Source of the DNA: Bacteroidota bacterium
GTDB lineage: Bacteria; Bacteroidota; Ignavibacteria; Kryptoniales; JAKASW01
Direction of reading: 5' to 3'
Length of the DNA: 64,000 bases
NCBI GenBank assembly: GCA_021825585.1
Contig: JAKAGT010000025.1
Coordinates: forward strand, 1 to 64,000
Part shown: one piece after another, positions 1 to 64,000 of the stretch
Layout of the letters: each line of letters starts with the position of its first letter
How positions within the stretch are numbered: position 1 is the first letter of the stretch
Position numbers and translations under genes: made by a program
The notes under the pieces: generated by a model
Told to the model about the DNA's origin: nothing
The model's input: only the letters and a program-made list of their open reading frames with translations
Database searches by the model: none

Positions 1-614
1 TGACGGAAACAGGTTCTCAGGATGATAAACTGATATTCGTTTCGCTTCCTGTTGCGCAGAGAGTTTTTGATAAAGGAGATGTGCTGAGTATGATTGAAGT
101 CTCCGCTTTATGCTACAACTGCCCGGTCGATTCAATCGTTGCACAGATAGGAGAAAAACTGCCTAATGCCCGGGTGACCGCGCTACGTCAGACAATTGAA
201 ACTAAGAAGGATGTGATGCACCGGATACGGCATTTCTCCATCATGCTGTCCGCTGCAGTTGTCTTGTTTGCCGCACTCATGATATTCGTCAATATGATGT
301 CCTCCATCAGCGAGCGGGAAAAGGAGATAGGAATTTTCCGCGCCGTCGGCTTCAAGAAAAGACATGTCCTTGCCGTGCTCCTGTTCGAATCGCTGGTTGT
401 CAGTGTAGTCGCAGGAGTTTTCGGATACATGCTCGGACTATCCGGCGCGTATCTGGCCCGCCCTCTCATGGGTCTTCACGGCCTTCAGGGATTTGGAATT
501 GGCACCATGCTGACGGCATTGGCCCTCGCAATTTTCGTCGGAGTTTCCGCGGCGAGTTTTCCGGCATACAAAGCGGCGAACTTAGAACCGACAGTAGCAT
601 TAAGAGCACTATAA
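1..614 (+). CDS. FtsX/MacB-type ABC transporter permease, C-terminal part
   Basis: The reading frame is open from base 3, so the gene is cut by the window edge and only its last ~204 codons are present. The visible part is the end of a periplasmic domain followed by an FtsX domain. A first membrane helix follows 'MHRIRHFS', then comes the cytoplasmic loop 'SISEREKEIGIFRAVGFKKR', typical of FtsX/MacB permeases, and two further helices. It lies 9 bp before an ATPase gene of the LolD/MacB class, so the two form one exporter. The family moves lipoproteins, peptides, drugs or performs mechanotransmission across the inner membrane. The substrate cannot be read here, but the following metal genes suggest a role in envelope metal stress (inference). 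Confidence 0.88.
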   Translation, partial: TETGSQDDKLIFVSLPVAQRVFDKGDVLSMIEVSALCYNCPVDSIVAQIGEKLPNARVTALRQTIETKKDVMHRIRHFSIMLSAAVVLFAALMIFVNMMSSISEREKEIGIFRAVGFKKRHVLAVLLFESLVVSVVAGVFGYMLGLSGAYLARPLMGLHGLQGFGIGTMLTALALAIFVGVSAASFPAYKAANLEPTVALRAL

Positions 615-623
615 GGAAAGGTT

Positions 624-1409
624 ATGTCATTAATCGAAATAGAAAACGTAAGCAAGGTTTACACCATCGGCGACACATCGACACACGCGTTGAGAGCGGT
701 TTCGCTGCAAATCGACGAGGGAGAATTCGTGACCGTGATGGGACCTTCGGGGTCAGGGAAGAGCACATTTCTCACAATTGTCGGCGGCTTGAGTGCACCG
801 ACGAGCGGACGGGTGGTCATAGATGGAATTGACATCTACTCTTTGCGCCGGGACAGATTGTCGGATCTTCGCAGGGAGTATGTTGGCTTCGTGTTCCAGT
901 CTTTTAATCTCGTCCCCTACCTGAACGTGCTCGAAAACGTTCTTCTTCCACTGGCTCCCACGGGATTGCCGCCCAAGCAACAGGCATCTGTAGCTGAGGA
1001 TCTTTTGACTGAAGTTGGGCTCTACGATAAAGCTAAACATCTTCCGGGAGAACTCAGCGGCGGCGAGCAGCAGCGTGTCGCAATCGCCCGTGCGCTTGTA
1101 AATGATCCGCTGATACTTCTGGCTGATGAGCCGACCGGCAACTTGGACACCGCAACCAGCGAATCGATTATGCAGCTCTTCAGACTTCTGAACGAACGCG
1201 GGAAAACAATTCTAATGGTGACCCACAACCCCGGGTATAGATCCTATTCAACACGGACAATCGAGTTTTGTGACGGGACGCTTGTGGACGACGATGCGAA
1301 ATATGTGCAACAGACAACGCAAAAGGCGGCGGATGATCTGGCACGGGCACAGTTTGAACAATCTCACCGCCATTCTGTGCGATCGGCGGAAGAAATATTG
1401 AGGAGATAA
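624..1409 (+). CDS. ABC transporter ATP-binding protein (MacB/LolD type)
   Basis: A complete 261-residue ATPase. It has Walker A 'GPSGSGKST' near residue 41, a Q-loop 'FVFQSFNLVPYLNVLENV', signature 'LSGGEQQRVAIARAL', Walker B 'LILLADEPTGNLD' and the H-loop 'VTHN'. The pattern is that of MacB/LolD ATPases that partner FtsX permeases, and the permease gene ends 9 bp upstream. A charged C-terminal extension of about 35 residues goes beyond the usual ~225-residue length. The start has the upstream sequence 'aaggaaagg'. The sigma-factor gene follows after 5 bp, so exporter and sigma factor are very likely co-transcribed. Confidence 0.93.
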   Translation: MSLIEIENVSKVYTIGDTSTHALRAVSLQIDEGEFVTVMGPSGSGKSTFLTIVGGLSAPTSGRVVIDGIDIYSLRRDRLSDLRREYVGFVFQSFNLVPYLNVLENVLLPLAPTGLPPKQQASVAEDLLTEVGLYDKAKHLPGELSGGEQQRVAIARALVNDPLILLADEPTGNLDTATSESIMQLFRLLNERGKTILMVTHNPGYRSYSTRTIEFCDGTLVDDDAKYVQQTTQKAADDLARAQFEQSHRHSVRSAEEILRR

Positions 1410-1414
1410 TCGCC

Positions 1415-1942
1415 ATGACAACTGTCGAAGAACAACTGGCCACCAGCCGCGCGAAATTTTTAGGCTACATCCGCAAGAGAATTGCTGACCCGGGCCTCGC
1501 TGAGGATATCCTCCAGGACTCCTTTCTTAAGGCAATTCGATCAGCGCCTCAGATTGGAGACGATGAAGAGCTTGTACGATGGTTCTACCGGGTCCTGCAG
1601 AACGCGATAATCGACGCCTACAGGCGAAAAGCAGCCGAGCTGAACCGCAGGATGAATTGCTTCGCCGACGCGGATGTTGCCGTTGAACCGGAAGAACAAG
1701 AGGAAATCTGCGGATGCATGAAGGAGCTTATTCCCACGTTGAAACCGGAGTATGCCGATGTGGTGAAAGCAATCGACATAGATGGAGAGGACGCTGAAGT
1801 GGTGTCCACTCGTCTTGGAATTTCCCGCAACAATCTCAAGGTGAGGTCCCATCGTGCGAGACAGGCACTTCGTAAGCGTCTTGAGGAAACATGCCGAATG
1901 TGCGCAGAACATCATTGTCTGGATTGCTCATGCAAGAAATGA
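1415..1942 (+). CDS. ECF sigma factor with cysteine-rich C-terminus, CorE-like
   Basis: A 175-residue sigma-70 family protein. Region 2 is at residues ~10-75 ('AEDILQDSFLKAI', 'FYRVLQNAIIDAYRR') and region 4 at ~105-155 ('TRLGISRNNLKVRSHRARQALRK'). A C-x-C pair (C99, C101) sits in the linker between them, and the protein ends in a cysteine-rich tail with C160, C163, C168, C171 and C173 plus two histidines. In the CorE group (ECF44, known from Myxococcus) a linker C-x-C and a C-terminal cysteine-rich domain bind metal and replace an anti-sigma factor. The same layout here, directly before a large metal-handling cluster, suggests that this sigma factor senses copper or another soft metal and drives the downstream genes. 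The function is inferred; the motifs are seen. Confidence 0.85.
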   Translation: MTTVEEQLATSRAKFLGYIRKRIADPGLAEDILQDSFLKAIRSAPQIGDDEELVRWFYRVLQNAIIDAYRRKAAELNRRMNCFADADVAVEPEEQEEICGCMKELIPTLKPEYADVVKAIDIDGEDAEVVSTRLGISRNNLKVRSHRARQALRKRLEETCRMCAEHHCLDCSCKK

Positions 1943-1975
1943 TGGAAGCCGGACACCGGAGGCCCGTTCCCTTTC

Positions 1976-1993
1976 TCCTGTTTCCTGTCTCCT
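1976..1993. repeat. 18-bp intergenic repeat, copy 1
   Basis: The sequence tcctgtttcctgtctcct lies between the sigma factor gene and the first YHS gene and recurs exactly at 9160-9177, between another YHS gene and the methyltransferase gene. Both copies lie in short pyrimidine-rich spacers. Confidence 0.7.
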
Positions 1994-2065
1994 TTTCATA
2001 GACTGTAACCGCCCCCGACATGCAGCGTCATGGAGAATGAACAAAGACGAAAGGAGATTTAGAAA

Positions 2066-2296
2066 ATGATGAACAAGATGAAAAGCTCCACAGGGACACG
2101 ATGTCCCGTATGTGGAATGGGAATCGACGAAAAGTCAGCAAAGAAAGTCGAGTATAATGGCCAGACTTACTTCGTCGCGTCGGATGGCTGTAAAGCGCGT
2201 TTCCAAGCTGATCCTGCCAGGTACGCAGGGAAGGCTGCTGAATCAGGCTCAACATCGACTCACGGCCACCACGACGGTGGACACGGATGCTGCTGA
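2066..2296 (+). CDS. Small YHS-domain metal-binding protein
   Basis: A 76-residue soluble protein with a YHS/TRASH-type domain at ~11-55 ('CPVCGMGIDEKSA...VEYNGQTYFVASDGCKARF'). The C-terminus is rich in metal ligands ('THGHHDGGHGCC'). The start is supported by 'aaaggagat' upstream; either of two adjacent ATG codons could be used. YHS domains bind soft metals through their cysteines and are common in copper, mercury and silver resistance loci. Here the second C-x2-C is reduced to a single Cys in 'SDGCK', with a terminal Cys pair that could compensate. Probably a cytoplasmic metal buffer or chaperone. Confidence 0.85.
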   Translation: MMNKMKSSTGTRCPVCGMGIDEKSAKKVEYNGQTYFVASDGCKARFQADPARYAGKAAESGSTSTHGHHDGGHGCC

Positions 2297-2428
2297 GCAG
2301 GAAATTGTCTCGCCTATGGCTTGCTGGGACGCACCGTTCCAGGGAAAAACGACATACTTCACCTTTCGGTCGTCTCCGGCTTGCCAGGGCGGGCTTTATT
2401 AAATGTCATAAGAAAGGAGAATAAGGAT

Positions 2429-2701
2429 ATGAACCCGATTAAACCGCGGCCAGTAGCTTGGGCACTCGGAAGTTTCCTTGCCATCTCATTTGTGCTCTGC
2501 GTTCTGTGGGACCTGATATTTCCGAAAGGATGGCAAATGTATCCGGCATGGCAATCACTTCTGCCGGGCTTCACGTGGATTAGTTGGAAAGATTTCTTCC
2601 TCGGATTCTTCGAGTCATTCCTCTACGGCTTCTACGCGAGCTACGCGTTTATCCTGCTCTACAACCTGTTTGCCCGGTCGGCTCACGATACACAGGCATG
2701 A
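2429..2701 (+). CDS. Small inner-membrane protein, DUF5676-like
   Basis: A 90-residue protein starting at an ATG with 'agaaaggagaataagg' upstream. It has two predicted membrane helices: residues ~9-28 ('AWALGSFLAISFVLCVLWDL') and ~53-80 ('FFLGFFESFLYGFYASYAFILLYNLF'). The short periplasmic segment between them contains 'YPAWQSLLPGFTWISW'. Length and the pattern 'P...G..W......G...SF.YGF......LYN' match the DUF5676 family, found next to heavy-metal transport genes. The molecular role of that family is not known. Confidence 0.65.
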   Translation: MNPIKPRPVAWALGSFLAISFVLCVLWDLIFPKGWQMYPAWQSLLPGFTWISWKDFFLGFFESFLYGFYASYAFILLYNLFARSAHDTQA

Positions 2702-2757
2702 ATTGTTGTGGCGAAGAAGAGTATGAACCAAAGAATAAAGATAGAAAGTGAAAGTAT

Positions 2758-3099
2758 ATGGACACCAATGAAATAGTAAAAAGATGTGCTATCTGTGGAA
2801 TGCAAGCTAATCCCGAACTCCAACGTGAGCTTGAAGGTGAGACCTACTATTTCCACACCGGCCTTTGCATGATCACATTCGAAATTCAACTCGAAAGAAT
2901 AATTGCCGAACGGGACCGGCTTCTCGAAGAATCGCGCAGGTCGTTAGGACTCAGCAAGTTTCATGGCAAGTCTCAACTGAATGAAGCCGTGATTGCTGAA
3001 CGCAACCATGCGCTTGAGTGCGCGTGTAAGCCGCTGAATCAATATGACACTTATGACAATTTTCAGCTGAACAATGGAGGTTACAATGATAATGCCTAG
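2758..3099 (+). CDS. YHS/TRASH-like protein with helical C-terminus
   Basis: A 113-residue protein. The first ~50 residues follow the YHS pattern ('CAICGMQANPELQRELEGETYYFHTGLCMITFE'), with one C-x2-C and a single downstream Cys. A charged helical segment follows (~45-80), then 'ECACKP', another possible metal site. The gene starts right after 'agaaagtgaaagtat', and its end overlaps the next gene by 14 bp, indicating translational coupling. Unlike its neighbours in the family it has a long C-terminal extension whose function is not recognisable. Confidence 0.7.
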   Translation: MDTNEIVKRCAICGMQANPELQRELEGETYYFHTGLCMITFEIQLERIIAERDRLLEESRRSLGLSKFHGKSQLNEAVIAERNHALECACKPLNQYDTYDNFQLNNGGYNDNA

Positions 3100-3466
3100 C
3101 ACAATTGCCGCTCTAATCGGAATTCCTCTTGCAATTTCTCTTTACTACTGGTTCTGGCAAGCAATGGAAAAGAGAGAGCACGCGGAATTGGAAAGGATCC
3201 GCATCCATGAAGCTAATATTATAGTAGATCATGGTTACACCCCTGACGTGATCACCGCGAAAGCGGGAAGGCTCCTGCAGGTGAACTTCCTCCGGAAGGA
3301 CCTGTCTTACTGTGATGAAGAGATTCTCTTTCCCGATTTCAATAAGAGGATAAGACTACCTCACTATGCGGTTGTCTCTACAGAGATAATGCTGGAGAAG
3401 CCGGGCGAATACACTTTCCAGTGCGGGAAGGGGAAGCTGAAAGGCAAACTGGTGGTGGAGGAGTAG
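3086..3466 (+). CDS. Membrane-anchored cupredoxin-like protein lacking the Met ligands
   Basis: About 126 residues. The start ATG at 3086 was chosen because 'ggagg' lies 5 bp upstream. One N-terminal membrane helix (~6-24) is followed by a cupredoxin-like beta domain: 'GYTPDVITAKAGRLLQVNF', 'LSYCDEEILFPDFNKRI', and finally 'GEYTFQCGKGKLKGKLVV'. In this small family the last motif normally reads CGMGM-x-x-G, giving Cys and Met copper ligands, and the paralogue at 14221 keeps it. Here both Met are Lys, so copper binding is probably altered or lost. The protein is probably exposed to the periplasm. Confidence 0.8.
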   Translation: MIMPSTIAALIGIPLAISLYYWFWQAMEKREHAELERIRIHEANIIVDHGYTPDVITAKAGRLLQVNFLRKDLSYCDEEILFPDFNKRIRLPHYAVVSTEIMLEKPGEYTFQCGKGKLKGKLVVEE

Positions 3467-3488
3467 AAGAGGATGGAGCTTGCGCATG

Positions 3489-3540
3489 GCGCAAAGAGCA
3501 TAGCGCAAAACGTTTTCGCGCTGCGCTTAGCGCTTTGCGC
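3489..3540. repeat. Nested inverted repeat
   Basis: Outer arms gcgcaaag (3489-3496) and ctttgcgc (3533-3540) enclose inner arms agcgca (3502-3507) and tgcgct (3522-3527). The result is a strong cruciform or RNA hairpin between the cupredoxin and P-II-like genes. There is no clear T-run directly after it, so it may act as an RNA processing or attenuation element rather than a classical terminator. Confidence 0.6.
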
Positions 3541-3604
3541 AGAGCGCTACAAGAGACAAATTTATTCTTAGCAAAAAAACGAAATTGTGAAAGGAGAGGA
3601 TCCT

Positions 3605-3946
3605 ATGAAAGAGATAAAAGCGTACATCAGGCCAGAGAGAGCGGACACAGTGATTTCGCATCTCGAGGCAATAGGCATCAATGGAATGACGGTCATCGAC
3701 GTATCTTTGCTCGGGAGCTGGGCGGATAAGAAGGAATTGAACATCTCCATGGAGTACTGCCAGAGGTACAGCAAGGCCGTTAAGATTGAGCTTATATGCT
3801 CCGATGACCTTGCCGACATCGTGGTCGGCTCAATCCTCGACCACGCTCACAGCGGTCAGCCGGGCGATGGGAAAATATTCGTCACAAACGTCGAAGACGC
3901 CGTCAGCATCCGCACAAAAATGCACGGCATCGACGCACTTGCATGA
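3605..3946 (+). CDS. P-II-like signalling protein
   Basis: A 113-residue protein with the P-II fold signature: N-terminal 'MKEIKAYIRPERADTVISHLE' and the nucleotide-binding B-loop near residues 82-92, 'SGQPGDGKIFV'. The T-loop region is short and lacks the usual uridylylated tyrosine motif, so it is not a standard GlnB/GlnK. P-II variants next to metal transport genes are known (the PII-NG group) and are thought to control transporters in response to nucleotides or ligands. The start at 3605 follows 'aaaggagaggatcct'. An earlier in-frame GTG at 3587 overlaps that ribosome site and is less likely. It lies between two membrane-protein genes of the metal cluster. Confidence 0.85.
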   Translation: MKEIKAYIRPERADTVISHLEAIGINGMTVIDVSLLGSWADKKELNISMEYCQRYSKAVKIELICSDDLADIVVGSILDHAHSGQPGDGKIFVTNVEDAVSIRTKMHGIDALA

Positions 3947-3961
3947 AAGGTGGTGAAAACC

Positions 3962-4180
3962 ATGTCATCGACTCTGCTTTTTCTGATCGGATTTGCACTC
4001 TTAATGTTCTTCATGCACCGCGGCCACGGCGGGATGGGAGGCTGCGGAGGTGGACATTCCCACGCAGGCCATGGGTCCCATGGACAGCATGGCAGCCAGG
4101 AAGATTCCCGGCAGGCAGACAATAGCCAGGCTCAGGGATATACCGAAGAACAACAACAGATTTCTCATCACCACCATTGA
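3962..4180 (+). CDS. Small His-rich membrane protein (DUF2933-like)
   Basis: A 72-residue protein with one membrane helix (~3-18, 'STLLFLIGFALLMFFM') followed by a Gly/His/Met-rich stretch ('HRGHGGMGGCGGGHSHAGHG') and a terminal HHHH. The composition strongly suggests metal binding. Short helix-plus-His/Gly proteins of this shape (DUF2933) accompany copper and silver resistance genes. The start ATG follows 'gaaaggtggtgaaaacc'. It lies 16 bp after the P-II gene and 18 bp before the protease gene. Confidence 0.7.
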   Translation: MSSTLLFLIGFALLMFFMHRGHGGMGGCGGGHSHAGHGSHGQHGSQEDSRQADNSQAQGYTEEQQQISHHHH

Positions 4181-4198
4181 TAATGGAGGAGTGATAGT

Positions 4199-5551
4199 AT
4201 GGAACACAAACACGATTTCGGACACACACTGCTGATGGTTCTTGTCTGCGTCCTGCCTCTCGTTCTTTTCTTCGTGCTCGCTCTAAGCGGAGTTGCAATA
4301 AGTCCGCTCTTCTTCTTCCTGTTCCTCATCATCTGCTGTGCCGTCATGTTCCTCTTCATGGGAGGCGTCCCGATGCGGGAAGAAGATGAGGAGGTATCGA
4401 AAGAAGATACTTCCACGCCGCAAGAAGACAGTAACCTGATGACCACGTTGGCGCATAGCGCATCAGATGTCATGTGGATCACGAACCAGGAAAGAGTGGA
4501 GGACAGTCTTGTTCTGAGAGGGAAACTGCTCGTCGATTCCGACACGGCTTATGAGACGCTGCAGAGGCACTTCGCCAACACGGACACGTCGGCTTATCTC
4601 CAGGAGGATGAAGCTGGGAAACCCATCATAGTTCTGAAGTCCGGTGCTCTGGGAAAACATGAGGAGAAAAAACCCAGTCCATGGCTCAACATTGTCCTGT
4701 TTCTATTGACGTTGGGAACAACGACGTGGGTCGGAGCTGCATATCAGGGAATAAATCTGTGGAATGAGCCCTGGAGGTTTGCCGCCGGCCTGCCTTACGC
4801 ACTCGGGCTCATGATTATACTGGGCGCACACGAACTAGGACACTATTTCACTGCGCGCGCACACAACATGAAGGTGACGCTTCCATACTTCATTCCGGTT
4901 CCGTTTGCTCTTGGAACGTTCGGAGCATTCATCCAGATGAAATCGCCGTCAAAGGACCGGCGTGCGCTCTTTGACGTTGGCATCGCTGGTCCGCTTGCCG
5001 GACTTGTGTTCGCGATACCCGCTCTCTTAATCGGGCTCCAGTATTCCACGGTCCTTCCGGCCGCGAATGCCGCTACCATGATGCAAAAAGGCTCGGATGT
5101 GGGCTCCTCACTTCTCTTTGCCCTGCTTGCAAAACTATCGCTCGGCGACCGTCTTATCGAGGGCCACAATATTCTCATGAGCCCGCTCGCATTTGCGGGC
5201 TGGCTGGGAATATTGGTGACGGCGCTGAACCTGCTCCCGATCGGACAGCTCGACGGAGGTCATGTTGCACATGCACTCTTCGGGAGACGCAAGGCAGAGG
5301 TAATCGGGATCGTGGCGCTATTCGCTCTTTTCCTCCTCGCGCTCTTTGTATGGTCGGGACTTCTCATCTGGGCTATCATAGTTTTCTTCATCGCCGGAAT
5401 AAAAAGCCCCCCGCCGTTGAACGATTTCTCAAAGTTGGATTCACGAAGAGCGGTACTTGGCGCATTCGCACTTGTTCTTCTTTTTCTCATGCTGACGCCG
5501 GTCCCTCATGCCTTCTATAATGCGCTTGGAATTTATTGCCCCTATGCATGA
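4199..5551 (+). CDS. Site-2 protease family (M50) membrane metalloprotease
   Basis: A 450-residue protein with about eight hydrophobic segments. The zinc motif HELGH is at residues 211-215, and the second metal ligand motif 'LNLLPIGQLDGGH' is near 345-357, as in M50 intramembrane proteases of the EGY/S2P type. The first ~55 residues form two extra helices, then an acidic cytoplasmic stretch and a small domain (~95-155) precede the protease core. No PDZ domain is visible. S2P enzymes cut membrane-bound regulators; a target among the neighbouring single-helix proteins is possible but unproven. The start follows 'aatggaggagtgatagt'. Confidence 0.88.
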   Translation: MEHKHDFGHTLLMVLVCVLPLVLFFVLALSGVAISPLFFFLFLIICCAVMFLFMGGVPMREEDEEVSKEDTSTPQEDSNLMTTLAHSASDVMWITNQERVEDSLVLRGKLLVDSDTAYETLQRHFANTDTSAYLQEDEAGKPIIVLKSGALGKHEEKKPSPWLNIVLFLLTLGTTTWVGAAYQGINLWNEPWRFAAGLPYALGLMIILGAHELGHYFTARAHNMKVTLPYFIPVPFALGTFGAFIQMKSPSKDRRALFDVGIAGPLAGLVFAIPALLIGLQYSTVLPAANAATMMQKGSDVGSSLLFALLAKLSLGDRLIEGHNILMSPLAFAGWLGILVTALNLLPIGQLDGGHVAHALFGRRKAEVIGIVALFALFLLALFVWSGLLIWAIIVFFIAGIKSPPPLNDFSKLDSRRAVLGAFALVLLFLMLTPVPHAFYNALGIYCPYA

Positions 5552-5570
5552 AACTAAAAAGGTACACATC

Positions 5571-8042
5571 ATGGAACATATGAACCGTAATGCTGAATCT
5601 AAATCAGACATCGGGCCGCAAGCCTCACTGTGGCGCCTTATCGTCATCACCTTTACACTTTCTGCGGTCATGCTGGCTTACGAAATCCTTCTTACGCGCA
5701 TCGCCTCGGTACTGCTGACGAATCAGTATGTATTTCTAATTGTCGGCGTTTCGTTGCTCGGCATATCGATTGGAGCGGTTAGCGAATATTTTTATTCACG
5801 GAGGTCGTCAGCTTCATTTGCTTCCGTCCGCCCGTTCGAGGAAGGGACGGGCGAGGATAATTTTCCTGTGATCGGGATAGTACTCACGGTACTAGCACTC
5901 GTCGCTGCGATTATTTTGGTTCTGAAAGTTGGTCCCACCCAGGGTAAAACAGTTGTCGCTCTTTCCGCCGCTCTTCCTTTTGCAGCTTCCGGTTTTGTGT
6001 TTTCCCGGCTCTTCCGGCTGTTTACGCGACTTACAAGCATCCTTTACGCCTTCGACTTATTTGGCGCGGCGGTAGGTGCATTGATTTTCCCCGTGTTGAT
6101 AGACTGGCAAGGCCCGATTCAGGCGATCTTATTCCTTTCGGCGGTGCTCTCCGCCATCGCATTGATAGCAACGGCAATGGCTTTCAAACGCTGGCTGCTG
6201 ACCGTTCCGGTCATGGTTATCGCTTGTGTTCTCTTCCTGGTGAGTTCCGGCAATGTGCTTCTTGGAGATGTTCCTATAGGAAGGGATCCCAATAAAGATC
6301 TGTACCGCCTGATGGCGACTCAGGGAAACTCCGCCAAGATTATCGACTCTCGGTGGAGCGCGTTCGGGAGAACTGATTTGGTACAATTTGATTCTGACAG
6401 TTCGTTGATGGCTATATTCATCGATGGAGCTGCCGGAGCTAACATGATCCGGTTCAACGGCTCGCTCTCCGACACCTCCAATACAATTGTCGAAGCAGTC
6501 GGCGGCTTCGGAGGAATGCTTCCGCTGTTAGATTTGCCCGACAGCATGAAGAACACTGCACTCGTTATCGGGCCGGGCGGCGGGCGCGATGTTCTCCTTG
6601 CTCTCAAAGCAGGCTATAAAAAGGTTACGGCTGTAGATATCAATCCACAGATGATCTCGATCGTCAAGGATTACAGCAGCTTCGATGGTGGGATATATAC
6701 CCGTTTCAAGAATGTGAACGTCGTTGTTGCCGAAGGGAGGAACTACGTTCGCCGCAGTGATCGGCAGTATGATCTCATCACGTTATTCATGCCGATAACA
6801 AAGAGCAGCCAGAGTCTGAATGCGTTTGCGCTTTCAGAGAGTTATCTCTTCACGAAGAACGCCTTCGAGGATTACTACGATCATCTGGCGAACAACGGAA
6901 CACTGCTCGCCATGGCACATAATATGCCGGAAGCAGCTAAGATGATGACGACCGCTGTCGCCGCTTTGGAGTCGAAGGGATTGACAGTGCAGCAGGCGAT
7001 GAGCCGGATATACATTCTCGGATCCGACATGATGCCCCTCTTCGGGTTGAGGAAGACTCCGGTGCCGACATGGGAAGCCACATTCTTACATTTAGGAGTG
7101 CATAATTTCGGCCAGTTCGATCCCCGGTTGTCGTACATCCCTGGTGCCGGACAGCAGATGGCTCGCCTCCCGCTTTCAACAAGCGTAGATCGGGGCGTAC
7201 CGGTGATGAAACCGGTCTTCGCCGGAGTTGCAGACGGAAAGCTGTCGCTTGCTCGTCTGGAGACTGGTACAGGAATGAACCTCGTGCCGCCAACGGACAA
7301 CCGCCCCTTCTTTTTCCAATATGATTTCTCGACTCCGCAGGTTTTATATACGCTTCTGTGGCTGTCGTTGGGATTGCTTGTGGCAGTCCTCGTTATCCCG
7401 GCATCATGGTTCAAAGGCCTGGCCGCAGCCAACGACACCCGACACAACGTCAGGAAATTCTCGTGGTGGCTCCCCGTGTTCTTTATATCAATTGGATTGG
7501 GATACATTATAATCGAGCTTGCCCTGTTCCAGAAGTTAGTGTTCTATCTTGGCGACCCATCGCGGAGCCTCGCGCTGCTGCTCGCGTCACTCCTTGCCGG
7601 GAGCGGTTCGGGAAGCTTACTTTCAAATAGAACGAAGCCGTCTGCCGCCGTGGTCGCAGGTCTGACGAGCGCGGTACTTGCGCTTCTAATACTCTTCCTC
7701 GTCCCACCGATCTTAAATAACCTGCAAGGCGCGAGTCTTTCGAAATTGAAGGCCATTGCCGCGGCGACGTTGTTTATCCAGGGATTACCGATGGGAATGC
7801 TGTTCCCAACCTGCCTGCGTCTTGCTGAAAAACGGCTCGGTGGACCAGCGATACCGTGGATGTGGGCGATCAACGGAAGCGCCTCCGTCGTCGGGAGCGC
7901 TCTTGCTATAGTAATTGCAATGACGAGTGGATATAACTCAAGTCTTGCGGTCGGCGCAATTTCTTATTTGATTGCGGCGAGTGCGCTGGCAATTTTGCTT
8001 AGGGGAAATCCCGCTTCACAAACTTCTGCTACGGAGGATTGA
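5571..8042 (+). CDS. Membrane-fused spermidine synthase-like protein
   Basis: About 823 residues. An N-terminal set of ~7 membrane helices is followed by a spermidine-synthase-like methyltransferase-fold domain (~270-480). That domain has nucleotide motif 'ALVIGPGGGRDVLLALKAG', 'VTAVDINPQMISIV' and 'YDLITLF'. A second membrane block of ~6 helices follows. The family occurs widely as 'fused MFS/spermidine synthase'; actual polyamine synthesis is mostly unproven. ATG codons at 5544 and 5571 are both possible; 5571 was chosen because 'aaaaagg' lies upstream and it does not overlap the protease gene. It stands in the middle of the metal operon, where a polyamine-like or export product is conceivable. 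Confidence 0.82.
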   Translation: MEHMNRNAESKSDIGPQASLWRLIVITFTLSAVMLAYEILLTRIASVLLTNQYVFLIVGVSLLGISIGAVSEYFYSRRSSASFASVRPFEEGTGEDNFPVIGIVLTVLALVAAIILVLKVGPTQGKTVVALSAALPFAASGFVFSRLFRLFTRLTSILYAFDLFGAAVGALIFPVLIDWQGPIQAILFLSAVLSAIALIATAMAFKRWLLTVPVMVIACVLFLVSSGNVLLGDVPIGRDPNKDLYRLMATQGNSAKIIDSRWSAFGRTDLVQFDSDSSLMAIFIDGAAGANMIRFNGSLSDTSNTIVEAVGGFGGMLPLLDLPDSMKNTALVIGPGGGRDVLLALKAGYKKVTAVDINPQMISIVKDYSSFDGGIYTRFKNVNVVVAEGRNYVRRSDRQYDLITLFMPITKSSQSLNAFALSESYLFTKNAFEDYYDHLANNGTLLAMAHNMPEAAKMMTTAVAALESKGLTVQQAMSRIYILGSDMMPLFGLRKTPVPTWEATFLHLGVHNFGQFDPRLSYIPGAGQQMARLPLSTSVDRGVPVMKPVFAGVADGKLSLARLETGTGMNLVPPTDNRPFFFQYDFSTPQVLYTLLWLSLGLLVAVLVIPASWFKGLAAANDTRHNVRKFSWWLPVFFISIGLGYIIIELALFQKLVFYLGDPSRSLALLLASLLAGSGSGSLLSNRTKPSAAVVAGLTSAVLALLILFLVPPILNNLQGASLSKLKAIAAATLFIQGLPMGMLFPTCLRLAEKRLGGPAIPWMWAINGSASVVGSALAIVIAMTSGYNSSLAVGAISYLIAASALAILLRGNPASQTSATED

Positions 8043-8043
8043 A

Positions 8044-8184
8044 ATGAACCGATGTTCGGTATGCAATAAGAAATTGAACAAGGACAAAACCTGCGCAAAA
8101 GTCAATTTCAATGGAGAAGTATATTTTGTCTGCTACCTTTTGTGCCAGAGCGAATTTGGAGATTCAGCTGAAAGGATATCTTAA
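8044..8184 (+). CDS. Very small YHS/TRASH protein
   Basis: A 46-residue protein starting one base after the previous stop, with 'acggaggattgaa' as ribosome site. It carries C-x2-C ('CSVCNKKLNKDKT') and a second cysteine pair in 'YFVCYLLCQSEFG', the layout of a minimal TRASH/YHS zinc-finger-like metal site. The next gene begins 4 bp later. It is probably a metal sensor or chaperone module made as a separate subunit. Confidence 0.75.
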   Translation: MNRCSVCNKKLNKDKTCAKVNFNGEVYFVCYLLCQSEFGDSAERIS

Positions 8185-8188
8185 TCAA

Positions 8189-8881
8189 ATGCACTACGTC
8201 TGGTTCATATGGTCATTGCTCTTTCTGATGGTCTGGATAATTCTGTTTATGTCAAAGCCCTCGTTCAGGAAAGAGATGATTTCAATCAGTCTTGCCACCA
8301 TGGCGTTTGGTTTCACGGAACCTCTGTTTATCCCGGCCTACTGGAACCCTCCGAGCTTGTTCGACCTGGCGCAGCGAACGGGGTTCGACATCGAGAGTTT
8401 CATCTTTACGTTTGCCATCGCAGGAACATCCTCGGTTTTATATAGAGTAATTTACAAGAGGAATGTCACGAAGATGGACGCATCTGAAATGATGCACAGC
8501 CGACATAGATTCCATATCTACTTTCTCGCTTCGCCCATCCCGATATTCCTCGCGCTTGCCATATTTACGAAATTGAACCACATTTACTGCGGGGTAATTG
8601 CGATGTTTGCCGGCGCACTGCTTACGCTATACTGCAGACCCGACCTGAAGTGGAAAATATGGATTGGAGGACTGCTATTCCTGGTCTATTACTTCGTCTT
8701 CTTCCTCAGCCTGCTCTCTTTCTTTCCCACTTATGTCATTCATGTATGGAATTTAAAAGCCCTGACCGGGATTCTGCTGCTAGGAATTCCGCTTGAGGAA
8801 TTACTTTTTGCGTTCTCTTTCGGAATGCTCTGGTCTAGTTTATACGAGCATATTTCATGGTACAAAATAACAAACTCTTGA
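8189..8881 (+). CDS. Lycopene-cyclase-domain membrane protein
   Basis: A 230-residue protein with ~6-7 membrane helices. Near the C-terminus 'LLGIPLEELLFAFSFGMLW' resembles the conserved P-x-E-E signature of bacterial/fungal lycopene cyclase domains (CarR/CrtYcd type). Single-domain members of ~110 residues normally work as pairs; the length here is compatible with two such domains. No carotenoid genes are visible nearby. It sits with an isoprenylcysteine-type methyltransferase and a geranylgeranyl-reductase-like flavoprotein, so another isoprenoid or lipid substrate is possible. The assignment rests on motif and topology only. Confidence 0.6.
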   Translation: MHYVWFIWSLLFLMVWIILFMSKPSFRKEMISISLATMAFGFTEPLFIPAYWNPPSLFDLAQRTGFDIESFIFTFAIAGTSSVLYRVIYKRNVTKMDASEMMHSRHRFHIYFLASPIPIFLALAIFTKLNHIYCGVIAMFAGALLTLYCRPDLKWKIWIGGLLFLVYYFVFFLSLLSFFPTYVIHVWNLKALTGILLLGIPLEELLFAFSFGMLWSSLYEHISWYKITNS

Positions 8882-8894
8882 AAGGAGATAAAAA

Positions 8895-9101
8895 ATGTTA
8901 AGCGAAGCGAAATCCCGTCCTGCGGGAACACACGACCCGGTATGCGGAATGCAGATCGATGAGAAAAAAACGACTGCGAAGAGTGAGTACCAGGGTACCA
9001 CTTATTACTTCTGCTCACCTTCATGCAAGGCTGCTTTCGACAAAGAACCGTCGAAGTATGCAAAGCCGAAGGAGAGCGGAGAACATCAACATCATCACTG
9101 A
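8895..9101 (+). CDS. Small YHS-domain protein with His-rich tail
   Basis: A 68-residue protein containing a canonical YHS domain: '[20 protein letters not shown]' followed by '[17 protein letters not shown]'. It ends in 'EHQHHH'. The start follows 'gaaaggagataaaaa'. It closely resembles the N-terminal YHS module of the copper ATPase at 11493, so the two may derive from one another. Likely role: soft-metal binding and delivery. Confidence 0.88.
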
Positions 9102-9159
9102 CGTGAGGAGAAAGGAGATAGGAGGCCGGAGAAAGGAAAAGGTGTCCCAGTTTCCTTGT

Positions 9160-9177
9160 TCCTGTTTCCTGTCTCCT
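9160..9177. repeat. 18-bp intergenic repeat, copy 2
   Basis: An exact copy of the element at 1976-1993, in the purine/pyrimidine-rich spacer between the YHS gene and the methyltransferase gene. The spacer (9102-9199) also has aggaga/gtctcct arms that could pair into a hairpin. Confidence 0.7.
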
Positions 9178-9199
9178 CTATTGAGAAAGGAGAAACGCT

Positions 9200-9853
9200 A
9201 TGCACGAATCTTATGATTACGGGCTCTGGACCATGGTGTTTATCAATGTGGTCATCTTTGCAGCTTTTGCCATCGGGTTCCTTAAGCCCAGGAAGAAATA
9301 TGAATGGCGGACACTTGGAATATTTGCCGCCTTTATCGTCGCTCTCTTCACGGAGATGTACGGTTTCCCGCTGACGATATATATTCTCCTCTCCCTTTTC
9401 GGGGGCAAGTTAGGTGTCGCCAACCCTTTCGGACATGTCAATGGCCACCTGCTCGGTACGCTTTTCGGCGCGCCTGAGTGGTTAAAACTTGTCATCTGCC
9501 AGATCGGCGGCTTTGTCATGCTGATCGGGCTCTGGATCATGGGATCGGGGTGGAACCACATTTACCACGGAAGCGGCGGCCTGGTGACCGAAGGTCTGTA
9601 TGCGCGGGTAAGGCATCCACAATACTCAGGACTTTTCCTTGTGACAATCGGGATGCTGATCCAATGGCCCACCATCCTCACTCTTGTCATGTTTCCCATA
9701 TTGACTTATGCCTATTACAAACTCTCTTTGCGAGAAGAACGTGATATGGAAACCAAGTTTGGTGAGGAGTACAGGGAATACGAGAGGGCTATACCTCGCT
9801 TTGTTCCCAAGTCGGGAGTCAAGTTCCCGAAGAGACTTGAGGTAGCTGGGTGA
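9200..9853 (+). CDS. Isoprenylcysteine carboxyl methyltransferase-family protein
   Basis: A 217-residue membrane protein with ~5 helices. Its C-terminal part carries the ICMT/PEMT signature 'GLYARVRHPQYSGLFL' and later 'REERDMETKFGEEYREY', the S-adenosylmethionine and substrate region of this superfamily. Bacterial members often methylate lipids or sit next to metal genes, with unknown substrates. The start follows 'attgagaaaggagaaacgct'. The stop overlaps the GTG start of the next gene (GTGA), so the two are translationally coupled, and the flavoprotein may act on the same compound. Confidence 0.85.
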   Translation: MHESYDYGLWTMVFINVVIFAAFAIGFLKPRKKYEWRTLGIFAAFIVALFTEMYGFPLTIYILLSLFGGKLGVANPFGHVNGHLLGTLFGAPEWLKLVICQIGGFVMLIGLWIMGSGWNHIYHGSGGLVTEGLYARVRHPQYSGLFLVTIGMLIQWPTILTLVMFPILTYAYYKLSLREERDMETKFGEEYREYERAIPRFVPKSGVKFPKRLEVAG

Positions 9854-11001
9854 GCGAGCCAATCCATATTATAGGTGCTGGACCGGCCGGTCTTACAGCC
9901 GCGATTAATCTTGCAAAAGCCAACATCGAAGTGGTCGTACACGAACAAAACGACAATGTCGGTTTGCGATTCAACGGCGATTTCCAGGGGTTGGAGAACT
10001 GGTCAACGAAGGAAGATACGATTGATTTCTTGGCCAGCGTTGGGATCTCGACAGTCTTCTTGTGCAAACCTTACAGCGAATTGGCAGTGTTCACACCGTC
10101 GGGCAAAAGACATCTCGTGAAATTCCAAAGGACGCTTTTCTACCTGGTGGAGCGGGGAGCGAATGGAGAATCTCTCGATCACGGGCTAAAGGAACAGGCG
10201 ATTGCGGCAGGCGTGAAAATCGTTTGGAATGATAAAGTGGATGAGGTCAAACAGGGGAAGGCAGTAGTAGCTACCGGACCGAAGTCAGCGGATGCAATTG
10301 CTAAAGGTATAGTTTTTTCGACATCGCATGAGGACGCTGCAATCACTCTTGTCGATAACCGGATTGCACCAAAAGCCTACGCTTATCTCCTCATAAACGG
10401 AGGCAAGGCGACTTTCGCGACCTGCCTGTTTGAAGATTTCAGGAGCGAGCGGAAGTATTTCGAGAGTGCGCTCAATAGAATGAGAAAGTTGGTTGAAATC
10501 GTCATCAGGGAGCCGAGGGAGTTCGGAGGTTTTGTGAACTTCTTCTTCAAACCTGTGACGAAAGGCAACAGGTTCTGGTATGTCGGCGAAAGTGCCGGTT
10601 TCCAGGACGGGCTGTGGGGATTCGGAATGAGATACGCCATGATGTCTGGATATTTAGCTGCCCAGAGCATAATATCGGGCGAATCTTATGAGCGCCTTGT
10701 CCAGGAAAAAATAGAGAAAATACTTGAAGTGTCGGTCGCCGACCGGCTGATTTTCTCGCTCCTTGGAAATCGCGGCTACGAGAAAGCTCTGTCTGTCGTG
10801 GATAAGCTCGAAGACCCGATCGCGTGGCTCAGAAAGTGGTACAATCCATCGCCGCTCAAGACGGCAATGTTCCAGATCGCAAAACGCTGGTACCATTTGC
10901 GCCTGATAGATAAACAGTGCATGCACGTGGACTGCAACTGCGTCTGGTGCAGACACTGCAAGCAGCCTCACGGGCACGACATGGAATCAACTAAAAATTA
11001 A
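9850..11001 (+). CDS. FAD-dependent oxidoreductase (geranylgeranyl reductase-like) with Cys-rich tail
   Basis: A 383-residue flavoprotein starting at GTG. The Rossmann motif 'HIIGAGPAGLTAAINLAKAN' is followed by 'VVVHEQ'. A middle substrate domain and 'YVGESAGFQDGLWGFGMRYA' resemble the second FAD motif of the geranylgeranyl reductase / PHBH-like families. The C-terminus adds a cluster of cysteines and histidines ('CMHVDCNCVWCRHCKQPHGHD'), unusual for that family and likely to bind metal or an iron-sulfur centre. It could reduce an isoprenoid or lipid, or a metal-bound substrate. Coupled to the methyltransferase gene upstream and followed by a DUF302 gene. Confidence 0.82.
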   Translation: MSEPIHIIGAGPAGLTAAINLAKANIEVVVHEQNDNVGLRFNGDFQGLENWSTKEDTIDFLASVGISTVFLCKPYSELAVFTPSGKRHLVKFQRTLFYLVERGANGESLDHGLKEQAIAAGVKIVWNDKVDEVKQGKAVVATGPKSADAIAKGIVFSTSHEDAAITLVDNRIAPKAYAYLLINGGKATFATCLFEDFRSERKYFESALNRMRKLVEIVIREPREFGGFVNFFFKPVTKGNRFWYVGESAGFQDGLWGFGMRYAMMSGYLAAQSIISGESYERLVQEKIEKILEVSVADRLIFSLLGNRGYEKALSVVDKLEDPIAWLRKWYNPSPLKTAMFQIAKRWYHLRLIDKQCMHVDCNCVWCRHCKQPHGHDMESTKN

Positions 11002-11015
11002 AAGGAGGAAATGTG

Positions 11016-11402
11016 ATGACTTACTATTTCAGCAAAACAAAGAAAGCCTCTTTCGAAGAGACCGTTGAAGCAGTCAAAAACGAATTGAAGGAAGAAGGAT
11101 TTGGAATTCTCACGGAGATCGATGTCAGGGAGACACTCAAGAAAAAGTTGGATGTCGATTTCCGGAAGTACAGAATCCTTGGCGCCTGCAATCCGCCGTT
11201 TGCTTACAAAGCCCTGCAGGCAGAAGACAAGATTGGGACGATGCTGCCATGCAATGTCGTCGTGCAGGAATTATCTGCGGGCATCACCGAAATTGCGGCG
11301 ATAGACCCCGTAGCTTCTATGCAGGCTGTCAGCAACCCGCACCTTAAGGAGATAGCTGAGCAGATTCAGGCGAAGCTTCGAAAGGCTGTCGAGAAGTGTT
11401 AG
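11016..11402 (+). CDS. DUF302 domain protein
   Basis: A 128-residue soluble protein covering one DUF302 domain: 'TKKASFEETVEAVKNELKEEGFGILTEID' with 'YRILGACNPPFAYKAL' and 'MLPCNVVVQE'. DUF302 proteins are frequent in sulfur-oxidising and metal-stress loci, with unproven function. C-x-n-P and 'PCNV' supply two conserved-looking cysteines. ATG 11016 was chosen over GTG 11013 because 'aaaggaggaaatgtg' fits either and ATG is stronger. Likely the last gene before the spacer in front of the copper ATPase. Confidence 0.88.
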   Translation: MTYYFSKTKKASFEETVEAVKNELKEEGFGILTEIDVRETLKKKLDVDFRKYRILGACNPPFAYKALQAEDKIGTMLPCNVVVQELSAGITEIAAIDPVASMQAVSNPHLKEIAEQIQAKLRKAVEKC

Positions 11403-11492
11403 AAAATGTGTAATGAAATAGCACCGGCTGCGTTATGAAAGTCGAAGTATGTTTATAGGCCTAAGTACAATCTAAACAAGGAGAAATTGGAA

Positions 11493-14201
11493 ATGCCAAA
11501 AGATCTAGTATGTGGTATGCCGGTCGAGGAAACAACCGAATTCCAATCAGAACGAAATGGAACTAAGTTCTTTTTCTGCTCACCGGCCTGCAAAGGGAAG
11601 TTTGATCAAAACCCCGGACAATATCTTGCGCCGACAAAGGAAGGAGCGGAATCGATTTCAAATTCAAACGTGCCAGCTTCTCATCACGCCGCTTCGAGTG
11701 TGGACAAATCAAGCCACGAGACTGCGCAGGTTCAAATCCCAATCATAAACATGGATTGCGCTAACTGTGCGCTCACGATTGAGAAACAAATTAAACAGTT
11801 GGTCGGGGTGAAGAAAGTCAATGTCAATATTGCCACCGCAAAGGCTTTTGTCGAGTACCAGCCCGGTGTTACAAACTCTCAGCAGATTGTCGGTGCAATA
11901 AAGAAGGCAGGTTACAAAGCGGGTCAAAGCTCGCTCACGCTCAAGATCGGCGGCATGTATTGCGGTTCCTGCGTTACGAAAATTGAAAACGATCTCCTTA
12001 AGAAACCTGGAGTTGTCTCCGCAAGTGTCGATCTTGCGAGTGAAATTGCGATGGTGCAGTACATACCCTCCGAGGTGAACATCTCGGAACTTACAAAGTC
12101 TATAGAGTCTCTCGGCTACACGGTCCGTGACGGGGCCGGCAGCGAAAAGGCTGAAGCGGCAAAGGAAGGCGAAACGAGAGATGAGACTGAGATTGCACAT
12201 GAACAGGAATACAAAAAGCTCATGCGGAAATTCATTTTCGCTGCTGTTGTCTCCGTTCCCGTTGTATTCTTCAGTTATCCCGATCTTTTTGGAATTTCAA
12301 ATCTGATGCGAATGGGAACCACAAGTGCGGAACTGATCATGATTTCCATGGCAGTCGTCACGCTTATTGTTATGTTTTATTCGGGCGCACAGTTTTTTAC
12401 GGGGGCAGTCGCCGCATTCAAGAGCCGGTCGGCAAATATGAACACGCTTGTTGCGACCGGTGAAGCTGCCGCATGGCTTTATTCGACAGTGGCATTTCTG
12501 TTCCCGTCAGCATTTCCCTCACGACAGCTCGCCGGGCAGTTCTATGACGTTGTTGCAGTCGTCACGGCGCTTGTCATTCTCGGTCTTGCTCTCGAAGTGC
12601 GAGCGAAAGGAAAAAGCTCAGAGGCAATAAAGAAGCTCATCGGTTTGCAGGCCAAAACCGCACGTGTTATCCGGGATGGAGCCGAGAGAGATATTCCCTT
12701 CGAAGAAGTTATAGTCGGTGATACCGTAATAGTCCGCCCCGGTGAGAAGGTCCCGGTCGATGGTGTCGTGGTGGATGGCGCGTCAAGCGTTGATGAATCA
12801 ATGATTACCGGGGAGCCGATCGCTGTCGAGAAGCGGTCGGGCGACGAGGTCATCGGCGGCACGATAAACAAGACGGGGTCATTCAAGTTTAAGGCCACAA
12901 AAGTCGGCAAGGATACTGCGCTTGCACAGATTATCGGGATGGTACAGCAGGCACAAAGCTCGAAAGCGCCGATACAGCGGGTTGTTGACCAGATATCGGG
13001 CTACTTTGCTCCTGCCGTCATGATCCTCGGTGTCTTGTCATTTATAATATGGTACGACTTCGGTCCACAACCGAGCCTTGTTTTTGCATTGATCGTCCTC
13101 GTTACTACTTTGGTTATTGCCTGCCCGTGCGCGCTGGGAATCGCAACGCCGATTTCACTGATGGTCGGCGTTGGCAAAGGCGCTGAGAATGGAATATTGA
13201 TTCGCAGCGGTGCAGCGTTGGAAACGGCTCAGAAGCTCAACACAATCGTTCTCGACAAGACCGGAACGATTACAAAAGGAAAACCGGCTTTGACTGACGT
13301 TATTGCCGTGAACGGCTTTGATGAAAACGAACTGCTTGGATTGTCTGCTTCCGTCGAGAAGGCATCCGAACATCCACTCGCCGAAGCGATTGTGAACGGC
13401 GCTGTCGAACGAAAGGTGCGGATAATCGACACAGAGTCTTTCAATGCAATTCCCGGGAAGGGTGTCGAAGCAAAGGTCGAGGGTAAGCATGTACTTCTTG
13501 GCAACTCCAAACTGATGAAAGATATGGCAATTGAAATCGGAGCGTCCGAAGAAAAGAGCAGCCAGCTTGCTGAAGATGGAAAGACCCCGATGTACGTCGC
13601 CGTTGACAAACGCTTTGCCGGAATTGTTGCGGTGGCAGACACAGTTAAGGAAGATTCGAAAAGCGCCGTGGCACAGCTTCAGAAGATGGGATTGGAAGTT
13701 GTGATGATAACAGGCGATAATGAGCGCACCGCAAAGGCAATTGCACGACAGGTTGGAATTACGAGAGTGTTTGCCGACGTCCTCCCTGAAGACAAGGCAC
13801 ACAATGTTCAGAAGATTCAGATGGAGGGGAAGAAGGTGGCGATGGTCGGCGACGGCATAAACGATGCCCCTGCTCTTGCTCAGGCAGATATCGGCCTCGC
13901 AATAGGCACCGGAACAGACGTCGCAATCGAAGCCTCCGATATTACGCTGATAAAGGGCAATCTCGGTGGTGTAGTCGCGGCAATCGATATTTCCAGAGCT
14001 ACTATGAAGAATGTCAAGCAGAACCTGTTCGGCGCATTTTTCTACAATACGCTCGGACTGCCGGTTGCAATGGGCGCTCTGTACCCGTTCTTCGGAATTC
14101 TGCTCTCGCCGATCATAGCCGGAGCGGCGATGGCGTTCAGCTCCGTCACCGTTGTCACAAATGCGAACCGGCTCCGCGCATATAAAATGAAAACATCATA
14201 A
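11493..14201 (+). CDS. copA: Copper-translocating P1B-type ATPase (CopA) with YHS and two HMA domains
   Basis: A 902-residue pump. Order of parts: YHS module (~1-47, 'VCGM...[12 protein letters not shown]'); linker; HMA domain 1 with CANC at 89-92; HMA domain 2 with CGSC at 157-160; eight membrane helices. The phosphatase motif is TGE, the membrane copper site CPC ('[11 protein letters not shown]') near 543, the phosphorylation motif 'DKTGT' near 588, the HP motif 'SEHPLAEAI' and the hinge '[16 protein letters not shown]'. CPC with HMA domains marks the Cu(I)-exporting P1B-1 group. The ATG at 11493 was chosen; a TTG two codons earlier overlaps the ribosome site. The YHS fusion may receive copper from the free YHS proteins encoded upstream. 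Confidence 0.96.
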
Positions 14202-14220
14202 GGCACTGAAAGGAAACACG

Positions 14221-14598
14221 ATGACTATCGACCAAATACTCGTAACGATAGGCGGACTATCTCTTAGCGGATGGATCGGATGGTTTTTCTGGTTCTCAGA
14301 AAAGAGATCAACGAAAGTTGAAACCACGGAATCTGGAATCCAGGAAGTCGTAATCAAAGTGAAAGGCGGTTATTCGCCGGATGTAATAACGATTGAGAAA
14401 GGAAGGCCGGTGCGTCTCAACTTCTACCGCGAAGAAACGGCTGTCTGCTCGGAACAAGTTTTGTTCCCGGATTTCAATAAGCAGGCAACGCTCACTCCGT
14501 TCAAGACTATCCCTCTTGAATTCACTCCCGACAAGGAAGGAGAGTTCGGATTCCAATGTGGAATGGGAATGCTGCACGGAAAAATAATTGTAGAATAG
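14221..14598 (+). CDS. Membrane-anchored cupredoxin-domain protein
   Basis: A 125-residue protein with one N-terminal membrane helix (~5-24) and a cupredoxin-like domain: 'GGYSPDVITIEKGRPVRLNF', 'TAVCSEQVLFPDFNKQATL', and 'GEFGFQCGMGMLHGKIIV'. Cys and Met of the last motif are typical copper ligands of this family. It follows CopA by 19 bp, so it may accept exported copper on the outer face of the membrane. It is a paralogue of the protein at 3086-3466, which has lost the Met ligands. Confidence 0.87.
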   Translation: MTIDQILVTIGGLSLSGWIGWFFWFSEKRSTKVETTESGIQEVVIKVKGGYSPDVITIEKGRPVRLNFYREETAVCSEQVLFPDFNKQATLTPFKTIPLEFTPDKEGEFGFQCGMGMLHGKIIVE

Positions 14599-14635
14599 CA
14601 TTTAGCGTCAACAACTAACATAAAGGAGAAAGAAA

Positions 14636-15118
14636 ATGAAATCCAATTCAATTCATCCTGGCAGACTTGTGTTACTAACCCTGATCTTCACTGCAACCGC
14701 CTCATATGCCCAGGGCATGATGGGAGGGAGCTCGCAGAGCATGGGTAACATGCAACACATGCAGCAGATGAACAACACGCAGAACATGACCTCCATGTCG
14801 GATATGATGCAGCATATGCATGTCATGACGAATGAGCTCTCCGGAATGATGAAGCAAATGAACGGTATGAAAGGGATGAGCGGAATGGAGGGGATGGATC
14901 AACAAATGGCTATGATGGAGCAGATGAAGAAGTTAGGAACGAATATGGAATCGCTACTGGAGCAAATGAACAAGACGATGGGCGACAAATCGATGATGGC
15001 CGACCCCAAAATGAAGGATCAGATGACGCAGATGCAAATGCACATGGGCTCACTGGTGAATGATTACCACGAGATGATGCAAAACCTGAAGAAAGAACAG
15101 AACGGCGGCGGGAAATAG
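14636..15118 (+). CDS. Secreted methionine-rich protein, probable copper buffer
   Basis: A 160-residue protein with a signal peptide ending at 'ATASYAQ'. The mature part is extremely rich in Met, Gln, His and Asn ('MQHMQQMNNTQNMTSM') with repeated M-x-x-M patterns and helical heptads, and no recognisable enzyme domain. Such Met-rich periplasmic proteins bind Cu(I). The start follows 'aaaggagaaagaaa'. It lies 37 bp after the cupredoxin gene, and a hairpin follows the stop codon, so it probably ends the transcription unit. Confidence 0.8.
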   Translation: MKSNSIHPGRLVLLTLIFTATASYAQGMMGGSSQSMGNMQHMQQMNNTQNMTSMSDMMQHMHVMTNELSGMMKQMNGMKGMSGMEGMDQQMAMMEQMKKLGTNMESLLEQMNKTMGDKSMMADPKMKDQMTQMQMHMGSLVNDYHEMMQNLKKEQNGGGK

Positions 15119-15136
15119 TCGTGTCTTTGAAACCAC

Positions 15137-15172
15137 ATGAGACACCGAGAAGAAGTCCTCTCTGTGTCTCAT
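15137..15172 (+). terminator. Hairpin downstream of the Met-rich protein gene
   Basis: Arms atgagacac (15137-15145) and gtgtctcat (15164-15172), with further pairing gaga/tctc inside. It lies just after the stop at 15118. No strong T-run follows, so termination may be partial. Confidence 0.5.
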
Positions 15173-15211
15173 TGGTTATGTCTGAAGTGAAATACCTATA
15201 GGTGAAAGGTG

Positions 15212-16129
15212 ATGAAAAATCGAATGAGGTTGTCTGCTAGTGCGGCCATAACGTTGGGCAGCCGGAACTGGAAAATTGAGTTGATAATTCTATCTGTCTG
15301 GCTGTTGTTTCCCGCCGCATCTGTTCAAGCGCAGGGCAATTGGTATGCAACCGGATACGTTCAGTACTCTCAAGGTGATTACATATTCGGCAGCAACACC
15401 TCGACCTTCTACCTGGTGCCCGGTCTCAGGTACGAAGCGAACGGCTGGAGCGCGTCGGCGATCCTTCCGGTCGTTTCTCAGAACAACAATTTCGTTACGG
15501 GGGCCGGCGGGATGCTGCTGCCGCACGGCGGTTCGAATATGAACATGTCCTCCGGCGGCGGGGGCATGATGGGAGGTACCGGCAGCTCTTCGATGGGAAC
15601 TATGGCAAACATCGTCGGATTAGGAGACTTGTTTCTGACCGGAGAGTATGATCTCATTCGTCCGGACTTGGACCAGTCGACAGGAAGTTTCGGACCAGAG
15701 GGAAATTCCCCGGCGATCGGCATAGACGTTCAGATGAAAGTTCCCACTGCAAGTACGGCAGACAACTTCGGTACAGGCAAATTTGACTTCGGAGGCTCGC
15801 TCAATTACCGGCAACTATTCGGTGCTTACGTCTTAATGGCTAATGCCGGTTACCTGGTTTTGGGTAAGCCATCTGGAGTCGATTTCAGGAACCCGTTCTC
15901 TTATGGAGGCGGAATTGGAAGGTTTTTCAGTAACGGAGATTTCTCTGTCGCTGTCATGTATCAGGGATATACAACTATACTTTCCGGCTATCCGCCGCCC
16001 AACCAGGCGTCACTCGGCCTGAACTGCAAAACAAGCTCCAGTATGATATGGACGATACTTCTCTCGAAGGGCCTTACCGACACTGCGCCATCGTTTGGCT
16101 TAACCGGCGGATTCCGATGGAGCCTATGA
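15212..16129 (+). CDS. Putative outer-membrane beta-barrel protein
   Basis: About 305 residues with an N-terminal membrane signal ('LIILSVWLLFPAASVQA') and then alternating beta-strand sequence ending in 'FGLTGGFRWSL', the aromatic C-terminus of an outer-membrane barrel. A Gly/Met/Ser-rich loop ('MNMSSGGGGMMGGTGSSSMG') may bind metal. It resembles the 'transporter' proteins of the MetA-like barrel family that accompany metal efflux systems. The signal peptide is long, with an extra N-terminal stretch; ATG 15212 is preferred over GTG 15209 after 'ggtgaaaggt'. Substrate unknown. Confidence 0.7.
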   Translation: MKNRMRLSASAAITLGSRNWKIELIILSVWLLFPAASVQAQGNWYATGYVQYSQGDYIFGSNTSTFYLVPGLRYEANGWSASAILPVVSQNNNFVTGAGGMLLPHGGSNMNMSSGGGGMMGGTGSSSMGTMANIVGLGDLFLTGEYDLIRPDLDQSTGSFGPEGNSPAIGIDVQMKVPTASTADNFGTGKFDFGGSLNYRQLFGAYVLMANAGYLVLGKPSGVDFRNPFSYGGGIGRFFSNGDFSVAVMYQGYTTILSGYPPPNQASLGLNCKTSSSMIWTILLSKGLTDTAPSFGLTGGFRWSL

Positions 16130-16190
16130 TCGCGGTCCTTATCAAGGTTTCTTCTGAATTTGACAAGGTTGACAGCATGAAAGAAGAACC

Positions 16191-16409
16191 ATGAGACACG
16201 AAATCGTAACATCCGCCACACTCACATGTCCCAATTGCGGTTACAAAGAGACTTTGGAGATGCCTACAAATGCCTGTCAGCATTTCTATCGTTGTAAAGC
16301 TTGTAACGTTGTAATGAAGGCGAAGCCCGGTGTCTGCTGCGTCTTTTGCTCGTATGCGGACGTGAAGTGTCCCCCAAAGCAATTAGAGGAAGCGGGAGGG
16401 GTTTCGTGA
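16191..16409 (+). CDS. GDCCVxC-type small cysteine-rich protein
   Basis: A 72-residue protein with two zinc-ribbon-like pairs ('CPNCGYKE', 'CKAC') and the family motif 'PGVCCVFCSYADVKCPPKQ'. This family, named for its GDCCVxC motif, is found with mercury and copper resistance genes (Gly-Asp is Gly-Val here). Ten cysteines in all suggest metal or sulfur chemistry in the cytoplasm. Function is not established. Confidence 0.85.
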   Translation: MRHEIVTSATLTCPNCGYKETLEMPTNACQHFYRCKACNVVMKAKPGVCCVFCSYADVKCPPKQLEEAGGVS

Positions 16410-16478
16410 GTCCCAAGCGCAACTAAACTGACGTTTCTATTCCAAGTGCTGAATGTTCGTGAGACCGGAGGAAAGAAA

Positions 16479-16895
16479 ACGAAATATCTGAATCTCGCTG
16501 TCTTACTGGCTTTCATGGTCGGGCAGGTTCAGTATGCCTGCGTTTCATATTTCTGTACCATGACGCATAGGCCGGTAAGTACTCCCGCGAAGTCAACGAA
16601 CTCGAAAGCTACTTCGTGCGAAGACTTCTGCAGCTGCTCTCGAAGAATCACCCTGCGGCATTACGGACTGCGGTTGGTCGAGAATAATTGTATCAAAGTT
16701 GTTGATTCTAAGAAGAGTGTGGTAACCAGTTTCACGGATTCAGCCAAATTGATCGGCCATTTTGTGACGGTTCTTGGTTTTATTCCAGCTCTCAATGGTC
16801 ATCAATCGACAATCGGCAATCAGCTGTTTGCTACCAACAACGCTGCCTCTCCTCCACCAGGTTTACACATCCTCAACTGTAACCTCCGCATTTAA
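16479..16895 (+). CDS. Secreted cysteine-rich hypothetical protein, possible ACG start
   Basis: Not a recognised family. The frame is open from GTG 16446, but a ribosome site ggagg at 16467-16471 sits 7 bp before ACG at 16479. From there the protein reads (M)KYLNLAVLLAFMVGQVQYAC, a good signal peptide or lipoprotein-like leader; no ATG, GTG or TTG suits the ribosome site. The next in-frame ATG (16515) would cut the leader. The mature part has cysteines in 'CVSYFCTM' and 'CEDFCSCS' and a conserved-looking 'HYGLRLVENNC'. Probably periplasmic; it belongs with the copper genes by position. Start choice is an inference. Confidence 0.6.
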   Translation, partial: TKYLNLAVLLAFMVGQVQYACVSYFCTMTHRPVSTPAKSTNSKATSCEDFCSCSRRITLRHYGLRLVENNCIKVVDSKKSVVTSFTDSAKLIGHFVTVLGFIPALNGHQSTIGNQLFATNNAASPPPGLHILNCNLRI

Positions 16896-17018
16896 TCCGC
16901 TCTTCGATGTTCCCGTCATTTACTGAAGTGTAGAGATTCCGGACTTGAGGTCCGAAAATCTAAGGCACGCGATTAATACTGTTGACGCAAAATAAGAAAT
17001 CATGGAAGGATAAAGATC

Positions 17019-18494
17019 ATGTATAACTTTGACAATCCCTTTGTCCGGCGAACGGCGCTTTTGGCATCCATTGCCGTTGCGTTGGCGCTCGCTGTTCCAC
17101 GAACGGCAAAAGCAATCCCAAGCTATTCCCGTCAGACTGGACTGAGCTGCGCAACCTGTCATACCGTTTTTCCGCATCTCACACCGTTCGGCAGGGACTT
17201 CAAACTTCACGGCTATGTCAGCAACAATACTCAGCTCATAAGTGACCATGCCTCCACAAGCGACACCGCCAGTCAGGGAAGGACAATCCTCGAATTCCCA
17301 GCCACGCCGATGGTTTCTGCCAGGATCTCTTCAAGGTGGAACTACCAACAGGGAGGCGGGAACGGACTTGTTCCCCATGGAGTTGTAACCGCTGGACAGG
17401 GTTTCATCTCCAGTCCTGATGGTTATGGAGACAAAGATCTGCTCGATTACCTTGCCGGGTCGAGCATTTACATAGCAGGCGAGATCACCCCGCGACTCGG
17501 AAGCTTCATTGAGTTCGGTGGACCCGATGACGAAGGCGGTACTGTCGGACTCGGAATGTTCGATGTAGCTCTCGTGTCCCCGGATGAGACTGTCGCAGGC
17601 CAGAACTTTGTTTACGGGATAAGGGCAGAAGATGCCCTGGCCGCCGGCGATCCTTCGAACACAATTGGAACCTGGGGCTTGACGGCAAGTCTTATGGGGC
17701 TCAGCACGCATAATACTCTCTTCGATCCGGGCACAGCCTTCATGGAAGGCGGAGAGCTTTTCGGAATGCTCGGCGATTTCGACGGCGGCGGGCTGTACGC
17801 GAGTGTGGGAGTCTACAGACCGACGGCAAATCAGACGGCGAACGGTTACGTGCAAGGCGCCATCTCAGGCTCTGGTACATTCGATGGCGTAAACGGTGTA
17901 AACAGTTATGTCAGAGTCTCGTACTATCTTCCTCCGATCGGCAAGAACACCTATACTGAGATTGGAGGATTCGGTTATTTCGGGAGACTCAATATGACCG
18001 CAAGTCAAGCCGCCGTGCTTGTCAATCCGGATTATATCGACAACTACTACAATTTGGGATTTGACTTCCAGGCTCAATATATTGGCAACAACAACCTTAT
18101 TGAACTTTTCGGCCTTCTCCAGTCTCAACGGGACGGCGCATTCTACGGTGTGGACGGCTTCACAGGACTTCCGGGCAATGGTATCGCCGTATCGAGACAG
18201 GGCTTCGGAGTGAAGGCTGATTATTATTACAATAGCCTGATTGGCACCTACGTGAAATATCTCTATCAGACATCCCGTCAGCTTAAGGACATGAATGTCA
18301 GCGGGGCGATCGTCGGTGTTGGCTGCTTTCCCTGGGAGAATGTCAACCTGAAACTCGAGAGGACATTCTTCTCGACATACAACATCGGTGCTGCGCAATA
18401 CGGAGCATACGTTCTTGCTGGCGCACCCAACCCAAGGTCTATTTCGGCGTCTGACTTTGACGTTACAGCGGTGAAACTGGAATACCTGTTCTGA
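17019..18494 (+). CDS. Outer-membrane protein with c-type haem motif
   Basis: A 491-residue protein with signal peptide ('TALLASIAVALALAVPRTAKA'), immediately followed by one haem motif CATCH in 'GLSCATCHTVFPHLTPFGRDF'. A long beta-rich part then ends in an aromatic residue ('KLEYLF'). Proteins of this build, with a haem leader and porin-like barrel, are known from metal-reducing and copper-resistant bacteria and may pass electrons across the outer membrane. The start follows 'atggaaggataaagatc'. A GC-rich hairpin follows the stop. Confidence 0.8.
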   Translation: MYNFDNPFVRRTALLASIAVALALAVPRTAKAIPSYSRQTGLSCATCHTVFPHLTPFGRDFKLHGYVSNNTQLISDHASTSDTASQGRTILEFPATPMVSARISSRWNYQQGGGNGLVPHGVVTAGQGFISSPDGYGDKDLLDYLAGSSIYIAGEITPRLGSFIEFGGPDDEGGTVGLGMFDVALVSPDETVAGQNFVYGIRAEDALAAGDPSNTIGTWGLTASLMGLSTHNTLFDPGTAFMEGGELFGMLGDFDGGGLYASVGVYRPTANQTANGYVQGAISGSGTFDGVNGVNSYVRVSYYLPPIGKNTYTEIGGFGYFGRLNMTASQAAVLVNPDYIDNYYNLGFDFQAQYIGNNNLIELFGLLQSQRDGAFYGVDGFTGLPGNGIAVSRQGFGVKADYYYNSLIGTYVKYLYQTSRQLKDMNVSGAIVGVGCFPWENVNLKLERTFFSTYNIGAAQYGAYVLAGAPNPRSISASDFDVTAVKLEYLF

Positions 18495-18509
18495 TTTCAA
18501 TGTCGATGT

Positions 18510-18539
18510 GTCGCGTCAGTGTCTCCGGCCTGACGCGAC
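18510..18539 (+). terminator. GC-rich hairpin after the haem-motif barrel gene
   Basis: Perfect 10-bp arms gtcgcgtcag (18510-18519) and ctgacgcgac (18530-18539) separated by 10 bp, 15 bp after the stop. There is no T-run, so it is either a weak terminator or a transcript-stabilising structure. The stretch 18540-18864 holds no supported gene. Confidence 0.6.
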
Positions 18540-18864
18540 GCAGCCTGACAGCCTGGTGTTCGTTTACCTCCAGAGTTCACAGACTTTTCTTCAAAACACC
18601 CATCCGGCAGCCGCGTTGTCCCGTAATGCCTCAAACGTCAACAAACTACCCCTCAAACGTAAGGCTCGCACCTCGAATTTCCCCCATCTTCGTTCCAATT
18701 GGCGGTTTTTGTCTTCCTTGATATCGGCATGAGGCTTGAGCATTTGCATGGAGATACGCCGGAACGTGACGGCATCCGGCTGATGACCGGAGTCTCTTTC
18801 ATTACGAAGGACAGGGATCCCGAACACGATTCGAATCTAAAATAGAAATTAGGAGAAGGGTCAA

Positions 18865-19743
18865 ATGAAGCATTCATATAGAACTTGTAGCACAGGGAAT
18901 TATATAGGCATGTTGGCGGTCGTACTTTTGATTCTTCCGCTATCGGCCTTCGCACAAATGAATTACAGCAACTGGGTTCAGCGGAACTCGACGGACACAA
19001 CAGTGGTAAAATGCTGGAACGATTCGTCCACCACTATGATGTTTGCCCCCGGCGCAATGGCAAGGATGATGATGAATATGCCGGATTCCATTTACTGTCG
19101 GATCGATGAGATGCCGATGGATAGTCTCGGTCTGTCGCATGATTCCACGTTCATCGGGTGGTATCGTGCGCAAATCGGAAAAGACTCTTTGAACTTCAAC
19201 TTTATGAGTTTTTCCGGGATGGGGAGCACTAACATGATGCAGTTCGGGAAAGGTATCGCGTGCCACCTTTATTGGGATAGCATCGCGGCGGATTCCATGT
19301 ACCGTCATTTTCATCCGACGGGAGTAATGGTCTGGAACGGCTCGAACTGGGTGAGCATTCAGGGTGCTTCCATCGACGACAACACTGTGTCTTTCACGAC
19401 ACCCGATGCGTATTCTGCAATTGCATTCGTCGGAGCGCCGGAGAAGACAACGGCAGTTAAAGATCATAGTGGCACACCGACAACTTTTTCTCTGCGCCAG
19501 AATTACCCGAACCCTTTCAATCCCACAACAGTCATCAGCTATCAGCTTCCGGCGGTCTCCCGTGTTACCCTGAAAGTGTACGATATTCTCGGCAATGAAG
19601 TCGCCACACTTGTCAACACCACTCAGCCTGCCGGTATTCATTCGGTCCAGTTCAGCGGTTCGGGCCTCGCTAGCGGTGTTTACTTCTATCGCCTGTCAAC
19701 GCCGGATTACGTGCGGACAATGAAGATGATTTTGCTTAAATAG
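18865..19743 (+). CDS. Secreted protein with type IX sorting domain
   Basis: A 292-residue protein with a signal peptide ending at 'LSAFAQ'. An Asn/Asp/Met-rich region (~30-190, including 'MMFAPGAMARMMMNMP') is followed by a C-terminal domain of ~80 residues: 'FSLRQNYPNPFNPTTVISYQ', 'KVYDILGNEVATLVN', 'GVYFYRL', 'KMILLK'. The latter is the Por/type IX secretion sorting domain typical of Ignavibacteria-like Bacteroidota. The Met-rich patches fit copper binding at the cell surface. The start follows 'attaggagaagggtcaa'. Probably the last gene of the metal cluster. Confidence 0.85.
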   Translation: MKHSYRTCSTGNYIGMLAVVLLILPLSAFAQMNYSNWVQRNSTDTTVVKCWNDSSTTMMFAPGAMARMMMNMPDSIYCRIDEMPMDSLGLSHDSTFIGWYRAQIGKDSLNFNFMSFSGMGSTNMMQFGKGIACHLYWDSIAADSMYRHFHPTGVMVWNGSNWVSIQGASIDDNTVSFTTPDAYSAIAFVGAPEKTTAVKDHSGTPTTFSLRQNYPNPFNPTTVISYQLPAVSRVTLKVYDILGNEVATLVNTTQPAGIHSVQFSGSGLASGVYFYRLSTPDYVRTMKMILLK

Positions 19744-19764
19744 ACCTTCCAGTACTTTCAACAC

Positions 19765-19791
19765 AAGGTCGGCAGCGCGACTGCCGACCTT
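19765..19791 (+). terminator. Rho-independent-type terminator
   Basis: An 11-bp perfect stem aaggtcggcag / ctgccgacctt with a 5-base loop, 21 bp after the stop of the sorting-domain protein. It closes the metal region. From 19792 to the tRNA fragment at 20061 there is no supported gene. Confidence 0.8.
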
Positions 19792-20060
19792 TGCGCTAGA
19801 ATTCTTCGGAAACTCTCCCTCGTTGCCACCAATTCGGACCGCGATATATTCATGTATTGACTTTCCTCCGAGGTGAAGCTTGTGGTCGCCTCACCATTTC
19901 ATAACCATGTCCAATACCTCTCTGTACCACCCTATACTCGCCTAACCAAAACCTTACCAGTGCCCGAAGAAAACTTGCAATCCCCACAGCTGCAGCGAAA
20001 GAAAAGCGCTCAAAACGATTTGGAATTAAGCACTTTGTCTTTGGAAAAGGTCACTGGGAT

Positions 20061-20114
20061 GATTCAGGGTCTAGTGACCGCAAGGCCGTGCAGGTTCAAG
20101 TCCTGTCCCGGGCA
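20061..20114 (+). tRNA. 3' fragment of tRNA-Leu(CAG), putative att core
   Basis: The sequence from the anticodon loop (ttcaggg, anticodon CAG at 20065-20067) through a long variable arm (tgaccgcaaggccgtg), the T arm (gcagg-ttcaagt-cctgt) and the acceptor 3' strand cccgggc plus discriminator a. The long variable arm and CAG anticodon identify a leucine tRNA. The matching 5' half (expected to begin gcccggg) is absent upstream, so this is not a full gene. Its 3' end overlaps the end of the integrase gene, marking an integration site. Confidence 0.85.
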
Positions 20115-21238
20115 CTGTAATTTGAAGTGAATTCGCCGATTTGCTTCTTGGGTTCATCACTCTTATCGCCTTCATCACCCCGCAGTAACCGTATAGTAAC
20201 AACTGAGTCACGTCCGTTGAGTCGTGCGACAGCATTTTGCATCGTTTGTCTCTGCACCTTCGCATAGACCAGCGTTGTATTAATGTCTGAATGTCCGAGG
20301 ATCTTTGAGACTGTCAGCACATCCACGCCGAGTTCAATTAACCGAGTCGCGAAGGTATGTCTAAGGCTGTGGAGTTTGAACCCGACTAAACCTGCATCTT
20401 TGCACGTTTGGGTGAATGTCTTTGTGACGGAATTGTTTGAGAGTTCCGAGAATAACTTCTCGCCGACCGCAATCAATATCTCTCTAGCACGGTCTGTGAG
20501 GGGAACGTCACGGGCTTCCTTATCTTTTGTCTTTCGTAAATGGACTACTCCAGCCTCCAGGTCAACATCAGAAGCCTGTAGTTGCGTCCCTTCTTCTCTT
20601 CTTAATCCAGTGTTCAGGAGGAATTCGTAGAACTGTATATACCTCAGAATTCTGTCCCGGTGAGGCTTACGATTCGATTCTTCTCGATGCAATAGCAATG
20701 CATCAAAGAATCGTTTGATTTCAACATCTGTCATATAAAGCCGTTTCTCCTCCACCTTAAGCTTTCGAACATGGCTTATATGGTTCGATGAAATGTATCC
20801 CCAGCGAAGTGCGACGTTGAGAAAAGCTTTCAGCGTTCGAAGTTCCAGGTTGAACGTGACCGCTCGGATCTCCGTGAGGCGCCGTCTTTTCCATTCGTCA
20901 AGGTTCTGGGCATCAATCTGGCGCAGGTCTATATCTCCCATGCTTTTGATGAAGTTGTTCACGACAAAATGCTCAAGATCGATTGTGGTGGGCTGCTTAT
21001 AAGAGGACGCGAATTTGAAGTACTCTTCAGTGAAATGCCTCAGATTAATGTGCTTCTCCTGATACTCCTCCATTTTGAAAGTACCCCTCGCGATCTTGCC
21101 CTGAATATCGTGCAGGATTTGCTTGGCTAGTCGAAAATCGGCGGTTTGCGTGCTGATAACATGTCGCTTTTCCCGAAATGTAAAATCGATAACGTAGTGA
21201 TACCCATGTTGGGTCTTCCTCTTTCTAATGGTTGCCAT
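20096..21238 (-). CDS. int: Tyrosine recombinase / integrase
   Basis: A 380-residue site-specific recombinase. The N-terminal arm-binding region (1-60) is followed by a SAM-like core-binding domain (~65-165) and a catalytic domain with R213 ('TGLRREEGTQL'), K237 ('LRKTKDKEARDVPL'), H290/R293 ('HSLRHTFAT'), H316 ('LGHSD') and nucleophile Y325 ('TTLVYAK'). The start ATG (21238) has 'aaaggagcc' upstream. The last codons and the stop TGA are formed by the tRNA-Leu 3' end, so the C-terminus is encoded by the att core. It overlaps the excisionase-like gene by 14 bp. Confidence 0.95.
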   Translation of the reverse strand: MATIRKRKTQHGYHYVIDFTFREKRHVISTQTADFRLAKQILHDIQGKIARGTFKMEEYQEKHINLRHFTEEYFKFASSYKQPTTIDLEHFVVNNFIKSMGDIDLRQIDAQNLDEWKRRRLTEIRAVTFNLELRTLKAFLNVALRWGYISSNHISHVRKLKVEEKRLYMTDVEIKRFFDALLLHREESNRKPHRDRILRYIQFYEFLLNTGLRREEGTQLQASDVDLEAGVVHLRKTKDKEARDVPLTDRAREILIAVGEKLFSELSNNSVTKTFTQTCKDAGLVGFKLHSLRHTFATRLIELGVDVLTVSKILGHSDINTTLVYAKVQRQTMQNAVARLNGRDSVVTIRLLRGDEGDKSDEPKKQIGEFTSNYSARDRT

Positions 21239-21527
21239 CCGAGGCTCCTTTCTGTCTGTTCCAGATACTGTTCGCGGTTTCGTGAGCCTTTTCGGATGAA
21301 GGTACACCTTCGGCTGTCACAATCTTTTGGGAGATCCAGGCTTCCAAAGCAGGGAGGTGAAACAAATACCTGCCCTCAATCTGGAAGTACGGTATTCGCT
21401 TTTCCCGGATGAGCCGTCTGATAATGCTCTGTGAAACGCGCAGAAACTCAGCAGCTTCCGTAACCGTGAGTACAGTGGCTGTTGAATCCTGCATTCTTAT
21501 ACCGTTATTTGAAGTCTCGTTCTTCAT
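21225..21527 (-). CDS. Excisionase-like helix-turn-helix protein
   Basis: A 100-residue protein with a MerR/excisionase-family winged helix at ~17-68: 'VLTVTEAAEFLRVSQSIIRR' followed by 'LIREKRIPYFQIEGRYLFH'. Such proteins direct the recombinase toward excision and may repress nearby promoters. The gene overlaps the integrase start, so the two are translationally coupled in one transcript running toward the tRNA fragment. Confidence 0.85.
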   Translation of the reverse strand: MKNETSNNGIRMQDSTATVLTVTEAAEFLRVSQSIIRRLIREKRIPYFQIEGRYLFHLPALEAWISQKIVTAEGVPSSEKAHETANSIWNRQKGASDGNH

Positions 21528-21552
21528 TTCAGTCTTCTTAGTACCTGGCAGC

Positions 21553-21589
21553 CATGCAGACCGCCGCTGCAGTCGGCGGGTACTGCATG
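21553..21589 (-). terminator. Hairpin between excisionase and YbjN-like gene
   Basis: Arms catgcag/ctgcatg (21553-21559, 21583-21589) with an inner stem ccgccg/cggcgg. It sits 25 bp upstream of the excisionase start and just past the end of the YbjN-like gene, where it could end or attenuate transcription from that gene. Confidence 0.5.
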
Positions 21590-21594
21590 CGTCC

Positions 21595-22107
21595 TCAATG
21601 TGCCAGAAAGTCTACGTACTTTTTCGCGACCGCATCATAGTCCGAAGTACCTTCGAGGAGCGGCCGTATACAGTCCATCGTGTCGACGATCTGTCTGTCA
21701 AGAAAATTGAACGAGCTCCCTATCACTTCATCGTTAGGAGTGTAAATCTCTACCAGTAATCGGAAGATGAGCTCATTGCTTGCCGGCTCAATTGAAGGGA
21801 TTGCAACCCCGTCCCAGTGGTAATTCAGGCAGAATAGATTGATCAATCTCAGGGTCTCGACCTCTTTTTCTTTAGGTATTCTAACCCCTAGACTTGCCTG
21901 TATGACGCACCGGTTATCCTCCATTTGGGTCATAGTGACTGATAGGGCCACACCATTGATGGCTCCTGTGGTGTACTGAGCCACGCCCTTTTCAGGGTGA
22001 TTCACCTTGAAGCCCAGATCTCGTATGTATTTTTCCAGCCTTTTGAGAAGAAAGTAGTCTATGGATTCCTTCTCGGTTTGCGGGGATTTCTGTTCTTTCG
22101 TTTTCAT
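21595..22107 (-). CDS. YbjN-like protein 1
   Basis: A 170-residue soluble protein. The pattern 'DYFLLKRLEKYIRDLGFKV', 'ETLRLINLFCLNYHWDGVAI', 'ELIFRLLVEIY' and 'IVDTMDCIRPLLEG' follows the YbjN / bacterial sensory transduction regulator fold: two-strand sheet, long helix, sheet, helix, related to type III chaperones. The start (22107) follows 'aaggagaatcaaaa'. The molecular function of YbjN proteins is unclear. It is one of three divergent copies in this cassette, all preceding the integrase on the same strand. Confidence 0.65.
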   Translation of the reverse strand: MKTKEQKSPQTEKESIDYFLLKRLEKYIRDLGFKVNHPEKGVAQYTTGAINGVALSVTMTQMEDNRCVIQASLGVRIPKEKEVETLRLINLFCLNYHWDGVAIPSIEPASNELIFRLLVEIYTPNDEVIGSSFNFLDRQIVDTMDCIRPLLEGTSDYDAVAKKYVDFLAH

Positions 22108-22266
22108 TTTTGATTCTCCTTGTTTTCTGTTTACGGTTAATCTTACAAATGCCGCCGTTACCTTATCGCAGGTCAATGTCGGGGGCAGCTTTGCCGACAA
22201 TTGAGCTTTCGCACCGCCAAGCGCCGGCTAGCACGGCGCACAGCAGCGGAGGGACCCAATGCCCTG

Positions 22267-22587
22267 CTAGCTCTCCTTTCTGGATTTCGACGCCATCATT
22301 TTGTCTGAGCGTTTCTGAGCCGCCTCAGTCAGCATCCGCTGAAGTTGGATGGCGCTGATCTCAGTCGCATCGACGTCTTCTCGCGTGAGAGCGTCTTTGA
22401 GCTTTCTTGCTGAATCGGCATCGGGTAGTCCGACTACAGCCTGACCGTCCACGACGTTGAAGTCGGAGATAGTTAAGCCCTCATCGGCGGCGAAGGTCTC
22501 AAGAGTTCTCTTCAGTCCCGACGCCTTGGGGTTCTTGCTGGTCTTCACCGTCGTCTGGATTAGACCGGTTGCCTTTAGGTATTTCAT
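22267..22587 (-). CDS. Small hypothetical protein of the island cassette
   Basis: A 106-residue protein starting after 'aacaggagaaaaag'. It opens with 'MKYLKATGLIQTTVKTSKNP'. A possible ACT/ferredoxin-like alpha-beta pattern ('TLETFAADEGLTISDFNVVD', 'ARKLKDALTREDVDATEI') is followed by a basic, helical C-terminus ending in 'KSRKES'. No family recognised. The basic tail could contact nucleic acid. Confidence 0.6.
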   Translation of the reverse strand: MKYLKATGLIQTTVKTSKNPKASGLKRTLETFAADEGLTISDFNVVDGQAVVGLPDADSARKLKDALTREDVDATEISAIQLQRMLTEAAQKRSDKMMASKSRKES

Positions 22588-22686
22588 CTTTTTCTCCTGT
22601 TTTGGAGTTGCTGCCTTTTACTCGTTTTTTGACCTCGAGCCAGGCTGAGGCAGGCTGTAACAGCCTGGCACCGAGGAATGGATTGC

Positions 22687-23160
22687 TTAATCTTGATCAT
22701 CTAGCTTGGCCAGGACCTCGTCAACTGATTTACCTTGCGCTACCGCATTAACCATTTCTTCGCATTGCGAAAAAGGTATCAGCACATCGGCGAGCAGTTG
22801 GTGGAAGTCCATGACTCTCAGGACATAATTGGTGTAATATCTGGTGAAGAGCAGGGAGAAATCCGTAGCGTCGATAGCGAACTTTCCGGGATTGTCTGCT
22901 TCGTTTATATGATTGACGAGGTGCAGCAATTCACAGAAGTTGGCTTCCGGATGGTCCTGCATGCTTTTTACCTTCACTATTATCGAATCTAGATCAGGGA
23001 AGTCACGGTAAGCCATCATGACTCTTGCGTCGACCGCCTGTACGTCGTCGACCCTCAAAGAGTCCGGTCCGTCTGTGACTACCACAGCGTGATGTTTCTC
23101 AAGGAAGTCCTTGAGTCGAGACATATTCGGATTTTTGAAAAGTATGTTCTTGCTTTCCAT
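22687..23160 (-). CDS. YbjN-like protein 2
   Basis: A 157-residue protein. 'LLHLVNHINEADNPGKFAID' followed by 'ATDFSLLFTRYYTNYVLRVM' and 'LADVLIPFSQCEEMVNAVAQ' is the central helix, sheet and C-terminal helix of the YbjN fold. Sequence similarity to the other two copies in this cassette is low, so they are old paralogues rather than recent duplications. Role unknown. A GC-rich inverted repeat (22640-22668) follows the gene. Confidence 0.65.
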   Translation of the reverse strand: MESKNILFKNPNMSRLKDFLEKHHAVVVTDGPDSLRVDDVQAVDARVMMAYRDFPDLDSIIVKVKSMQDHPEANFCELLHLVNHINEADNPGKFAIDATDFSLLFTRYYTNYVLRVMDFHQLLADVLIPFSQCEEMVNAVAQGKSVDEVLAKLDDQD

Positions 23161-23397
23161 TTTATCCTTTTTTGTTTCTGACCGCCTTTGGATTAAGGCC
23201 CGATTGAAGCAAGGCGATCTTAGGCTTCATTATCGTTTTCGTGGCCAAGATGATGAGCTGTTCGGGCTCCCTATTCGTGGTGGCCCTCGCGTCACTTGTG
23301 TACAATGGCGTTTCATTCTCATTTCCTACAGTTTTGTAAATGAACTTTTGATGTTACAAATATGACTTCTGCGATAAGGAGTTCTTTCGCATTCCGT

Positions 23398-24022
23398 TCA
23401 CATTATCTTCACTTCATTTTCCGCAAATGAGCGAACGAAGTCATTCTCATAGCTCGCGATTTCAGTATCTATCTCTTCCCATGCATCGACCTCGGTGCAT
23501 TTTCGGAATGATTCGTAAAACAGGTCGAACGACCACTCCGGGAAGTCGAAGAGGGAGTAGATGGTGAGACAGCTTTGTTTATATCTGCGTTTTCTGGATC
23601 TATCCGGGTGAACCAGGGATCGCTCGCTGCGCTGAACTAGCAGACGAACGTACCTCGCGAAATCGATCTTGGAGCCTGTCCAGACCATTTTCCCGCTTGA
23701 TTGCAGGAGTCCTTTGCCTTCCACCTTGGAGGCACGGATCTCCGGGTCACTGATCAGCTCGCTGACCGCTTCGATTATTTGCTTTCCTCTCGGGCCGGAA
23801 TCAGCTTGCTTCAACGCGAAACAGCGCATCGAATCGGACTGACTCGACCTTTCGAGGTAGATAATTGTTACATCTAAATTGGGGGATCTAAATTTTCCGC
23901 TGGGCTCAGCGGACGTGGCGCCGTCTGTTTCCGGACCACTGCCATTGATGAGCAATAGGCTGCTCATCAAGCTAGCAGTCTCCTCCAGCTGCACCGGGGT
24001 TCTTGATGTTCAGTGTGTTCAT
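23398..24022 (-). pseudogene. Hypothetical island gene with a frameshift near its start
   Basis: The long frame (198 codons from a GTG at 23994) has no ribosome site. A perfect one, 'aaaaggagacccaa', precedes ATG 24022, which begins MNTLNIKNP and then meets a stop. If one base were removed from the run cccc (23996-23999 on the plus strand, gggg), the two frames join as MNTLNIKNPVQLEETASLMS. The joined protein would be ~207 residues of unknown family with a C-terminal acidic helical part. The shift may be a homopolymer error or a real mutation. Confidence 0.55.
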
Positions 24023-24038
24023 TTGGGTCTCCTTTTAG

Positions 24039-24500
24039 TTAGTTCTTTGAGAATTCTGTTTTAAGCGTTCCCATGTCGGGTACAAGTTCTACCAGGTTTA
24101 GCCATGACCTGTATACATCTATGAGCAGTTCCCCGATCATGTCCTCGGCGTACTCGTCTTCATCGACTTTAAAAAGGAAATCGAGTACAAGGTACTTTCG
24201 TTGGGCGGTCACAATCGCCACGCCAGTTCCGTAGTAGCCGAAACGGCGATTGTAATCGTTGACCGCCTGCAGTAGCTGCAATTCGGTCTCTGGATCTATT
24301 TCCTGAAGGTCAGTCAGTCGGACTTTGAGCTCCTGCATATCGTCGTAGTAAGCAATTGACGCGAAACAGACAGGCCGCTCACCTACCGGTGTAATCTGGA
24401 AAGCAATGGCGTCCTCTGAATCCTCGGTCACCCGAAGATCGCGGGTCTCGACATACTCTCTTAAATAGTCTATGTAGTTGGCGTTTTTGTAGTAGTCCAT
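24039..24500 (-). CDS. YbjN-like protein 3
   Basis: A 153-residue acidic protein. 'YIDYLREYVETRDLRVTED', 'LQLLQAVNDYNRRFGYYGTG', 'YLVLDFLFKVDEDEYAEDMI' and 'LLIDVYRSWLNLVELV' follow the YbjN-like fold and length. Its ATG overlaps the stop of the upstream HTH gene closely (TGACATG), so translation is coupled. Function unknown. A role as a chaperone-like or regulatory partner within the island is conceivable. Confidence 0.65.
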   Translation of the reverse strand: MDYYKNANYIDYLREYVETRDLRVTEDSEDAIAFQITPVGERPVCFASIAYYDDMQELKVRLTDLQEIDPETELQLLQAVNDYNRRFGYYGTGVAIVTAQRKYLVLDFLFKVDEDEYAEDMIGELLIDVYRSWLNLVELVPDMGTLKTEFSKN

Positions 24501-24501
24501 G

Positions 24502-24756
24502 TCAGGCGCCCTTCTTGTTTAGTTGGTACTTTTCTCGGGTCCAGCAGTATACAGTCTGCCTGGAAACGCCCAGCCTTTTCGCAAGCGCGGGGACATTGCC
24601 GTCAAACCTGTATCCTGACTTTAGGAATTCCGCCTTCATGTGCCGGATAATCTCCTTCCGGCTGGGCAGACGGTACCCTGGAAATTCTTTGCAAAATTCC
24701 CGGAATTCAGACAGCGTCATGAACTGACTGAGGGATTTATAACTTAGGATTTTCAT
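24502..24756 (-). CDS. Small helix-turn-helix regulator
   Basis: An 84-residue protein whose C-terminal half contains a Fis-/resolvase-like helix-turn-helix: 'NVPALAKRLGVSRQTVYCWT' followed by 'REKYQLNKKGA'. The N-terminal half is a charged helical segment ('SEFREFCKEFPGYRLPSRKE'). First gene of the minus-strand cassette, facing a 526-bp promoter region shared with the replication genes, so it is a good candidate for the lysogeny/replication switch of the element. Confidence 0.7.
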   Translation of the reverse strand: MKILSYKSLSQFMTLSEFREFCKEFPGYRLPSRKEIIRHMKAEFLKSGYRFDGNVPALAKRLGVSRQTVYCWTREKYQLNKKGA

Positions 24757-25282
24757 TTGGTCCTTCGTTCGATGTTCTTGAAAAACAGTATGGAAACTGC
24801 GTCAATCTAGCCCGTATATCTTACAGCTAAATGCTCCATACAATTCTTCCATCGAAGGAGGAATCGGGTGGGAGGTGACTGCTGATCCTGTTGCCCCCTA
24901 GGGAAGGGAGGATAAGCAATCCTGGAGGTCGATTCGCTTTAAGCGGGTTCCCTTCTCGACCTCGTCAGTTTTCTTATGTCATCTGAAATCTCCTGTTGTT
25001 TCTGGGCATTAAATTACGATGCCGGAAAGCGGAAGTCAATACTTGGCGCATGATAAGGAAACGTTGTAAAGGAAGTGTCAGTTTGTTTACTGCATGTTTC
25101 TCTCCCAAATACCATTTGCCATTTGTCAAAAAAAATGTGTATAATTTCCTGTACGGTATAGGGGCCGCCGAGTACGAAGGTACTTGCGGAGTTCTGAAAA
25201 AATGTGTACAATAACTTTGGATAGTTTTTCGCAGTAATTCTACGGGAACCACCCACCAAATTAACATGCAGAAGAAGCAACC
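24757..25282. promoter_or_regulatory. Divergent regulatory region with two tandem plus-strand promoters
   Basis: No gene is supported here. Two sigma70-like promoters face the replication genes: TTGCCA-18 bp-TATAAT (25116-25145) and TTGCGG-17 bp-TACAAT (25184-25212). Both -10 elements are embedded in the shared sequence aaaaaatgtgta-n-aat. Between them lie short inverted stretches (gtac repeats) that could be operators for the HTH protein encoded at 24502. The minus-strand cassette would start from the left part of this region. Confidence 0.55.
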
Positions 25283-25600
25283 ATGTTGCTTTACGAAGAG
25301 ATGCGCGGATCAATTAAACGAGCAAATACAACTATGATTCAAAGCAATGAAAAAGGATCTCACCTTTTAATTCACACGCTCCCTGAAATTTACATCGACG
25401 ACTGCATCAGAGAACTTTCTCTAATGGTCAAGGCGTGTCCCGAAAAGCTTCATTCAAGGTTCTCGGGGATGTACGATTTCTACAGAGGGCTAATCACACT
25501 ACTCAACGACAGGGCAAAACAATACTCGAAGAAGGAATTCTTCGGGATGTTGGACGCTGACGTCAGAAAACGACTTACGAAACAAGGACTAATTATATGA
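25283..25600 (+). CDS. Small hypothetical protein upstream of the replication gene
   Basis: A 105-residue mostly helical protein. It begins 'MLLYEEMRGSIKRANTTMIQ' and ends in a charged segment with 'MLDADVRKRLTKQGLII'. No family recognised. Its stop overlaps the ATG of the DUF5659 gene (ATATGA), so it is part of the early operon that leads to the primase/helicase gene. The upstream ribosome site is weak ('agaagaagcaacc'). Confidence 0.55.
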   Translation: MLLYEEMRGSIKRANTTMIQSNEKGSHLLIHTLPEIYIDDCIRELSLMVKACPEKLHSRFSGMYDFYRGLITLLNDRAKQYSKKEFFGMLDADVRKRLTKQGLII

Positions 25601-25872
25601 AAACAGAATACACAACCAAGGATTTCTACCTTGCCTCGTTCCTGGTGGCCTCGGGCTTTAAACTCGACGGCTTCACAAGGTCGACGGAGGGAATAACTAC
25701 TTTTCAATTCACAGATAAAGACGATCTAAATACGTTCGTCAACGGATATTACGCCGACGTACTGACGGTATCCCCGATCAGGTATGGCAACGCGTTAAAG
25801 AACATGAAGGCAATCATAAGGAATACAAATACTAATGGAAACTATGTTAAACCAACAAGAAAGGGCAACTGA
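25597..25872 (+). CDS. DUF5659 domain protein
   Basis: A 91-residue protein: 'YTTKDFYLASFLVASGFKLD', 'GITTFQFTDKDDLNTFVNGYYAD' and 'VSPIRYGNALKNMKAII'. This is the pattern of DUF5659, a small family of phage and integrative-element proteins encoded next to replication genes. It overlaps the start of the primase-polymerase gene by 38 bp. Function not known. Confidence 0.75.
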   Translation: MKTEYTTKDFYLASFLVASGFKLDGFTRSTEGITTFQFTDKDDLNTFVNGYYADVLTVSPIRYGNALKNMKAIIRNTNTNGNYVKPTRKGN

Positions 25873-28111
25873 AGACCTTTTAACAAAAGAAGAGACGGAG
25901 TCTCTTTGCCAGGACGCATCAGCCGATGGCAAATTATCAATAAACGATCTTGGCATTCGGGAAGCCGCATTCAAATACTACCGGGCAGGCTTTCGTGTGC
26001 TACCAGTAAAACAGGATAAGACTCCTGCAACAGCTGCACCTTGGGGTTATCTGAAGGATCGACCCGCAACCGAGGAAGAGATGGAAAGCTGGTTCCCAGA
26101 AGGAACTACGAACCTGATCGCAGTTGTCTGCGGGATTCCGGAAGCTGGCAACCTGGAACCTCTCGACTTTGACGAGAAATACAACCTTGAGTCTCTCCCC
26201 CTAATTGAGCAATTCAAAGGACTTGTCGACCAACGCGAAAGCGGGCTTTTCGATAAGCTAGTGTCTGAAACCTCACAGAGCGGCGGATGGCATTTGCTAT
26301 ACAGCGTAAGCGGCGTCGTCGAAGGTAACCGGAAGCTTGCAACGAGGAACGCTACCGATGAAGAACTTGTCGCCGAGCCGAAGCTGAAGTACAAAACACT
26401 TGCGGAGACGCGCGGATTAGGCGGATATCTAGTGATTGCTCCATCAAAAGGCTACAAAGCCATTTCAGGCGATATCCTTAATTTGCCTGTTATTAGTCAT
26501 GAACAGCGCGAGATGCTGCTTGAATGTGCCAGGAAACTCGATTTGCATGTGGACGACGGCAAGGTTGCTGACGCCGCTACCGAAAAGGTAGTAGACGGAA
26601 AATCCGGGGTGCCACGCAAACCAAAACGGAACGTGCTTCTCCCCGGTGATGAATTTGATATGCGCGGAGACTACGCGACTTACCTGACTGATGCGGGCTG
26701 GGCACTCGTTTACACTGCCGAAAATGTCCAGTACTGGAGAAGACCGGGAAAGACGACCGGGATCAGCGCGACTTTTAATTACACTCCTAACAAGTTCCAC
26801 GTCTTTTCGAGCAATGCCGGGCCATTCGAACCGGAAACAAGCTACTCTCCATTTGCCGTCTACACTTACTTGGCCCATGACGGAGATTTCACCAAAGCTG
26901 CCACTGAGCTGAAGAACATGGGCTATGGTACTGATGAAAAGCTGGAGTATGCAGAACGCGTATTGGGACACCGGTACGAGTTCAAATACAACATCATAAA
27001 GGGAATCACCGAATACAGAAAAAGAGGGACTGCTGACGAGTTCATTGCTCTGACCGACAAAAAGGCGAACTCATTGTATAGAGAGCTTGTCCACATTGGG
27101 TGCACGTTGCCTAAAGACACACTGGACAGGCTGCTTGAAAGCGACTATGTACCTGATTACGATCCATTCATTGAGTACTTCGAAAAGATTACACCATGGG
27201 ACACGAAGACGGACCATATAAGGCGGCTTGCCGAGACGATTGCTCTGAAAGACCCAAAACAGTTTGACCGATGGCTGGATTCGTTGAGACGCTGGCTTGT
27301 GGCAACGGCTGCCTGCGCAACCGGACGAAAGACGAATCAAACGGTATTGACCTTACACGGACCCCAGGGCGGATATAAGACGACATGGCTTATGGGGCTT
27401 TTACCGACGAAGTTTAAGGCTATGAATCAGTATAGGATTTCGCGCGCTGTTAACCCTGACTCGAAAGATTCACAGATAAGTCTGGCTGAGAACTTCCTGA
27501 TTAACATAGATGAGCTTGATACCATGACACGGTTTGATGTAGGAAGTCTTAAATCTTTCATTACACAGGATTCGGTTGACGTCAGACGGCCGTATGGAAG
27601 GCGGCAGGAAAACCTTCCGAGACGCGCATCGATCGTTGCGAGCGTTAATAGAGATGACTTCCTGGTCGATGAAACAGGCAACCGAAGGTTCCTGATTTTC
27701 GACGTGGATAGCGTTCAATGGAATCACAACATTGATATGGATCTCGTTTACGCTCAGGCATACGCCCTGCTGAATCAGCCAGGTGGTTTCAAGTACTGGT
27801 TTGATGATAAGGAAATTACAGAGATAAACAAGATCAACAGCAGCTACCGCACAAAGTCGACGGAAGAGGAATTCATCGAAAAGGCATATAAAGTCGTAAG
27901 CAAAGAAGATTCAGGGCTGTTCGGTACAATCTGGGTATCGGCGGCCGACGTGGCTTCAACCCTGAATGAGCTTTACCATATTCCAATAAACACCCAGAAG
28001 GTGGGTAAGGCTATGACGGCTCTGGGATTTCAAAAGAAGAGCACCAATGCGGGAGCTCGATATGTGGTTCAGCAGAAACATTTTACCGGGCAAAGTCAGG
28101 TCCAGGCGTGA
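25835..28111 (+). CDS. Primase-polymerase / VapE-type helicase
   Basis: A 758-residue replication protein. The N-terminal AEP-like bifunctional primase-polymerase domain (~35-215) has 'YYRAGFRVLPVKQDKTPA', metal ligands in 'LDFDEKYN' and 'GGWHLLYS'. A middle linker leads to a VapE/D5-like superfamily 3 helicase part with Walker A 'HGPQGGYKTTW' (~508-518), Walker B 'FLINIDELDTM' and sensor region 'VASVNRDDFLVDETGNRRFL'. The C-terminal winged-helix part ends near the stop. Such proteins start replication of satellites and integrative elements from an adjacent iteron origin, which is found directly downstream. ATG 25835 or 25844 could be used. Confidence 0.9.
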   Translation: METMLNQQERATEDLLTKEETESLCQDASADGKLSINDLGIREAAFKYYRAGFRVLPVKQDKTPATAAPWGYLKDRPATEEEMESWFPEGTTNLIAVVCGIPEAGNLEPLDFDEKYNLESLPLIEQFKGLVDQRESGLFDKLVSETSQSGGWHLLYSVSGVVEGNRKLATRNATDEELVAEPKLKYKTLAETRGLGGYLVIAPSKGYKAISGDILNLPVISHEQREMLLECARKLDLHVDDGKVADAATEKVVDGKSGVPRKPKRNVLLPGDEFDMRGDYATYLTDAGWALVYTAENVQYWRRPGKTTGISATFNYTPNKFHVFSSNAGPFEPETSYSPFAVYTYLAHDGDFTKAATELKNMGYGTDEKLEYAERVLGHRYEFKYNIIKGITEYRKRGTADEFIALTDKKANSLYRELVHIGCTLPKDTLDRLLESDYVPDYDPFIEYFEKITPWDTKTDHIRRLAETIALKDPKQFDRWLDSLRRWLVATAACATGRKTNQTVLTLHGPQGGYKTTWLMGLLPTKFKAMNQYRISRAVNPDSKDSQISLAENFLINIDELDTMTRFDVGSLKSFITQDSVDVRRPYGRRQENLPRRASIVASVNRDDFLVDETGNRRFLIFDVDSVQWNHNIDMDLVYAQAYALLNQPGGFKYWFDDKEITEINKINSSYRTKSTEEEFIEKAYKVVSKEDSGLFGTIWVSAADVASTLNELYHIPINTQKVGKAMTALGFQKKSTNAGARYVVQQKHFTGQSQVQA

Positions 28112-28388
28112 TAGCAGTGATAGGTAGTGATAGATGCCCATCTATCACTATTTCCCCGCAAAATATGCTGGAATCGTAGAGGTGATAGCAGTGATAGCAA
28201 ATATCCTATAAAACCTAATAATTATGTATATGGTTCGCCTCATCCTCAGCAGTCATTTTCAGGTGCTACATAGGAAAACTGCCCTCACTGCTATCACTCC
28301 TATCACTATCGCTGTTTTTGGCAAGTATTGGCACATTTTTGTCTGGAAAGTAGTGATAGTTGAGTGATAGGAGAAAATTCATCTATCA
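28109..28388. repeat. TGATAG iteron array, putative replication origin
   Basis: Eleven copies of TGATAG or its complement: plus at 28109, 28118, 28128, 28183, 28192, 28354, 28365; minus at 28142, 28291, 28300, 28383. Many are extended to gcagtgatag or agtgatag, often at 9-11-bp spacing, about one helix turn. A strongly AT-rich segment (28198-28240) separates the groups and could serve as unwinding element. It begins at the last codons of the primase/helicase gene. Confidence 0.8.
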
Positions 28389-28957
28389 CCGGCAACCCTA
28401 CTGATCCAAGCGCCAGGCTCCCCGCCTATCCACCTGAAAGGGACTTTGAGGCGTATTACGTACTGCAAAGTCACTTTCTCCTCCAAATCTGCCTGGATTA
28501 CAATCCTCCTGCATCCATCCTGCCTGTTGCAAATCATAAGCAGACGAGCTAACATTTTGAAGATATGGAAGCGCGTAGAAGAAGGCATGAGACCCAATAT
28601 GTCGTATGTCAGGGTATGAGGGCATCGGACACGCCATATGGCGAGCCACCGCTGACCTTCCCCAGTTGATGTAGCAGCTCTGTCGGCATGATAAAAGAAG
28701 TGTTTGAGAAAGGATCTCGTTAAATGTCTGTTGTTTTTTCCGCTCGGCACATTGTACAAAGACTGAACCATCATCACTATTGATTAAGGTTGAAATGGAA
28801 TGCCCATCTAGTGGCTCTAGAAATCCTGAACAATCCGATTTCCATACCAGCTGGCATTAAAGACGTACACTTGGAACATCCAATGGTCGCTGTTTTCTTG
28901 AAAAATACACTGAGTATTTCTTCAATCCCAATAACTTGACCACAGGAGTGTATCACC
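28389..28957. other. Gene-free stretch after the origin
   Basis: No coding frame with a ribosome site or a recognisable product is supported between the iterons and the EcsC gene. The region has short inverted repeats and stays compositionally close to its neighbours. A minus-strand frame (28379-28777) overlaps the iterons and looks accidental. The promoter of the following cluster probably lies in the last 150 bp. Confidence 0.4.
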
Positions 28958-30049
28958 ATGGAAAATGCTGACCTGCAAGAATTGAGCACGGCAGTTGAAT
29001 TGCTTGAAAGGCCACACTGGGTTGCGCAAGTAACAAATGCAATTGGCGTCCCTCTCGAGTGGGCCGTCAACAAACTATCCGCTAAACAGAGAAACTTGAT
29101 TGAAAGAGCGGTAAGCAAAGCACTTCATGAGGTGTTAGTTGCGGCTATAAAGACCACTCCAAAGGACAAAAGTATAACTTCTTCCAAGTGGTTCAACGAT
29201 ATGGCCGTCATCGTGTCAGGCGGTGTCGGAGGATTCTTCGGAGACTGGGCGCTAATGGTGGAGCTTCCAGTTACTACAGGTATCATCCTGCGATCCGTTG
29301 CAGCCATAGCCAAATCACACGGTGAGGATCTGGATGATATTAGATGCCAACTTGCATGCATCGAGGTTTTCGCTTTCAAAGGCAATAACTCAATTACAGA
29401 AGAGGCCTCAAAATCATTCTATTGGAATGAGAGGCGCCAACTTGATCAGGCAGTCGATGAGGTGGCTTTGTTCTTGATCGATAGGCTCAATTTTGATAAG
29501 GTAATTGCGGGTAAAGCCGGTCCTATACTGGAACGATTCCTTGCAACCATTGCGGCAAGATATGAGGTGCTTGTTTCAGAGGAGGCTGCAGCTCAGATAG
29601 TACCGGTCTTAGGTGCTGCGACTGGAGCGCTAATAAACCATTTGTTCATTCAATTGTTTCAGCGATTTGCCGAGGGTCATTTCGTCGTTCGAAAGCTCGA
29701 GAGAAAATATGGGACCGAAGAAACCAGAACAAAGTATCTACAATACGTAGGTTACACAAACCAGTATCATTCTGGCAATTCTGCTTGGTGGCGCTTTGAC
29801 CATAGAATATCAACCGTCCCACGAAACTCAATTCTTCGAATCGAAGTGCTTGCACCTGCCGTTGTACGATGGACTAAAGACAACTGGAAAGACGTGAACG
29901 AAACACATGTTACCGATACCGAAGTAGGAGTGTTTGCTGCCGACCTCGATGCTAGCGGACTGAACAGAGGTGACAAGCTCGCCTTCACTTTCTTTTGGAA
30001 GGACTCAAATAAATGGGAGGGGAAGGATTTTGCAGTTTCGATTACTTAA
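28958..30049 (+). CDS. EcsC-family protein
   Basis: A 363-residue protein. Residues ~20-255 match EcsC proteins: an amphipathic/hydrophobic helical region with 'VSGGVGGFFGDWALMVELPV', 'AIAKSHGEDLDDIRCQLACIE', 'AAQIVPVLGAATGALINHLF' and 'RFAEGHFVVRKLERKYG'. A C-terminal beta-type domain (~265-363, ending 'GDKLAFTFFWKDSNKWEG') is an unusual addition, perhaps carbohydrate-binding-like. EcsC function is unclear; members are found beside ABC transporters and in variable islands. The start follows 'cacaggagtgtatcacc'. Confidence 0.75.
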   Translation: MENADLQELSTAVELLERPHWVAQVTNAIGVPLEWAVNKLSAKQRNLIERAVSKALHEVLVAAIKTTPKDKSITSSKWFNDMAVIVSGGVGGFFGDWALMVELPVTTGIILRSVAAIAKSHGEDLDDIRCQLACIEVFAFKGNNSITEEASKSFYWNERRQLDQAVDEVALFLIDRLNFDKVIAGKAGPILERFLATIAARYEVLVSEEAAAQIVPVLGAATGALINHLFIQLFQRFAEGHFVVRKLERKYGTEETRTKYLQYVGYTNQYHSGNSAWWRFDHRISTVPRNSILRIEVLAPAVVRWTKDNWKDVNETHVTDTEVGVFAADLDASGLNRGDKLAFTFFWKDSNKWEGKDFAVSIT

Positions 30050-30089
30050 ATATCTCTGGTCTTCTTATGAGTAGAGAGGAGTGAATGCG

Positions 30090-30419
30090 ATGGGAATTCT
30101 CGCAGGTTCAAAGAATTGGCTAGACTCGAGAATTATTGCAATTGCGTTAGACAGAATTATCTCTGATTTGGGGGAAGTAACTCAGGTCAAGGTGGACACC
30201 GAAGGCAAGCAGATTTTCATGCGGGTTCAATTGGATGGTGAGCCGGGTCCAATTGATGTGAATATTCTTCAGTATGAGATATCTAATTCACACATCACAA
30301 TCAAAAGAATTCACACTTCACGTTCTTGGATAGACAAAGCCCTACGGAAGTTCAACATCCACATGGATTTTGATATCCCTTCCTCCGCAATATCATGGAT
30401 CGCCGAAAAACTATTTTAA
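30090..30419 (+). CDS. Small hypothetical protein after EcsC
   Basis: A 109-residue protein: 'MGILAGSKNWLDSRIIAIAL' at the start, a small beta-rich middle ('QIFMRVQLDGEPGPIDVNIL') and a helical end. No family recognised. The ATG at 30090 follows 'gagaggagtgaatgcg'. It is 40 bp after EcsC and 17 bp before the peptidase-like gene, so it is probably co-transcribed. It could be a lipid- or membrane-binding partner of EcsC, but nothing in the sequence proves that. Confidence 0.6.
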   Translation: MGILAGSKNWLDSRIIAIALDRIISDLGEVTQVKVDTEGKQIFMRVQLDGEPGPIDVNILQYEISNSHITIKRIHTSRSWIDKALRKFNIHMDFDIPSSAISWIAEKLF

Positions 30420-30436
30420 TCCTGAAAGGAGCGCAA

Positions 30437-31513
30437 ATGGAAGACTACAATGGATTTGAGGAGCAGGACGCCTTTGGCACATGTGGACCATACTCTGTTG
30501 CACATGCATCTTTGCTCTTGGGACGACCGACGCCTGTTAAGAAAATCAAAAAGAGCGCAGGCTACAAAGAGGGCTCCGTAAGAAGCCGAATTGTCGAATT
30601 TATCGGTGGCCCAAGCATGGACGCTTTTAAGAATATATTTAACGATGAGGATGGTGGCACAAGCCCTGACCAGATTAAGCGGGCCTTGAGTGCAGCCGGA
30701 TTCAAGTTTAAGGTTATTCAAGAGTTCGATATTTCTTCGGCGAAGAAGAAGCTGGATGATGAACTGTTGCGGGGCCATCCCGTAATAACGAATGTAGATT
30801 TCGACGATCATTGGAACGTTGTTGCCGGAAAAATAGGCAATAAATATCTCGTAGTTGATTCCTGGCCAGATTCGGCGTCTGAACGATTTTTGCTTTGGAC
30901 TTGGAAGGAGCTGCTCGACGATGACGAGGGTTGCTGGAACAGCTCATGTGAGAGATGTAATGACGATGCTGATCCGGATAGTGATGATCGTGAATATGGC
31001 GAAGTATGGTGCAATCGTTGTGATGGATCAGGAGAAGTAGGCACTGAATTCGGTGCCTGTCCCAAATGCAATGGAACGGGAGTATTATCGTGCCCGAGAT
31101 GTAATGGTAATGGCGAAGAATACTATGGCATTTCGGTTACACCCAAGGTTTCCAATTCTCTCACTCTCACAGGCAACCTGAAAGAATTCTACAATTATGT
31201 CGCTGACGACAAAGATCTGCAGACGTACTGGGGAGAGATGCTTGCCGACTTGCTTGTGGTGTTTGCAGATCGGAATGCCGACGGTGCGGTAAAGGTGGCT
31301 GTTTCGGATTGGATCAAGCAGAATCGACTTTCCATCGTAGAGTCTTTGTCGTACTGGTATCAGGAGTTGCAGAGAACGCAGATAGAAAGAGACCTAGATT
31401 GCTATTTGAAAGTGGCGAAGGCGTATAACATGCTAGGCCCGATTACGAATGAAACCATAATCGATTTTGTGAGTTGTTTTGCTGCTTCTCTTTATGAATG
31501 GTACTTGTATTAA
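30437..31513 (+). CDS. C39-like cysteine peptidase with DnaJ-type zinc repeats
   Basis: A 358-residue protein with two visible parts. The N-terminal ~155 residues have a papain-like C39 layout: C16 in 'FGTCGPYSVAHASLLLG', H125 in 'DDHWNVVAG' and D141 in 'YLVVDSWP'. Residues ~166-228 contain cysteine pairs (C166, C171, C174) and three CxxCxGxG-type units ('CNRCDGSGE', 'CPKCNGTG', 'CPRCNGNG') as in the DnaJ zinc-binding domain. The rest is helical. The fusion suggests a protease directed to particular substrate proteins. The start follows 'tgaaaggagcgcaa'. A second C39-like protein is encoded at 45042. Confidence 0.75.
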   Translation: MEDYNGFEEQDAFGTCGPYSVAHASLLLGRPTPVKKIKKSAGYKEGSVRSRIVEFIGGPSMDAFKNIFNDEDGGTSPDQIKRALSAAGFKFKVIQEFDISSAKKKLDDELLRGHPVITNVDFDDHWNVVAGKIGNKYLVVDSWPDSASERFLLWTWKELLDDDEGCWNSSCERCNDDADPDSDDREYGEVWCNRCDGSGEVGTEFGACPKCNGTGVLSCPRCNGNGEEYYGISVTPKVSNSLTLTGNLKEFYNYVADDKDLQTYWGEMLADLLVVFADRNADGAVKVAVSDWIKQNRLSIVESLSYWYQELQRTQIERDLDCYLKVAKAYNMLGPITNETIIDFVSCFAASLYEWYLY

Positions 31514-31634
31514 GTTGAATGAAAGTTCAGCAGTTGAAGGATTGGCGTGTTTATTTCACCATGTTTTATGTGGGTAGCCGTTCGAGAGTGTATTAGAGGA
31601 ATTGGACGATTCTTAGTTAGAAGGATTGAACTTC

Positions 31635-32861
31635 GTGAAATGTCATTTTTGTCGTCGCCACTCAAGCTCAGGTGTGATACGTAAGAGGGAGCATTGGTGT
31701 GCCGTTTGTGAAATTATTGGGAATGGTAGAATATACCTCTGTAAAAGACATCGAACCAGCACGCTGGATTTTGACCTAAGGCATCCTGAGTATGGCAGGA
31801 TATACGACTTGTGTCCTGGGTGCACTCAATGGAGAGATCAGGCGGCCGAAGAGGTAATTATTCTCGATGAGAGTACGGAAGGTGCTTGTAGCATAGTTCA
31901 GACTTTGGGATATATTCAGACACGTCATCGCCACATGGACCCTGATTCCGCCAGGTGGGAGATCCGTTATAACGCACACCTGCGCGGTGCAAATGCGATT
32001 ACAGATTATCATTGTGTTCCACATCACGACAGTTCTGATCTGGACTCAACACGACGAGGTGTGTCGTGGACAGCAACAGGTAATTTGGCGGTTGTCTCGG
32101 TACCGGACAATATGACGCTTCTGTGGTCCGATGAATTTGATGGTACAGCATTGGATGAGGCGAAGTGGTCGTTTGAAATTGGAAATAACAACGGATGGGG
32201 TAACAAAGAGTTGGAATATTATACTAGAAGTCCGCAGAATTGTGGCTTACATGACAGTTCCTTGGTAATAACAGCGCGAAACGAAAATCATCAGGGGTGC
32301 AACTACACATCAGCCAGGATTACGACCAAAGGGAAGTTTTCGTTCCGTTACGGCAAGATTGAAGCAAGAATAAAAACTCCATACGGCAAAGGAATCTGGC
32401 CTGCATTCTGGCTGCTCGGTGAAAATATCGGATCGGTTGGATGGCCATCGTGTGGTGAGATCGATATCATGGAATTGATAGGAGGCGGCGGCACTAACGA
32501 ATCTACAGTTCATGGCACAATTCATTGGGAAGAAAACGGGTGCGCTCGACATCAAGGGGGGCACTTTTCGCTGGCCGGATCCAGACTTAGTGACGACTTT
32601 CATCTCTTTGGAGTAAATTGGGACTCCCACAAAATTTTGTTTTACATTGATGATTCGGTTTACTTGGAAATCCCTTTAGCCTCAGATGCATTAAAAGCTC
32701 TGAAGAATAAGTTCTTTATAATTCTGAACGTAGCTGTCGGAGGTCAGTGGCCAGGGAATCCCGACGGAACCACTGTATTTCCCCAGGCAATGATGGTCGA
32801 CTATGTTAGAGTCTACGGACCCAGGCGTCAGGCTAGGCAAGTGGCACGGCAGCCCACCTGA
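31635..32861 (+). CDS. Zinc-binding protein fused to GH16 beta-glucanase-like domain
   Basis: About 408 residues, no signal peptide. The N-terminal ~70 residues contain several C-x2-C and C-x-n-H pairs ('CHFCRRH', 'CAVC', 'LCKRH', 'LCPGC'). A middle part (~80-145) has a small alpha-beta pattern ('DSARWEIRYNAHLRGANAIT'), reminiscent of YbjQ-like domains. From ~155 a GH16 domain follows ('LLWSDEFDGTALDEAKWSFE') with catalytic E275-x-D277-x-x-E280 in 'GEIDIMELIG' and 'DYVRVY' at the end. GH16 enzymes cut beta-glucans and are normally secreted. An intact active site in a cytoplasmic-looking zinc fusion is odd. The GTG start is preceded by 'agaagga'. Confidence 0.75.
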   Translation: MKCHFCRRHSSSGVIRKREHWCAVCEIIGNGRIYLCKRHRTSTLDFDLRHPEYGRIYDLCPGCTQWRDQAAEEVIILDESTEGACSIVQTLGYIQTRHRHMDPDSARWEIRYNAHLRGANAITDYHCVPHHDSSDLDSTRRGVSWTATGNLAVVSVPDNMTLLWSDEFDGTALDEAKWSFEIGNNNGWGNKELEYYTRSPQNCGLHDSSLVITARNENHQGCNYTSARITTKGKFSFRYGKIEARIKTPYGKGIWPAFWLLGENIGSVGWPSCGEIDIMELIGGGGTNESTVHGTIHWEENGCARHQGGHFSLAGSRLSDDFHLFGVNWDSHKILFYIDDSVYLEIPLASDALKALKNKFFIILNVAVGGQWPGNPDGTTVFPQAMMVDYVRVYGPRRQARQVARQPT

Positions 32862-33100
32862 TTTCGGGAGTAGATTTGTGTCGAACTCCGGATTTTACCG
32901 GACCGCGAGATATGGGGAAAGATGGGGAGCGGTCCAGTTCCTTCAACCACTTATAATATTACGCTGATTCACTTTTGGGTGGACACGTCAAGAGGACGGT
33001 TATCTGCATTTGGTCCTCTCCGACCACGAAAATTTATCATCTCGTGATACAATTCCACCGCTGATACCCCGTATGTTAAAAATGGGGTGGTTGAACGGTC

Positions 33101-33211
33101 ATGAAAAAGTTTATCGGGTCAGCGCTTTTGGTAATTGGAATTGCGAACTTTAATGTCATCATGGCTCTGGTCGGGATTGCATTTCTCGTGTCGGGAGGGA
33201 AGAAGGGTTGA
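33101..33211 (+). CDS. Very small single-helix membrane protein
   Basis: A 36-residue frame beginning MKKFIGSALLVIGIANFNVI and ending 'VSGGKKG', with charged ends and one long hydrophobic helix. A 'ggggtgg' stretch lies 9 bp upstream, and its stop overlaps a TTG that starts the next frame (TTGA). Such tiny membrane proteins can be toxins, regulators or holin-like parts. Conservation would have to confirm it. Confidence 0.4.
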   Translation: MKKFIGSALLVIGIANFNVIMALVGIAFLVSGGKKG

Positions 33212-33840
33212 GAAGACGTTTGGGTAAAATTCGATCGGTCAGGTCGATTAATCCTTATCAGCAATTCGGTGTGGATCTAGCGGTGGTCGCGAAGGCCGTG
33301 TTCCGCTGTTTAGTCGGTTATACTTCGCTGCCGGTGTACAGACCCGTTTTGATATCTCGAGCGCTAGTTTTGATGATCGACAGGTTCAGTATCGCAATCA
33401 AAGAATCAAAACGCACAAGAGCAAGGTATCCAGATTTGTATTACTCTCGGCAATTGGATGTGGACCACTTTCTCGATTACAACAAATCGGAACGTGCAGA
33501 TGATTTAGATATAAAGGACGCGATCGTTGAGTTGCAGAGAAAGCATAAACCTGTTGATCTAAGACTCGATAAAAGTCTAGTTTTGGAAATATTAGAAACC
33601 ATAAACCAGTTTGAGCATGACTGCAAACGTGTTAGGTATAATGGGCACCGGACTCTCATTAACCAAGAAGGAGGTTGGATATGGACGAGTGGCGAAGGAT
33701 GGTCTTACATCATCTCAATGAGTTTCTTGGATATGGGGATCTTTGGAATGCCAACTATTTCTTTTTTGGTTCGGAAGAAGGATCAGACCCCGGTAAGAAG
33801 TTTCCACAGATATTCAAGGAATTACTCCATCCTATTCTGA
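33208..33840 (+). CDS. Hypothetical protein, extent uncertain
   Basis: A frame of 210 codons from TTG 33208. The first ~155 codons look protein-like (charged helices, 'ARYPDLYYSRQLDVDHFLDY', 'LRLDKSLVLEILETINQFEH'). The last ~55 codons overlap the strong ribosome site and coding region of the gene at 33681 and look like read-through of another frame. Either the two genes truly overlap by 160 bp or this one is damaged at its 3' end. No family recognised. Confidence 0.4.
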   Translation: MRRRLGKIRSVRSINPYQQFGVDLAVVAKAVFRCLVGYTSLPVYRPVLISRALVLMIDRFSIAIKESKRTRARYPDLYYSRQLDVDHFLDYNKSERADDLDIKDAIVELQRKHKPVDLRLDKSLVLEILETINQFEHDCKRVRYNGHRTLINQEGGWIWTSGEGWSYIISMSFLDMGIFGMPTISFLVRKKDQTPVRSFHRYSRNYSILF

Positions 33841-34415
33841 CCTGCGCAAGATTTGAGTTTGGTAGCGGTATTAATGGAAATCCGACTTATAAAGGCGAGG
33901 CGCAGATCGCCTTCAAGTTACAAAACGGGTGCCATCAAAGGTTGACGAAAGAATATGAGGATAGCTTTGGCAAGGAAGGGTCAGGGGTGTTCTCGTCAAA
34001 TGTCTATCCTTGGGGTGCTCGAAACGATGAAGCGTGGGATGAAGTCTCTGCTCAGATCACTGGGTATAGAAGTAAGACGACATATTGGAAAGATTCATGG
34101 GATGCTACGGGGGATATTGGACGTTTGTTGGTACCACCTAGAAAAGTCATAATCGAGGATTTCGTCCGATTTATTCTTGGCAAGCAGAATGCTTGGATAT
34201 TCGTCATGGGGGATCCCGCGGAAAAGAAGCTTGGGCCGCTTCTTCGGGACAAGTTTCAATTGAAGTGGTATGAACATCCTTGGCCAGACCAAGCAGTGAA
34301 AGATCACTTTTGGCTGCCAGATGAAAACTTTCATATTTGTTTTATCTATCATCCATCTCATGGTAATTTTACTGAGGAGCATGCGACAAAGCTATGTCAA
34401 ACAATTAGAGGGTAA
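33681..34415 (+). CDS. Hypothetical soluble protein of the island
   Basis: A 244-residue protein starting after a strong ribosome site 'aagaaggaggttggat'. Aromatic-rich: 'LNEFLGYGDLWNANYFFFGS', 'KTTYWKDSWDATGDIGRLLV', 'WYEHPWPDQAVKDHFWLPDE' and 'FHICFIYHPSHGNF'. The pattern of GxGDxxNA near the N-terminus and 'YHPSHG' near the end recalls uracil-DNA-glycosylase-like folds (where H-P-S occurs in a late motif), but the match is too weak to assign. Soluble, no membrane helices. Confidence 0.6.
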   Translation: MDEWRRMVLHHLNEFLGYGDLWNANYFFFGSEEGSDPGKKFPQIFKELLHPILTCARFEFGSGINGNPTYKGEAQIAFKLQNGCHQRLTKEYEDSFGKEGSGVFSSNVYPWGARNDEAWDEVSAQITGYRSKTTYWKDSWDATGDIGRLLVPPRKVIIEDFVRFILGKQNAWIFVMGDPAEKKLGPLLRDKFQLKWYEHPWPDQAVKDHFWLPDENFHICFIYHPSHGNFTEEHATKLCQTIRG

Positions 34416-34487
34416 GTATCGAGCTGCTTCTCGATATCGAGGGCACAGAAATAGTCAAAATGAACCTTGAGCACATTGGAAGCATAG

Positions 34488-34928
34488 ATGCACTCGCATA
34501 ATTATTTTCTTGCACGAGCCGAATCAAGGATGATCGAGGGCGATATTGCTGGTGCAATTTCTGACTTAACCTGTGGCCTCGAACTTGATCCAAAGAATGA
34601 CACCGCTCGTTGCAATTTAGCTGGATTACTTGCCGGTATAGGAAAGTACGAAGAAGCCATTGTTGAATACGAGAAGGTTGATGTCGGTGATATTTGTAAA
34701 TGGGTTGAGGTCAAATACAATGAGATTCAGGTTCTAAAGAGTGCCGGCAAACGAGGGGCTTGTTTGGTACTTGTTAGCCGGTGGTTGTCTAAAGTAGAGC
34801 AGCTTTTGAAAGACTGTCTGGCTGATGATGAAGGGTTCCTGCTATTGAATGAAAAGGAGAGGCTGAACTTAGATTACCTGGCGAGAAGATACGGTAAGGT
34901 GCTTGATATTCAGATGGGGCTTTCCTAG
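34488..34928 (+). CDS. TPR-repeat protein
   Basis: A 146-residue protein with at least two tetratricopeptide repeats: 'YFLARAESRMIEGDIAGAIS' with 'DLTCGLELDPKNDTARCNLA', then 'GLLAGIGKYEEAIVEYEKVD'. TPRs mediate protein-protein contacts. The helical C-terminus ends near 'GKVLDIQMGLS'. No ribosome site stands directly before the ATG, so another start is possible. It may be an adaptor for the neighbouring proteins. Confidence 0.65.
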   Translation: MHSHNYFLARAESRMIEGDIAGAISDLTCGLELDPKNDTARCNLAGLLAGIGKYEEAIVEYEKVDVGDICKWVEVKYNEIQVLKSAGKRGACLVLVSRWLSKVEQLLKDCLADDEGFLLLNEKERLNLDYLARRYGKVLDIQMGLS

Positions 34929-34967
34929 CTGTTTAGGATTTGAACTTTTGACGCATTTAGTGTAGCA

Positions 34968-35219
34968 TTGTTCAGAATTTTGGACCGGTCATTAAGTGAA
35001 AGGGCGCAGGGTGTGAATAACACTTCCGACAGGGCTGTTGGCTCTCTGCTTGACGCCTTAAAGATAATCTGGCGTGACCATAAAGAAGTGTTCCAGAAAG
35101 TTGAAGGACGACAACTGCTGAAGGATGCCGGCGATCTGACAGGTTGGTCACCAGAAGAAGTAGAAGCGGTGTTGGATTTTATGGCATACGTTTCGGAGAA
35201 GGAAGTCAGATTGAGCTGA
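34968..35219 (+). CDS. Small helical hypothetical protein
   Basis: An 83-codon frame from TTG 34968, without clear ribosome site. The product is mainly helical with 'LLDALKIIWRDHKEVFQKVE' and 'TGWSPEEVEAVLDFMAYVSE'. The latter resembles short helical domains of regulators and conflict-island proteins. Coding potential looks fair but start and function are uncertain. Confidence 0.4.
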   Translation: MFRILDRSLSERAQGVNNTSDRAVGSLLDALKIIWRDHKEVFQKVEGRQLLKDAGDLTGWSPEEVEAVLDFMAYVSEKEVRLS

Positions 35220-35323
35220 TTGATTGAGGTCACCAAGTAAAGTGATATGTTAGCCATTTGAGATCGAGGTTGAGAGCCCGTTCCGTGCACAACGGGGACC
35301 TAGTTTAAAAATAGGAGGCTGCT

Positions 35324-36064
35324 TTGATACTTGCTGGGGCAATTTATCGCATGGAGGATTGGTACTGCAAAGCTGGGCCTAAGGATCCAAGGGGCCAATG
35401 GGAAGATGGACATAGCGCGAAAGAATTCGCAAGATTTATCATGGATCATGATGGCATGTCACTGATGGACCCCTTAATAAGCGAAATACTTCCCACTCAC
35501 AGGCATTTGTTTGCGATTCCGGAATTGGTCACAAGACTTGATGAATATACTGGTGAGCAGCGGAATCACGACTTCGTTGTGTATTCAAAGAATAGGCAAC
35601 AAGATTTGATTACGTGCGTAGAGGCAAAGGCAACCGAGCGCTTGGATGTTTTAGTGGGTAAGAAATGGGACGATGGTAACAGGAAAGGGTCAAATATTCA
35701 GAAGAGAATCAATGGTATGTCAAGGAGACTATGGGGTGGAAGCATTTCGATCGAAAAAATAAAAACGTTCAGGTATCAGCTGCTCACGGGACTTGTGGGG
35801 TCAGTGATCCAGGCGGAGCAATTGGGGGTTGACAATGCATTGTTCCTTGTTCTGCAATTGCGGACGAGGAAAGTATCGTTGAAGCGCATAACGGAGAACA
35901 AACGGGATTTTACGGAATTCCTCAATTCATTTGAGACTGCGCGCAAGCTTACCATTTCTGAAAGTTGCGTTTTCGGGCCCCTAGAAATTCAGTCTAATGT
36001 CAAGACATTTATTGGCTATTTAGAAACTAATACGGACCATCTTTCAGATGGAACAGATACGTGA
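35324..36064 (+). CDS. PD-(D/E)XK nuclease-like protein (DUF6946-like)
   Basis: A 246-residue protein starting at TTG 7 bp after a perfect 'aggagg'. The N-terminal pattern 'WEDGHSAKEFARFI' and a PD-(D/E)XK core with D83 ('RNHDFVVYSK') and E100-A-K102 ('CVEAKATERL') match the DUF6946 type of restriction-endonuclease-fold proteins. No methylase is encoded directly next to it, so it may be a stand-alone nuclease of the conflict cluster. Alternative: a non-nucleolytic relative. Confidence 0.65.
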   Translation: MILAGAIYRMEDWYCKAGPKDPRGQWEDGHSAKEFARFIMDHDGMSLMDPLISEILPTHRHLFAIPELVTRLDEYTGEQRNHDFVVYSKNRQQDLITCVEAKATERLDVLVGKKWDDGNRKGSNIQKRINGMSRRLWGGSISIEKIKTFRYQLLTGLVGSVIQAEQLGVDNALFLVLQLRTRKVSLKRITENKRDFTEFLNSFETARKLTISESCVFGPLEIQSNVKTFIGYLETNTDHLSDGTDT

Positions 36065-36319
36065 GCATCCTAAGCAGTAGCTACTACGGATACCCTAGTT
36101 TAGGTTTCGGCAGAATAAGGGCCTATACGGGCGAGTTGCAAGTCAATTCCGCTTTTCCTAACATTATGGCAACAAAGACAGGGTATGGAGGGTGAGGGTT
36201 TCTGCAAGTTCATAGCTGCTTGGCAAGAAGAATTTGTGAAACTTTACGTTGGCCGCTAAAGCGTTACGACGCTGACTCAAGGCCAGCGAGGCCAATTCTC
36301 TTCATGAAAGCGAGCCATT

Positions 36320-36994
36320 ATGGAGCCTATAAAGCTCGAAAGCGCTGACATAGTTCGCTACGGTTTTCTCGGATTCTATGCAATGTCGATTTTTATCCTT
36401 TTGCCAGTTTTCCTGACTAAGACGGAAGCATTCGCTAAAGGCATCGCGCTCGAGCACGTCGTTTTCTTTGCAGTCCTTTCATTTCCTCTCGGATACCTTA
36501 TCGACTCGATCAAGCTCTATCAACTTACACCCGGATATGGTAAACGGAAAAGGGCTTTTCTAGAGGAATACGGAAAGAAACTCGGAGTGTCATCTGGCAA
36601 CTCGTCGAAGTACTTCACGCTTGCGAAAGATCTCCGCACACCACATCTTACGATCAGCTTGGGCCGTAAACACTCAGAATGGGTGCTCGTCGACACAACC
36701 TCCAAACTCTTTGTAATTTCAACTGTGGTCTGGGCAGTTATATCATGCTTACAGAGTCCAGAGGGCTGGGATCGCCTTCAATTTCTCATTCCCCTTTTGA
36801 TGGTTGCTCTATCAGGATTGCTCGCTTGGCGGCTCAACTTCGTTGCTAACCAAGAGCGCACGAAGCTTGACAATTTGTTCTACGAATTCGCATCCAAGAA
36901 TAGGTCAGCCATCCTTGATGCGATGAGCGCAAACTCAGATCTGGCACAAGGGACAACCATCAGCGAGGAAAGTGAGACTCATCATAATACATAA
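36320..36994 (+). CDS. Four-helix membrane protein of unknown function
   Basis: A 224-residue protein. Two N-terminal membrane helices ('YGFLGFYAMSIFILLPVFLT', 'VVFFAVLSFPLGYLI') are followed by a cytoplasmic loop (~65-125), two further helices ('LFVISTVVWAVISCL', 'LQFLIPLLMVALSGLLAW') and a helical tail. No family recognised. It precedes the TIR gene by 128 bp on the same strand and could be the membrane partner (effector) of that protein, but this is inference. The preceding gap 36065-36319 holds nothing supported. Confidence 0.6.
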   Translation: MEPIKLESADIVRYGFLGFYAMSIFILLPVFLTKTEAFAKGIALEHVVFFAVLSFPLGYLIDSIKLYQLTPGYGKRKRAFLEEYGKKLGVSSGNSSKYFTLAKDLRTPHLTISLGRKHSEWVLVDTTSKLFVISTVVWAVISCLQSPEGWDRLQFLIPLLMVALSGLLAWRLNFVANQERTKLDNLFYEFASKNRSAILDAMSANSDLAQGTTISEESETHHNT

Positions 36995-37122
36995 AATCGT
37001 TCTCGCTCCACGCCGCACATATTAGTATTCAAGGAGCGCGCGACGAACGTGATTCGCGCGGATGTTAGGCGCAAGCAGAGTCTTGTTCTCGAATTCCGAC
37101 AAAATGGAGGGAACACATAGAT

Positions 37123-37782
37123 ATGGCACAGTTATTTGTTTCCCACAGCAAGCTTGACGAAGATCTGGTGGCATACTTATCAAGGGTTGTCGCTGGTACC
37201 AAAGTACAAATGATATTTGAGGAGCTTGAAAAAATCCCCTCTGGCAGTGTTACCCCTCAGCAAATTGAGGCCCACATTGAGTCGTCAAGAGCCCTTTTCA
37301 TCATGCTCACACCTAACGTATCAAACCAACCTCACACCCGAGACTGGGTCGCTTGGGAGGCTGGACATGGTGGTACAAAGGACGTTTGGGTATTTGAGCG
37401 TGCGTCCCTCGTTGGACTATCAACCGTGGTCATTCCTCGCTTGCGCCATTATGTGGTCTTTGAGCCCAACGATGCCTGGTTCTCATATTTTAGGAATATC
37501 ATCAACTCCTATGACGATTCTCAGGTGCTTCCGGGATTGGCCGCAGGCTCTGGGCTCGCTGCACTCGTTGCAGCTGCAGCAGCAGTTACGGTTGCTCCTG
37601 TTGCCGTGATTGGTGGGCTTGTGGGTGCGGCATTGTCTAACAAGGAGAACTCTCGGCCATCAGGGCTACAAATACAGTGCTCCGCGTGCGGTTCTTCGTA
37701 TTCCGTTCACCTTCCCAACGGGTGGACTCATTTTCGTTGCCCTGTATGCAATACTGTACTTACATTGGCAATTCCACAATAG
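37123..37782 (+). CDS. TIR-domain protein with hydrophobic segment and zinc ribbon
   Basis: A 219-residue protein. Residues 1-~135 form a TIR domain: 'MAQLFVSHSKLDEDLVAYLS', a BB-loop-like 'FEELEKIPSGS' and the catalytic-type glutamate E79 in 'DWVAWEAGHGG'. Then comes a hydrophobic Ala/Val/Gly helix pair (~145-175). A terminal zinc ribbon has two C-x2-C pairs ('CSACGSSYSVH', 'CPVCNTVL'). TIR enzymes cleave NAD+ in bacterial immunity. The membrane-active segment may insert in the membrane. The start follows 'aaaatggagggaacacatag'. No Thoeris ThsA gene is present nearby. Confidence 0.8.
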   Translation: MAQLFVSHSKLDEDLVAYLSRVVAGTKVQMIFEELEKIPSGSVTPQQIEAHIESSRALFIMLTPNVSNQPHTRDWVAWEAGHGGTKDVWVFERASLVGLSTVVIPRLRHYVVFEPNDAWFSYFRNIINSYDDSQVLPGLAAGSGLAALVAAAAAVTVAPVAVIGGLVGAALSNKENSRPSGLQIQCSACGSSYSVHLPNGWTHFRCPVCNTVLTLAIPQ

Positions 37783-37922
37783 AATGAAGAGATCATCTTC
37801 AATTCAGGGGCGACCTTGCCTGCGCCTTACATGCGGCGCCACTCCGCACTCGGCTACAGGTCACCTGTGGCTTTTGAAAATGAACTATCAACTGAGGCTT
37901 AACTCCTTGTCCATTTTTCGGG

Positions 37923-38222
37923 GTGAACTCCAGACAATATATCTTCTATGGTGACGACGCGGATTTAATTTGGATTCATAAGTCAAAGCTCAAGAGTCTT
38001 TCGAAGGCGCTAAAACAACTGTATGATGACTTCTGTGTGATAAAGAAAGACATGTATGGATGTCCACAGAACTTCAATCAACTGACAGTTGCGTGGTATT
38101 TGAATGATTCGAAACGACCCAATGTGGGTGTGAATAAGAATTATAATTTCTATGCGTTGCGTGATATAAGGTCAGGCGAAGAACTGACTGTTGATTACGC
38201 GACATATTCCGACGAACCGTAG
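37923..38222 (+). pseudogene. SET-domain protein, 5'-truncated
   Basis: 99 codons from a GTG without ribosome site. The C-terminal two thirds match the end of a SET domain: 'VAWYLNDSKRPNVGVNKN' and 'YALRDIRSGEELTVDYATYS', where S-adenosylmethionine and active-site tyrosine are located. The N-terminal half of the domain (the G-x-G-x-F start) is missing, and a stop lies in frame 30 bp upstream. The usual N-H-S-x-x-P-N is altered to N-D-S-x-x-P-N. Probably a relic or a fragment produced by recombination. Confidence 0.6.
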
Positions 38223-38251
38223 AGGCTGTTGAAGGCTTCTTCCAGTACCCT

Positions 38252-38288
38252 AAAAAAACGCCCACATCATTCGAAGTGGGCGTTTAAT
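38252..38288. terminator. Bidirectional terminator
   Basis: A perfect 10-bp stem aaacgcccac (38256-38265) / gtgggcgttt (38276-38285) with A-run before and T-run after. It separates the plus-strand SET fragment from the minus-strand zinc-ribbon gene and can act for both. Confidence 0.9.
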
Positions 38289-38299
38289 TATGTCGCACC

Positions 38300-39772
38300 T
38301 CATGGATTGTCCGATTTGTTAGATGTTAACCGGGCTTGCAATTGTCGAAGGAATTGTTCCCTCGCTCCCTGAAGGTCTGCCTTGGTCTTTTCCCTCTGAG
38401 CCTCAAAAGTTCTAACCTTTTGCTGGGCATTCTTAATGAGAGAAGCGTATACCGACGGATCGCTGTAATCGCTGGTGGTCTCATATGTAGGTAGACTTAC
38501 AATGGATTCGCTATAGTTATTTTCCTGAGCGTAAGGCTTCATACCTAAATACCTCACAAGAAGCGCTTGGTTCATCCTGGCAAACATTGATTGGGATACA
38601 ACGTTTGCCCTATCTACCACAATAACGTGGGAATAGTTTGAGAGGTCTAGCGCATCGTAATCGGTATTCGCACCATCATCATCGGGAAAGCCGGATTTAA
38701 TGGCGAAATGTCGGAATGAGATGTGGTTTGCCAACATGTTCTTCAGGGAATTCAAGTTGCGGTCGACTATGGACTGGCAAAAGGCAATCGAATCCTCAAT
38801 TTGGGCCGCGTATTTTTGGACCGAGTGCAAGATTCCGAGAGTCCATCGGATATTCGGTCCATTGGGCCCTTGAGCTTCGAGAAGCTGTTCAAACAATGGT
38901 TGAGAAATTATGAAGTCTACTAGGCTATCCCGCCGACTACTTGGTTGAGAAACGATTGGTTTCAACGCGGCTAGACATGACCTCAATGCTGACTCGTTAA
39001 GATGTCTTTGGGCAGATTCAACAATAGAGACTACATCAGGGATCTGGTCAACCATGGAGAGAGCAGATACCGCCGCTGACCAATTGCGTTCTCGACAATA
39101 TTGCCGGGCAGAATCCAACTGGCGATAGGTGATGGCCAGATCGCGGAGCCTTTGACCTTCCTTTGAATTTTCTGCCTTTGAAAAATAAGTTAGAGCCTTC
39201 TCCCAGTGACCGTTATTGAGAGCTCCTTTTCCACGCTCCATCTCTGTAGGAAGCACGGAGTTTACAGCTGAAGCGAGGAAAAGTGCAATTGCACCAATAA
39301 AAGACCATTTTCGAATGCCCGTAGCCACTTTAGGCTTCAAGAATCGCCTGAGGTCAACAACAATCGCAACAACAATCAAAACCACATAAACAAAGAGCAA
39401 TATTATGGACACGTTTGCTGAGCGCCTCAGAAGCATCAGAACAAACATCGGAAGTACGCCAAGCAGAATTATTTTCTCCTTCACGGTTAATTTGCTTTTA
39501 GGGGAGGCCCTCTGCACTTCGGCGTTGCTCTCTTCTTTCACATCTGCAAACGGAAGCTCCGAACCGGGAACCTGTCCAAGTGCGTTGTTTAGGAACCCAC
39601 AATGTTCGCACCAGTTGTGAAAAGGCTCATATCCTTCTTTGCCACATCGCGGGCAAATGTGTTTTGGTGCTTTTTCGGCTTGAGTATGCCCCTCAATTTT
39701 TGTCCCGCAGGTGCCACAGAACTTCTGATCCTCTCGACCTAATTTAGCGCCGCAATTTTTGCAGTATTTCAT
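38300..39772 (-). CDS. Zinc-ribbon membrane protein with helical C-terminus
   Basis: A 490-residue protein. Two N-terminal zinc ribbons ('CKNCGAKLGREDQKFCGTC', 'CPRCGKEGYEPFHNWCEHC') are followed by three membrane helices (~95-180). A long helical part (~185-490) has a tetratricopeptide-like beginning ('NNGHWEKALTYFSKAENSKE') and coiled-coil end. It probably sits in the inner membrane with a large cytoplasmic or periplasmic helical arm. No specific family recognised. The zinc-ribbon start is shared with the protein at 40034. Confidence 0.7.
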   Translation of the reverse strand: MKYCKNCGAKLGREDQKFCGTCGTKIEGHTQAEKAPKHICPRCGKEGYEPFHNWCEHCGFLNNALGQVPGSELPFADVKEESNAEVQRASPKSKLTVKEKIILLGVLPMFVLMLLRRSANVSIILLFVYVVLIVVAIVVDLRRFLKPKVATGIRKWSFIGAIALFLASAVNSVLPTEMERGKGALNNGHWEKALTYFSKAENSKEGQRLRDLAITYRQLDSARQYCRERNWSAAVSALSMVDQIPDVVSIVESAQRHLNESALRSCLAALKPIVSQPSSRRDSLVDFIISQPLFEQLLEAQGPNGPNIRWTLGILHSVQKYAAQIEDSIAFCQSIVDRNLNSLKNMLANHISFRHFAIKSGFPDDDGANTDYDALDLSNYSHVIVVDRANVVSQSMFARMNQALLVRYLGMKPYAQENNYSESIVSLPTYETTSDYSDPSVYASLIKNAQQKVRTFEAQREKTKADLQGAREQFLRQLQARLTSNKSDNP

Positions 39773-40033
39773 GTTTTCACCTTCAAAGTGCCTGTGTTAT
39801 GTGATAACGATTGTTCTAACTCGATTCTCGTTGATAGACGAATTCACCATCGTTAATTGAACAGTAACAGTCTGTCTGAAGTAGGATAGTCCAGCGTTAT
39901 ACATCTCGGATGTAGCTGTGTAGACACTGGCATCACTAAGATGAGTGCACACCTCATTTGAAGTGTACGCTGGATATCCAACAGTGTGCATCACTCGCTG
40001 GTGGCTTCAATCCTCGAGAACACTCAAAACGGT

Positions 40034-40738
40034 CTAGATCGCAACCAGAACCAGCGTCAAGATAGAGAGCGAAAATAGAATAGCCAGCCAATCAAAGTTC
40101 ACCGATGGTTCTTCAGTCAAAAATTCGTTCTTTCTCGCCTTTCTCTCTTCCGATAACCTTCGAGCCAATAAATAACACGCGGCCGAAAATGCAACTAGCC
40201 AAGCAAGAATGGATATTGATTTCCTCTCATCAGGAAAGTCCGGAAATAACCCGGCAACCCCCAACATGGTGAGAGACCCTGTTAATGCGAAGGCGTAAAT
40301 TGCCACAAGTATTCGTGATCTCATCTTGCGGTCGGGAACCCCAATAAATCTGAGGCCCTCGGCAGAGACTTGCGAGAAATGTGCTGTACAGAACAATAGA
40401 GCTATGATGTCCGTTAACAGGGCGTAACCATTACTCCCTGATGGCGAAAGTATTCGCATTACGATGAATACAATAGCTCCATCGATCAATTTATTTGAGA
40501 AGATGCTTTCTACTTTTGATATTTTCTCCTCAAAAAGGGGGTGACCACAATGTGGGCATTTGCGAGCATGTTTACTGACTTCTGACTTACAAGCTGGACA
40601 CTCGATGAGAGCCGCGGATCTCTCACGATTGCTCTTAAGTTCGCCTGATTCGGTGACCGTGACGGATGTCCCGCATTTCTCACAGAACTTCTGACCTTCA
40701 CTTGCAATCTCCGCCCCGCAATTTGTACAATAACTCAT
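40034..40738 (-). CDS. Zinc-ribbon membrane protein
   Basis: A 234-residue protein whose start (40738) follows 'aaggagcttgtctc'. It has N-terminal ribbon pairs 'CTNCGAEIASEGQKFCEKC' and 'CPACKSEVSKHARKCPHC', then about five hydrophobic helices ('AIVFIVMRILSP', 'ALLTDIIALLFC', 'ILVAIYAFALTGSLTMLGVA', 'AWLVAFSAACYLLA', 'LAILFSLSILTLVL'). Function unknown. The gap to the next gene on the left (39773-40033) holds only a weak 65-codon frame. Confidence 0.7.
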   Translation of the reverse strand: MSYCTNCGAEIASEGQKFCEKCGTSVTVTESGELKSNRERSAALIECPACKSEVSKHARKCPHCGHPLFEEKISKVESIFSNKLIDGAIVFIVMRILSPSGSNGYALLTDIIALLFCTAHFSQVSAEGLRFIGVPDRKMRSRILVAIYAFALTGSLTMLGVAGLFPDFPDERKSISILAWLVAFSAACYLLARRLSEERKARKNEFLTEEPSVNFDWLAILFSLSILTLVLVAI

Positions 40739-40986
40739 GAGACAAGCTCCTTCTTGATTGTTGAATGGTGGGATAACAGTGAGACAGGCTTTGTCCACAA
40801 GCAGCCCCTGAGCCGATTGCAACCCCAGACCTAACGTCTCCAGCCAATGCAAACGCAGGGGCAAAAGCTTTCGCAGTTGCCCGCATTTTTATTAGCTGGA
40901 ATGTACCTCTATAACGGTTCTTCACTTGAACCACGTTAGGTCTGGCTGACTAAAGTTAGGATGATTGAATTAGGAGTGCAATAGGA

Positions 40987-41469
40987 TTACACCAGTTGCT
41001 TAGTGCGAGCAATGAACAGCGTCGCCGAGAGCGAACGGATGTCGGAAGTCTGGAACGGGATCTCTTTGACAGATCCGACTATTTCAGCTGCATCCTTGAC
41101 GCACTGAAGCATAATCTCCTTAAATGTGTCGGCGCTTTCTGTCCGCTGTTCTTTAGGTCCGTTGGATCCAATAAGCGCCAATTGAAGCCTTACGACAGGC
41201 TTACCTGAGTTGGTATCGTCCTGGGTAATCTTCTTGATCGTGAATTCAGATCCGGACTTCAAACCGCTCATCTGGATAGCGTCGTGTACATAATCTGGTG
41301 CGAAAAAACTCTTCGCCGTGCCATCTGCCAGATCTTCGACGTTATACAGAAAGTATTTACCGTAGTTTGATTCACCAATGTGCGGCTTGTCTTTCAGAAG
41401 CTTCAGGCGGACTTCCTCGCCAAGCTGCGGATCGACTTTCGGTTTATTTCCGTTATTCGTTCCCATCAT
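40987..41469 (-). CDS. Hypothetical protein of the Gam/ligase operon
   Basis: A 160-residue soluble protein. The central 'GKYFLYNVEDLADGTAKSFF' and 'KSGSEFTIKKITQDDTNSGK' suggest a small beta-barrel such as an OB fold, followed by a C-terminal helix region. The last gene of an operon encoding a Gam-like nuclease inhibitor and a DNA ligase, so a single-stranded-DNA-binding or recombination role is plausible but unproven. The start overlaps the Gam gene by 17 bp. Confidence 0.6.
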   Translation of the reverse strand: MMGTNNGNKPKVDPQLGEEVRLKLLKDKPHIGESNYGKYFLYNVEDLADGTAKSFFAPDYVHDAIQMSGLKSGSEFTIKKITQDDTNSGKPVVRLQLALIGSNGPKEQRTESADTFKEIMLQCVKDAAEIVGSVKEIPFQTSDIRSLSATLFIARTKQLV

Positions 41470-41971
41470 CTTCTCCTTTCTTTAAACTGTATGAAAAGTT
41501 CGTGGTGCCTGGTATGTACTTGGTCCCGGGCGGTATTTCACCTGTCTTCTTAACGTATGACAGTGTTGCCACAAGATCGGGCTCATCTTTGGCGGGGGTA
41601 GTCCTTAGAAGGCCGTATTTCTTTGCAGCTTCCAGGAACTTTAATTTGTCATCAATCTCGATTCGATCCCGACCCTGTCTTAGCTTTAATACGCCATGTG
41701 GCAGGCGGATTGTTTTCTCATCAGTGGATCTGGCGTACTTTTCCAGATTAAGTGCCAGCCAGTTCATCTTTTTGCCGATCCGTTCCGCTTCTTTCTGCCG
41801 GTACTCTTCGATCATGCGGAATTCCTCATTCGCCAGCTTGTTCACGTTGTCCAGTTCGTCCTGAAGTTTCTGAAGAGCGGACAATGTTATATCGCATTTG
41901 AGACGATCCCATTCGAAAAATATCGGTTCTTCCTCCGTCTTTTCGAGGATTTCATCAACGACAGTTGACAT
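41453..41971 (-). CDS. gam: Gam-like host-nuclease inhibitor
   Basis: A 172-residue protein. A long coiled helix pair ('LQKLQDELDNVNKLANEEFR' continuing through 'KEAERIGKKMNWLALNLEKY') is followed by the conserved core 'ARSTDEKTIRLPHGVLKLRQ'. This is the arrangement of phage Mu Gam, which binds double-strand DNA ends like Ku and protects them from host exonucleases. It suggests that the element exists transiently with free DNA ends or uses recombination. The ATP-dependent ligase in the same operon fits an end-joining partnership. Confidence 0.85.
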   Translation of the reverse strand: MSTVVDEILEKTEEEPIFFEWDRLKCDITLSALQKLQDELDNVNKLANEEFRMIEEYRQKEAERIGKKMNWLALNLEKYARSTDEKTIRLPHGVLKLRQGRDRIEIDDKLKFLEAAKKYGLLRTTPAKDEPDLVATLSYVKKTGEIPPGTKYIPGTTNFSYSLKKGEDDGNE

Positions 41972-41974
41972 TGT

Positions 41975-42292
41975 TCACCTCCCGATGAGGATTGTTCTTA
42001 TCGTTCGAAGCACAACTTCAGTGGCCTCCAGAGCTTTGGCCCAGTTTACCTTGATCATTTTCATCTTGACACTCCGTTCGTTTGATTTTTGGTTTTCGAA
42101 ATAGTTGTCCATTGCAGCAACCACCTGCAGGTACGCATTGGCCTTCTCGCTGACAGGATTTCCTTCGGCGTCGAACACGGTCAAATCGGTATAGCCGATG
42201 TTACACTCTGTCTGCAACGTGACGGTAAAGTGCACTTCATCGACCTCGACATCGTAGGTAAACGATTCCTGAGACTTCTCAACACTCGCCAT
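41975..42292 (-). CDS. Hypothetical protein between Gam and ligase
   Basis: A 105-residue protein with a beta-rich first half ('FTYDVEVDEVHFTVTLQTEC', 'LTVFDAEGNPVSEKANAYLQ') and a helical second half. Family not recognised. It overlaps the ligase gene end by 14 bp and precedes Gam by 3 bp, so all are translated from one message. Confidence 0.6.
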   Translation of the reverse strand: MASVEKSQESFTYDVEVDEVHFTVTLQTECNIGYTDLTVFDAEGNPVSEKANAYLQVVAAMDNYFENQKSNERSVKMKMIKVNWAKALEATEVVLRTIRTILIGR

Positions 42293-43181
42293 CGTACCAC
42301 CTGCAGTCCTTCGGGTTCTTGTCTATTCTGACACCCGCATAGACGGGATGACGAATGGCTCCTGATTTCAGCCGTTCCATCCCTTTAATCGTCGCTACTC
42401 TGCCTATGTAGTTCCTGGGGAATAAGGACATATCCTCACGTGTCGTGTCGTTCATTCCGGATGCCTGACCAAGCTCTGTCAGCTTGCCGTTCACGTACTG
42501 GCCGAATACGACAGCGCCCACACGGTTATTGTATTTGCCTTTTCCTTTCGTGAACCCCATTATTACGCAGTCGAAGGTTGCCGACTTCTTGGCTTTGAAC
42601 CAGTTGTTAGAGGGCCTTCCGCCCTGCAAATAGATGGCATCAAGGCGCTTCAGCATTATCCCCTCGCCGCCATGACTCAGGACTTCGTCGTATAGCTTCT
42701 TCTTGTCATTGGCTGAATATGCCCACGGAAGAAAGACTATATACGGTGAATGAACTCTTGTGGATAGGATATTGAGCCAGTAGAGCCGGTCCCGAAGCGA
42801 ATATCTGGAGATATTCTTGTCGAGATATTTAAGTATATCGAACACATAGAGTTTGACGAGCTTGTTTGCCGGACCTACGGTGTTACTATGAACCGCACCC
42901 GATAATGTCGCAGCATCGGATCCAGGCAGTAGTATCTCGCCGTCCAGAATTGTACCCGCGAGCTGAGGATACTTCTGAAATGCCAGATGCGGGAGCGATG
43001 ACGTTTTCTCAAGCGGTCTTGTGGGATCATCTACGCCGGCTGAGCGAGAGAAGATCCGTAAGCCGGTACGTGTTATGTGAACAATAGCCCGCATACCATC
43101 AAGCTTTTCCTGGGCAGCGTAGTTGGGATCATCAAGCAGCTCCTTAAGATGATCCTCACCCTTAACTCCAACCGCATTCAT
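42279..43181 (-). CDS. ATP-dependent DNA ligase
   Basis: A 300-residue ligase. The adenylation lysine is K26 in 'EKLDGMR' (motif I); also 'DGEILLPG' (motif IIIa), 'EGIMLKRLDAIY' (motif IV) and 'WFKAKKSATFDCVIMG' (motif V), followed by a C-terminal OB domain. Small phage/plasmid type. The ATG has no ribosome site. In-frame sequence before it (IPVIWPMNAVG) reads like ligase sequence back to a run of nine A that ends the WGR gene, suggesting a fused product through a frameshift. Together with Gam it could repair or join DNA ends. Confidence 0.9.
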   Translation of the reverse strand: MNAVGVKGEDHLKELLDDPNYAAQEKLDGMRAIVHITRTGLRIFSRSAGVDDPTRPLEKTSSLPHLAFQKYPQLAGTILDGEILLPGSDAATLSGAVHSNTVGPANKLVKLYVFDILKYLDKNISRYSLRDRLYWLNILSTRVHSPYIVFLPWAYSANDKKKLYDEVLSHGGEGIMLKRLDAIYLQGGRPSNNWFKAKKSATFDCVIMGFTKGKGKYNNRVGAVVFGQYVNGKLTELGQASGMNDTTREDMSLFPRNYIGRVATIKGMERLKSGAIRHPVYAGVRIDKNPKDCRWYDGEC

Positions 43182-43189
43182 CGGCCAGA

Positions 43190-43462
43190 TTACCGGGATG
43201 TCAGTCTTTTTTTTTCCGGTGGTGCCAGAGCATCTTTTCCGTCTGTAACCACCACGTAGCCTTTCCGCAACTTTTCGTTCTGTTTCTTCTGCATTTCAGA
43301 GATCGCCGTCTTCTCATCGTCGCCGTCGTATATAATGGCTGCCTGCGGCGCCTGTCCGATAGCTCCGTATAGCCCTTTTACCGTTACGCGGCCGTTCGTC
43401 TTCAAAAAATGGAGCTCATAGAACTTGTTATGTCCTCCGATTGTGCATTCAAGCCTTACCAT
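43190..43462 (-). CDS. WGR-domain protein
   Basis: A 90-residue protein starting after 'aagaaaggagaaacc'. It matches the WGR domain: 'NKFYELHFLKTNGRVTVKGL' followed by 'YGAIGQAPQAAIIYDG' and 'KLRKGYVVV'. The Trp of the name is Lys/Leu here. WGR domains bind DNA or RNA ends in PARPs and are fused to ATP-dependent ligases in some bacteria and phages. The frame ends immediately after an A9 tract; one extra A would continue it into the ligase. Probably the end-binding module of that ligase. Confidence 0.8.
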   Translation of the reverse strand: MVRLECTIGGHNKFYELHFLKTNGRVTVKGLYGAIGQAPQAAIIYDGDDEKTAISEMQKKQNEKLRKGYVVVTDGKDALAPPEKKRLTSR

Positions 43463-43486
43463 GGTTTCTCCTTTCTTAAATGAAAA

Positions 43487-43516
43487 GAGCACTTCAGCAG
43501 TTAAGCCAAAGTGCTC
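43487..43516 (-). terminator. Rho-independent terminator of the DUF932 gene
   Basis: On the minus strand, gagcactt / aagtgctc arms with a 14-base loop are directly followed by ttttc. It is placed between the DUF932 gene end (43542) and the WGR start (43462), so it separates two transcription units. Confidence 0.8.
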
Positions 43517-43541
43517 TCAATGATTTGAAATGGTCATGAAA

Positions 43542-44510
43542 TCAGTTCTTGACAAGGTCTTCGGCAAGCTGAAAAGCCTTGAGCTTCAGCCTCTCGCCGC
43601 TTCCGAACCAGATCGACTTCAGCTGCTTGTTCGGGTCATCCGTGGTCACGAAATGATCCACCATCTCTGTAACGGCATTGTAGACGCCGAAAGCGGTACC
43701 ACGGTGCATTGCCGCATCAGGCCGACTCTCATGCAGGTCGAGAATCTTCTTCCGTATGTTCTCTGTTCTCGTGTTGTTCTCGGCCTCGGGATTATCCGGC
43801 ACCAACGCTTTCACATAGTCCAGGATATCTTTTCCGGTCAGTTTTCGGAGTGCCATCCGGTTGAAGATGAAGTCGAGCTCCTGATACAGGCTGTTTGTCA
43901 ATCCAAGCAGCTTGTGTGCCTCTTCCAGCTTCTCTGGCGCTGAAGCCGTATGCTTAACTTTCACCTCGTCGTCGACTCCACGGAGCGCAGACGATAATGT
44001 ATTCTGGCAGACGACGCGAATCGGACTGAGCTTTATCCGAATATGGCTAGAGCCGTCATGCGAATTGTAGAGAAGCAGATATTTCTCGACCGGATCTCTC
44101 TTTGGCCCTATTCGGATATAATCGGGCAGTTTGGCTAACAGCCAAATCTTTTCCCCTTTTCCGATTACACCCGCTGTGTGATAAATCGATTCCGACCTGT
44201 CAACAAGCGGATCGAAGAAGCTGAAGCAGTCACGGTTTTGAATGGGTTCATATCGTGAGCCTACAACACCAAGACAGTCGCCGGTATCCATTCGAACTAT
44301 CCCGAAATGGTCCTCGACTTCAACGAATTCTCGTTTGCTTATCATCGCGCGAAGCGGTCTCTTCGCAACGTTGAAATTGAGTCCTGCCTGCTCCATAGCT
44401 TCGGCTGCTGTTGCAGGGCGGGCTAGCTTTGTACCGAGGCGGTGCCATGGCGTTTCTCCGAAATAGAACATGCTGGCATGGCCCTGGTTGATGTTTAGAT
44501 TGTGTGACAT
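43542..44510 (-). CDS. DUF932 phage/plasmid-like protein
   Basis: A 322-residue protein matching the DUF932 family: 'MFYFGETPWHRLGTKLARPA', 'AKRPLRAMISKREFVEVEDH', 'GVVGSRYEPIQNRDCFSFFD' and 'LSPIRVVCQNTLSSALRG'. These proteins are widespread in phages, plasmids and integrative elements. Their role is unproven, probably in DNA metabolism or early takeover. The start is preceded by 'tattggaggaact'. Confidence 0.9.
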   Translation of the reverse strand: MSHNLNINQGHASMFYFGETPWHRLGTKLARPATAAEAMEQAGLNFNVAKRPLRAMISKREFVEVEDHFGIVRMDTGDCLGVVGSRYEPIQNRDCFSFFDPLVDRSESIYHTAGVIGKGEKIWLLAKLPDYIRIGPKRDPVEKYLLLYNSHDGSSHIRIKLSPIRVVCQNTLSSALRGVDDEVKVKHTASAPEKLEEAHKLLGLTNSLYQELDFIFNRMALRKLTGKDILDYVKALVPDNPEAENNTRTENIRKKILDLHESRPDAAMHRGTAFGVYNAVTEMVDHFVTTDDPNKQLKSIWFGSGERLKLKAFQLAEDLVKN

Positions 44511-44566
44511 AGTTCCTCCAATATTGGTTTGTGGTTACATAACCGTGATCCTTTTCTTATACCTGG

Positions 44567-45022
44567 TTACAGGTAGCCGCGATCAACAAACGACAGGTAA
44601 GTCTCGCTGCCGAAGATGATATGGTCCTTCAGCGGGATATCGAGAATTAAGCCGGCTTGAACGAGCTGCTTCGTTACTTCGAGATCCTGTTTTGACGGTT
44701 CGAGACTATTTGATGGGTGGTTGTGGGCTACTATTATTGAAGATACCGTAGCCACGATAGCGCCTCTGAACACTTCTCGTGGGGAAACGAGGATTGCATC
44801 AAGCGTTCCTTCCGACGCAAGCTCAAAGCCAAGAACTTTGCCGGATGTGCTTAGCCAGAACACGATGAAGCGCTCTTTAACTCTATCGGCAAATAATGAC
44901 CGGTAATTGTCAAAAACATCTCGTGGAGATTTGACGACGACAGAGCTTTTGTCTGCAAGTTCCGGTATTGGCTCTTCTACCGTTTTGAACTTCCATGTGA
45001 CAGTGCGCAGGGCATACTTCAT
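44567..45022 (-). CDS. RadC-like JAB-domain protein
   Basis: A 151-residue protein with the JAMM/MPN+ metal motif 'IIVAHNHPSNSLEPSKQDLE' near residues 98-117 and the upstream Glu in 'ELASEGTLDAILVSPREVF'. It represents the C-terminal domain of RadC without the helix-hairpin-helix part, a form common on plasmids and integrative elements, where it is linked to anti-restriction or DNA processing. The start follows 'gaaaggagttacctc'. Confidence 0.9.
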   Translation of the reverse strand: MKYALRTVTWKFKTVEEPIPELADKSSVVVKSPRDVFDNYRSLFADRVKERFIVFWLSTSGKVLGFELASEGTLDAILVSPREVFRGAIVATVSSIIVAHNHPSNSLEPSKQDLEVTKQLVQAGLILDIPLKDHIIFGSETYLSFVDRGYL

Positions 45023-45041
45023 GAGGTAACTCCTTTCGTTG

Positions 45042-45602
45042 TTATCCTCTTATGCCATTAAACAGCCATCTGATTATCGGCCTGTACTGCCTGAGCTTTA
45101 GAAGCGGATATAGAATGTGAAATCGTTTGACAACGGACTTCGACATGTCTTTGGCTTCCACGCCAATGAAGTAGTATTCGGTGTCGTCGTACTCCATCCA
45201 TTCTGCAATATCATCCCACTCCCAATGACCGATCAGCTTTGGATCGGCGGAATCTATCCAGTAGTACCGGTCCCGGTACTTGCCGGCTAGCACAGCCCAA
45301 TGGTACTCATCTTCGGTACTTATGATGACTGGCATGCCTTTCTTTAGGAAAGCATCAATGAGAGTTTTGGCCTGTTTCTCGCTATGACATGTGTGCGCGT
45401 GCGATTTGCAGCCAGCTTTGCGGATCGCCTTTATGAGCTTGTCTTCGCTTGTGCCACTGCCTTGTGCTTTGGAACGCGAAATACCGGTTTGCCTGCACGC
45501 TTCTTTCTCGGTAATCGTAATCCCTAGTAGTGCCAGAGCGTGAATCAAGCTCCGGTGGCCGCACATGCCGGCGCTCTGGTAGTCGAACTGGAGATTGTGC
45601 AT
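45042..45602 (-). CDS. C39-like cysteine peptidase-like protein
   Basis: A 186-residue protein with a papain-like C39 layout: C14 in 'SAGMCGHRSLIHALALLG', H101 in 'EYHWAVLAG' and D117 in 'YYWIDSADP'. Such domains cut double-glycine leaders or process other proteins; substrates are unknown. First gene of the minus-strand RadC/DUF932 operon, with a strong ribosome site 'aaaggaggacag'. It resembles the N-terminal half of the protein at 30437. Confidence 0.75.
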   Translation of the reverse strand: MHNLQFDYQSAGMCGHRSLIHALALLGITITEKEACRQTGISRSKAQGSGTSEDKLIKAIRKAGCKSHAHTCHSEKQAKTLIDAFLKKGMPVIISTEDEYHWAVLAGKYRDRYYWIDSADPKLIGHWEWDDIAEWMEYDDTEYYFIGVEAKDMSKSVVKRFHILYPLLKLRQYRPIIRWLFNGIRG

Positions 45603-46362
45603 CTGTCCTCCTTTAGGTTCTTATGCCCAAAAAGAGGACCCAAATGAGCCTCAACAGAAGTAGTGTTACATGGATGCTTAGGGCTTAGATTCTACGTATG
45701 GGTGGAACAGAGACGGTACTATTCTGGTTGAGAAATGAGTTTTCTAAAATTTTTGTTTGGAAAACTTTGTGTGATACTGGGGCAGTCAGAAGGCGGTCTT
45801 CAATGATAATCAATATTCGTGATTGTTAAGAATGTCCGGAGGCCACTAAACTTCGGATAAGGGTGAGTCGGGGCAGAAACATCTGAGGTTCCAGCTTAGG
45901 CTGAATATTCGGAAACAACTCAGGAATTGTTTGTAAAAGAAGGAGTAACAAAATAATGAGATGATAATTCTCGAATTTGTATGCTAGTACTGCCGCAGCC
46001 TTGAACTCTTAGACGTGAAAGACCATTTGAAAGTCCTAGCGAGAATAGGGGAACACGAGATTAAGATGAGTCTTCTTCTCCGAAGTGGCATATTTGCCAT
46101 GGGTATCGTAGGAGCACAATCGACAATGAAAATAACTGATAAATCCATCTATCCCATTAGTATTTAGCATTGATATTCCAAACTGATGAGAGGAGGAATT
46201 GTGATGAGTGATAATTCCGACGGAGATGAAGTGGTCTCGTTGCCTAAAGAGATCGTGTAAAGGAGGAGGGTAGTAGTTTGCGCAGGCCGAGTCTAAAGGA
46301 TGGGTTTCGTGTTTCAGCATCACGCCCAGGAAGTTGTGTCCAACGACTTGCCCTTTATATAA
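45603..46362. other. Intergenic region with a possible micro-ORF
   Basis: No ordinary gene is supported over 760 bp. A micro-ORF of 18 codons (46204-46260, MSDNSDGDEVVSLPKEIV) has a strong ribosome site 'gagaggaggaatt' and is followed by another 'aaaggaggaggg' before an unsupported frame that runs into the HNH gene on the other strand. The promoter of the minus-strand C39/RadC operon should lie in the first ~150 bp. Confidence 0.35.
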
Positions 46363-47949
46363 TCAGTTCTTGGCAAGTGTATTGCAATAAGGGTGCATTG
46401 GCTGTCCATTATCCGCGGTTGCGAGTCCACCATCACGAATGCGCGTATCGTGGTCAATGGTGATAGCATTTCTATGGAGACGTCCGTGGCAATACGCACA
46501 CTCGATAACGTTTTTCTTTGCAGCATCTAGAAATATCTCCGATTTCGTATTCCTATCGTATTTCTTCTTTGTTGATTTTCCCTGCTTTTCTGGTTGTTTC
46601 ATTGACAGGCCAATGTCCATCGCTCTTACAGCTTTCTCCACGGCAACTGCAATATCGGTCTCATCCGCCAATTCCTTCATCAATTTCAGATAGAAATCTG
46701 TTACGAATGGATAACTCCGATATGCGCTTCTGTACGATCTAACGATTTGCTGGACAAGATAATCATATTGCTCAAGTGCATCCTCGAATCTTTGTCTCAC
46801 TTTTATAAACTCGCCAAATAGGCCTTTCTGTTCCATTTCTATGACCCAGTTGACGACCGCATAAACCGATGCAGGCTTGAGCCTCCCATCAGCAGTGTAC
46901 ACATAGAATGTAGGGTGAATGCCAAGAGATTGTCCATTCTTTCTGTCGTTTATTAGCTGCAAAACACGCAGACATTCCTGCAAGTATTTTAATGTCGCAT
47001 TTGCAGCAAATCCCTCCGTCGGAAGGGTGGACTTGCCATTCCCTCTTTTTCTTTTTTCTGTGTTAGGAATCTTATTAATGATGTTCACAATATCGCGCAC
47101 CAGTGAAAGTGATTGACCGGAAAAAGCCTTTCCGGCAAAAGGTAAATCCGTTGTGTATACGGGACTTTCATAAGGTGGCCTGAAAAGGGCATCATAAATC
47201 TGTTTGGCTAGTTTCTCAATCACTTCTTTTTTGGGCGTTTCAAAAGACGACCAATACTTATGTCCAGTTCCTGCGCGAATGATTGCCCGCGCGGCAATGC
47301 TGTTCGGATTATCCCGCGTTTTGATCAAGTCTCGTTCGGTATTGTTAATTTTTGCGGCTGAGTCGTTGATCTTAATGAACGAGGATTCAGCCTTCTCGGC
47401 CGGTCCAATCACGTTAAGAATATCCAATTGCGCAGATTGTAATCGTCTTGCGCGTCGCAGTTTCGTGGCGTCTCCGGAATCATTAGTTTGATTTATTTGT
47501 TGAAGTTCTTCATATGACCCAATCGTCCTTTTGATTAACTGGCGTGTGCGTTCTCCTTCCTTCAACTGATCTTGGGTGATTTCCATACCGTAGAAGTCTT
47601 GGGATATTGTTTTATCTCCATAGTCATCGTGTGTCCATGCAATCAGTGAACCAAGGCGGTGTGAGCCGTCGATCACAAAATTGAAGCCTCCTTCACTTGG
47701 CCACATGATTAACGGCGGAATAAAATCTCCATCCACGAAGCTAACGATAAAATCGCAAATACGCTTGGGATCCCACTCATCGGTAATTCGTTGAAAGAGG
47801 GGTTTACGCAACACCGAGTACCATCCAGCCCCCTCAATTAAGTCGACAATCTTGATCATTGAAGTTTTCGGCCTGTCCGTATTGGAATCTTCCTTCACTA
47901 AGAAATCTTCCCTTCGAATCATGGCATCAAGGTTGACCTTATTAGGCAT
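46363..47949 (-). CDS. DUF262/ParB-like and HNH nuclease protein
   Basis: A 528-residue protein. The N-terminal part (~30-130) resembles the DUF262/ParB-Srx fold: 'RKPLFQRITDEWDPKRICDF' and 'PPLIMWPSEGGFNFVIDGSH' then 'RLGSLIAW'. A long helical middle follows, and the C-terminus is an HNH domain: 'CAYCHGRLHRNAITIDHDTR' with 'NGQPMHPYCN'. This order is that of GmrSD-like type IV restriction proteins. The start ATG (47949) follows 'gtggagagaagagc'; an in-frame ATG lies 66 bp upstream. It is divergent from the restriction-modification pair. Confidence 0.75.
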   Translation of the reverse strand: MPNKVNLDAMIRREDFLVKEDSNTDRPKTSMIKIVDLIEGAGWYSVLRKPLFQRITDEWDPKRICDFIVSFVDGDFIPPLIMWPSEGGFNFVIDGSHRLGSLIAWTHDDYGDKTISQDFYGMEITQDQLKEGERTRQLIKRTIGSYEELQQINQTNDSGDATKLRRARRLQSAQLDILNVIGPAEKAESSFIKINDSAAKINNTERDLIKTRDNPNSIAARAIIRAGTGHKYWSSFETPKKEVIEKLAKQIYDALFRPPYESPVYTTDLPFAGKAFSGQSLSLVRDIVNIINKIPNTEKRKRGNGKSTLPTEGFAANATLKYLQECLRVLQLINDRKNGQSLGIHPTFYVYTADGRLKPASVYAVVNWVIEMEQKGLFGEFIKVRQRFEDALEQYDYLVQQIVRSYRSAYRSYPFVTDFYLKLMKELADETDIAVAVEKAVRAMDIGLSMKQPEKQGKSTKKKYDRNTKSEIFLDAAKKNVIECAYCHGRLHRNAITIDHDTRIRDGGLATADNGQPMHPYCNTLAKN

Positions 47950-48203
47950 GCTCTTCTCTCCACGGAGTATTTGTTGAATGTCTTCTAATTTGCCTATTAG
48001 AGTTTTCACTTGCAATTTCGCTGACCGTCTTGGTTCCCGTAGTTCGCGTGTCTTAAGACTTCACAATAAAGTACCACACTCTTGGGGGGGGTGGCTTAAT
48101 TAACGATCAAGAAATTAGAATTGAGTGTTTCGCGACCAATCTCATGCTTTACACAACGATTTCTTGGGTGGAAAAGTAGACACAGATGTCGTAAAATGGG
48201 TTT

Positions 48204-49427
48204 ATGTATGATAACGCAGTTGCCCAAAAAATTGTCGATCAATATAACCAGAAACCCCTTACCGATTTCGCCAGTGTCAATACAAGAACGCCACTTGGGA
48301 CACTCAACCTCAATTGGCGTGAGAGTGATCTCCCTGAGCGTCAGCGGACAAAGCATGTCCACCGGTTGCACCCCTATCTCGGCAAGTTCATACCGCAACT
48401 GGTAGAAATTTTCCTGAGGAAGTACAAGCCATCTCTCGTGTACGACCCGTTTGCGGGAAGCGGGACAACCCTGGTCGAGGCAAACGCCCTCGGTATCAAC
48501 TCGGTTGGCACCGACATCTCTGCTTTCAACGTCCTTTTATCACAAGTGAAGACGGCCGAGTACGACATATCACTTCTGGAGAAAGAAGTGTATGACATCC
48601 TGAGACGGATGGAAGCGTATTCGAAAAGAAATTCAGACAGCAAAGTAATCGAATTGTTCCCCGGAGATGTTGATCTCGATGTGGAAGAATTGAAGACACG
48701 AAAAGAATATCTGGGAAAGTGGTTCGCGCCCAAGGCGCAGAAAGACCTTTTATATTATTTGCACCTGATCAAGGACTACACCTATCAGGATCTGTTCAAG
48801 ATAATCTTGTCGAGATCGGCAAGATCAGCCAGGCTCGTGACCCATTTCGACCTTGATTTCCCGAAAGAACCCCAGACCGAGCCGTACTTCTGCCGCAAGC
48901 ACAGCAGGACATGCGAGCCGGTCGACGAAGCATACAAGTTCCTGTCGCGGTACACGCTGGATACTTTCGAGCGCATCAAAGTATTTTCCAAAATCAGAAC
49001 AGAAGCCAAGGTGACGGTGATCCATGGCGACTCACGGGAGGTTAAACTCCCGAAGGGGATCGACATGATTTTCACCTCACCGCCATACATCGGCCTCATC
49101 GATTACCACGACCAGCACAAGTATGCTTATGAGCTCCTCGGACTACAAAATAACGAGACTCGCGAGATCGGCCCGGCAAAGAACGGTCAATCGGCGGCGG
49201 CGAAGAAAGACTACGTTAAGGGAATAAATGATGTCCTTATCCACGCGAGAGATTTCATGACCAAAAACGGGAAAGCCCTCATCGTGGTCAATGACAAATA
49301 TGGTCTTTACAATCCGGCAGATGTCGGCTTCAAGGAGGTCGGCCGCGTGGAGCGGCATGTGAACCGACGGACGGGCCGACGAGAGGGAGCGTTTTACGAA
49401 AGTATCTTAATCTGGCAAAAGGTATGA
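48204..49427 (+). CDS. Site-specific DNA methyltransferase of a type II system
   Basis: A 407-residue enzyme. AdoMet motif I 'DPFAGSGTT' is at 81-89, with 'GTDISAFN'. Catalytic motif IV 'FTSPPYIGLIDYHDQHKYAY' starts near 289. TSPPY and the motif order suggest an amino-methyltransferase (N4-cytosine or N6-adenine). The middle region (~115-270) is the probable target recognition domain, with 'CRKHSRTCEP'. Its stop overlaps the start of the restriction gene by 4 bp. No methyltransferase subunit duplication or C protein was seen. Confidence 0.9.
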   Translation: MYDNAVAQKIVDQYNQKPLTDFASVNTRTPLGTLNLNWRESDLPERQRTKHVHRLHPYLGKFIPQLVEIFLRKYKPSLVYDPFAGSGTTLVEANALGINSVGTDISAFNVLLSQVKTAEYDISLLEKEVYDILRRMEAYSKRNSDSKVIELFPGDVDLDVEELKTRKEYLGKWFAPKAQKDLLYYLHLIKDYTYQDLFKIILSRSARSARLVTHFDLDFPKEPQTEPYFCRKHSRTCEPVDEAYKFLSRYTLDTFERIKVFSKIRTEAKVTVIHGDSREVKLPKGIDMIFTSPPYIGLIDYHDQHKYAYELLGLQNNETREIGPAKNGQSAAAKKDYVKGINDVLIHARDFMTKNGKALIVVNDKYGLYNPADVGFKEVGRVERHVNRRTGRREGAFYESILIWQKV

Positions 49428-50260
49428 CCCAAGAACAAGAAATGAAGGACGCGATCCAATCCGTCATCAAAACTATGATGGATCGTGTCATGGAAAAGGT
49501 CTTGGTCGACGACCCGTTCGTCAAAGAGGAACATAAGGCCAAGAAACCCCTCTATGCGGCACTCGTGCCCGATGAGATCTTCAAGGGTTCCCACTTTGAA
49601 CGGAGGTTCGTTACTCCTTTCGGCGACGTCTGGGAAGAACTCGCCATCGTGGCCGCCAACAAAGGGCTTGGTTTCGGAGAAAAAGGCCGTAGCATAACGG
49701 GTAACGTGAATGCGGAAAGACTGCGCCGGATTCAAGAAGTCCTGAATAGACTCGAACATTCGGAAAACGGCAAAAAGAAAGTCAAACCCGATTGGGACAA
49801 TGAGTTGAAGTACATTTTGGAGGGGAAGAGTTCTACGCTGATTCCAGTAACGGTAATTTCCGATGTGTATGCCGAAGATACCGTCAGCCATAAGAAATTC
49901 GCGTTTGAGTTGAAGGCGCCCTTGCCGAACAGTGACCAGACGAAAGTCAGCAAGGAAAAGATGCTGAAACTCTACAGCATGGAGCCACGGCAAGTTGATA
50001 GTGCCTACTACGCTTTGCCTTATAATCCGTATGGAAAAAGAAACAATTACTCTTGGTCATTCCCTGCCAGATGGTTTGACATGAGAACTGATGAAGTCGT
50101 CTTGATCGGAGACGAGTTTTGGGAGAAGATCGGGGGAAGCGGGACATACAAGGCCTTCATTAACGCGATCAATGAAATAGGACCGGAGTACAAAGTACGG
50201 ATTTACAGAGAATACTTGGGGATGGAACCACCGGACGGTTCTATTGAAGAAAAATTATAA
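49424..50260 (+). CDS. Type II restriction endonuclease (TdeIII-like)
   Basis: A 278-residue protein coupled to the methyltransferase gene. 'FKGSHFERRFVTPFGDVWEE' followed by 'LAIVAANKG' and a PD-(D/E)XK-like core with D147 ('VISDVYAED') and E162-L-K164 ('FAFELKAPLPNSDQTK') resemble the TdeIII type of restriction enzymes. Position, overlap and motif make it the cognate nuclease. The recognition sequence cannot be read here; another PD-(D/E)XK restriction family is possible. Confidence 0.75.
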   Translation: MTQEQEMKDAIQSVIKTMMDRVMEKVLVDDPFVKEEHKAKKPLYAALVPDEIFKGSHFERRFVTPFGDVWEELAIVAANKGLGFGEKGRSITGNVNAERLRRIQEVLNRLEHSENGKKKVKPDWDNELKYILEGKSSTLIPVTVISDVYAEDTVSHKKFAFELKAPLPNSDQTKVSKEKMLKLYSMEPRQVDSAYYALPYNPYGKRNNYSWSFPARWFDMRTDEVVLIGDEFWEKIGGSGTYKAFINAINEIGPEYKVRIYREYLGMEPPDGSIEEKL

Positions 50261-50277
50261 CTTCCGGGTTTAGGTGG

Positions 50278-50919
50278 TTACTTACTGGCGATAAATTTCA
50301 TCCGACTCAGATGTTCCACCGAATCCACACCGACCTGATAACTCGTAATGGGCTTTGTCTCTGAATCATCATTCTTAAACGAATACGCATAAGTCTCCCC
50401 AGTCTTCTTCACATACACGACCTTCCAGGAGTAATCCGGCACAGCAACTTTATCCGGTCCGATAGTCTTTCCTGATTTACAGACAGAGCCACACCACACA
50501 AGAACGCTGTCATACTGCTTTGCCAGCTTCCTACAATAAGTCTCCAGACTTTTCCAGGCACCGCGGTTTAGCCTTGGGGTCTGCGGACACATATTCGAGT
50601 AGTAGAAGCACTCTTTCATACCGATGGCGCTGCAGGCATTATCGTCAGCTGGCATATTGTGCCCACGGTCGTAACCTGATTTGGCGTAATCTCTCGCCAG
50701 GTTCGTTTGAGCTTTTAGTTCGGGATCTGCTGTGAACTTGTTCGTGCGTTTTAAGTGAGTGACACAGCTTACCATCTCTTTCGTGAGCCACCATTTCACA
50801 ACTACGGGTACTCTTAGTGATTCGCTGAACACGGTGGTGTAGTACGTGTGGTGGATTGTGATGTTTTGGGAAAAGCTGACCTGGACCGCAAAAGCGACGA
50901 GTAAAGCTATTCGTTTCAT
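50278..50919 (-). CDS. Secreted DNA/RNA non-specific endonuclease
   Basis: A 213-residue protein with a signal peptide ('MKRIALLVAFAVQVSFSQ') and the nuclease motif 'GYDRGHNMPADDN', in which the His is the catalytic base, plus 'FYYSNMCPQTPRLNRGAWKS' containing the metal-binding Asn. This is the beta-beta-alpha-metal NUC1/NucA family. ATG 50919 was preferred to 50928 because 'ggagg' lies 9 bp before it. It acts in the periplasm or outside, for nutrient scavenging or defence. Confidence 0.9.
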   Translation of the reverse strand: MKRIALLVAFAVQVSFSQNITIHHTYYTTVFSESLRVPVVVKWWLTKEMVSCVTHLKRTNKFTADPELKAQTNLARDYAKSGYDRGHNMPADDNACSAIGMKECFYYSNMCPQTPRLNRGAWKSLETYCRKLAKQYDSVLVWCGSVCKSGKTIGPDKVAVPDYSWKVVYVKKTGETYAYSFKNDDSETKPITSYQVGVDSVEHLSRMKFIASK

Positions 50920-51043
50920 ACCGTGCATACCTCCAATGGCATAAGATATTCCTCTTACGGATTAAGCTCAACTTGACATTATTTCGGGCCTGTGTTACAA
51001 TAGGGCAGAAGGCTCATTTACCCATTTGAGACCCCTGTTTGCG

Positions 51044-51073
51044 CCCTCGCAGTGTTGTTCAGCATTGCGAGGG
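51044..51073 (+). terminator. Hairpin with T-rich end
   Basis: Arms ccctcgca (51044-51051) and tgcgaggg (51066-51073), followed by tttgtt. It lies between the secreted nuclease and the DUF72 gene. The loop is long (14 bases). Confidence 0.5.
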
Positions 51074-51145
51074 TTTGTTATGTGCGGTTGCGGTAGCGGA
51101 ACATATTTGACGATTCCGTGGCCTCTTCGACCTTCCGGTGGACGG

Positions 51146-52072
51146 CTATCCCCTGAGCAGCGCCTTTATTATTTTCTCAATTGAGAGTGGTGCGCTACCC
51201 TCAAGGTGGTTATTAAAGTTCGCATACACATCGAACTTCTTAGGAATCAGCTTCTTAACCATTTGCGAAATCTCTTTGATCGTTTTATCCCGGGGATCCA
51301 CTACCTCAGTCCAGTGTTTCCGTGTCTTCTTTTCGATGGCCTGTCTATCTGCACCCAGCAGTCGAATCACAACGGTCTTTGTCGGCAGCGAAGCGTCCCC
51401 GAATTTTTCGAAAATGCTGTATGCCGGCGGCATGTAATAACCGTCGACAAACACGTGTCCGGTCTTATGAGACTTCAGGAAATCAAAGTATTCTTCTTTG
51501 AGGTAATTGGGATTACGGATTTCGATTGCGTAGTCGAAGTCGTCCGGCAATTTATCGAGGTATGGCCCAACCTGGCCGAAGAAAGCGTCAAGGTTGGCCA
51601 TCTTTGATTTGTTGAGGTACTCGAACTCGAACATAATAACCCCGATTTTAGACTTAAGCGGCTTTAATGATTTGATGAAGGATTTCGTCAGATCCAAGCT
51701 CAGAAAATGTGGATTAGGTTTCTCGGCAAATTCTTTTGGCGCCTGCTTGTAGAAGTGAGTCAGGGTAATCGAGTTGGGGGCCTTGACGCTAAACTTAAAA
51801 TCCTTAGGTGTCAGGTTCGCATATGCCTCGACGTCTTCCTGTTTTGGCAACCTTACGATATCAGGGGATTCAAGGCTCCAGAACCACTGATCGACTTCGG
51901 CCGAATTGAAGTGTTCGGCGTATTCGGGCAGGTAATCATAATGACGTTTTTGTTTCTGCGAATAAATGCCGATTTCCTGCCATTCGGGATAGTTCCAGGA
52001 ACAGGTGCCGATATGCAGGTGGCCTTTGAACTTCTTTGCTGCCGGATGAACGGTAATGTCCTTCTGTTTCAT
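51146..52072 (-). CDS. DUF72 family protein
   Basis: A 308-residue protein of the DUF72 family (TIM-barrel-like): 'IGTCSWNYPEWQEIGIYSQK', 'YAEHFNSAEVDQWFWSLESP', 'FKFSVKAPNSITL' and 'GVIMFEFEYLNK'. The family is widespread and of unknown biochemical function. ATG 52072 was chosen because the family starts near there. Likely a core-genome gene outside the island. Confidence 0.9.
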   Translation of the reverse strand: MKQKDITVHPAAKKFKGHLHIGTCSWNYPEWQEIGIYSQKQKRHYDYLPEYAEHFNSAEVDQWFWSLESPDIVRLPKQEDVEAYANLTPKDFKFSVKAPNSITLTHFYKQAPKEFAEKPNPHFLSLDLTKSFIKSLKPLKSKIGVIMFEFEYLNKSKMANLDAFFGQVGPYLDKLPDDFDYAIEIRNPNYLKEEYFDFLKSHKTGHVFVDGYYMPPAYSIFEKFGDASLPTKTVVIRLLGADRQAIEKKTRKHWTEVVDPRDKTIKEISQMVKKLIPKKFDVYANFNNHLEGSAPLSIEKIIKALLRG

Positions 52073-52139
52073 TGTGGAATATAGCAATGGGGAATAGTAA
52101 GGGACAACAGTGTATATTTAGGAAAATCAGAGCAGCTAA

Positions 52140-52439
52140 ATGACGTTGAAGAACTCGAGTATGGGCAATGAAGAATTTGTTGCAAATGAATTCAAAAACC
52201 GATGGGATAAGTTCCGGGATGCCCTGCGGCATGAAGACCAGCTCCTATTGGACGAGATGTTTAAGGCTACGGAGATTCACCGTGATGCGATTGCGGCAGG
52301 CGAAGGGAACGAGTTCGAGAAGCAGTTTATGGCGATGATAATTGAGAAGAGGAAGATCGACGATGAGTTTGAAGAGAGGTTGGATGATCTTAAAGATAGG
52401 CTTGTAGAATTAGAAGAAGAGATTCGGTCGGCACTTTGA
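52140..52439 (+). CDS. Small acidic coiled-coil protein
   Basis: A 99-residue protein with 'NRWDKFRDALRHEDQLLLDE' and a long charged coiled coil ('KRKIDDEFEERLDDLKDRLV', 'ELEEEIRSAL'). No family recognised. It is transcribed away from the DUF72 gene. ATG 52161 is an alternative start. Confidence 0.55.
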   Translation: MTLKNSSMGNEEFVANEFKNRWDKFRDALRHEDQLLLDEMFKATEIHRDAIAAGEGNEFEKQFMAMIIEKRKIDDEFEERLDDLKDRLVELEEEIRSAL

Positions 52440-52495
52440 CGAACTATTGGTATGTCGCCCGTAGTTGGGTGATTCGGAAGGTGTTTGTTCGCCAC

Positions 52496-53500
52496 TTACA
52501 AAGATAAGCTTAACCCCATGCCTAGCCCCTCAGGTATCATAACCGGCTGGAAGAGAAGTCTCGGCGATTCGCCGGACGTACCGTGACCCAGATTGAGCGA
52601 GAAGGGATGAGATGCAATTTCGCCAAAGCTGTAACCAAGGAAGATTCCAAGTGGAATGTCGCTCCACCAATGGTAACCGTAGGCGTCCAGGCTCATTGCG
52701 ATTGCACCCATCATTACATAACTGGCGGGTTTAAACCAGGTGAGTTCCGGATAGTTCTCCCCAATGACTACCAGAAGAGCCGTAGCTGATGTAATGTGGC
52801 CGGAAGGAAAAGCGTCGTATTGCGGTTCGTGCCTCAAATAGGAAAGCTGACCCGGAACGAAAGTCCAATCACCGCCCGGCTCAGTGGCAGCTTGAGGCCT
52901 TTGCCTGCCTGATATGTGCTTGAGTAACTGGTCTACTATTCCGCTTGCAAGGATCGCTTCGGCGACTTCACTCCCGGTCCGGATGGCACGGCTGTCATCG
53001 AGTGCCAAACCGTAAGCCGCAAACACCCCTGCGACTCCAAATTCTACCCTTCCGTCACCAGCCCAGACCAAATCGTCTGTGAAGGACCTAAACGCCGAAG
53101 AACGGATATACAGTGATCTCTCATTGCGCCAAAGTCGGTTGTCAACTGTCATCAGTCCGACGGTCAACCCTGCAATTCCGGCAGAAAGCGGGAGCTTATC
53201 TATTTGAAAGGAAGTGGTCGCAAACCGCGTCAAATCTCCAGGCAGATTGGTGACCATGCTGTACCATTTGGGGCGGTAGCCTTCGAGCAAGGCAACTGAG
53301 TTTGAAGAGTCGGTACCAGACCTCCCGAAATATGCCGGGTCTTCGAGCTTCGCGCTGTAGTCATTTTGCGGCTCCTCCGTCTTGAGCGATACGTCCCTGG
53401 TAGATTGAGCCGAAGCTTGCGCAATGAAGAAATAGGTGATTAGTATGAAGACCAAACTATTAATGGCCCTATCCGGAATAAAGCAATCGTGCAAGTGCAA
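52496..53500 (-). CDS. PAP2-superfamily phosphatase, membrane-associated
   Basis: A 334-residue protein with an N-terminal membrane signal ('SLVFILITYFFIAQASAQ'). The phosphatase motifs are 'KHISGRQRP' (motif 1), 'AFPSGH' (motif 2) and 'SLDAYGYHWWSDIPLG' (motif 3, where the usual SR becomes SL). Such enzymes remove phosphate from lipids such as undecaprenyl pyrophosphate or phosphatidic acid at the outer face of the inner membrane. The changed Arg in motif 3 could lower activity. Confidence 0.85.
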   Translation of the reverse strand: MHLHDCFIPDRAINSLVFILITYFFIAQASAQSTRDVSLKTEEPQNDYSAKLEDPAYFGRSGTDSSNSVALLEGYRPKWYSMVTNLPGDLTRFATTSFQIDKLPLSAGIAGLTVGLMTVDNRLWRNERSLYIRSSAFRSFTDDLVWAGDGRVEFGVAGVFAAYGLALDDSRAIRTGSEVAEAILASGIVDQLLKHISGRQRPQAATEPGGDWTFVPGQLSYLRHEPQYDAFPSGHITSATALLVVIGENYPELTWFKPASYVMMGAIAMSLDAYGYHWWSDIPLGIFLGYSFGEIASHPFSLNLGHGTSGESPRLLFQPVMIPEGLGMGLSLSL

Positions 53501-54547
53501 GGTTAAGGCTCCTGTCTAAGGTGATTTCAGATTGGGGACCGCAGCGCTCAGCGAATTTGTAAAATACCCATAACATGGTGATTCTCCATACTGAGAAATT
53601 GTTTCGAATGCTAATCAGGATTCGGCGCCGTAGATCGTTTCTCAATATTCGCTGACTTTAATCGAACAAGTAGGTTCGCCGAAAGGTTCAATCTTGAAAA
53701 TGGGGGAAACGGCACCCTTTATAGAACGGAAACTTTCAGGCATCAGAGCCAGCCGGATAGGAATGGGAGTAAAAACTGGAAAGGGAGCCGATTAGGCGAT
53801 CTGGCAACAATGGTGCGCTTGAATCGCTCAAGGCGGGGCAATCATCAAATCAATCTTCCCGCTCTCCTCTTTTCTGATAAACACGTGGATTATTGCGGTC
53901 AAAAAGTTCGAGTCATCGTTCCGATCGGGAAGCAAGTCAACATAAAGAATCCGATAAGAAAGTCTACCACTCTCAATTGTCATTTCGTGATTGTAGGCGA
54001 ATCCCAGGGTCACTAACCTCGCATCGACACATCTCGCACAAGAGGGCCGCAAGATAGAAGAGTTCCTTCCTTAAATGATCAGAATCACGATGACGGGCCC
54101 CCAAAAAACGTCCCACTGCTACATTGGTGGGTTCGAAGATCGCTTGACCGGTGGGGAATAGAACGGGAAAGGTCGAACCCCGCGGCTAAGTGAATTGGCG
54201 ACGACCGCTCCGGAAGTCTTGGTGTCTATTGAAATATCTAATGTCTGAGCGGACCATGGCCTACGAACTGGCCGCGCTTTTGACGAGCAAGCCCAGACCA
54301 AGACAAACGGTCGGCCACAATAGCGGCAGGTTACATATGCTAATGCTTGACTTTGCCAGGGGCTCATATTATTTTTTCCGAAATCAAGCTACCGAGCCAG
54401 TACCAAGTTGACGCTGGAATCACAGCCGATAATTCGGCAGCAGGGCAACGAGCCGGCGGTAGGACTGAATCGCATGTCGTAGTGAGCGGATCGTACGCCC
54501 GTTAACCAAGTGTTCTAGAAAGTACCTGCGGAGGAGGAGGAGTCGAG
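53501..54547. other. Gene-free 1-kb region
   Basis: No frame here has a ribosome site together with protein-like sequence or family match. Candidate short frames on both strands (for example 53828-54052 minus and 54190-54411 plus) look accidental. Weak inverted repeats occur (cccac/gtggg near 54112-54131). The strong ribosome site of the hydrolase gene closes the region. It may contain decayed DNA at the edge of the accessory island. Confidence 0.4.
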
Positions 54548-55492
54548 ATGCGAACTGGACATTTTGTGAAAGGGCTGTTCACGCTCGGTTTCGTGTTGCT
54601 TTCTATTGCGCCGTTACCTATTTGGGCTCAACAGGCGGCAAATCGCGGTCGAGCAAATGTAAATGGCGTCTCGCTATACTACGAAATCTACGGGCAAGGG
54701 GCCCCTCTTGTCATTATCCACGGCGGTCCCGGACTGGATCACACGTATCTTCTGCCACAGCTTCTGAAGCTTGCCGATCACTACAGGCTGATCTTCTACG
54801 ACCAGCGTGGCAGTGGAAATTCCACTGGAACAGTTGATTCAGCCTCTATGACAATCGGTACTTTTGTTAGGGATCTCGATGGGCTTCGTGCGGCGCTAAA
54901 ACTCGACACGATTAATCTCCTCGGCCATTCATGGGGAGGACTTCTCGCGATGGAATATGCCTGCACATTTCCGACCCGAGTCGGAAAGATAATCCTCGAA
55001 AACTCGGCAGGGCCGACATCGGAGTGGGAGTTGCCGCTAGGTAGGAACAGAGAGTCTCGAAGAACGCCGGCGGACAGCGTTGCCCTGGTGAAGATAATGG
55101 GTTCCGCGGGTTTCGCGAAGCGGGCTCCTCCGGCCATGGAACAATTCGCCAGAGTTTTTTTCCGCAGCTACTTCCACAACCAATCCCTTGCCGACAGTCT
55201 AACACTCACATTCTCCCAAGAAACCGCAAAGAACATTCTCCCAATATTTGCCTTCATGGGCAGGCAGATAGCGAGCTACGATCTGCGGCCGGAGCTAAGG
55301 AAATTGGAATGCCCTGTCCTGATTATCGCTGGAGATGACGACCCGATTCCCCTCAGCTACGCCGAGCAGACTCACGAATTGATCCACGGTTCGAAGCTGG
55401 TTGTCCTGAAAGACTGCGGACACTTCTCTTTCATCGAGGCGCCACGACGATTCCTGTCCGCCTGTGACGATTTTCTATCCGATGCGAAGTGA
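54548..55492 (+). CDS. Secreted alpha/beta hydrolase (proline iminopeptidase-like)
   Basis: A 314-residue enzyme with a signal peptide ending in 'IWAQ'. It has the oxyanion motif 'IIHGGPGLDHTYLLPQ', 'FYDQRGSGNSTG', nucleophile 'LLGHSWGGLLAMEYA', acid Asp in 'IIAGDDDPIP' and base His in 'CGHFSFIEAP'. HGGPG and DQRG are marks of the proline iminopeptidase / alpha-beta hydrolase family. The start has an unusually long purine-rich ribosome site ('gcggaggaggaggagtcgag'). Confidence 0.88.
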   Translation: MRTGHFVKGLFTLGFVLLSIAPLPIWAQQAANRGRANVNGVSLYYEIYGQGAPLVIIHGGPGLDHTYLLPQLLKLADHYRLIFYDQRGSGNSTGTVDSASMTIGTFVRDLDGLRAALKLDTINLLGHSWGGLLAMEYACTFPTRVGKIILENSAGPTSEWELPLGRNRESRRTPADSVALVKIMGSAGFAKRAPPAMEQFARVFFRSYFHNQSLADSLTLTFSQETAKNILPIFAFMGRQIASYDLRPELRKLECPVLIIAGDDDPIPLSYAEQTHELIHGSKLVVLKDCGHFSFIEAPRRFLSACDDFLSDAK

Positions 55493-55526
55493 TTTCGTAA
55501 ACCCAAGCACTTGATCGGAGGGTGCC

Positions 55527-57350
55527 ATAAGGTCCTCTGTTTACCGCCTCTTGATTGCGTCCTGTTCGATTGTTCTCTTTCCTTTCCTTGCATTCGCCCA
55601 GAGGACGATTGTGCTAAGTGACACGGCTGAAATGTACCAAATCGGGGGATTCGCTTCGGTATTCCGCGATCCCACCGGGAAGATGACTATAGATAGCGTG
55701 GCGACACCGAGCGTCCTGCGAAAGTTCCTGGAATCGCGATCATCCGAGCTCAACTTCGGTCACACGGGCGACGCCATATGGATAAGTTTCAGCCTGCTGA
55801 ATGATTCGCAAATCAGGTCTCAATGGTTTATCAGCGAAGACTACTCGGCGATTAACGACATCAGGTTTTACTCTCCTCTTCCGAACGGGAAGTTCAGCGA
55901 ATCCCTAGCCGGCCTGGATTATCCGGTAAGGGCAAGGGCGTTTCCAGGCAGGGTTGTTGTCTTCCCGATAAATCTGCCGCAATACCAGCAGAAGTTATGT
56001 TTCATTCGTATTCGTTCCATGAGCGCCATTCCTGTTTACCTCAGAATCTGGAAGCCAGCGGCTTTCTTCAAGAATGAGTCGCGGCGCGATTTATATTTCG
56101 GATTCTTCTACGGTGCTCTGCTCATCATGGCTTTTTACAATTTGTTCCTTTTCTTCTCAGTGAGAGATTACAGTTACCTTTTCTATTTCCTTTATGCAAT
56201 CAGCGTTGGCTGGTACCAGTCGAGTCTTGACGGCACAATCTGGTACTTGATTGGAGGAAATAGTGTATGGATGAATACTCACTTGCCCGTAATATCGATC
56301 GGCTCTTCGGCACTATTTTCTCTTCTTTTCGTCCGCGAATTCCTTAGGGTTTCCCAAATCCATGTGCGGTTGGATAAGTTTTATACCCTCCTCATCTTCT
56401 CGGGGTGTCTGTACATCGCCTTTTTGGCGACCATCGACCCTGGCCTTTCTATCCTGATTTCAGGTCCTTACTGGCTCTTGACGATCGCATTCAATGTATT
56501 TGTCGGGATTTACTCTGTGAGAAATGGTGACCTCAACGCGCGTGTTTTCCTACTCGCTACCTCGCTGTTTCTTGTGGGCGCATTTCTACGGGTATCCAGA
56601 GTCATGGGGGCGGAACAGGAGTCTTTTATCACGGAGTGGGGGATGCAGATCGGCATTCTCGTTGAGATGACGGTTCTCTCTTTCGCTTTGGGATATCGAA
56701 TCAACTTGATAAGACAACGGGAAGCCAGAGAGAAGGCCCTCCTGCGCAGCAGGATCGCCGGTGATCTGCATGATGAGATTGGAAGCAACTTGAGCAGCAT
56801 TTCTGTGGCAAGCCAGATGTTGACTGGGCGAATCGATTTGAGTGAGGCGGAGCGAAGGCAACTCGAAGAGATAACCTCCACTGCCCGGGAAACCGCAGAT
56901 TCCATACGCGATATAATCTGGTTCATCAACCCGGAACATGACAAGCCTGAGGACCTGGTCCAACGAATGAGAGATACGGCAGCGACACTTTTGCAGGGAA
57001 TGAAAGTCGATTTTAACGAGACTGGAAGCAAGACGATTAACGCGAAGGATCTTCGGTTCAGGAGAAATCTTTACCTTATTTTCAAAGAAATACTGACCAA
57101 CATAGTGAAGCATTCGCGTGCGAGCTCGGTAGAAATCAAATTGGACGAGAACCGCAGCGAGTTCAGAATCGAAGTCAGAACCGACGGCGTGGGATTCCAC
57201 GAGAAGAGGATCGATCAGCGCCAGTGCGATGGGATGAAGAACCTGAAGAGACGCGCAGCTGAGATGGGCTGCAAGCTGCTCATTTCAAGTGAACCGGGAA
57301 AGGGAACGACCGTGACAGTGTCAATTAGGTCTGGAGGAGCACACAAATAA
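55527..57350 (+). CDS. 7TMR-DISM histidine kinase 1, apparent ATA start
   Basis: About 607 residues. Ribosome site ggagg (55517-55521) lies 5 bp before ATA, from which the frame gives a signal peptide (M)RSSVYRLLIASCSIVLFPF ending in 'AFAQ'; the first conventional codon, TTG 55551, would remove the charged part of the leader. A 7TMR-DISMED2 sensor domain (~30-170) and seven helices (~190-390) are followed by a HisKA_3 domain with phospho-His in 'AGDLHDEIGSNLSSIS'. The ATPase domain N-box is 'ILTNIVKHSRA', but the G1 box reads TDGVGF, lacking the first Asp of DxGxG. Confidence 0.85.
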   Translation: MRSSVYRLLIASCSIVLFPFLAFAQRTIVLSDTAEMYQIGGFASVFRDPTGKMTIDSVATPSVLRKFLESRSSELNFGHTGDAIWISFSLLNDSQIRSQWFISEDYSAINDIRFYSPLPNGKFSESLAGLDYPVRARAFPGRVVVFPINLPQYQQKLCFIRIRSMSAIPVYLRIWKPAAFFKNESRRDLYFGFFYGALLIMAFYNLFLFFSVRDYSYLFYFLYAISVGWYQSSLDGTIWYLIGGNSVWMNTHLPVISIGSSALFSLLFVREFLRVSQIHVRLDKFYTLLIFSGCLYIAFLATIDPGLSILISGPYWLLTIAFNVFVGIYSVRNGDLNARVFLLATSLFLVGAFLRVSRVMGAEQESFITEWGMQIGILVEMTVLSFALGYRINLIRQREAREKALLRSRIAGDLHDEIGSNLSSISVASQMLTGRIDLSEAERRQLEEITSTARETADSIRDIIWFINPEHDKPEDLVQRMRDTAATLLQGMKVDFNETGSKTINAKDLRFRRNLYLIFKEILTNIVKHSRASSVEIKLDENRSEFRIEVRTDGVGFHEKRIDQRQCDGMKNLKRRAAEMGCKLLISSEPGKGTTVTVSIRSGGAHK

Positions 57351-57391
57351 CAGAATGACAGGGCTTTAATTCCAAATGAGAGGAGGGTCAA

Positions 57392-59206
57392 ATCAGGAGA
57401 CTTAGCTTCGGAGCGCTCGGGTCCATCTCGATTCTGCTATTATCGTCGGTGCACTGTCCTGCACAGGAAGTGATTGTTCTGAACGATAGCGAGACCTCCT
57501 ACAATATAGGCAGACAGACTTCATTCCTTCGTGATCCGAAGGGCGATCTTACCATCGACAGCGTGGCGATCGGGAGCGCGTCGAGGCAATTCAAACAATC
57601 TAATTCTTCGGAAACAAATTTCGGCCATACCTCAGACGCGGTGTGGGTCGAGTTTGCACTTAGAAATGGTGCGACAACTGGGTTCGAGTGGCTCCTTGCC
57701 GAGAACTATTCAGTAGTCGACGAAGTCGAATTATACTCACCTTCATCAGGAGGTAAATTCAGGGAGATGGTTTCCGGCATAGATTATCCTATGAGTGAAC
57801 GCGCGATTCAAACCCGCGTCATCGCCTTCCCGTTGATTTTGAAGCCGTCCGAAGGAAGGGTTTACTACTTGCGGTTCAAATCCCAATTATCACTCCCTGT
57901 CTCTTTGACGATATGGAAACCATCCGCTTTCTTCAGAAACAACGAGAAAGAGAATCTGATATTGGGAATATTTTACGGCGCCTTGACTATCATGGCGTTT
58001 TACAACCTCTTTCTTTTCCTTTCAGTAAAAGACTTCAGTTACCTGTATTATTCCCTCTACGCCCTCATTACCGGATATTATCAATCTTGCATGGATGGAC
58101 TTCGATTCCGATTCATCCTTCCGAACAGCATTGGTTTAGCCAATCTCGAGATCGGTTCCTCGATCTGGCTTATGGGAATATTCTGGACACTTTTTGGGAG
58201 GGAATTCCTGCAGGTTGAGGAATACTCTGTGTTTCTTCAGAACCTGTATAGAATAATGGTCGGGATATTCCTGGCCGGGGTCGCGTTCACGCTAATTTTC
58301 CAGAGTGGATTCATGTACTGGCTCAGTACGCCATTATGGGTGTTTGGTGCGCTCCCTTTAAACATTGGAGCAGCGATTTACTGTTTGAGAAGGGACAATC
58401 CCAATGCCAGAATATTTTTGGTTGCCGCTACAATTTTCATTGTTGGAATACTCCTGAGAGGACTCAGAGTCAGCGGTCTTGTCCCGGCTTCCTGGCTCAC
58501 TGAATCTGCGCTACAAATCGGAGTAATTACTGAGATGACTCTACTCTCCTTTGCGCTCGGCAACCGAATAAACCGCATCAGGCAGGAAACCGAACGGGAG
58601 AAAGCTCTGGTGCGCAGCAGGATTGCCGGTGACCTGCATGATGAGATTGGCAGCAACTTGAGCAGCATTTCTGTGGCAAGCCAGATGGTTGAACAGAGCG
58701 GAAATCTCGGTGAGTTGGAAAGGAGACAACTGAGGGGCATCACGGAAACGGCAAGGGAGACTGCAGACTCTATTCGCGATATAATCTGGTTCATCAATCC
58801 GGAACATGACAAGTCTGAGGATTTGGTCCAACGAATGAGAGATACGGCAGCAAAACTTTTGCAGGGGATGAGAGTCGATTTTGAAGCCAAAGAAAGTAAA
58901 ACCATCAACGCCAAGGATCTTCAGTTCCGGAGGAATCTCTACCTTATCTTTAAGGAAGCCCTTAACAATATTGTAAAACACTCCAAAGCGCACCAAGTGC
59001 GTATAGAGATGGAAGAATCATCGGATGGAATCAGACTCCAAATCACCGATGATGGGGTTGGATTCGACGAAAGGAAGATCGATCCCCGTCACGGAGACGG
59101 AATCAAGAATCTGAAGAGACGAGCTGCCGAAATCGGCTGTGACCTTCATATTTCGAGTGAGCCGGGGAAAGGTGCGACGGTGACAGTCATGACGAGGGCA
59201 GAATGA
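57392..59206 (+). CDS. 7TMR-DISM histidine kinase 2, apparent ATC start
   Basis: About 604 residues, a paralogue of the preceding kinase. Ribosome site ggagg (57382-57386) lies 5 bp before ATC, giving a signal peptide (M)RRLSFGALGSISILLLSSV ending 'HCPAQ'; the next usual codon, GTG 57449, would remove the leader. A 7TMR-DISMED2 domain, seven helices and HisKA_3 ('AGDLHDEIGSNLSSISVASQ') are followed by an ATPase domain with an intact G1 box 'TDDGVGF'. A run of 33 bases around the H-box is identical to kinase 1, suggesting gene conversion. It probably phosphorylates the regulator at 59521. Confidence 0.87.
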   Translation: MRRLSFGALGSISILLLSSVHCPAQEVIVLNDSETSYNIGRQTSFLRDPKGDLTIDSVAIGSASRQFKQSNSSETNFGHTSDAVWVEFALRNGATTGFEWLLAENYSVVDEVELYSPSSGGKFREMVSGIDYPMSERAIQTRVIAFPLILKPSEGRVYYLRFKSQLSLPVSLTIWKPSAFFRNNEKENLILGIFYGALTIMAFYNLFLFLSVKDFSYLYYSLYALITGYYQSCMDGLRFRFILPNSIGLANLEIGSSIWLMGIFWTLFGREFLQVEEYSVFLQNLYRIMVGIFLAGVAFTLIFQSGFMYWLSTPLWVFGALPLNIGAAIYCLRRDNPNARIFLVAATIFIVGILLRGLRVSGLVPASWLTESALQIGVITEMTLLSFALGNRINRIRQETEREKALVRSRIAGDLHDEIGSNLSSISVASQMVEQSGNLGELERRQLRGITETARETADSIRDIIWFINPEHDKSEDLVQRMRDTAAKLLQGMRVDFEAKESKTINAKDLQFRRNLYLIFKEALNNIVKHSKAHQVRIEMEESSDGIRLQITDDGVGFDERKIDPRHGDGIKNLKRRAAEIGCDLHISSEPGKGATVTVMTRAE

Positions 59207-59520
59207 GTACGGGAATATTGGAATCGTGAAATGATGTAGAAGGTAAGCAGGCAAATGGTTAATGGGAAGATAGTGAGAAAGTCAAACGATAAGCTATTGG
59301 TGGGGGCATTAGAGTGAGAGTATGCGCTGAAAATACGACTGCGGCCGGCGGGATTAAGCGAGTGGTAATTCTGATTTTCCACGAGTGCGTAAAATGCTGA
59401 AGCTAATCGCAGTCTGCCGATGGCTGCTAAAGAATACCACGAACGTGCGATATTAAAAAGTATTTTCAAATATTACGATCTCAAGTGGAGTTGAATCTGA
59501 ACAAGTATGCTTCCGTATAA
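59207..59520. other. Intergenic region before the response regulator
   Basis: No gene is supported. The region should hold the promoter of the regulator gene. An AT-rich stretch with 'tattaaaaagtattttcaaatatt' features lies at 59451-59475. No clear operator could be identified. Confidence 0.35.
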
Positions 59521-60180
59521 ATGCCCAGCGAGATGAACATAAATATCTGTGCATCGGTTTGGCTCGTAGAAGATAACCAACACTACCGCCAGACGATGGT
59601 CGATTTGATAAACCAATCGCAGGGTTTAGACTGCAAATATGCCTTTGATTCCTGTGAGGCGGCAATCGAGCAAATGAGGACCGCAGAACCTCCTGAGATC
59701 ATACTTCTGGACATTGGACTCAAAGGCATGAACGGAGTCGAAGGGGTGAAGAGATTCAAGGAGATAACTCCCGCGACGCACGTGGTAATGTTGACGATAC
59801 ACGAAGATAGCAACCTGGTTTTCGAGGCCCTGTGTGCTGGTGCATCGGGCTACCTATTAAAGGACTCATCGCCGGAAAGAGTCATCGAGTCGGTTAAGGA
59901 GGTCCTTGCAGGAGGGGCGCCCATGAACGCCCAAATTGCCAGGAAAGTTGTCGAGTCATTCCGGCAATTCAATCTTCCGAAAGGCGACTACGGTCTGACC
60001 GAAAGGGAAAAGGAAATACTTGGACATCTCGTCGGAGGGCTCAGCAAGAAACAAATCGCCGAGAAACTATTCATCAGTTTCCACACCGTGAACACGCACA
60101 TAAGGAATATCTACGAGAAGCTGCAGGTTAATACGAGGAGCGGCGCGATCTCAAAGGCCTTCAAGGAAAGGCTGGTTTAG
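59521..60180 (+). CDS. NarL/FixJ-type response regulator
   Basis: A 219-residue protein. The receiver domain (~10-125) has the acid pair in 'VWLVEDNQHY', phospho-Asp in 'IILLDIGLKGMNGVEG', a Thr in 'VVMLTIHED' and Lys in 'GYLLKDSSPER'. A LuxR-type DNA-binding domain (~155-215) follows: 'LTEREKEILGHLVGGLSKKQ' with 'IAEKLFISFHTVNTHIRNIY'. It is probably the partner of the two DISM kinases, which carry the matching HisKA_3 type of phosphotransfer domain. An ATG at 59533 is an alternative start. Confidence 0.93.
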   Translation: MPSEMNINICASVWLVEDNQHYRQTMVDLINQSQGLDCKYAFDSCEAAIEQMRTAEPPEIILLDIGLKGMNGVEGVKRFKEITPATHVVMLTIHEDSNLVFEALCAGASGYLLKDSSPERVIESVKEVLAGGAPMNAQIARKVVESFRQFNLPKGDYGLTEREKEILGHLVGGLSKKQIAEKLFISFHTVNTHIRNIYEKLQVNTRSGAISKAFKERLV

Positions 60181-60487
60181 GGGCGAACCCGACGAGGGCA
60201 TCGGGCAGGCAGGGACATAAGTATCTCACCTGAACATCGACAATCGTGTTGTGGACACTCGACCGGCATCCACTCGCTCTGGCGTGCCCCGACAATATGG
60301 TCCTCCTCTCAGACTGACAAATTTCATATCCAGCATCTCATCTAGATCACACCAGGGCGGGCAGATGAGCAGAAACAACGGTCCTTAAGAATAGCACGTT
60401 TGTGCGATTGAGATGCTTGACCTCCTCGTACTATTGTTCCCAGGCGATTGAAACGAAATTTATGCGCCAACAGAGGAGACCTTTATA
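60181..60487. other. Intergenic region before the repeat protein
   Basis: No gene is supported. A short hairpin (cccga / tcggg, 60188-60205) lies just after the regulator stop. The promoter of the surface-protein gene is expected here, possibly under control of the neighbouring regulator. Confidence 0.4.
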
Positions 60488-63400
60488 ATGATAACTGCTG
60501 TACGCTTAATGGCATTAGCAGGGTATATCGTCGTCTGGACTGCTGCCGCACAGAGCTTCGTGACATCAGGCAAAGGCAAGCCTTCCCTCAGAACATCGGG
60601 CCCTTCATACATAAGCCTCAGGAACATACAGTCTTCCAGCAAATCAACGGCCATGGGTAGTAAGGACCGGCCTTTGGAAAACCAAAGCGCATCAAACAAG
60701 AGCCATAAGAAACACCGGCTGTCGGCAACTTCTGGAGCCGGAGTTCTTGATTCGACATTCGGCGTAAATGGAACCGCAATGGCGTTCATCAGTGGCGGTG
60801 TCACTCCGGGAGTTTGGTTCGAGCATTCGGCAGCGATTCAACCCGATGGGAAAATCGTCATTGCTGGCGACGCCAGCTTGAACACGGTAGGGGGAGATGC
60901 TTTTGCGGTCGCCCGTTTTGATACGAATGGAGAATTGGACAAGACTTTCGGTTACAATGGCGGCGCGACGAGTGGTGGCGGCAGCGGAGTGGTGGATGAT
61001 GGAAATTCGGTCGCGATACAGGCTGACGGTAAGATCATCGTCGCCGGGAGTTCCTGGTATAACAACGGAGTCAAAAGCGGTTATGAGTTTGCACTCGTTC
61101 GCTTCAATTCAAATGGCACAGTCGACAACACCTTTGGAACTGGCGGGACCGTGAAAACGCCCATAAATGGGGGTGACAGTACCGGTGATTATGGCAATTC
61201 AGTCGTCATCCAACAGGACGGGAAGATATTAGTGGCGGGGATTTCGGGGGGCAGTAAGGGCGACGCTTTTGCCATAGCTCGCTTCAATACCGATGGAACA
61301 CTTGACAATGCTTTCGGGAATAATGGCTCTACGATTGCGTCCGTCAGAGGAGGCATCGGTGACGACAGGTCTTATGCCATTACTCTGCAGCCAGATGGTA
61401 AGATTCTATTGGCGGGTTATTCCACCGATTCAACTACCAGAGTCGAGTTTGGTCTCGTTCGACTGAATCCAGATGGTGGTCTGGACAATTCGTTTGGCAA
61501 TAATGGTTCAGTGAGGACCTTCATTACAGGGGGTTCGAATTTCAGCGATGAAGCAAAATCAGTCGCCGTTCAGAGCGATGGCAAGATCGTCCTCGGAGGT
61601 TACTCTGAAGATGTCAATGGACATTATGCGTTCGCAATTGCAAGGTTCGACTCCACTGGTGTGCTCGATAATTCCTTCGGTTCTTCCGGAACTGTAAGGG
61701 CATATATTTCCGGAGGAGATAGCACCGACTATGGGTACTCGATTGCCCTCCAACCGGATGGGAAGATTGTGACGGCAGGTTATTCGGGACCGCTTGCGAA
61801 CGGTGACGGAGCAAGTGTAATGCGCTTCAACTCCGACGGAAGCATAGACGAATCATTTGGAAAAGGTGGATCTTCGATCATTGACGCACCAGTACCCTTT
61901 GTCGGTGCTGGTGACGATAGTTACGATCATTTCCTTGCGTTACAGGATAATGGAAAAATCCTGGTTGCGCCATATTGTGGAGAGGGTGTATTCCTTCTGG
62001 CACGATTGAATTCGCAGGGGATTCCTGACTCAGCCACATTCGGCACAAACGGAATGGCGTTGACGTATACAGATCTAGCTATCAATCCTGGCGAAGGTGA
62101 CTGCTCCGCGATCCAGTCTGACGGGAAGGTAGTTGTAGGAGGATACTCGTGGTTCGGCGAAACTGCTGCCAGTGGGCTGGGTGACGCTTTTACGCTGGCA
62201 AGGTTCGACTCAGACGGGGAATTAGACACAACCTTTGACCATAACGGTTCAGCAGTTGCATTAATCGGCGGTTATTCGATTTTCGGTTCTTTTCGGGATG
62301 ACGAGGGCAAATCTGTCGTGATTCAGCCTGACGGAAAGATAGTCCTTGCCGGTTACTCGGATTGCGGCGCAAATCATTATTCCTTTGCGGTGGCGAGATT
62401 CAACCCGGATGGTACTCTTGACAATACGTTCGGGGAGAATGGTACTGTGAGACCGTACGTCGCCGGTGGCGACACCGATGACTATGGTAACTCCGTGGCT
62501 CTTCAGCCTGACGGAAAGATTGTTGTCGCAGGCTATTCCAAGGATGCCTCGTCAAACAGCGCGTTTGCCGTCGTTCGGCTGAATACGGATGGAAGTCTGG
62601 ACCACACATTCGGGGCCAACGGTTCTGTCAGAGCTTTTGTGGCAGGAGGGAACGGCAGTGATGATGAAGGCTACTCCGTTGCTATTCAGAAAGATGGGAA
62701 GATCGTGGTCGCAGGCTATTCGTCCGGTGGTTACCTAGATCACGCGTTCGCCCTCATCCGTCTGAACCCGAACGGAGCTCCTGACAATACCTTTGGAACG
62801 GGTGGCTCCGTAAGAGTGCACCTGGAAGGCAGCGACAGCTATGACGAGGGGCACTCGGTGATTATCCGCCAGGATGGAAAGATTCTAGTGACGGGTTACT
62901 CGAATTCGATTGCATTTGAAGGCCTAGCCGTCGTGAGGTTCAGCTCAAACGGATCAGTTGATACTGCATTCGGTAATAATGGTGTGGCGCACACCACCGC
63001 CATAGGTGGAACCGGGACTACCTGTTCCGTCATTCAATTGGATGGAAAAATTGACTGCGTGAACTATGGCTCAGCTATCCCGTTTGCGGTCGCCCGTTTC
63101 GACACACTCGGCGGAATGGACAGCTCGTTCGGCACTAATGGAGTCGCAAGTGCCAGTATAAATGGCGGGGAGGGCAAGGACTTTGCATCCTCTGTAGCCA
63201 TTCAATCCGATGGTAAGATTGTTGTTGCAGGTACTTCAGATATGCCCGATTCTACCAATAAATATGCGTTCTCAGTCGCACGGTTTCTTCCTGGCACACC
63301 ACTGGAAGTGGTGCCTTCACCTCCGATGCTCCTCTCTCCGCTGGTTACGGTCAGTGTTCCGCGAAGGGCGACGCTCATTTGGAAGCAGTCGACTAATGCT

Positions 63401-63892
63401 ATTTCATATCGACTTCAGATCGCATCGGACAGTCTCTTTGCGACGATCGTTCTCGATACCGTCACAGCCGACACCTCCGTAAAACTTGTCAACCCACTTG
63501 AGCCGGTTGAAAACTATTACTGGAGAGTAAACGCAACAGACTCGGGAGGCACGGGGCTTTATTCAAATGAGGGGCGCTTTACAACCGGTACGGGCCTTGA
63601 CGCAGTGAAAGGTGGCGCCGGAATTCCCAAGGCATTTAAACTCTACCAGAATTATCCAAACCCGTTCAATCCGTCGACATTCATCAGTTACGATCTGCCG
63701 AAGGCGGTTCATGTCACGCTTCAGATCTTCGATATCCTGGGGAGACACGTGGTTACTCTGGTTGATGGAAACATGGCCGCGGGTTCATATCGGGCAACAT
63801 TCGATGGCTCTCGTTTTGCCAGCGGTGTGTACTTTTATCGGATCCATGCAGGTGACTTCACTGCTGCGAAAAAACTTATGCTCCTTAAATAG
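60488..63892 (+). CDS. Delta-60 repeat surface protein with type IX sorting domain
   Basis: A 1134-residue protein. A signal peptide ('MITAVRLMALAGYIVVWTAA') is followed by 14 copies of the delta-60 repeat, each with a core like 'AIQPDGKIVIAG' and 'ARFNTDGTLDNAFGNNG' (~60-940). A fibronectin-III-like domain (~950-1040) and a C-terminal sorting domain ('LYQNYPNPFNPSTFISYDLP', 'GVYFYRI', 'KKLMLLK') complete it. The repeats likely form a long beta structure at the cell surface. Function unknown. The start follows 'acagaggagacctttata'. Confidence 0.92.
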   Translation: MITAVRLMALAGYIVVWTAAAQSFVTSGKGKPSLRTSGPSYISLRNIQSSSKSTAMGSKDRPLENQSASNKSHKKHRLSATSGAGVLDSTFGVNGTAMAFISGGVTPGVWFEHSAAIQPDGKIVIAGDASLNTVGGDAFAVARFDTNGELDKTFGYNGGATSGGGSGVVDDGNSVAIQADGKIIVAGSSWYNNGVKSGYEFALVRFNSNGTVDNTFGTGGTVKTPINGGDSTGDYGNSVVIQQDGKILVAGISGGSKGDAFAIARFNTDGTLDNAFGNNGSTIASVRGGIGDDRSYAITLQPDGKILLAGYSTDSTTRVEFGLVRLNPDGGLDNSFGNNGSVRTFITGGSNFSDEAKSVAVQSDGKIVLGGYSEDVNGHYAFAIARFDSTGVLDNSFGSSGTVRAYISGGDSTDYGYSIALQPDGKIVTAGYSGPLANGDGASVMRFNSDGSIDESFGKGGSSIIDAPVPFVGAGDDSYDHFLALQDNGKILVAPYCGEGVFLLARLNSQGIPDSATFGTNGMALTYTDLAINPGEGDCSAIQSDGKVVVGGYSWFGETAASGLGDAFTLARFDSDGELDTTFDHNGSAVALIGGYSIFGSFRDDEGKSVVIQPDGKIVLAGYSDCGANHYSFAVARFNPDGTLDNTFGENGTVRPYVAGGDTDDYGNSVALQPDGKIVVAGYSKDASSNSAFAVVRLNTDGSLDHTFGANGSVRAFVAGGNGSDDEGYSVAIQKDGKIVVAGYSSGGYLDHAFALIRLNPNGAPDNTFGTGGSVRVHLEGSDSYDEGHSVIIRQDGKILVTGYSNSIAFEGLAVVRFSSNGSVDTAFGNNGVAHTTAIGGTGTTCSVIQLDGKIDCVNYGSAIPFAVARFDTLGGMDSSFGTNGVASASINGGEGKDFASSVAIQSDGKIVVAGTSDMPDSTNKYAFSVARFLPGTPLEVVPSPPMLLSPLVTVSVPRRATLIWKQSTNAISYRLQIASDSLFATIVLDTVTADTSVKLVNPLEPVENYYWRVNATDSGGTGLYSNEGRFTTGTGLDAVKGGAGIPKAFKLYQNYPNPFNPSTFISYDLPKAVHVTLQIFDILGRHVVTLVDGNMAAGSYRATFDGSRFASGVYFYRIHAGDFTAAKKLMLLK

Positions 63893-63917
63893 TATCAATT
63901 AACGAGCAGGTGCACAC

Positions 63918-64000
63918 ATGAGCAAATTGGCGCTGGAATTGGTGCTTCTATCCATCTGTTTAACGACCATTTCCTGTTCCTCCAACGGCTCGAACCCGGT
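63918..64000 (+). CDS. Lipoprotein, N-terminal fragment
   Basis: The first 27 complete codons of a gene cut by the window end: MSKLALELVLLSICLTTISC followed by 'SSNGSNP'. The hydrophobic leader and Cys after 'TTIS' mark a lipoprotein signal. It begins 25 bp after the repeat-protein gene, so it may be co-transcribed. Confidence 0.7.
   Translation, partial: MSKLALELVLLSICLTTISCSSNGSNP

Follow-up and report, generated by a model that had tools for sequence, protein, structure and literature searches.

The window analysed here, a 64,000-nt stretch that starts at base 1 of contig C65 in a 4.97-Mb draft genome of a Bacteroidota bacterium, carries an ECF sigma factor gene next to a long series of metal-related genes. 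The features needed for what follows are:

624–1409, forward strand: ABC ATPase gene (MacB/LolD-like), directly upstream of the sigma gene, from which a 5-nt gap separates it.
1415–1942, forward strand: gene of a putative CorE-type ECF sigma factor of 175 aa, with an ATG start; sigma2 at residues 16–73, sigma4 at residues 101–152.
1709–1717, forward strand: CxC motif, C99-G-C101, in the sigma2-sigma4 linker; invariant in 60/60 relatives.
1892–1933, forward strand: cysteine-rich tail, C160-x2-C163-x4-C168-x2-C171-x-C173, with the spacing of CorE C181–C194 (PMC3107203).
2004–2029, forward strand: predicted promoter TGTAACC-N15-CGTC (as -35/-10, TGTAAC-N16-CGTC), between the sigma and YHS genes.
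2066–2296, forward strand: YHS-domain protein, the first gene past the promoter (PF04945, 5.7e-15).
2429–2701, forward strand: DUF5676 protein with two TM segments.
2758–3099, forward strand: YHS-like protein, a weak match (PF04945, 0.017).
3074–3466, forward strand: cupredoxin-like protein (PF13473, 4.3e-14).
3605–3946, forward strand: P-II-like protein (PF00543, 1e-19).
8895–9101, forward strand: YHS-domain protein (PF04945, 1.2e-18).
11409–11433, forward strand: second, weaker promoter-like site (TGTAA-N17-CGT) before copA, tentative.
11493–14201, forward strand: CopA-type P1B ATPase with a YHS domain, two HMA domains and a CPC motif (PF00122, 1e-61; PF00403; PF04945).

No genes are visible before an ABC permease in the window because the contig starts there. 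The sigma gene is the last gene of this upstream unit and probably shares one transcript with the ABC ATPase gene, while the metal genes begin beyond a 123-nt gap that bears the promoter. The first-pass annotation had described the sigma gene as heading a metal operon. The metal genes do adjoin it, but the gene ends the upstream ABC-ATPase unit and the metal genes start at a predicted promoter of their own.

Pfam searches with the sigma factor returned Sigma70_r2 at residues 16–73 (4.6e-10) and Sigma70_r4_2 at residues 101–152 (2.8e-7), both above cut-off; sigma2 and sigma4 are its only domains, and the fold agrees with ECF sigma factors. Its cysteines, read from the translation, are C82, C99, C101, C160, C163, C168, C171 and C173. 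The linker C-x-C pair and the five-cysteine tail that the first-pass annotation had pointed out are thus exact, the tail residues being C160, C163, C168, C171 and C173. An AlphaFold2 model gave both sigma domains with good confidence and a disordered tail (pLDDT <50 at residues 167–175); because of this predicted disorder the metal site is not visible in the model, which we left aside for metal-site geometry. The disordered tail in the model might fit what is expected of the metal-free state.

The tail can be placed residue by residue on that of Myxococcus xanthus CorE, whose cysteines are C181, C184, C189, C192, C194 and C206. In the 21 founding proteins of the group positions 181, 184, 192 and 194 are invariant, and mutation of C181, C184, C189, C192 and C194 identified C189 as the main activation residue and C184 as required for inactivation (PMC3107203). 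Subtraction of 21 from these five published residue numbers yields 160, 163, 168, 171 and 173, all of which are present in the window protein. The linker CxC is essential for the activity of both CorE and CorE2 (PMC8999054). CorE2 carries an extra Cys174 that determines its Cd/Zn specificity, as quoted in PMC9023288; the matching residue in the window protein is Ala164. With C168 present and alanine at 164, the protein belongs by sequence to the CorE (copper) subtype, and the pattern would give a strong copper reading over the Cd/Zn (CorE2) type. The placement of CorE-type proteins in ECF classifications is disputed and the newest scheme (ECF238) handles them poorly (PMC8999054); this favours naming them by function instead of by group number.

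A cysteine tail of this kind could also let metal inhibit the sigma factor. The iron-starvation sigma factor OrbS likewise senses metal through on-board tail cysteines, and Fe(II) switches it off through a C-terminal four-cysteine motif (PMC9023288). The OrbS motif, C-x2-C-x3-C-x5-C, is spaced differently and serves iron starvation, whereas the window spacing is that of CorE; moreover, the predicted target genes look like detoxification genes, which require activation by metal. We consider inhibition highly improbable, and the tail spacing led us to reject an OrbS-type iron sensor.

Relatives were gathered from genome contigs with a helix-turn-helix pattern free of cysteine, and the best 80 loci, which do not include M. 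xanthus CorE, were taken. The CxC plus tail pattern was found in 80/80 of them, though the search pattern held no cysteine. In the 60 aligned relatives C99, C101, C160, C163, C171 and C173 are always cysteine and C168 is kept in 55, while C82 occurs in one only. This conservation places the cysteine pattern of the window sigma factor beyond chance. A plasmid search also matched proteins of Phenylobacterium zucineum, Roseobacter litoralis and Roseovarius TM1035, three species that contribute proteins to the founding CorE-group list (PMC3107203). The two Roseovarius TM1035 genes lie one gene apart, like the locus tags of the listed pair, and from species and position we infer that the plasmid proteins are the exact entries of that list.

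For the phylogenetic tree the CxC cysteines were masked and the tail was removed. Seventy-five CRD proteins, including four from founding-list species, split from 12 SigZ-like and other ECF proteins with an SH-aLRT of 97, a value to be read with care because of long outgroup branches and a quick tree search. The tree was built without M. xanthus CorE and CorE2 and rests on the other founding-list members; the cysteines that these proteins share support this grouping independently. The first-pass annotation had looked to a family tree to decide its assignment, and the Cys-masked tree puts the window protein in the CorE-like clade. There it lies within a subclade of 22 members that includes Calditrichota, Chloroflexota, Nitrospirota, Spirochaetota and KSB1 proteins, a mixture of phyla that suggests horizontal spread of these sequences.

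The nearest named NCBIfam model is SigZ (TIGR02959), which shares the ECF fold, so the protein could be read as a SigZ-family sigma factor with a decorated tail. The best match scores 107.7 bits against a curated cut-off of 168.65 bits, however, and the SigZ-like plasmid proteins fall in the outgroup, outside the CRD clade, with a CC-type tail that lacks the CorE pattern. SigZ membership was rejected on the score, and we regard this reading as extremely improbable. One SigZ-like ECF protein, encoded in the ars operon of a Hafnia plasmid (L021, 2944–3489), has a cysteine-containing tail and may represent another self-sensing type of metal sigma factor.

A further alternative is an ordinary ECF protein whose anti-sigma factor is encoded elsewhere and whose cysteines serve a structural purpose, such as forming a zinc knuckle. 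The linked genes were searched for anti-sigma domains. The window genes tested yielded none, nor did the genes preceding the sigma copies on contigs C74 and C88 of the same genome, nor the most frequent families in a set of 131 neighbour genes drawn from 28 relatives. The genes upstream of these C74 and C88 copies, which display the region where the first-pass annotation had allowed for an anti-sigma gene, encode RND efflux, CusB-like, DUF2231, zinc-ribbon, FtrD-like, ABC transporter and small membrane or lipoprotein-like proteins. Its statement that no anti-sigma gene is present thus holds for the window genes examined, the flanks of two further copies and the commonest neighbours of close relatives. 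Anti-sigma genes can be unlinked, and the tail was modelled with low confidence. Against this stand the lack of a linked anti-sigma gene at all three copies and among the common neighbours of relatives from many phyla, and the finding that over-expressed CorE titrated no anti-sigma factor (PMC3107203). An unlinked partner is, in our judgement, very unlikely.

Within the 123 nt that separate the sigma and YHS genes lies TGTAACCGCCCCCGACATGCAGCGTCATGGA at 2004–2034. The promoter is conserved at all three sigma copies of the source genome, and its blocks TGTAACCGC and TGCAGCGTCATGGA are identical in 6/6 sequences (the three copies and three related genomes), while the sequence around them diverges in the same alignment, most clearly in L040. 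Across the family, TGTAA-N16-18-CGT lies beside the sigma gene, within 300 nt and on the same strand, at 62/80 loci, compared with 26/2414 control pieces of 300 nt (1%) and 10/160 pieces on the opposite strand. With 66/160 near pieces entered, Fisher's test gave p of about 1e-64, which is no true probability, since related loci do not count as independent. When spaced word pairs were searched without bias at 17 Nitrospira loci, TGTAA/CGTC ranked first (14/17), just 3' of the sigma gene, and the same motif adjoins the R. litoralis gene and both genes of the Roseovarius TM1035 pair. Most close relatives carry it 3' of the sigma gene, ahead of a P-type ATPase gene, a YHS gene or some other gene, and a few carry it on the upstream side instead. 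Counted from AAC to the G in CGTC, the spacing is 17 in the window and 16–18 in CorE promoters. The shared -35/-10 motif that the first-pass annotation proposed to seek upstream of the metal genes is therefore found, at all three copies.

Most likely the window sigma factor reads the 2004–2029 promoter. The promoter class resembles that of unrelated ECF proteins such as Bacillus subtilis SigX, which recognises TGTAAC / CGWC (quoted in PMC12153292), and another ECF sigma factor could therefore read this site. A genome-wide scan of the source genome for TGTAACN15-17CGTC gave 21 matches, fewer than the 27 of the reversed control. Only the sites that follow the three sigma copies are convincing, and we claim no wider regulon in this genome because matches are no commoner than in the control. 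Consensus scans for sigma-70 promoters and terminators gave hits at shuffle level and were set aside.

Beyond the P-II-like gene, the series encodes an M50 peptidase-like protein, additional membrane proteins, a further YHS protein and DUF302, and then comes copA, for which we prefer the ATG start at 11493 to the TTG at 11487. Intergenic gaps in the series are at most 138 nt, so that one long transcription unit is possible, and transcription from the 2004–2029 promoter may reach copA. The site at 11409–11433 is called tentative because it is absent at the copA gene on C88. The ATPase has the C-terminal residues YN...MAFSSV..N, which we take to mark a Cu(I)/Ag(I) exporter (P1B-1 ATPases). The 131 neighbour genes of the relatives include 17 P-type ATPases, 7 YHS, 6 HMA and 5 cupredoxin proteins and 3 multicopper oxidases.

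Other genes of the region deserve mention in their own right. Several small proteins resemble YHS/TRASH metal-binding proteins (2758–3099, 8044–8184 and 8895–9101), some too divergent for Pfam cut-offs. The P-II-like protein inside the copper cluster is possibly a metal-linked P-II relative and not a nitrogen regulator. Met-rich and outer-membrane-like proteins, mostly without a Pfam match, follow copA at 14636–19743; a homologue of the protein at 17019–18494 is encoded on C88, following a TGTAACC..CGTC match (C88:33048).

A CorE-type mechanism could serve Zn/Cd or several soft metals in place of copper: CorE itself responds weakly to Cd and Zn (PMC3107203), and the CorE2 tail cysteines from Cys173 onward, except Cys174, are all common to the window protein (PMC9023288). 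Cys174, however, is replaced by Ala164, and the CopA-type CPC ATPase, the cupredoxin and the CusA/CusB-like RND genes at the other copies indicate copper. We hold a cognate metal other than copper to be rather unlikely.

The two further sigma copies of the draft genome lie at G000:C74:310-834 (97% identical) and G000:C88:43904-44428 (93% identical). With an estimated contamination of 4%, this genome may combine more than one strain, and the sigma and copper cluster copies on C74 (L013) and C88 (L012) may be true duplicates or a strain mixture. Ahead of one extra cluster stand CusA/CusB-like RND genes together with the same ABC transporter; ahead of the other stand RND genes and lipoprotein-like ones. 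The gene is present in 4/13 genomes of the organism's own genus. Just past the metal genes, on the reverse strand, lies a tyrosine recombinase gene (20099–21307; Phage_integrase, 7.3e-28), with a primase/VapE-like protein beyond it at 25835–28108, which suggests that the copper region is bordered by an integrated mobile element.

Taken together, the product of the window gene is very probably a CorE-type sigma factor (former ECF44) acting as a one-protein copper switch. This agrees with the CorE/ECF44 assignment of the first-pass annotation, given the CorE tail spacing, the CxC motif, the founding-list clade, the conserved ECF-type promoter and its position, the copper neighbours and the lack of a linked anti-sigma gene. 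Metal binding, activation by metal and copper as the metal are drawn by analogy from work on CorE and CorE2. The sigma factor would be produced along with the upstream transporter genes and be inactive without metal, as is apo-CorE even when over-produced (PMC3107203). Cytoplasmic copper would be bound by C160, C163, C168, C171 and C173 of the tail, probably assisted by C99 and C101 of the linker, and sigma2 and sigma4 would then adopt a conformation able to bind core RNA polymerase and the 2004–2029 promoter. Transcription of the series from YHS through DUF5676, cupredoxin and P-II-like genes to CopA would follow, with no part played by an anti-sigma factor.

CorE-type sigma factors studied so far number only two, both from one myxobacterium (PMC8999054). 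Our data depict the CxC-plus-tail type as a coherent family over many phyla with a predicted promoter, from which regulons could be predicted by sequence search. The type itself is known; what is new is its promoter signature, shared across the family, and its distribution over many phyla. We think it reasonably probable that a CorE-type sigma factor, a TGTAA(C/T)-N~17-CGT promoter and a metal exporter form a compact, widely exchanged cassette with one family-wide promoter code, many examples lacking autoregulation, and that this same cassette spans Bacteroidota, Calditrichota, Chloroflexota, Nitrospirota, Spirochaetota, Verrucomicrobiota, Planctomycetota, Bdellovibrionota and Pseudomonadota. 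As a compact metal sensor of a single protein and a 30-bp promoter, it should be testable in E. coli.

Among known systems the closest is M. xanthus CorE, formerly ECF44 and unclassified in the newest scheme. Like the window protein, it is a two-domain ECF sigma factor with a linker CxC and the identical C-x2-C-x4-C-x2-C-x-C spacing, has no linked anti-sigma gene, adjoins copper exporter genes and uses an AAC...G promoter with a spacing of 16–18. In contrast to CorE, the window protein has a shorter tail with no counterpart to the final CorE cysteine, C206, its gene ends an upstream transporter unit with the promoter downstream, and its host belongs to the Bacteroidota. CorE2 of M. xanthus and the CorE2-type proteins of Roseovarius and R. 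litoralis share the CxC, the conserved tail cysteines and the lack of an anti-sigma factor, but carry an extra cysteine beside the second tail cysteine where the window protein has Ala164. The founding-list proteins of the P. zucineum plasmid and Roseovarius TM1035 belong to the same clade and have the CxC and the four invariant tail cysteines; they differ from the window protein in sequence (35–38% identity), in a Phe in place of C168 and in an N-terminal extension.
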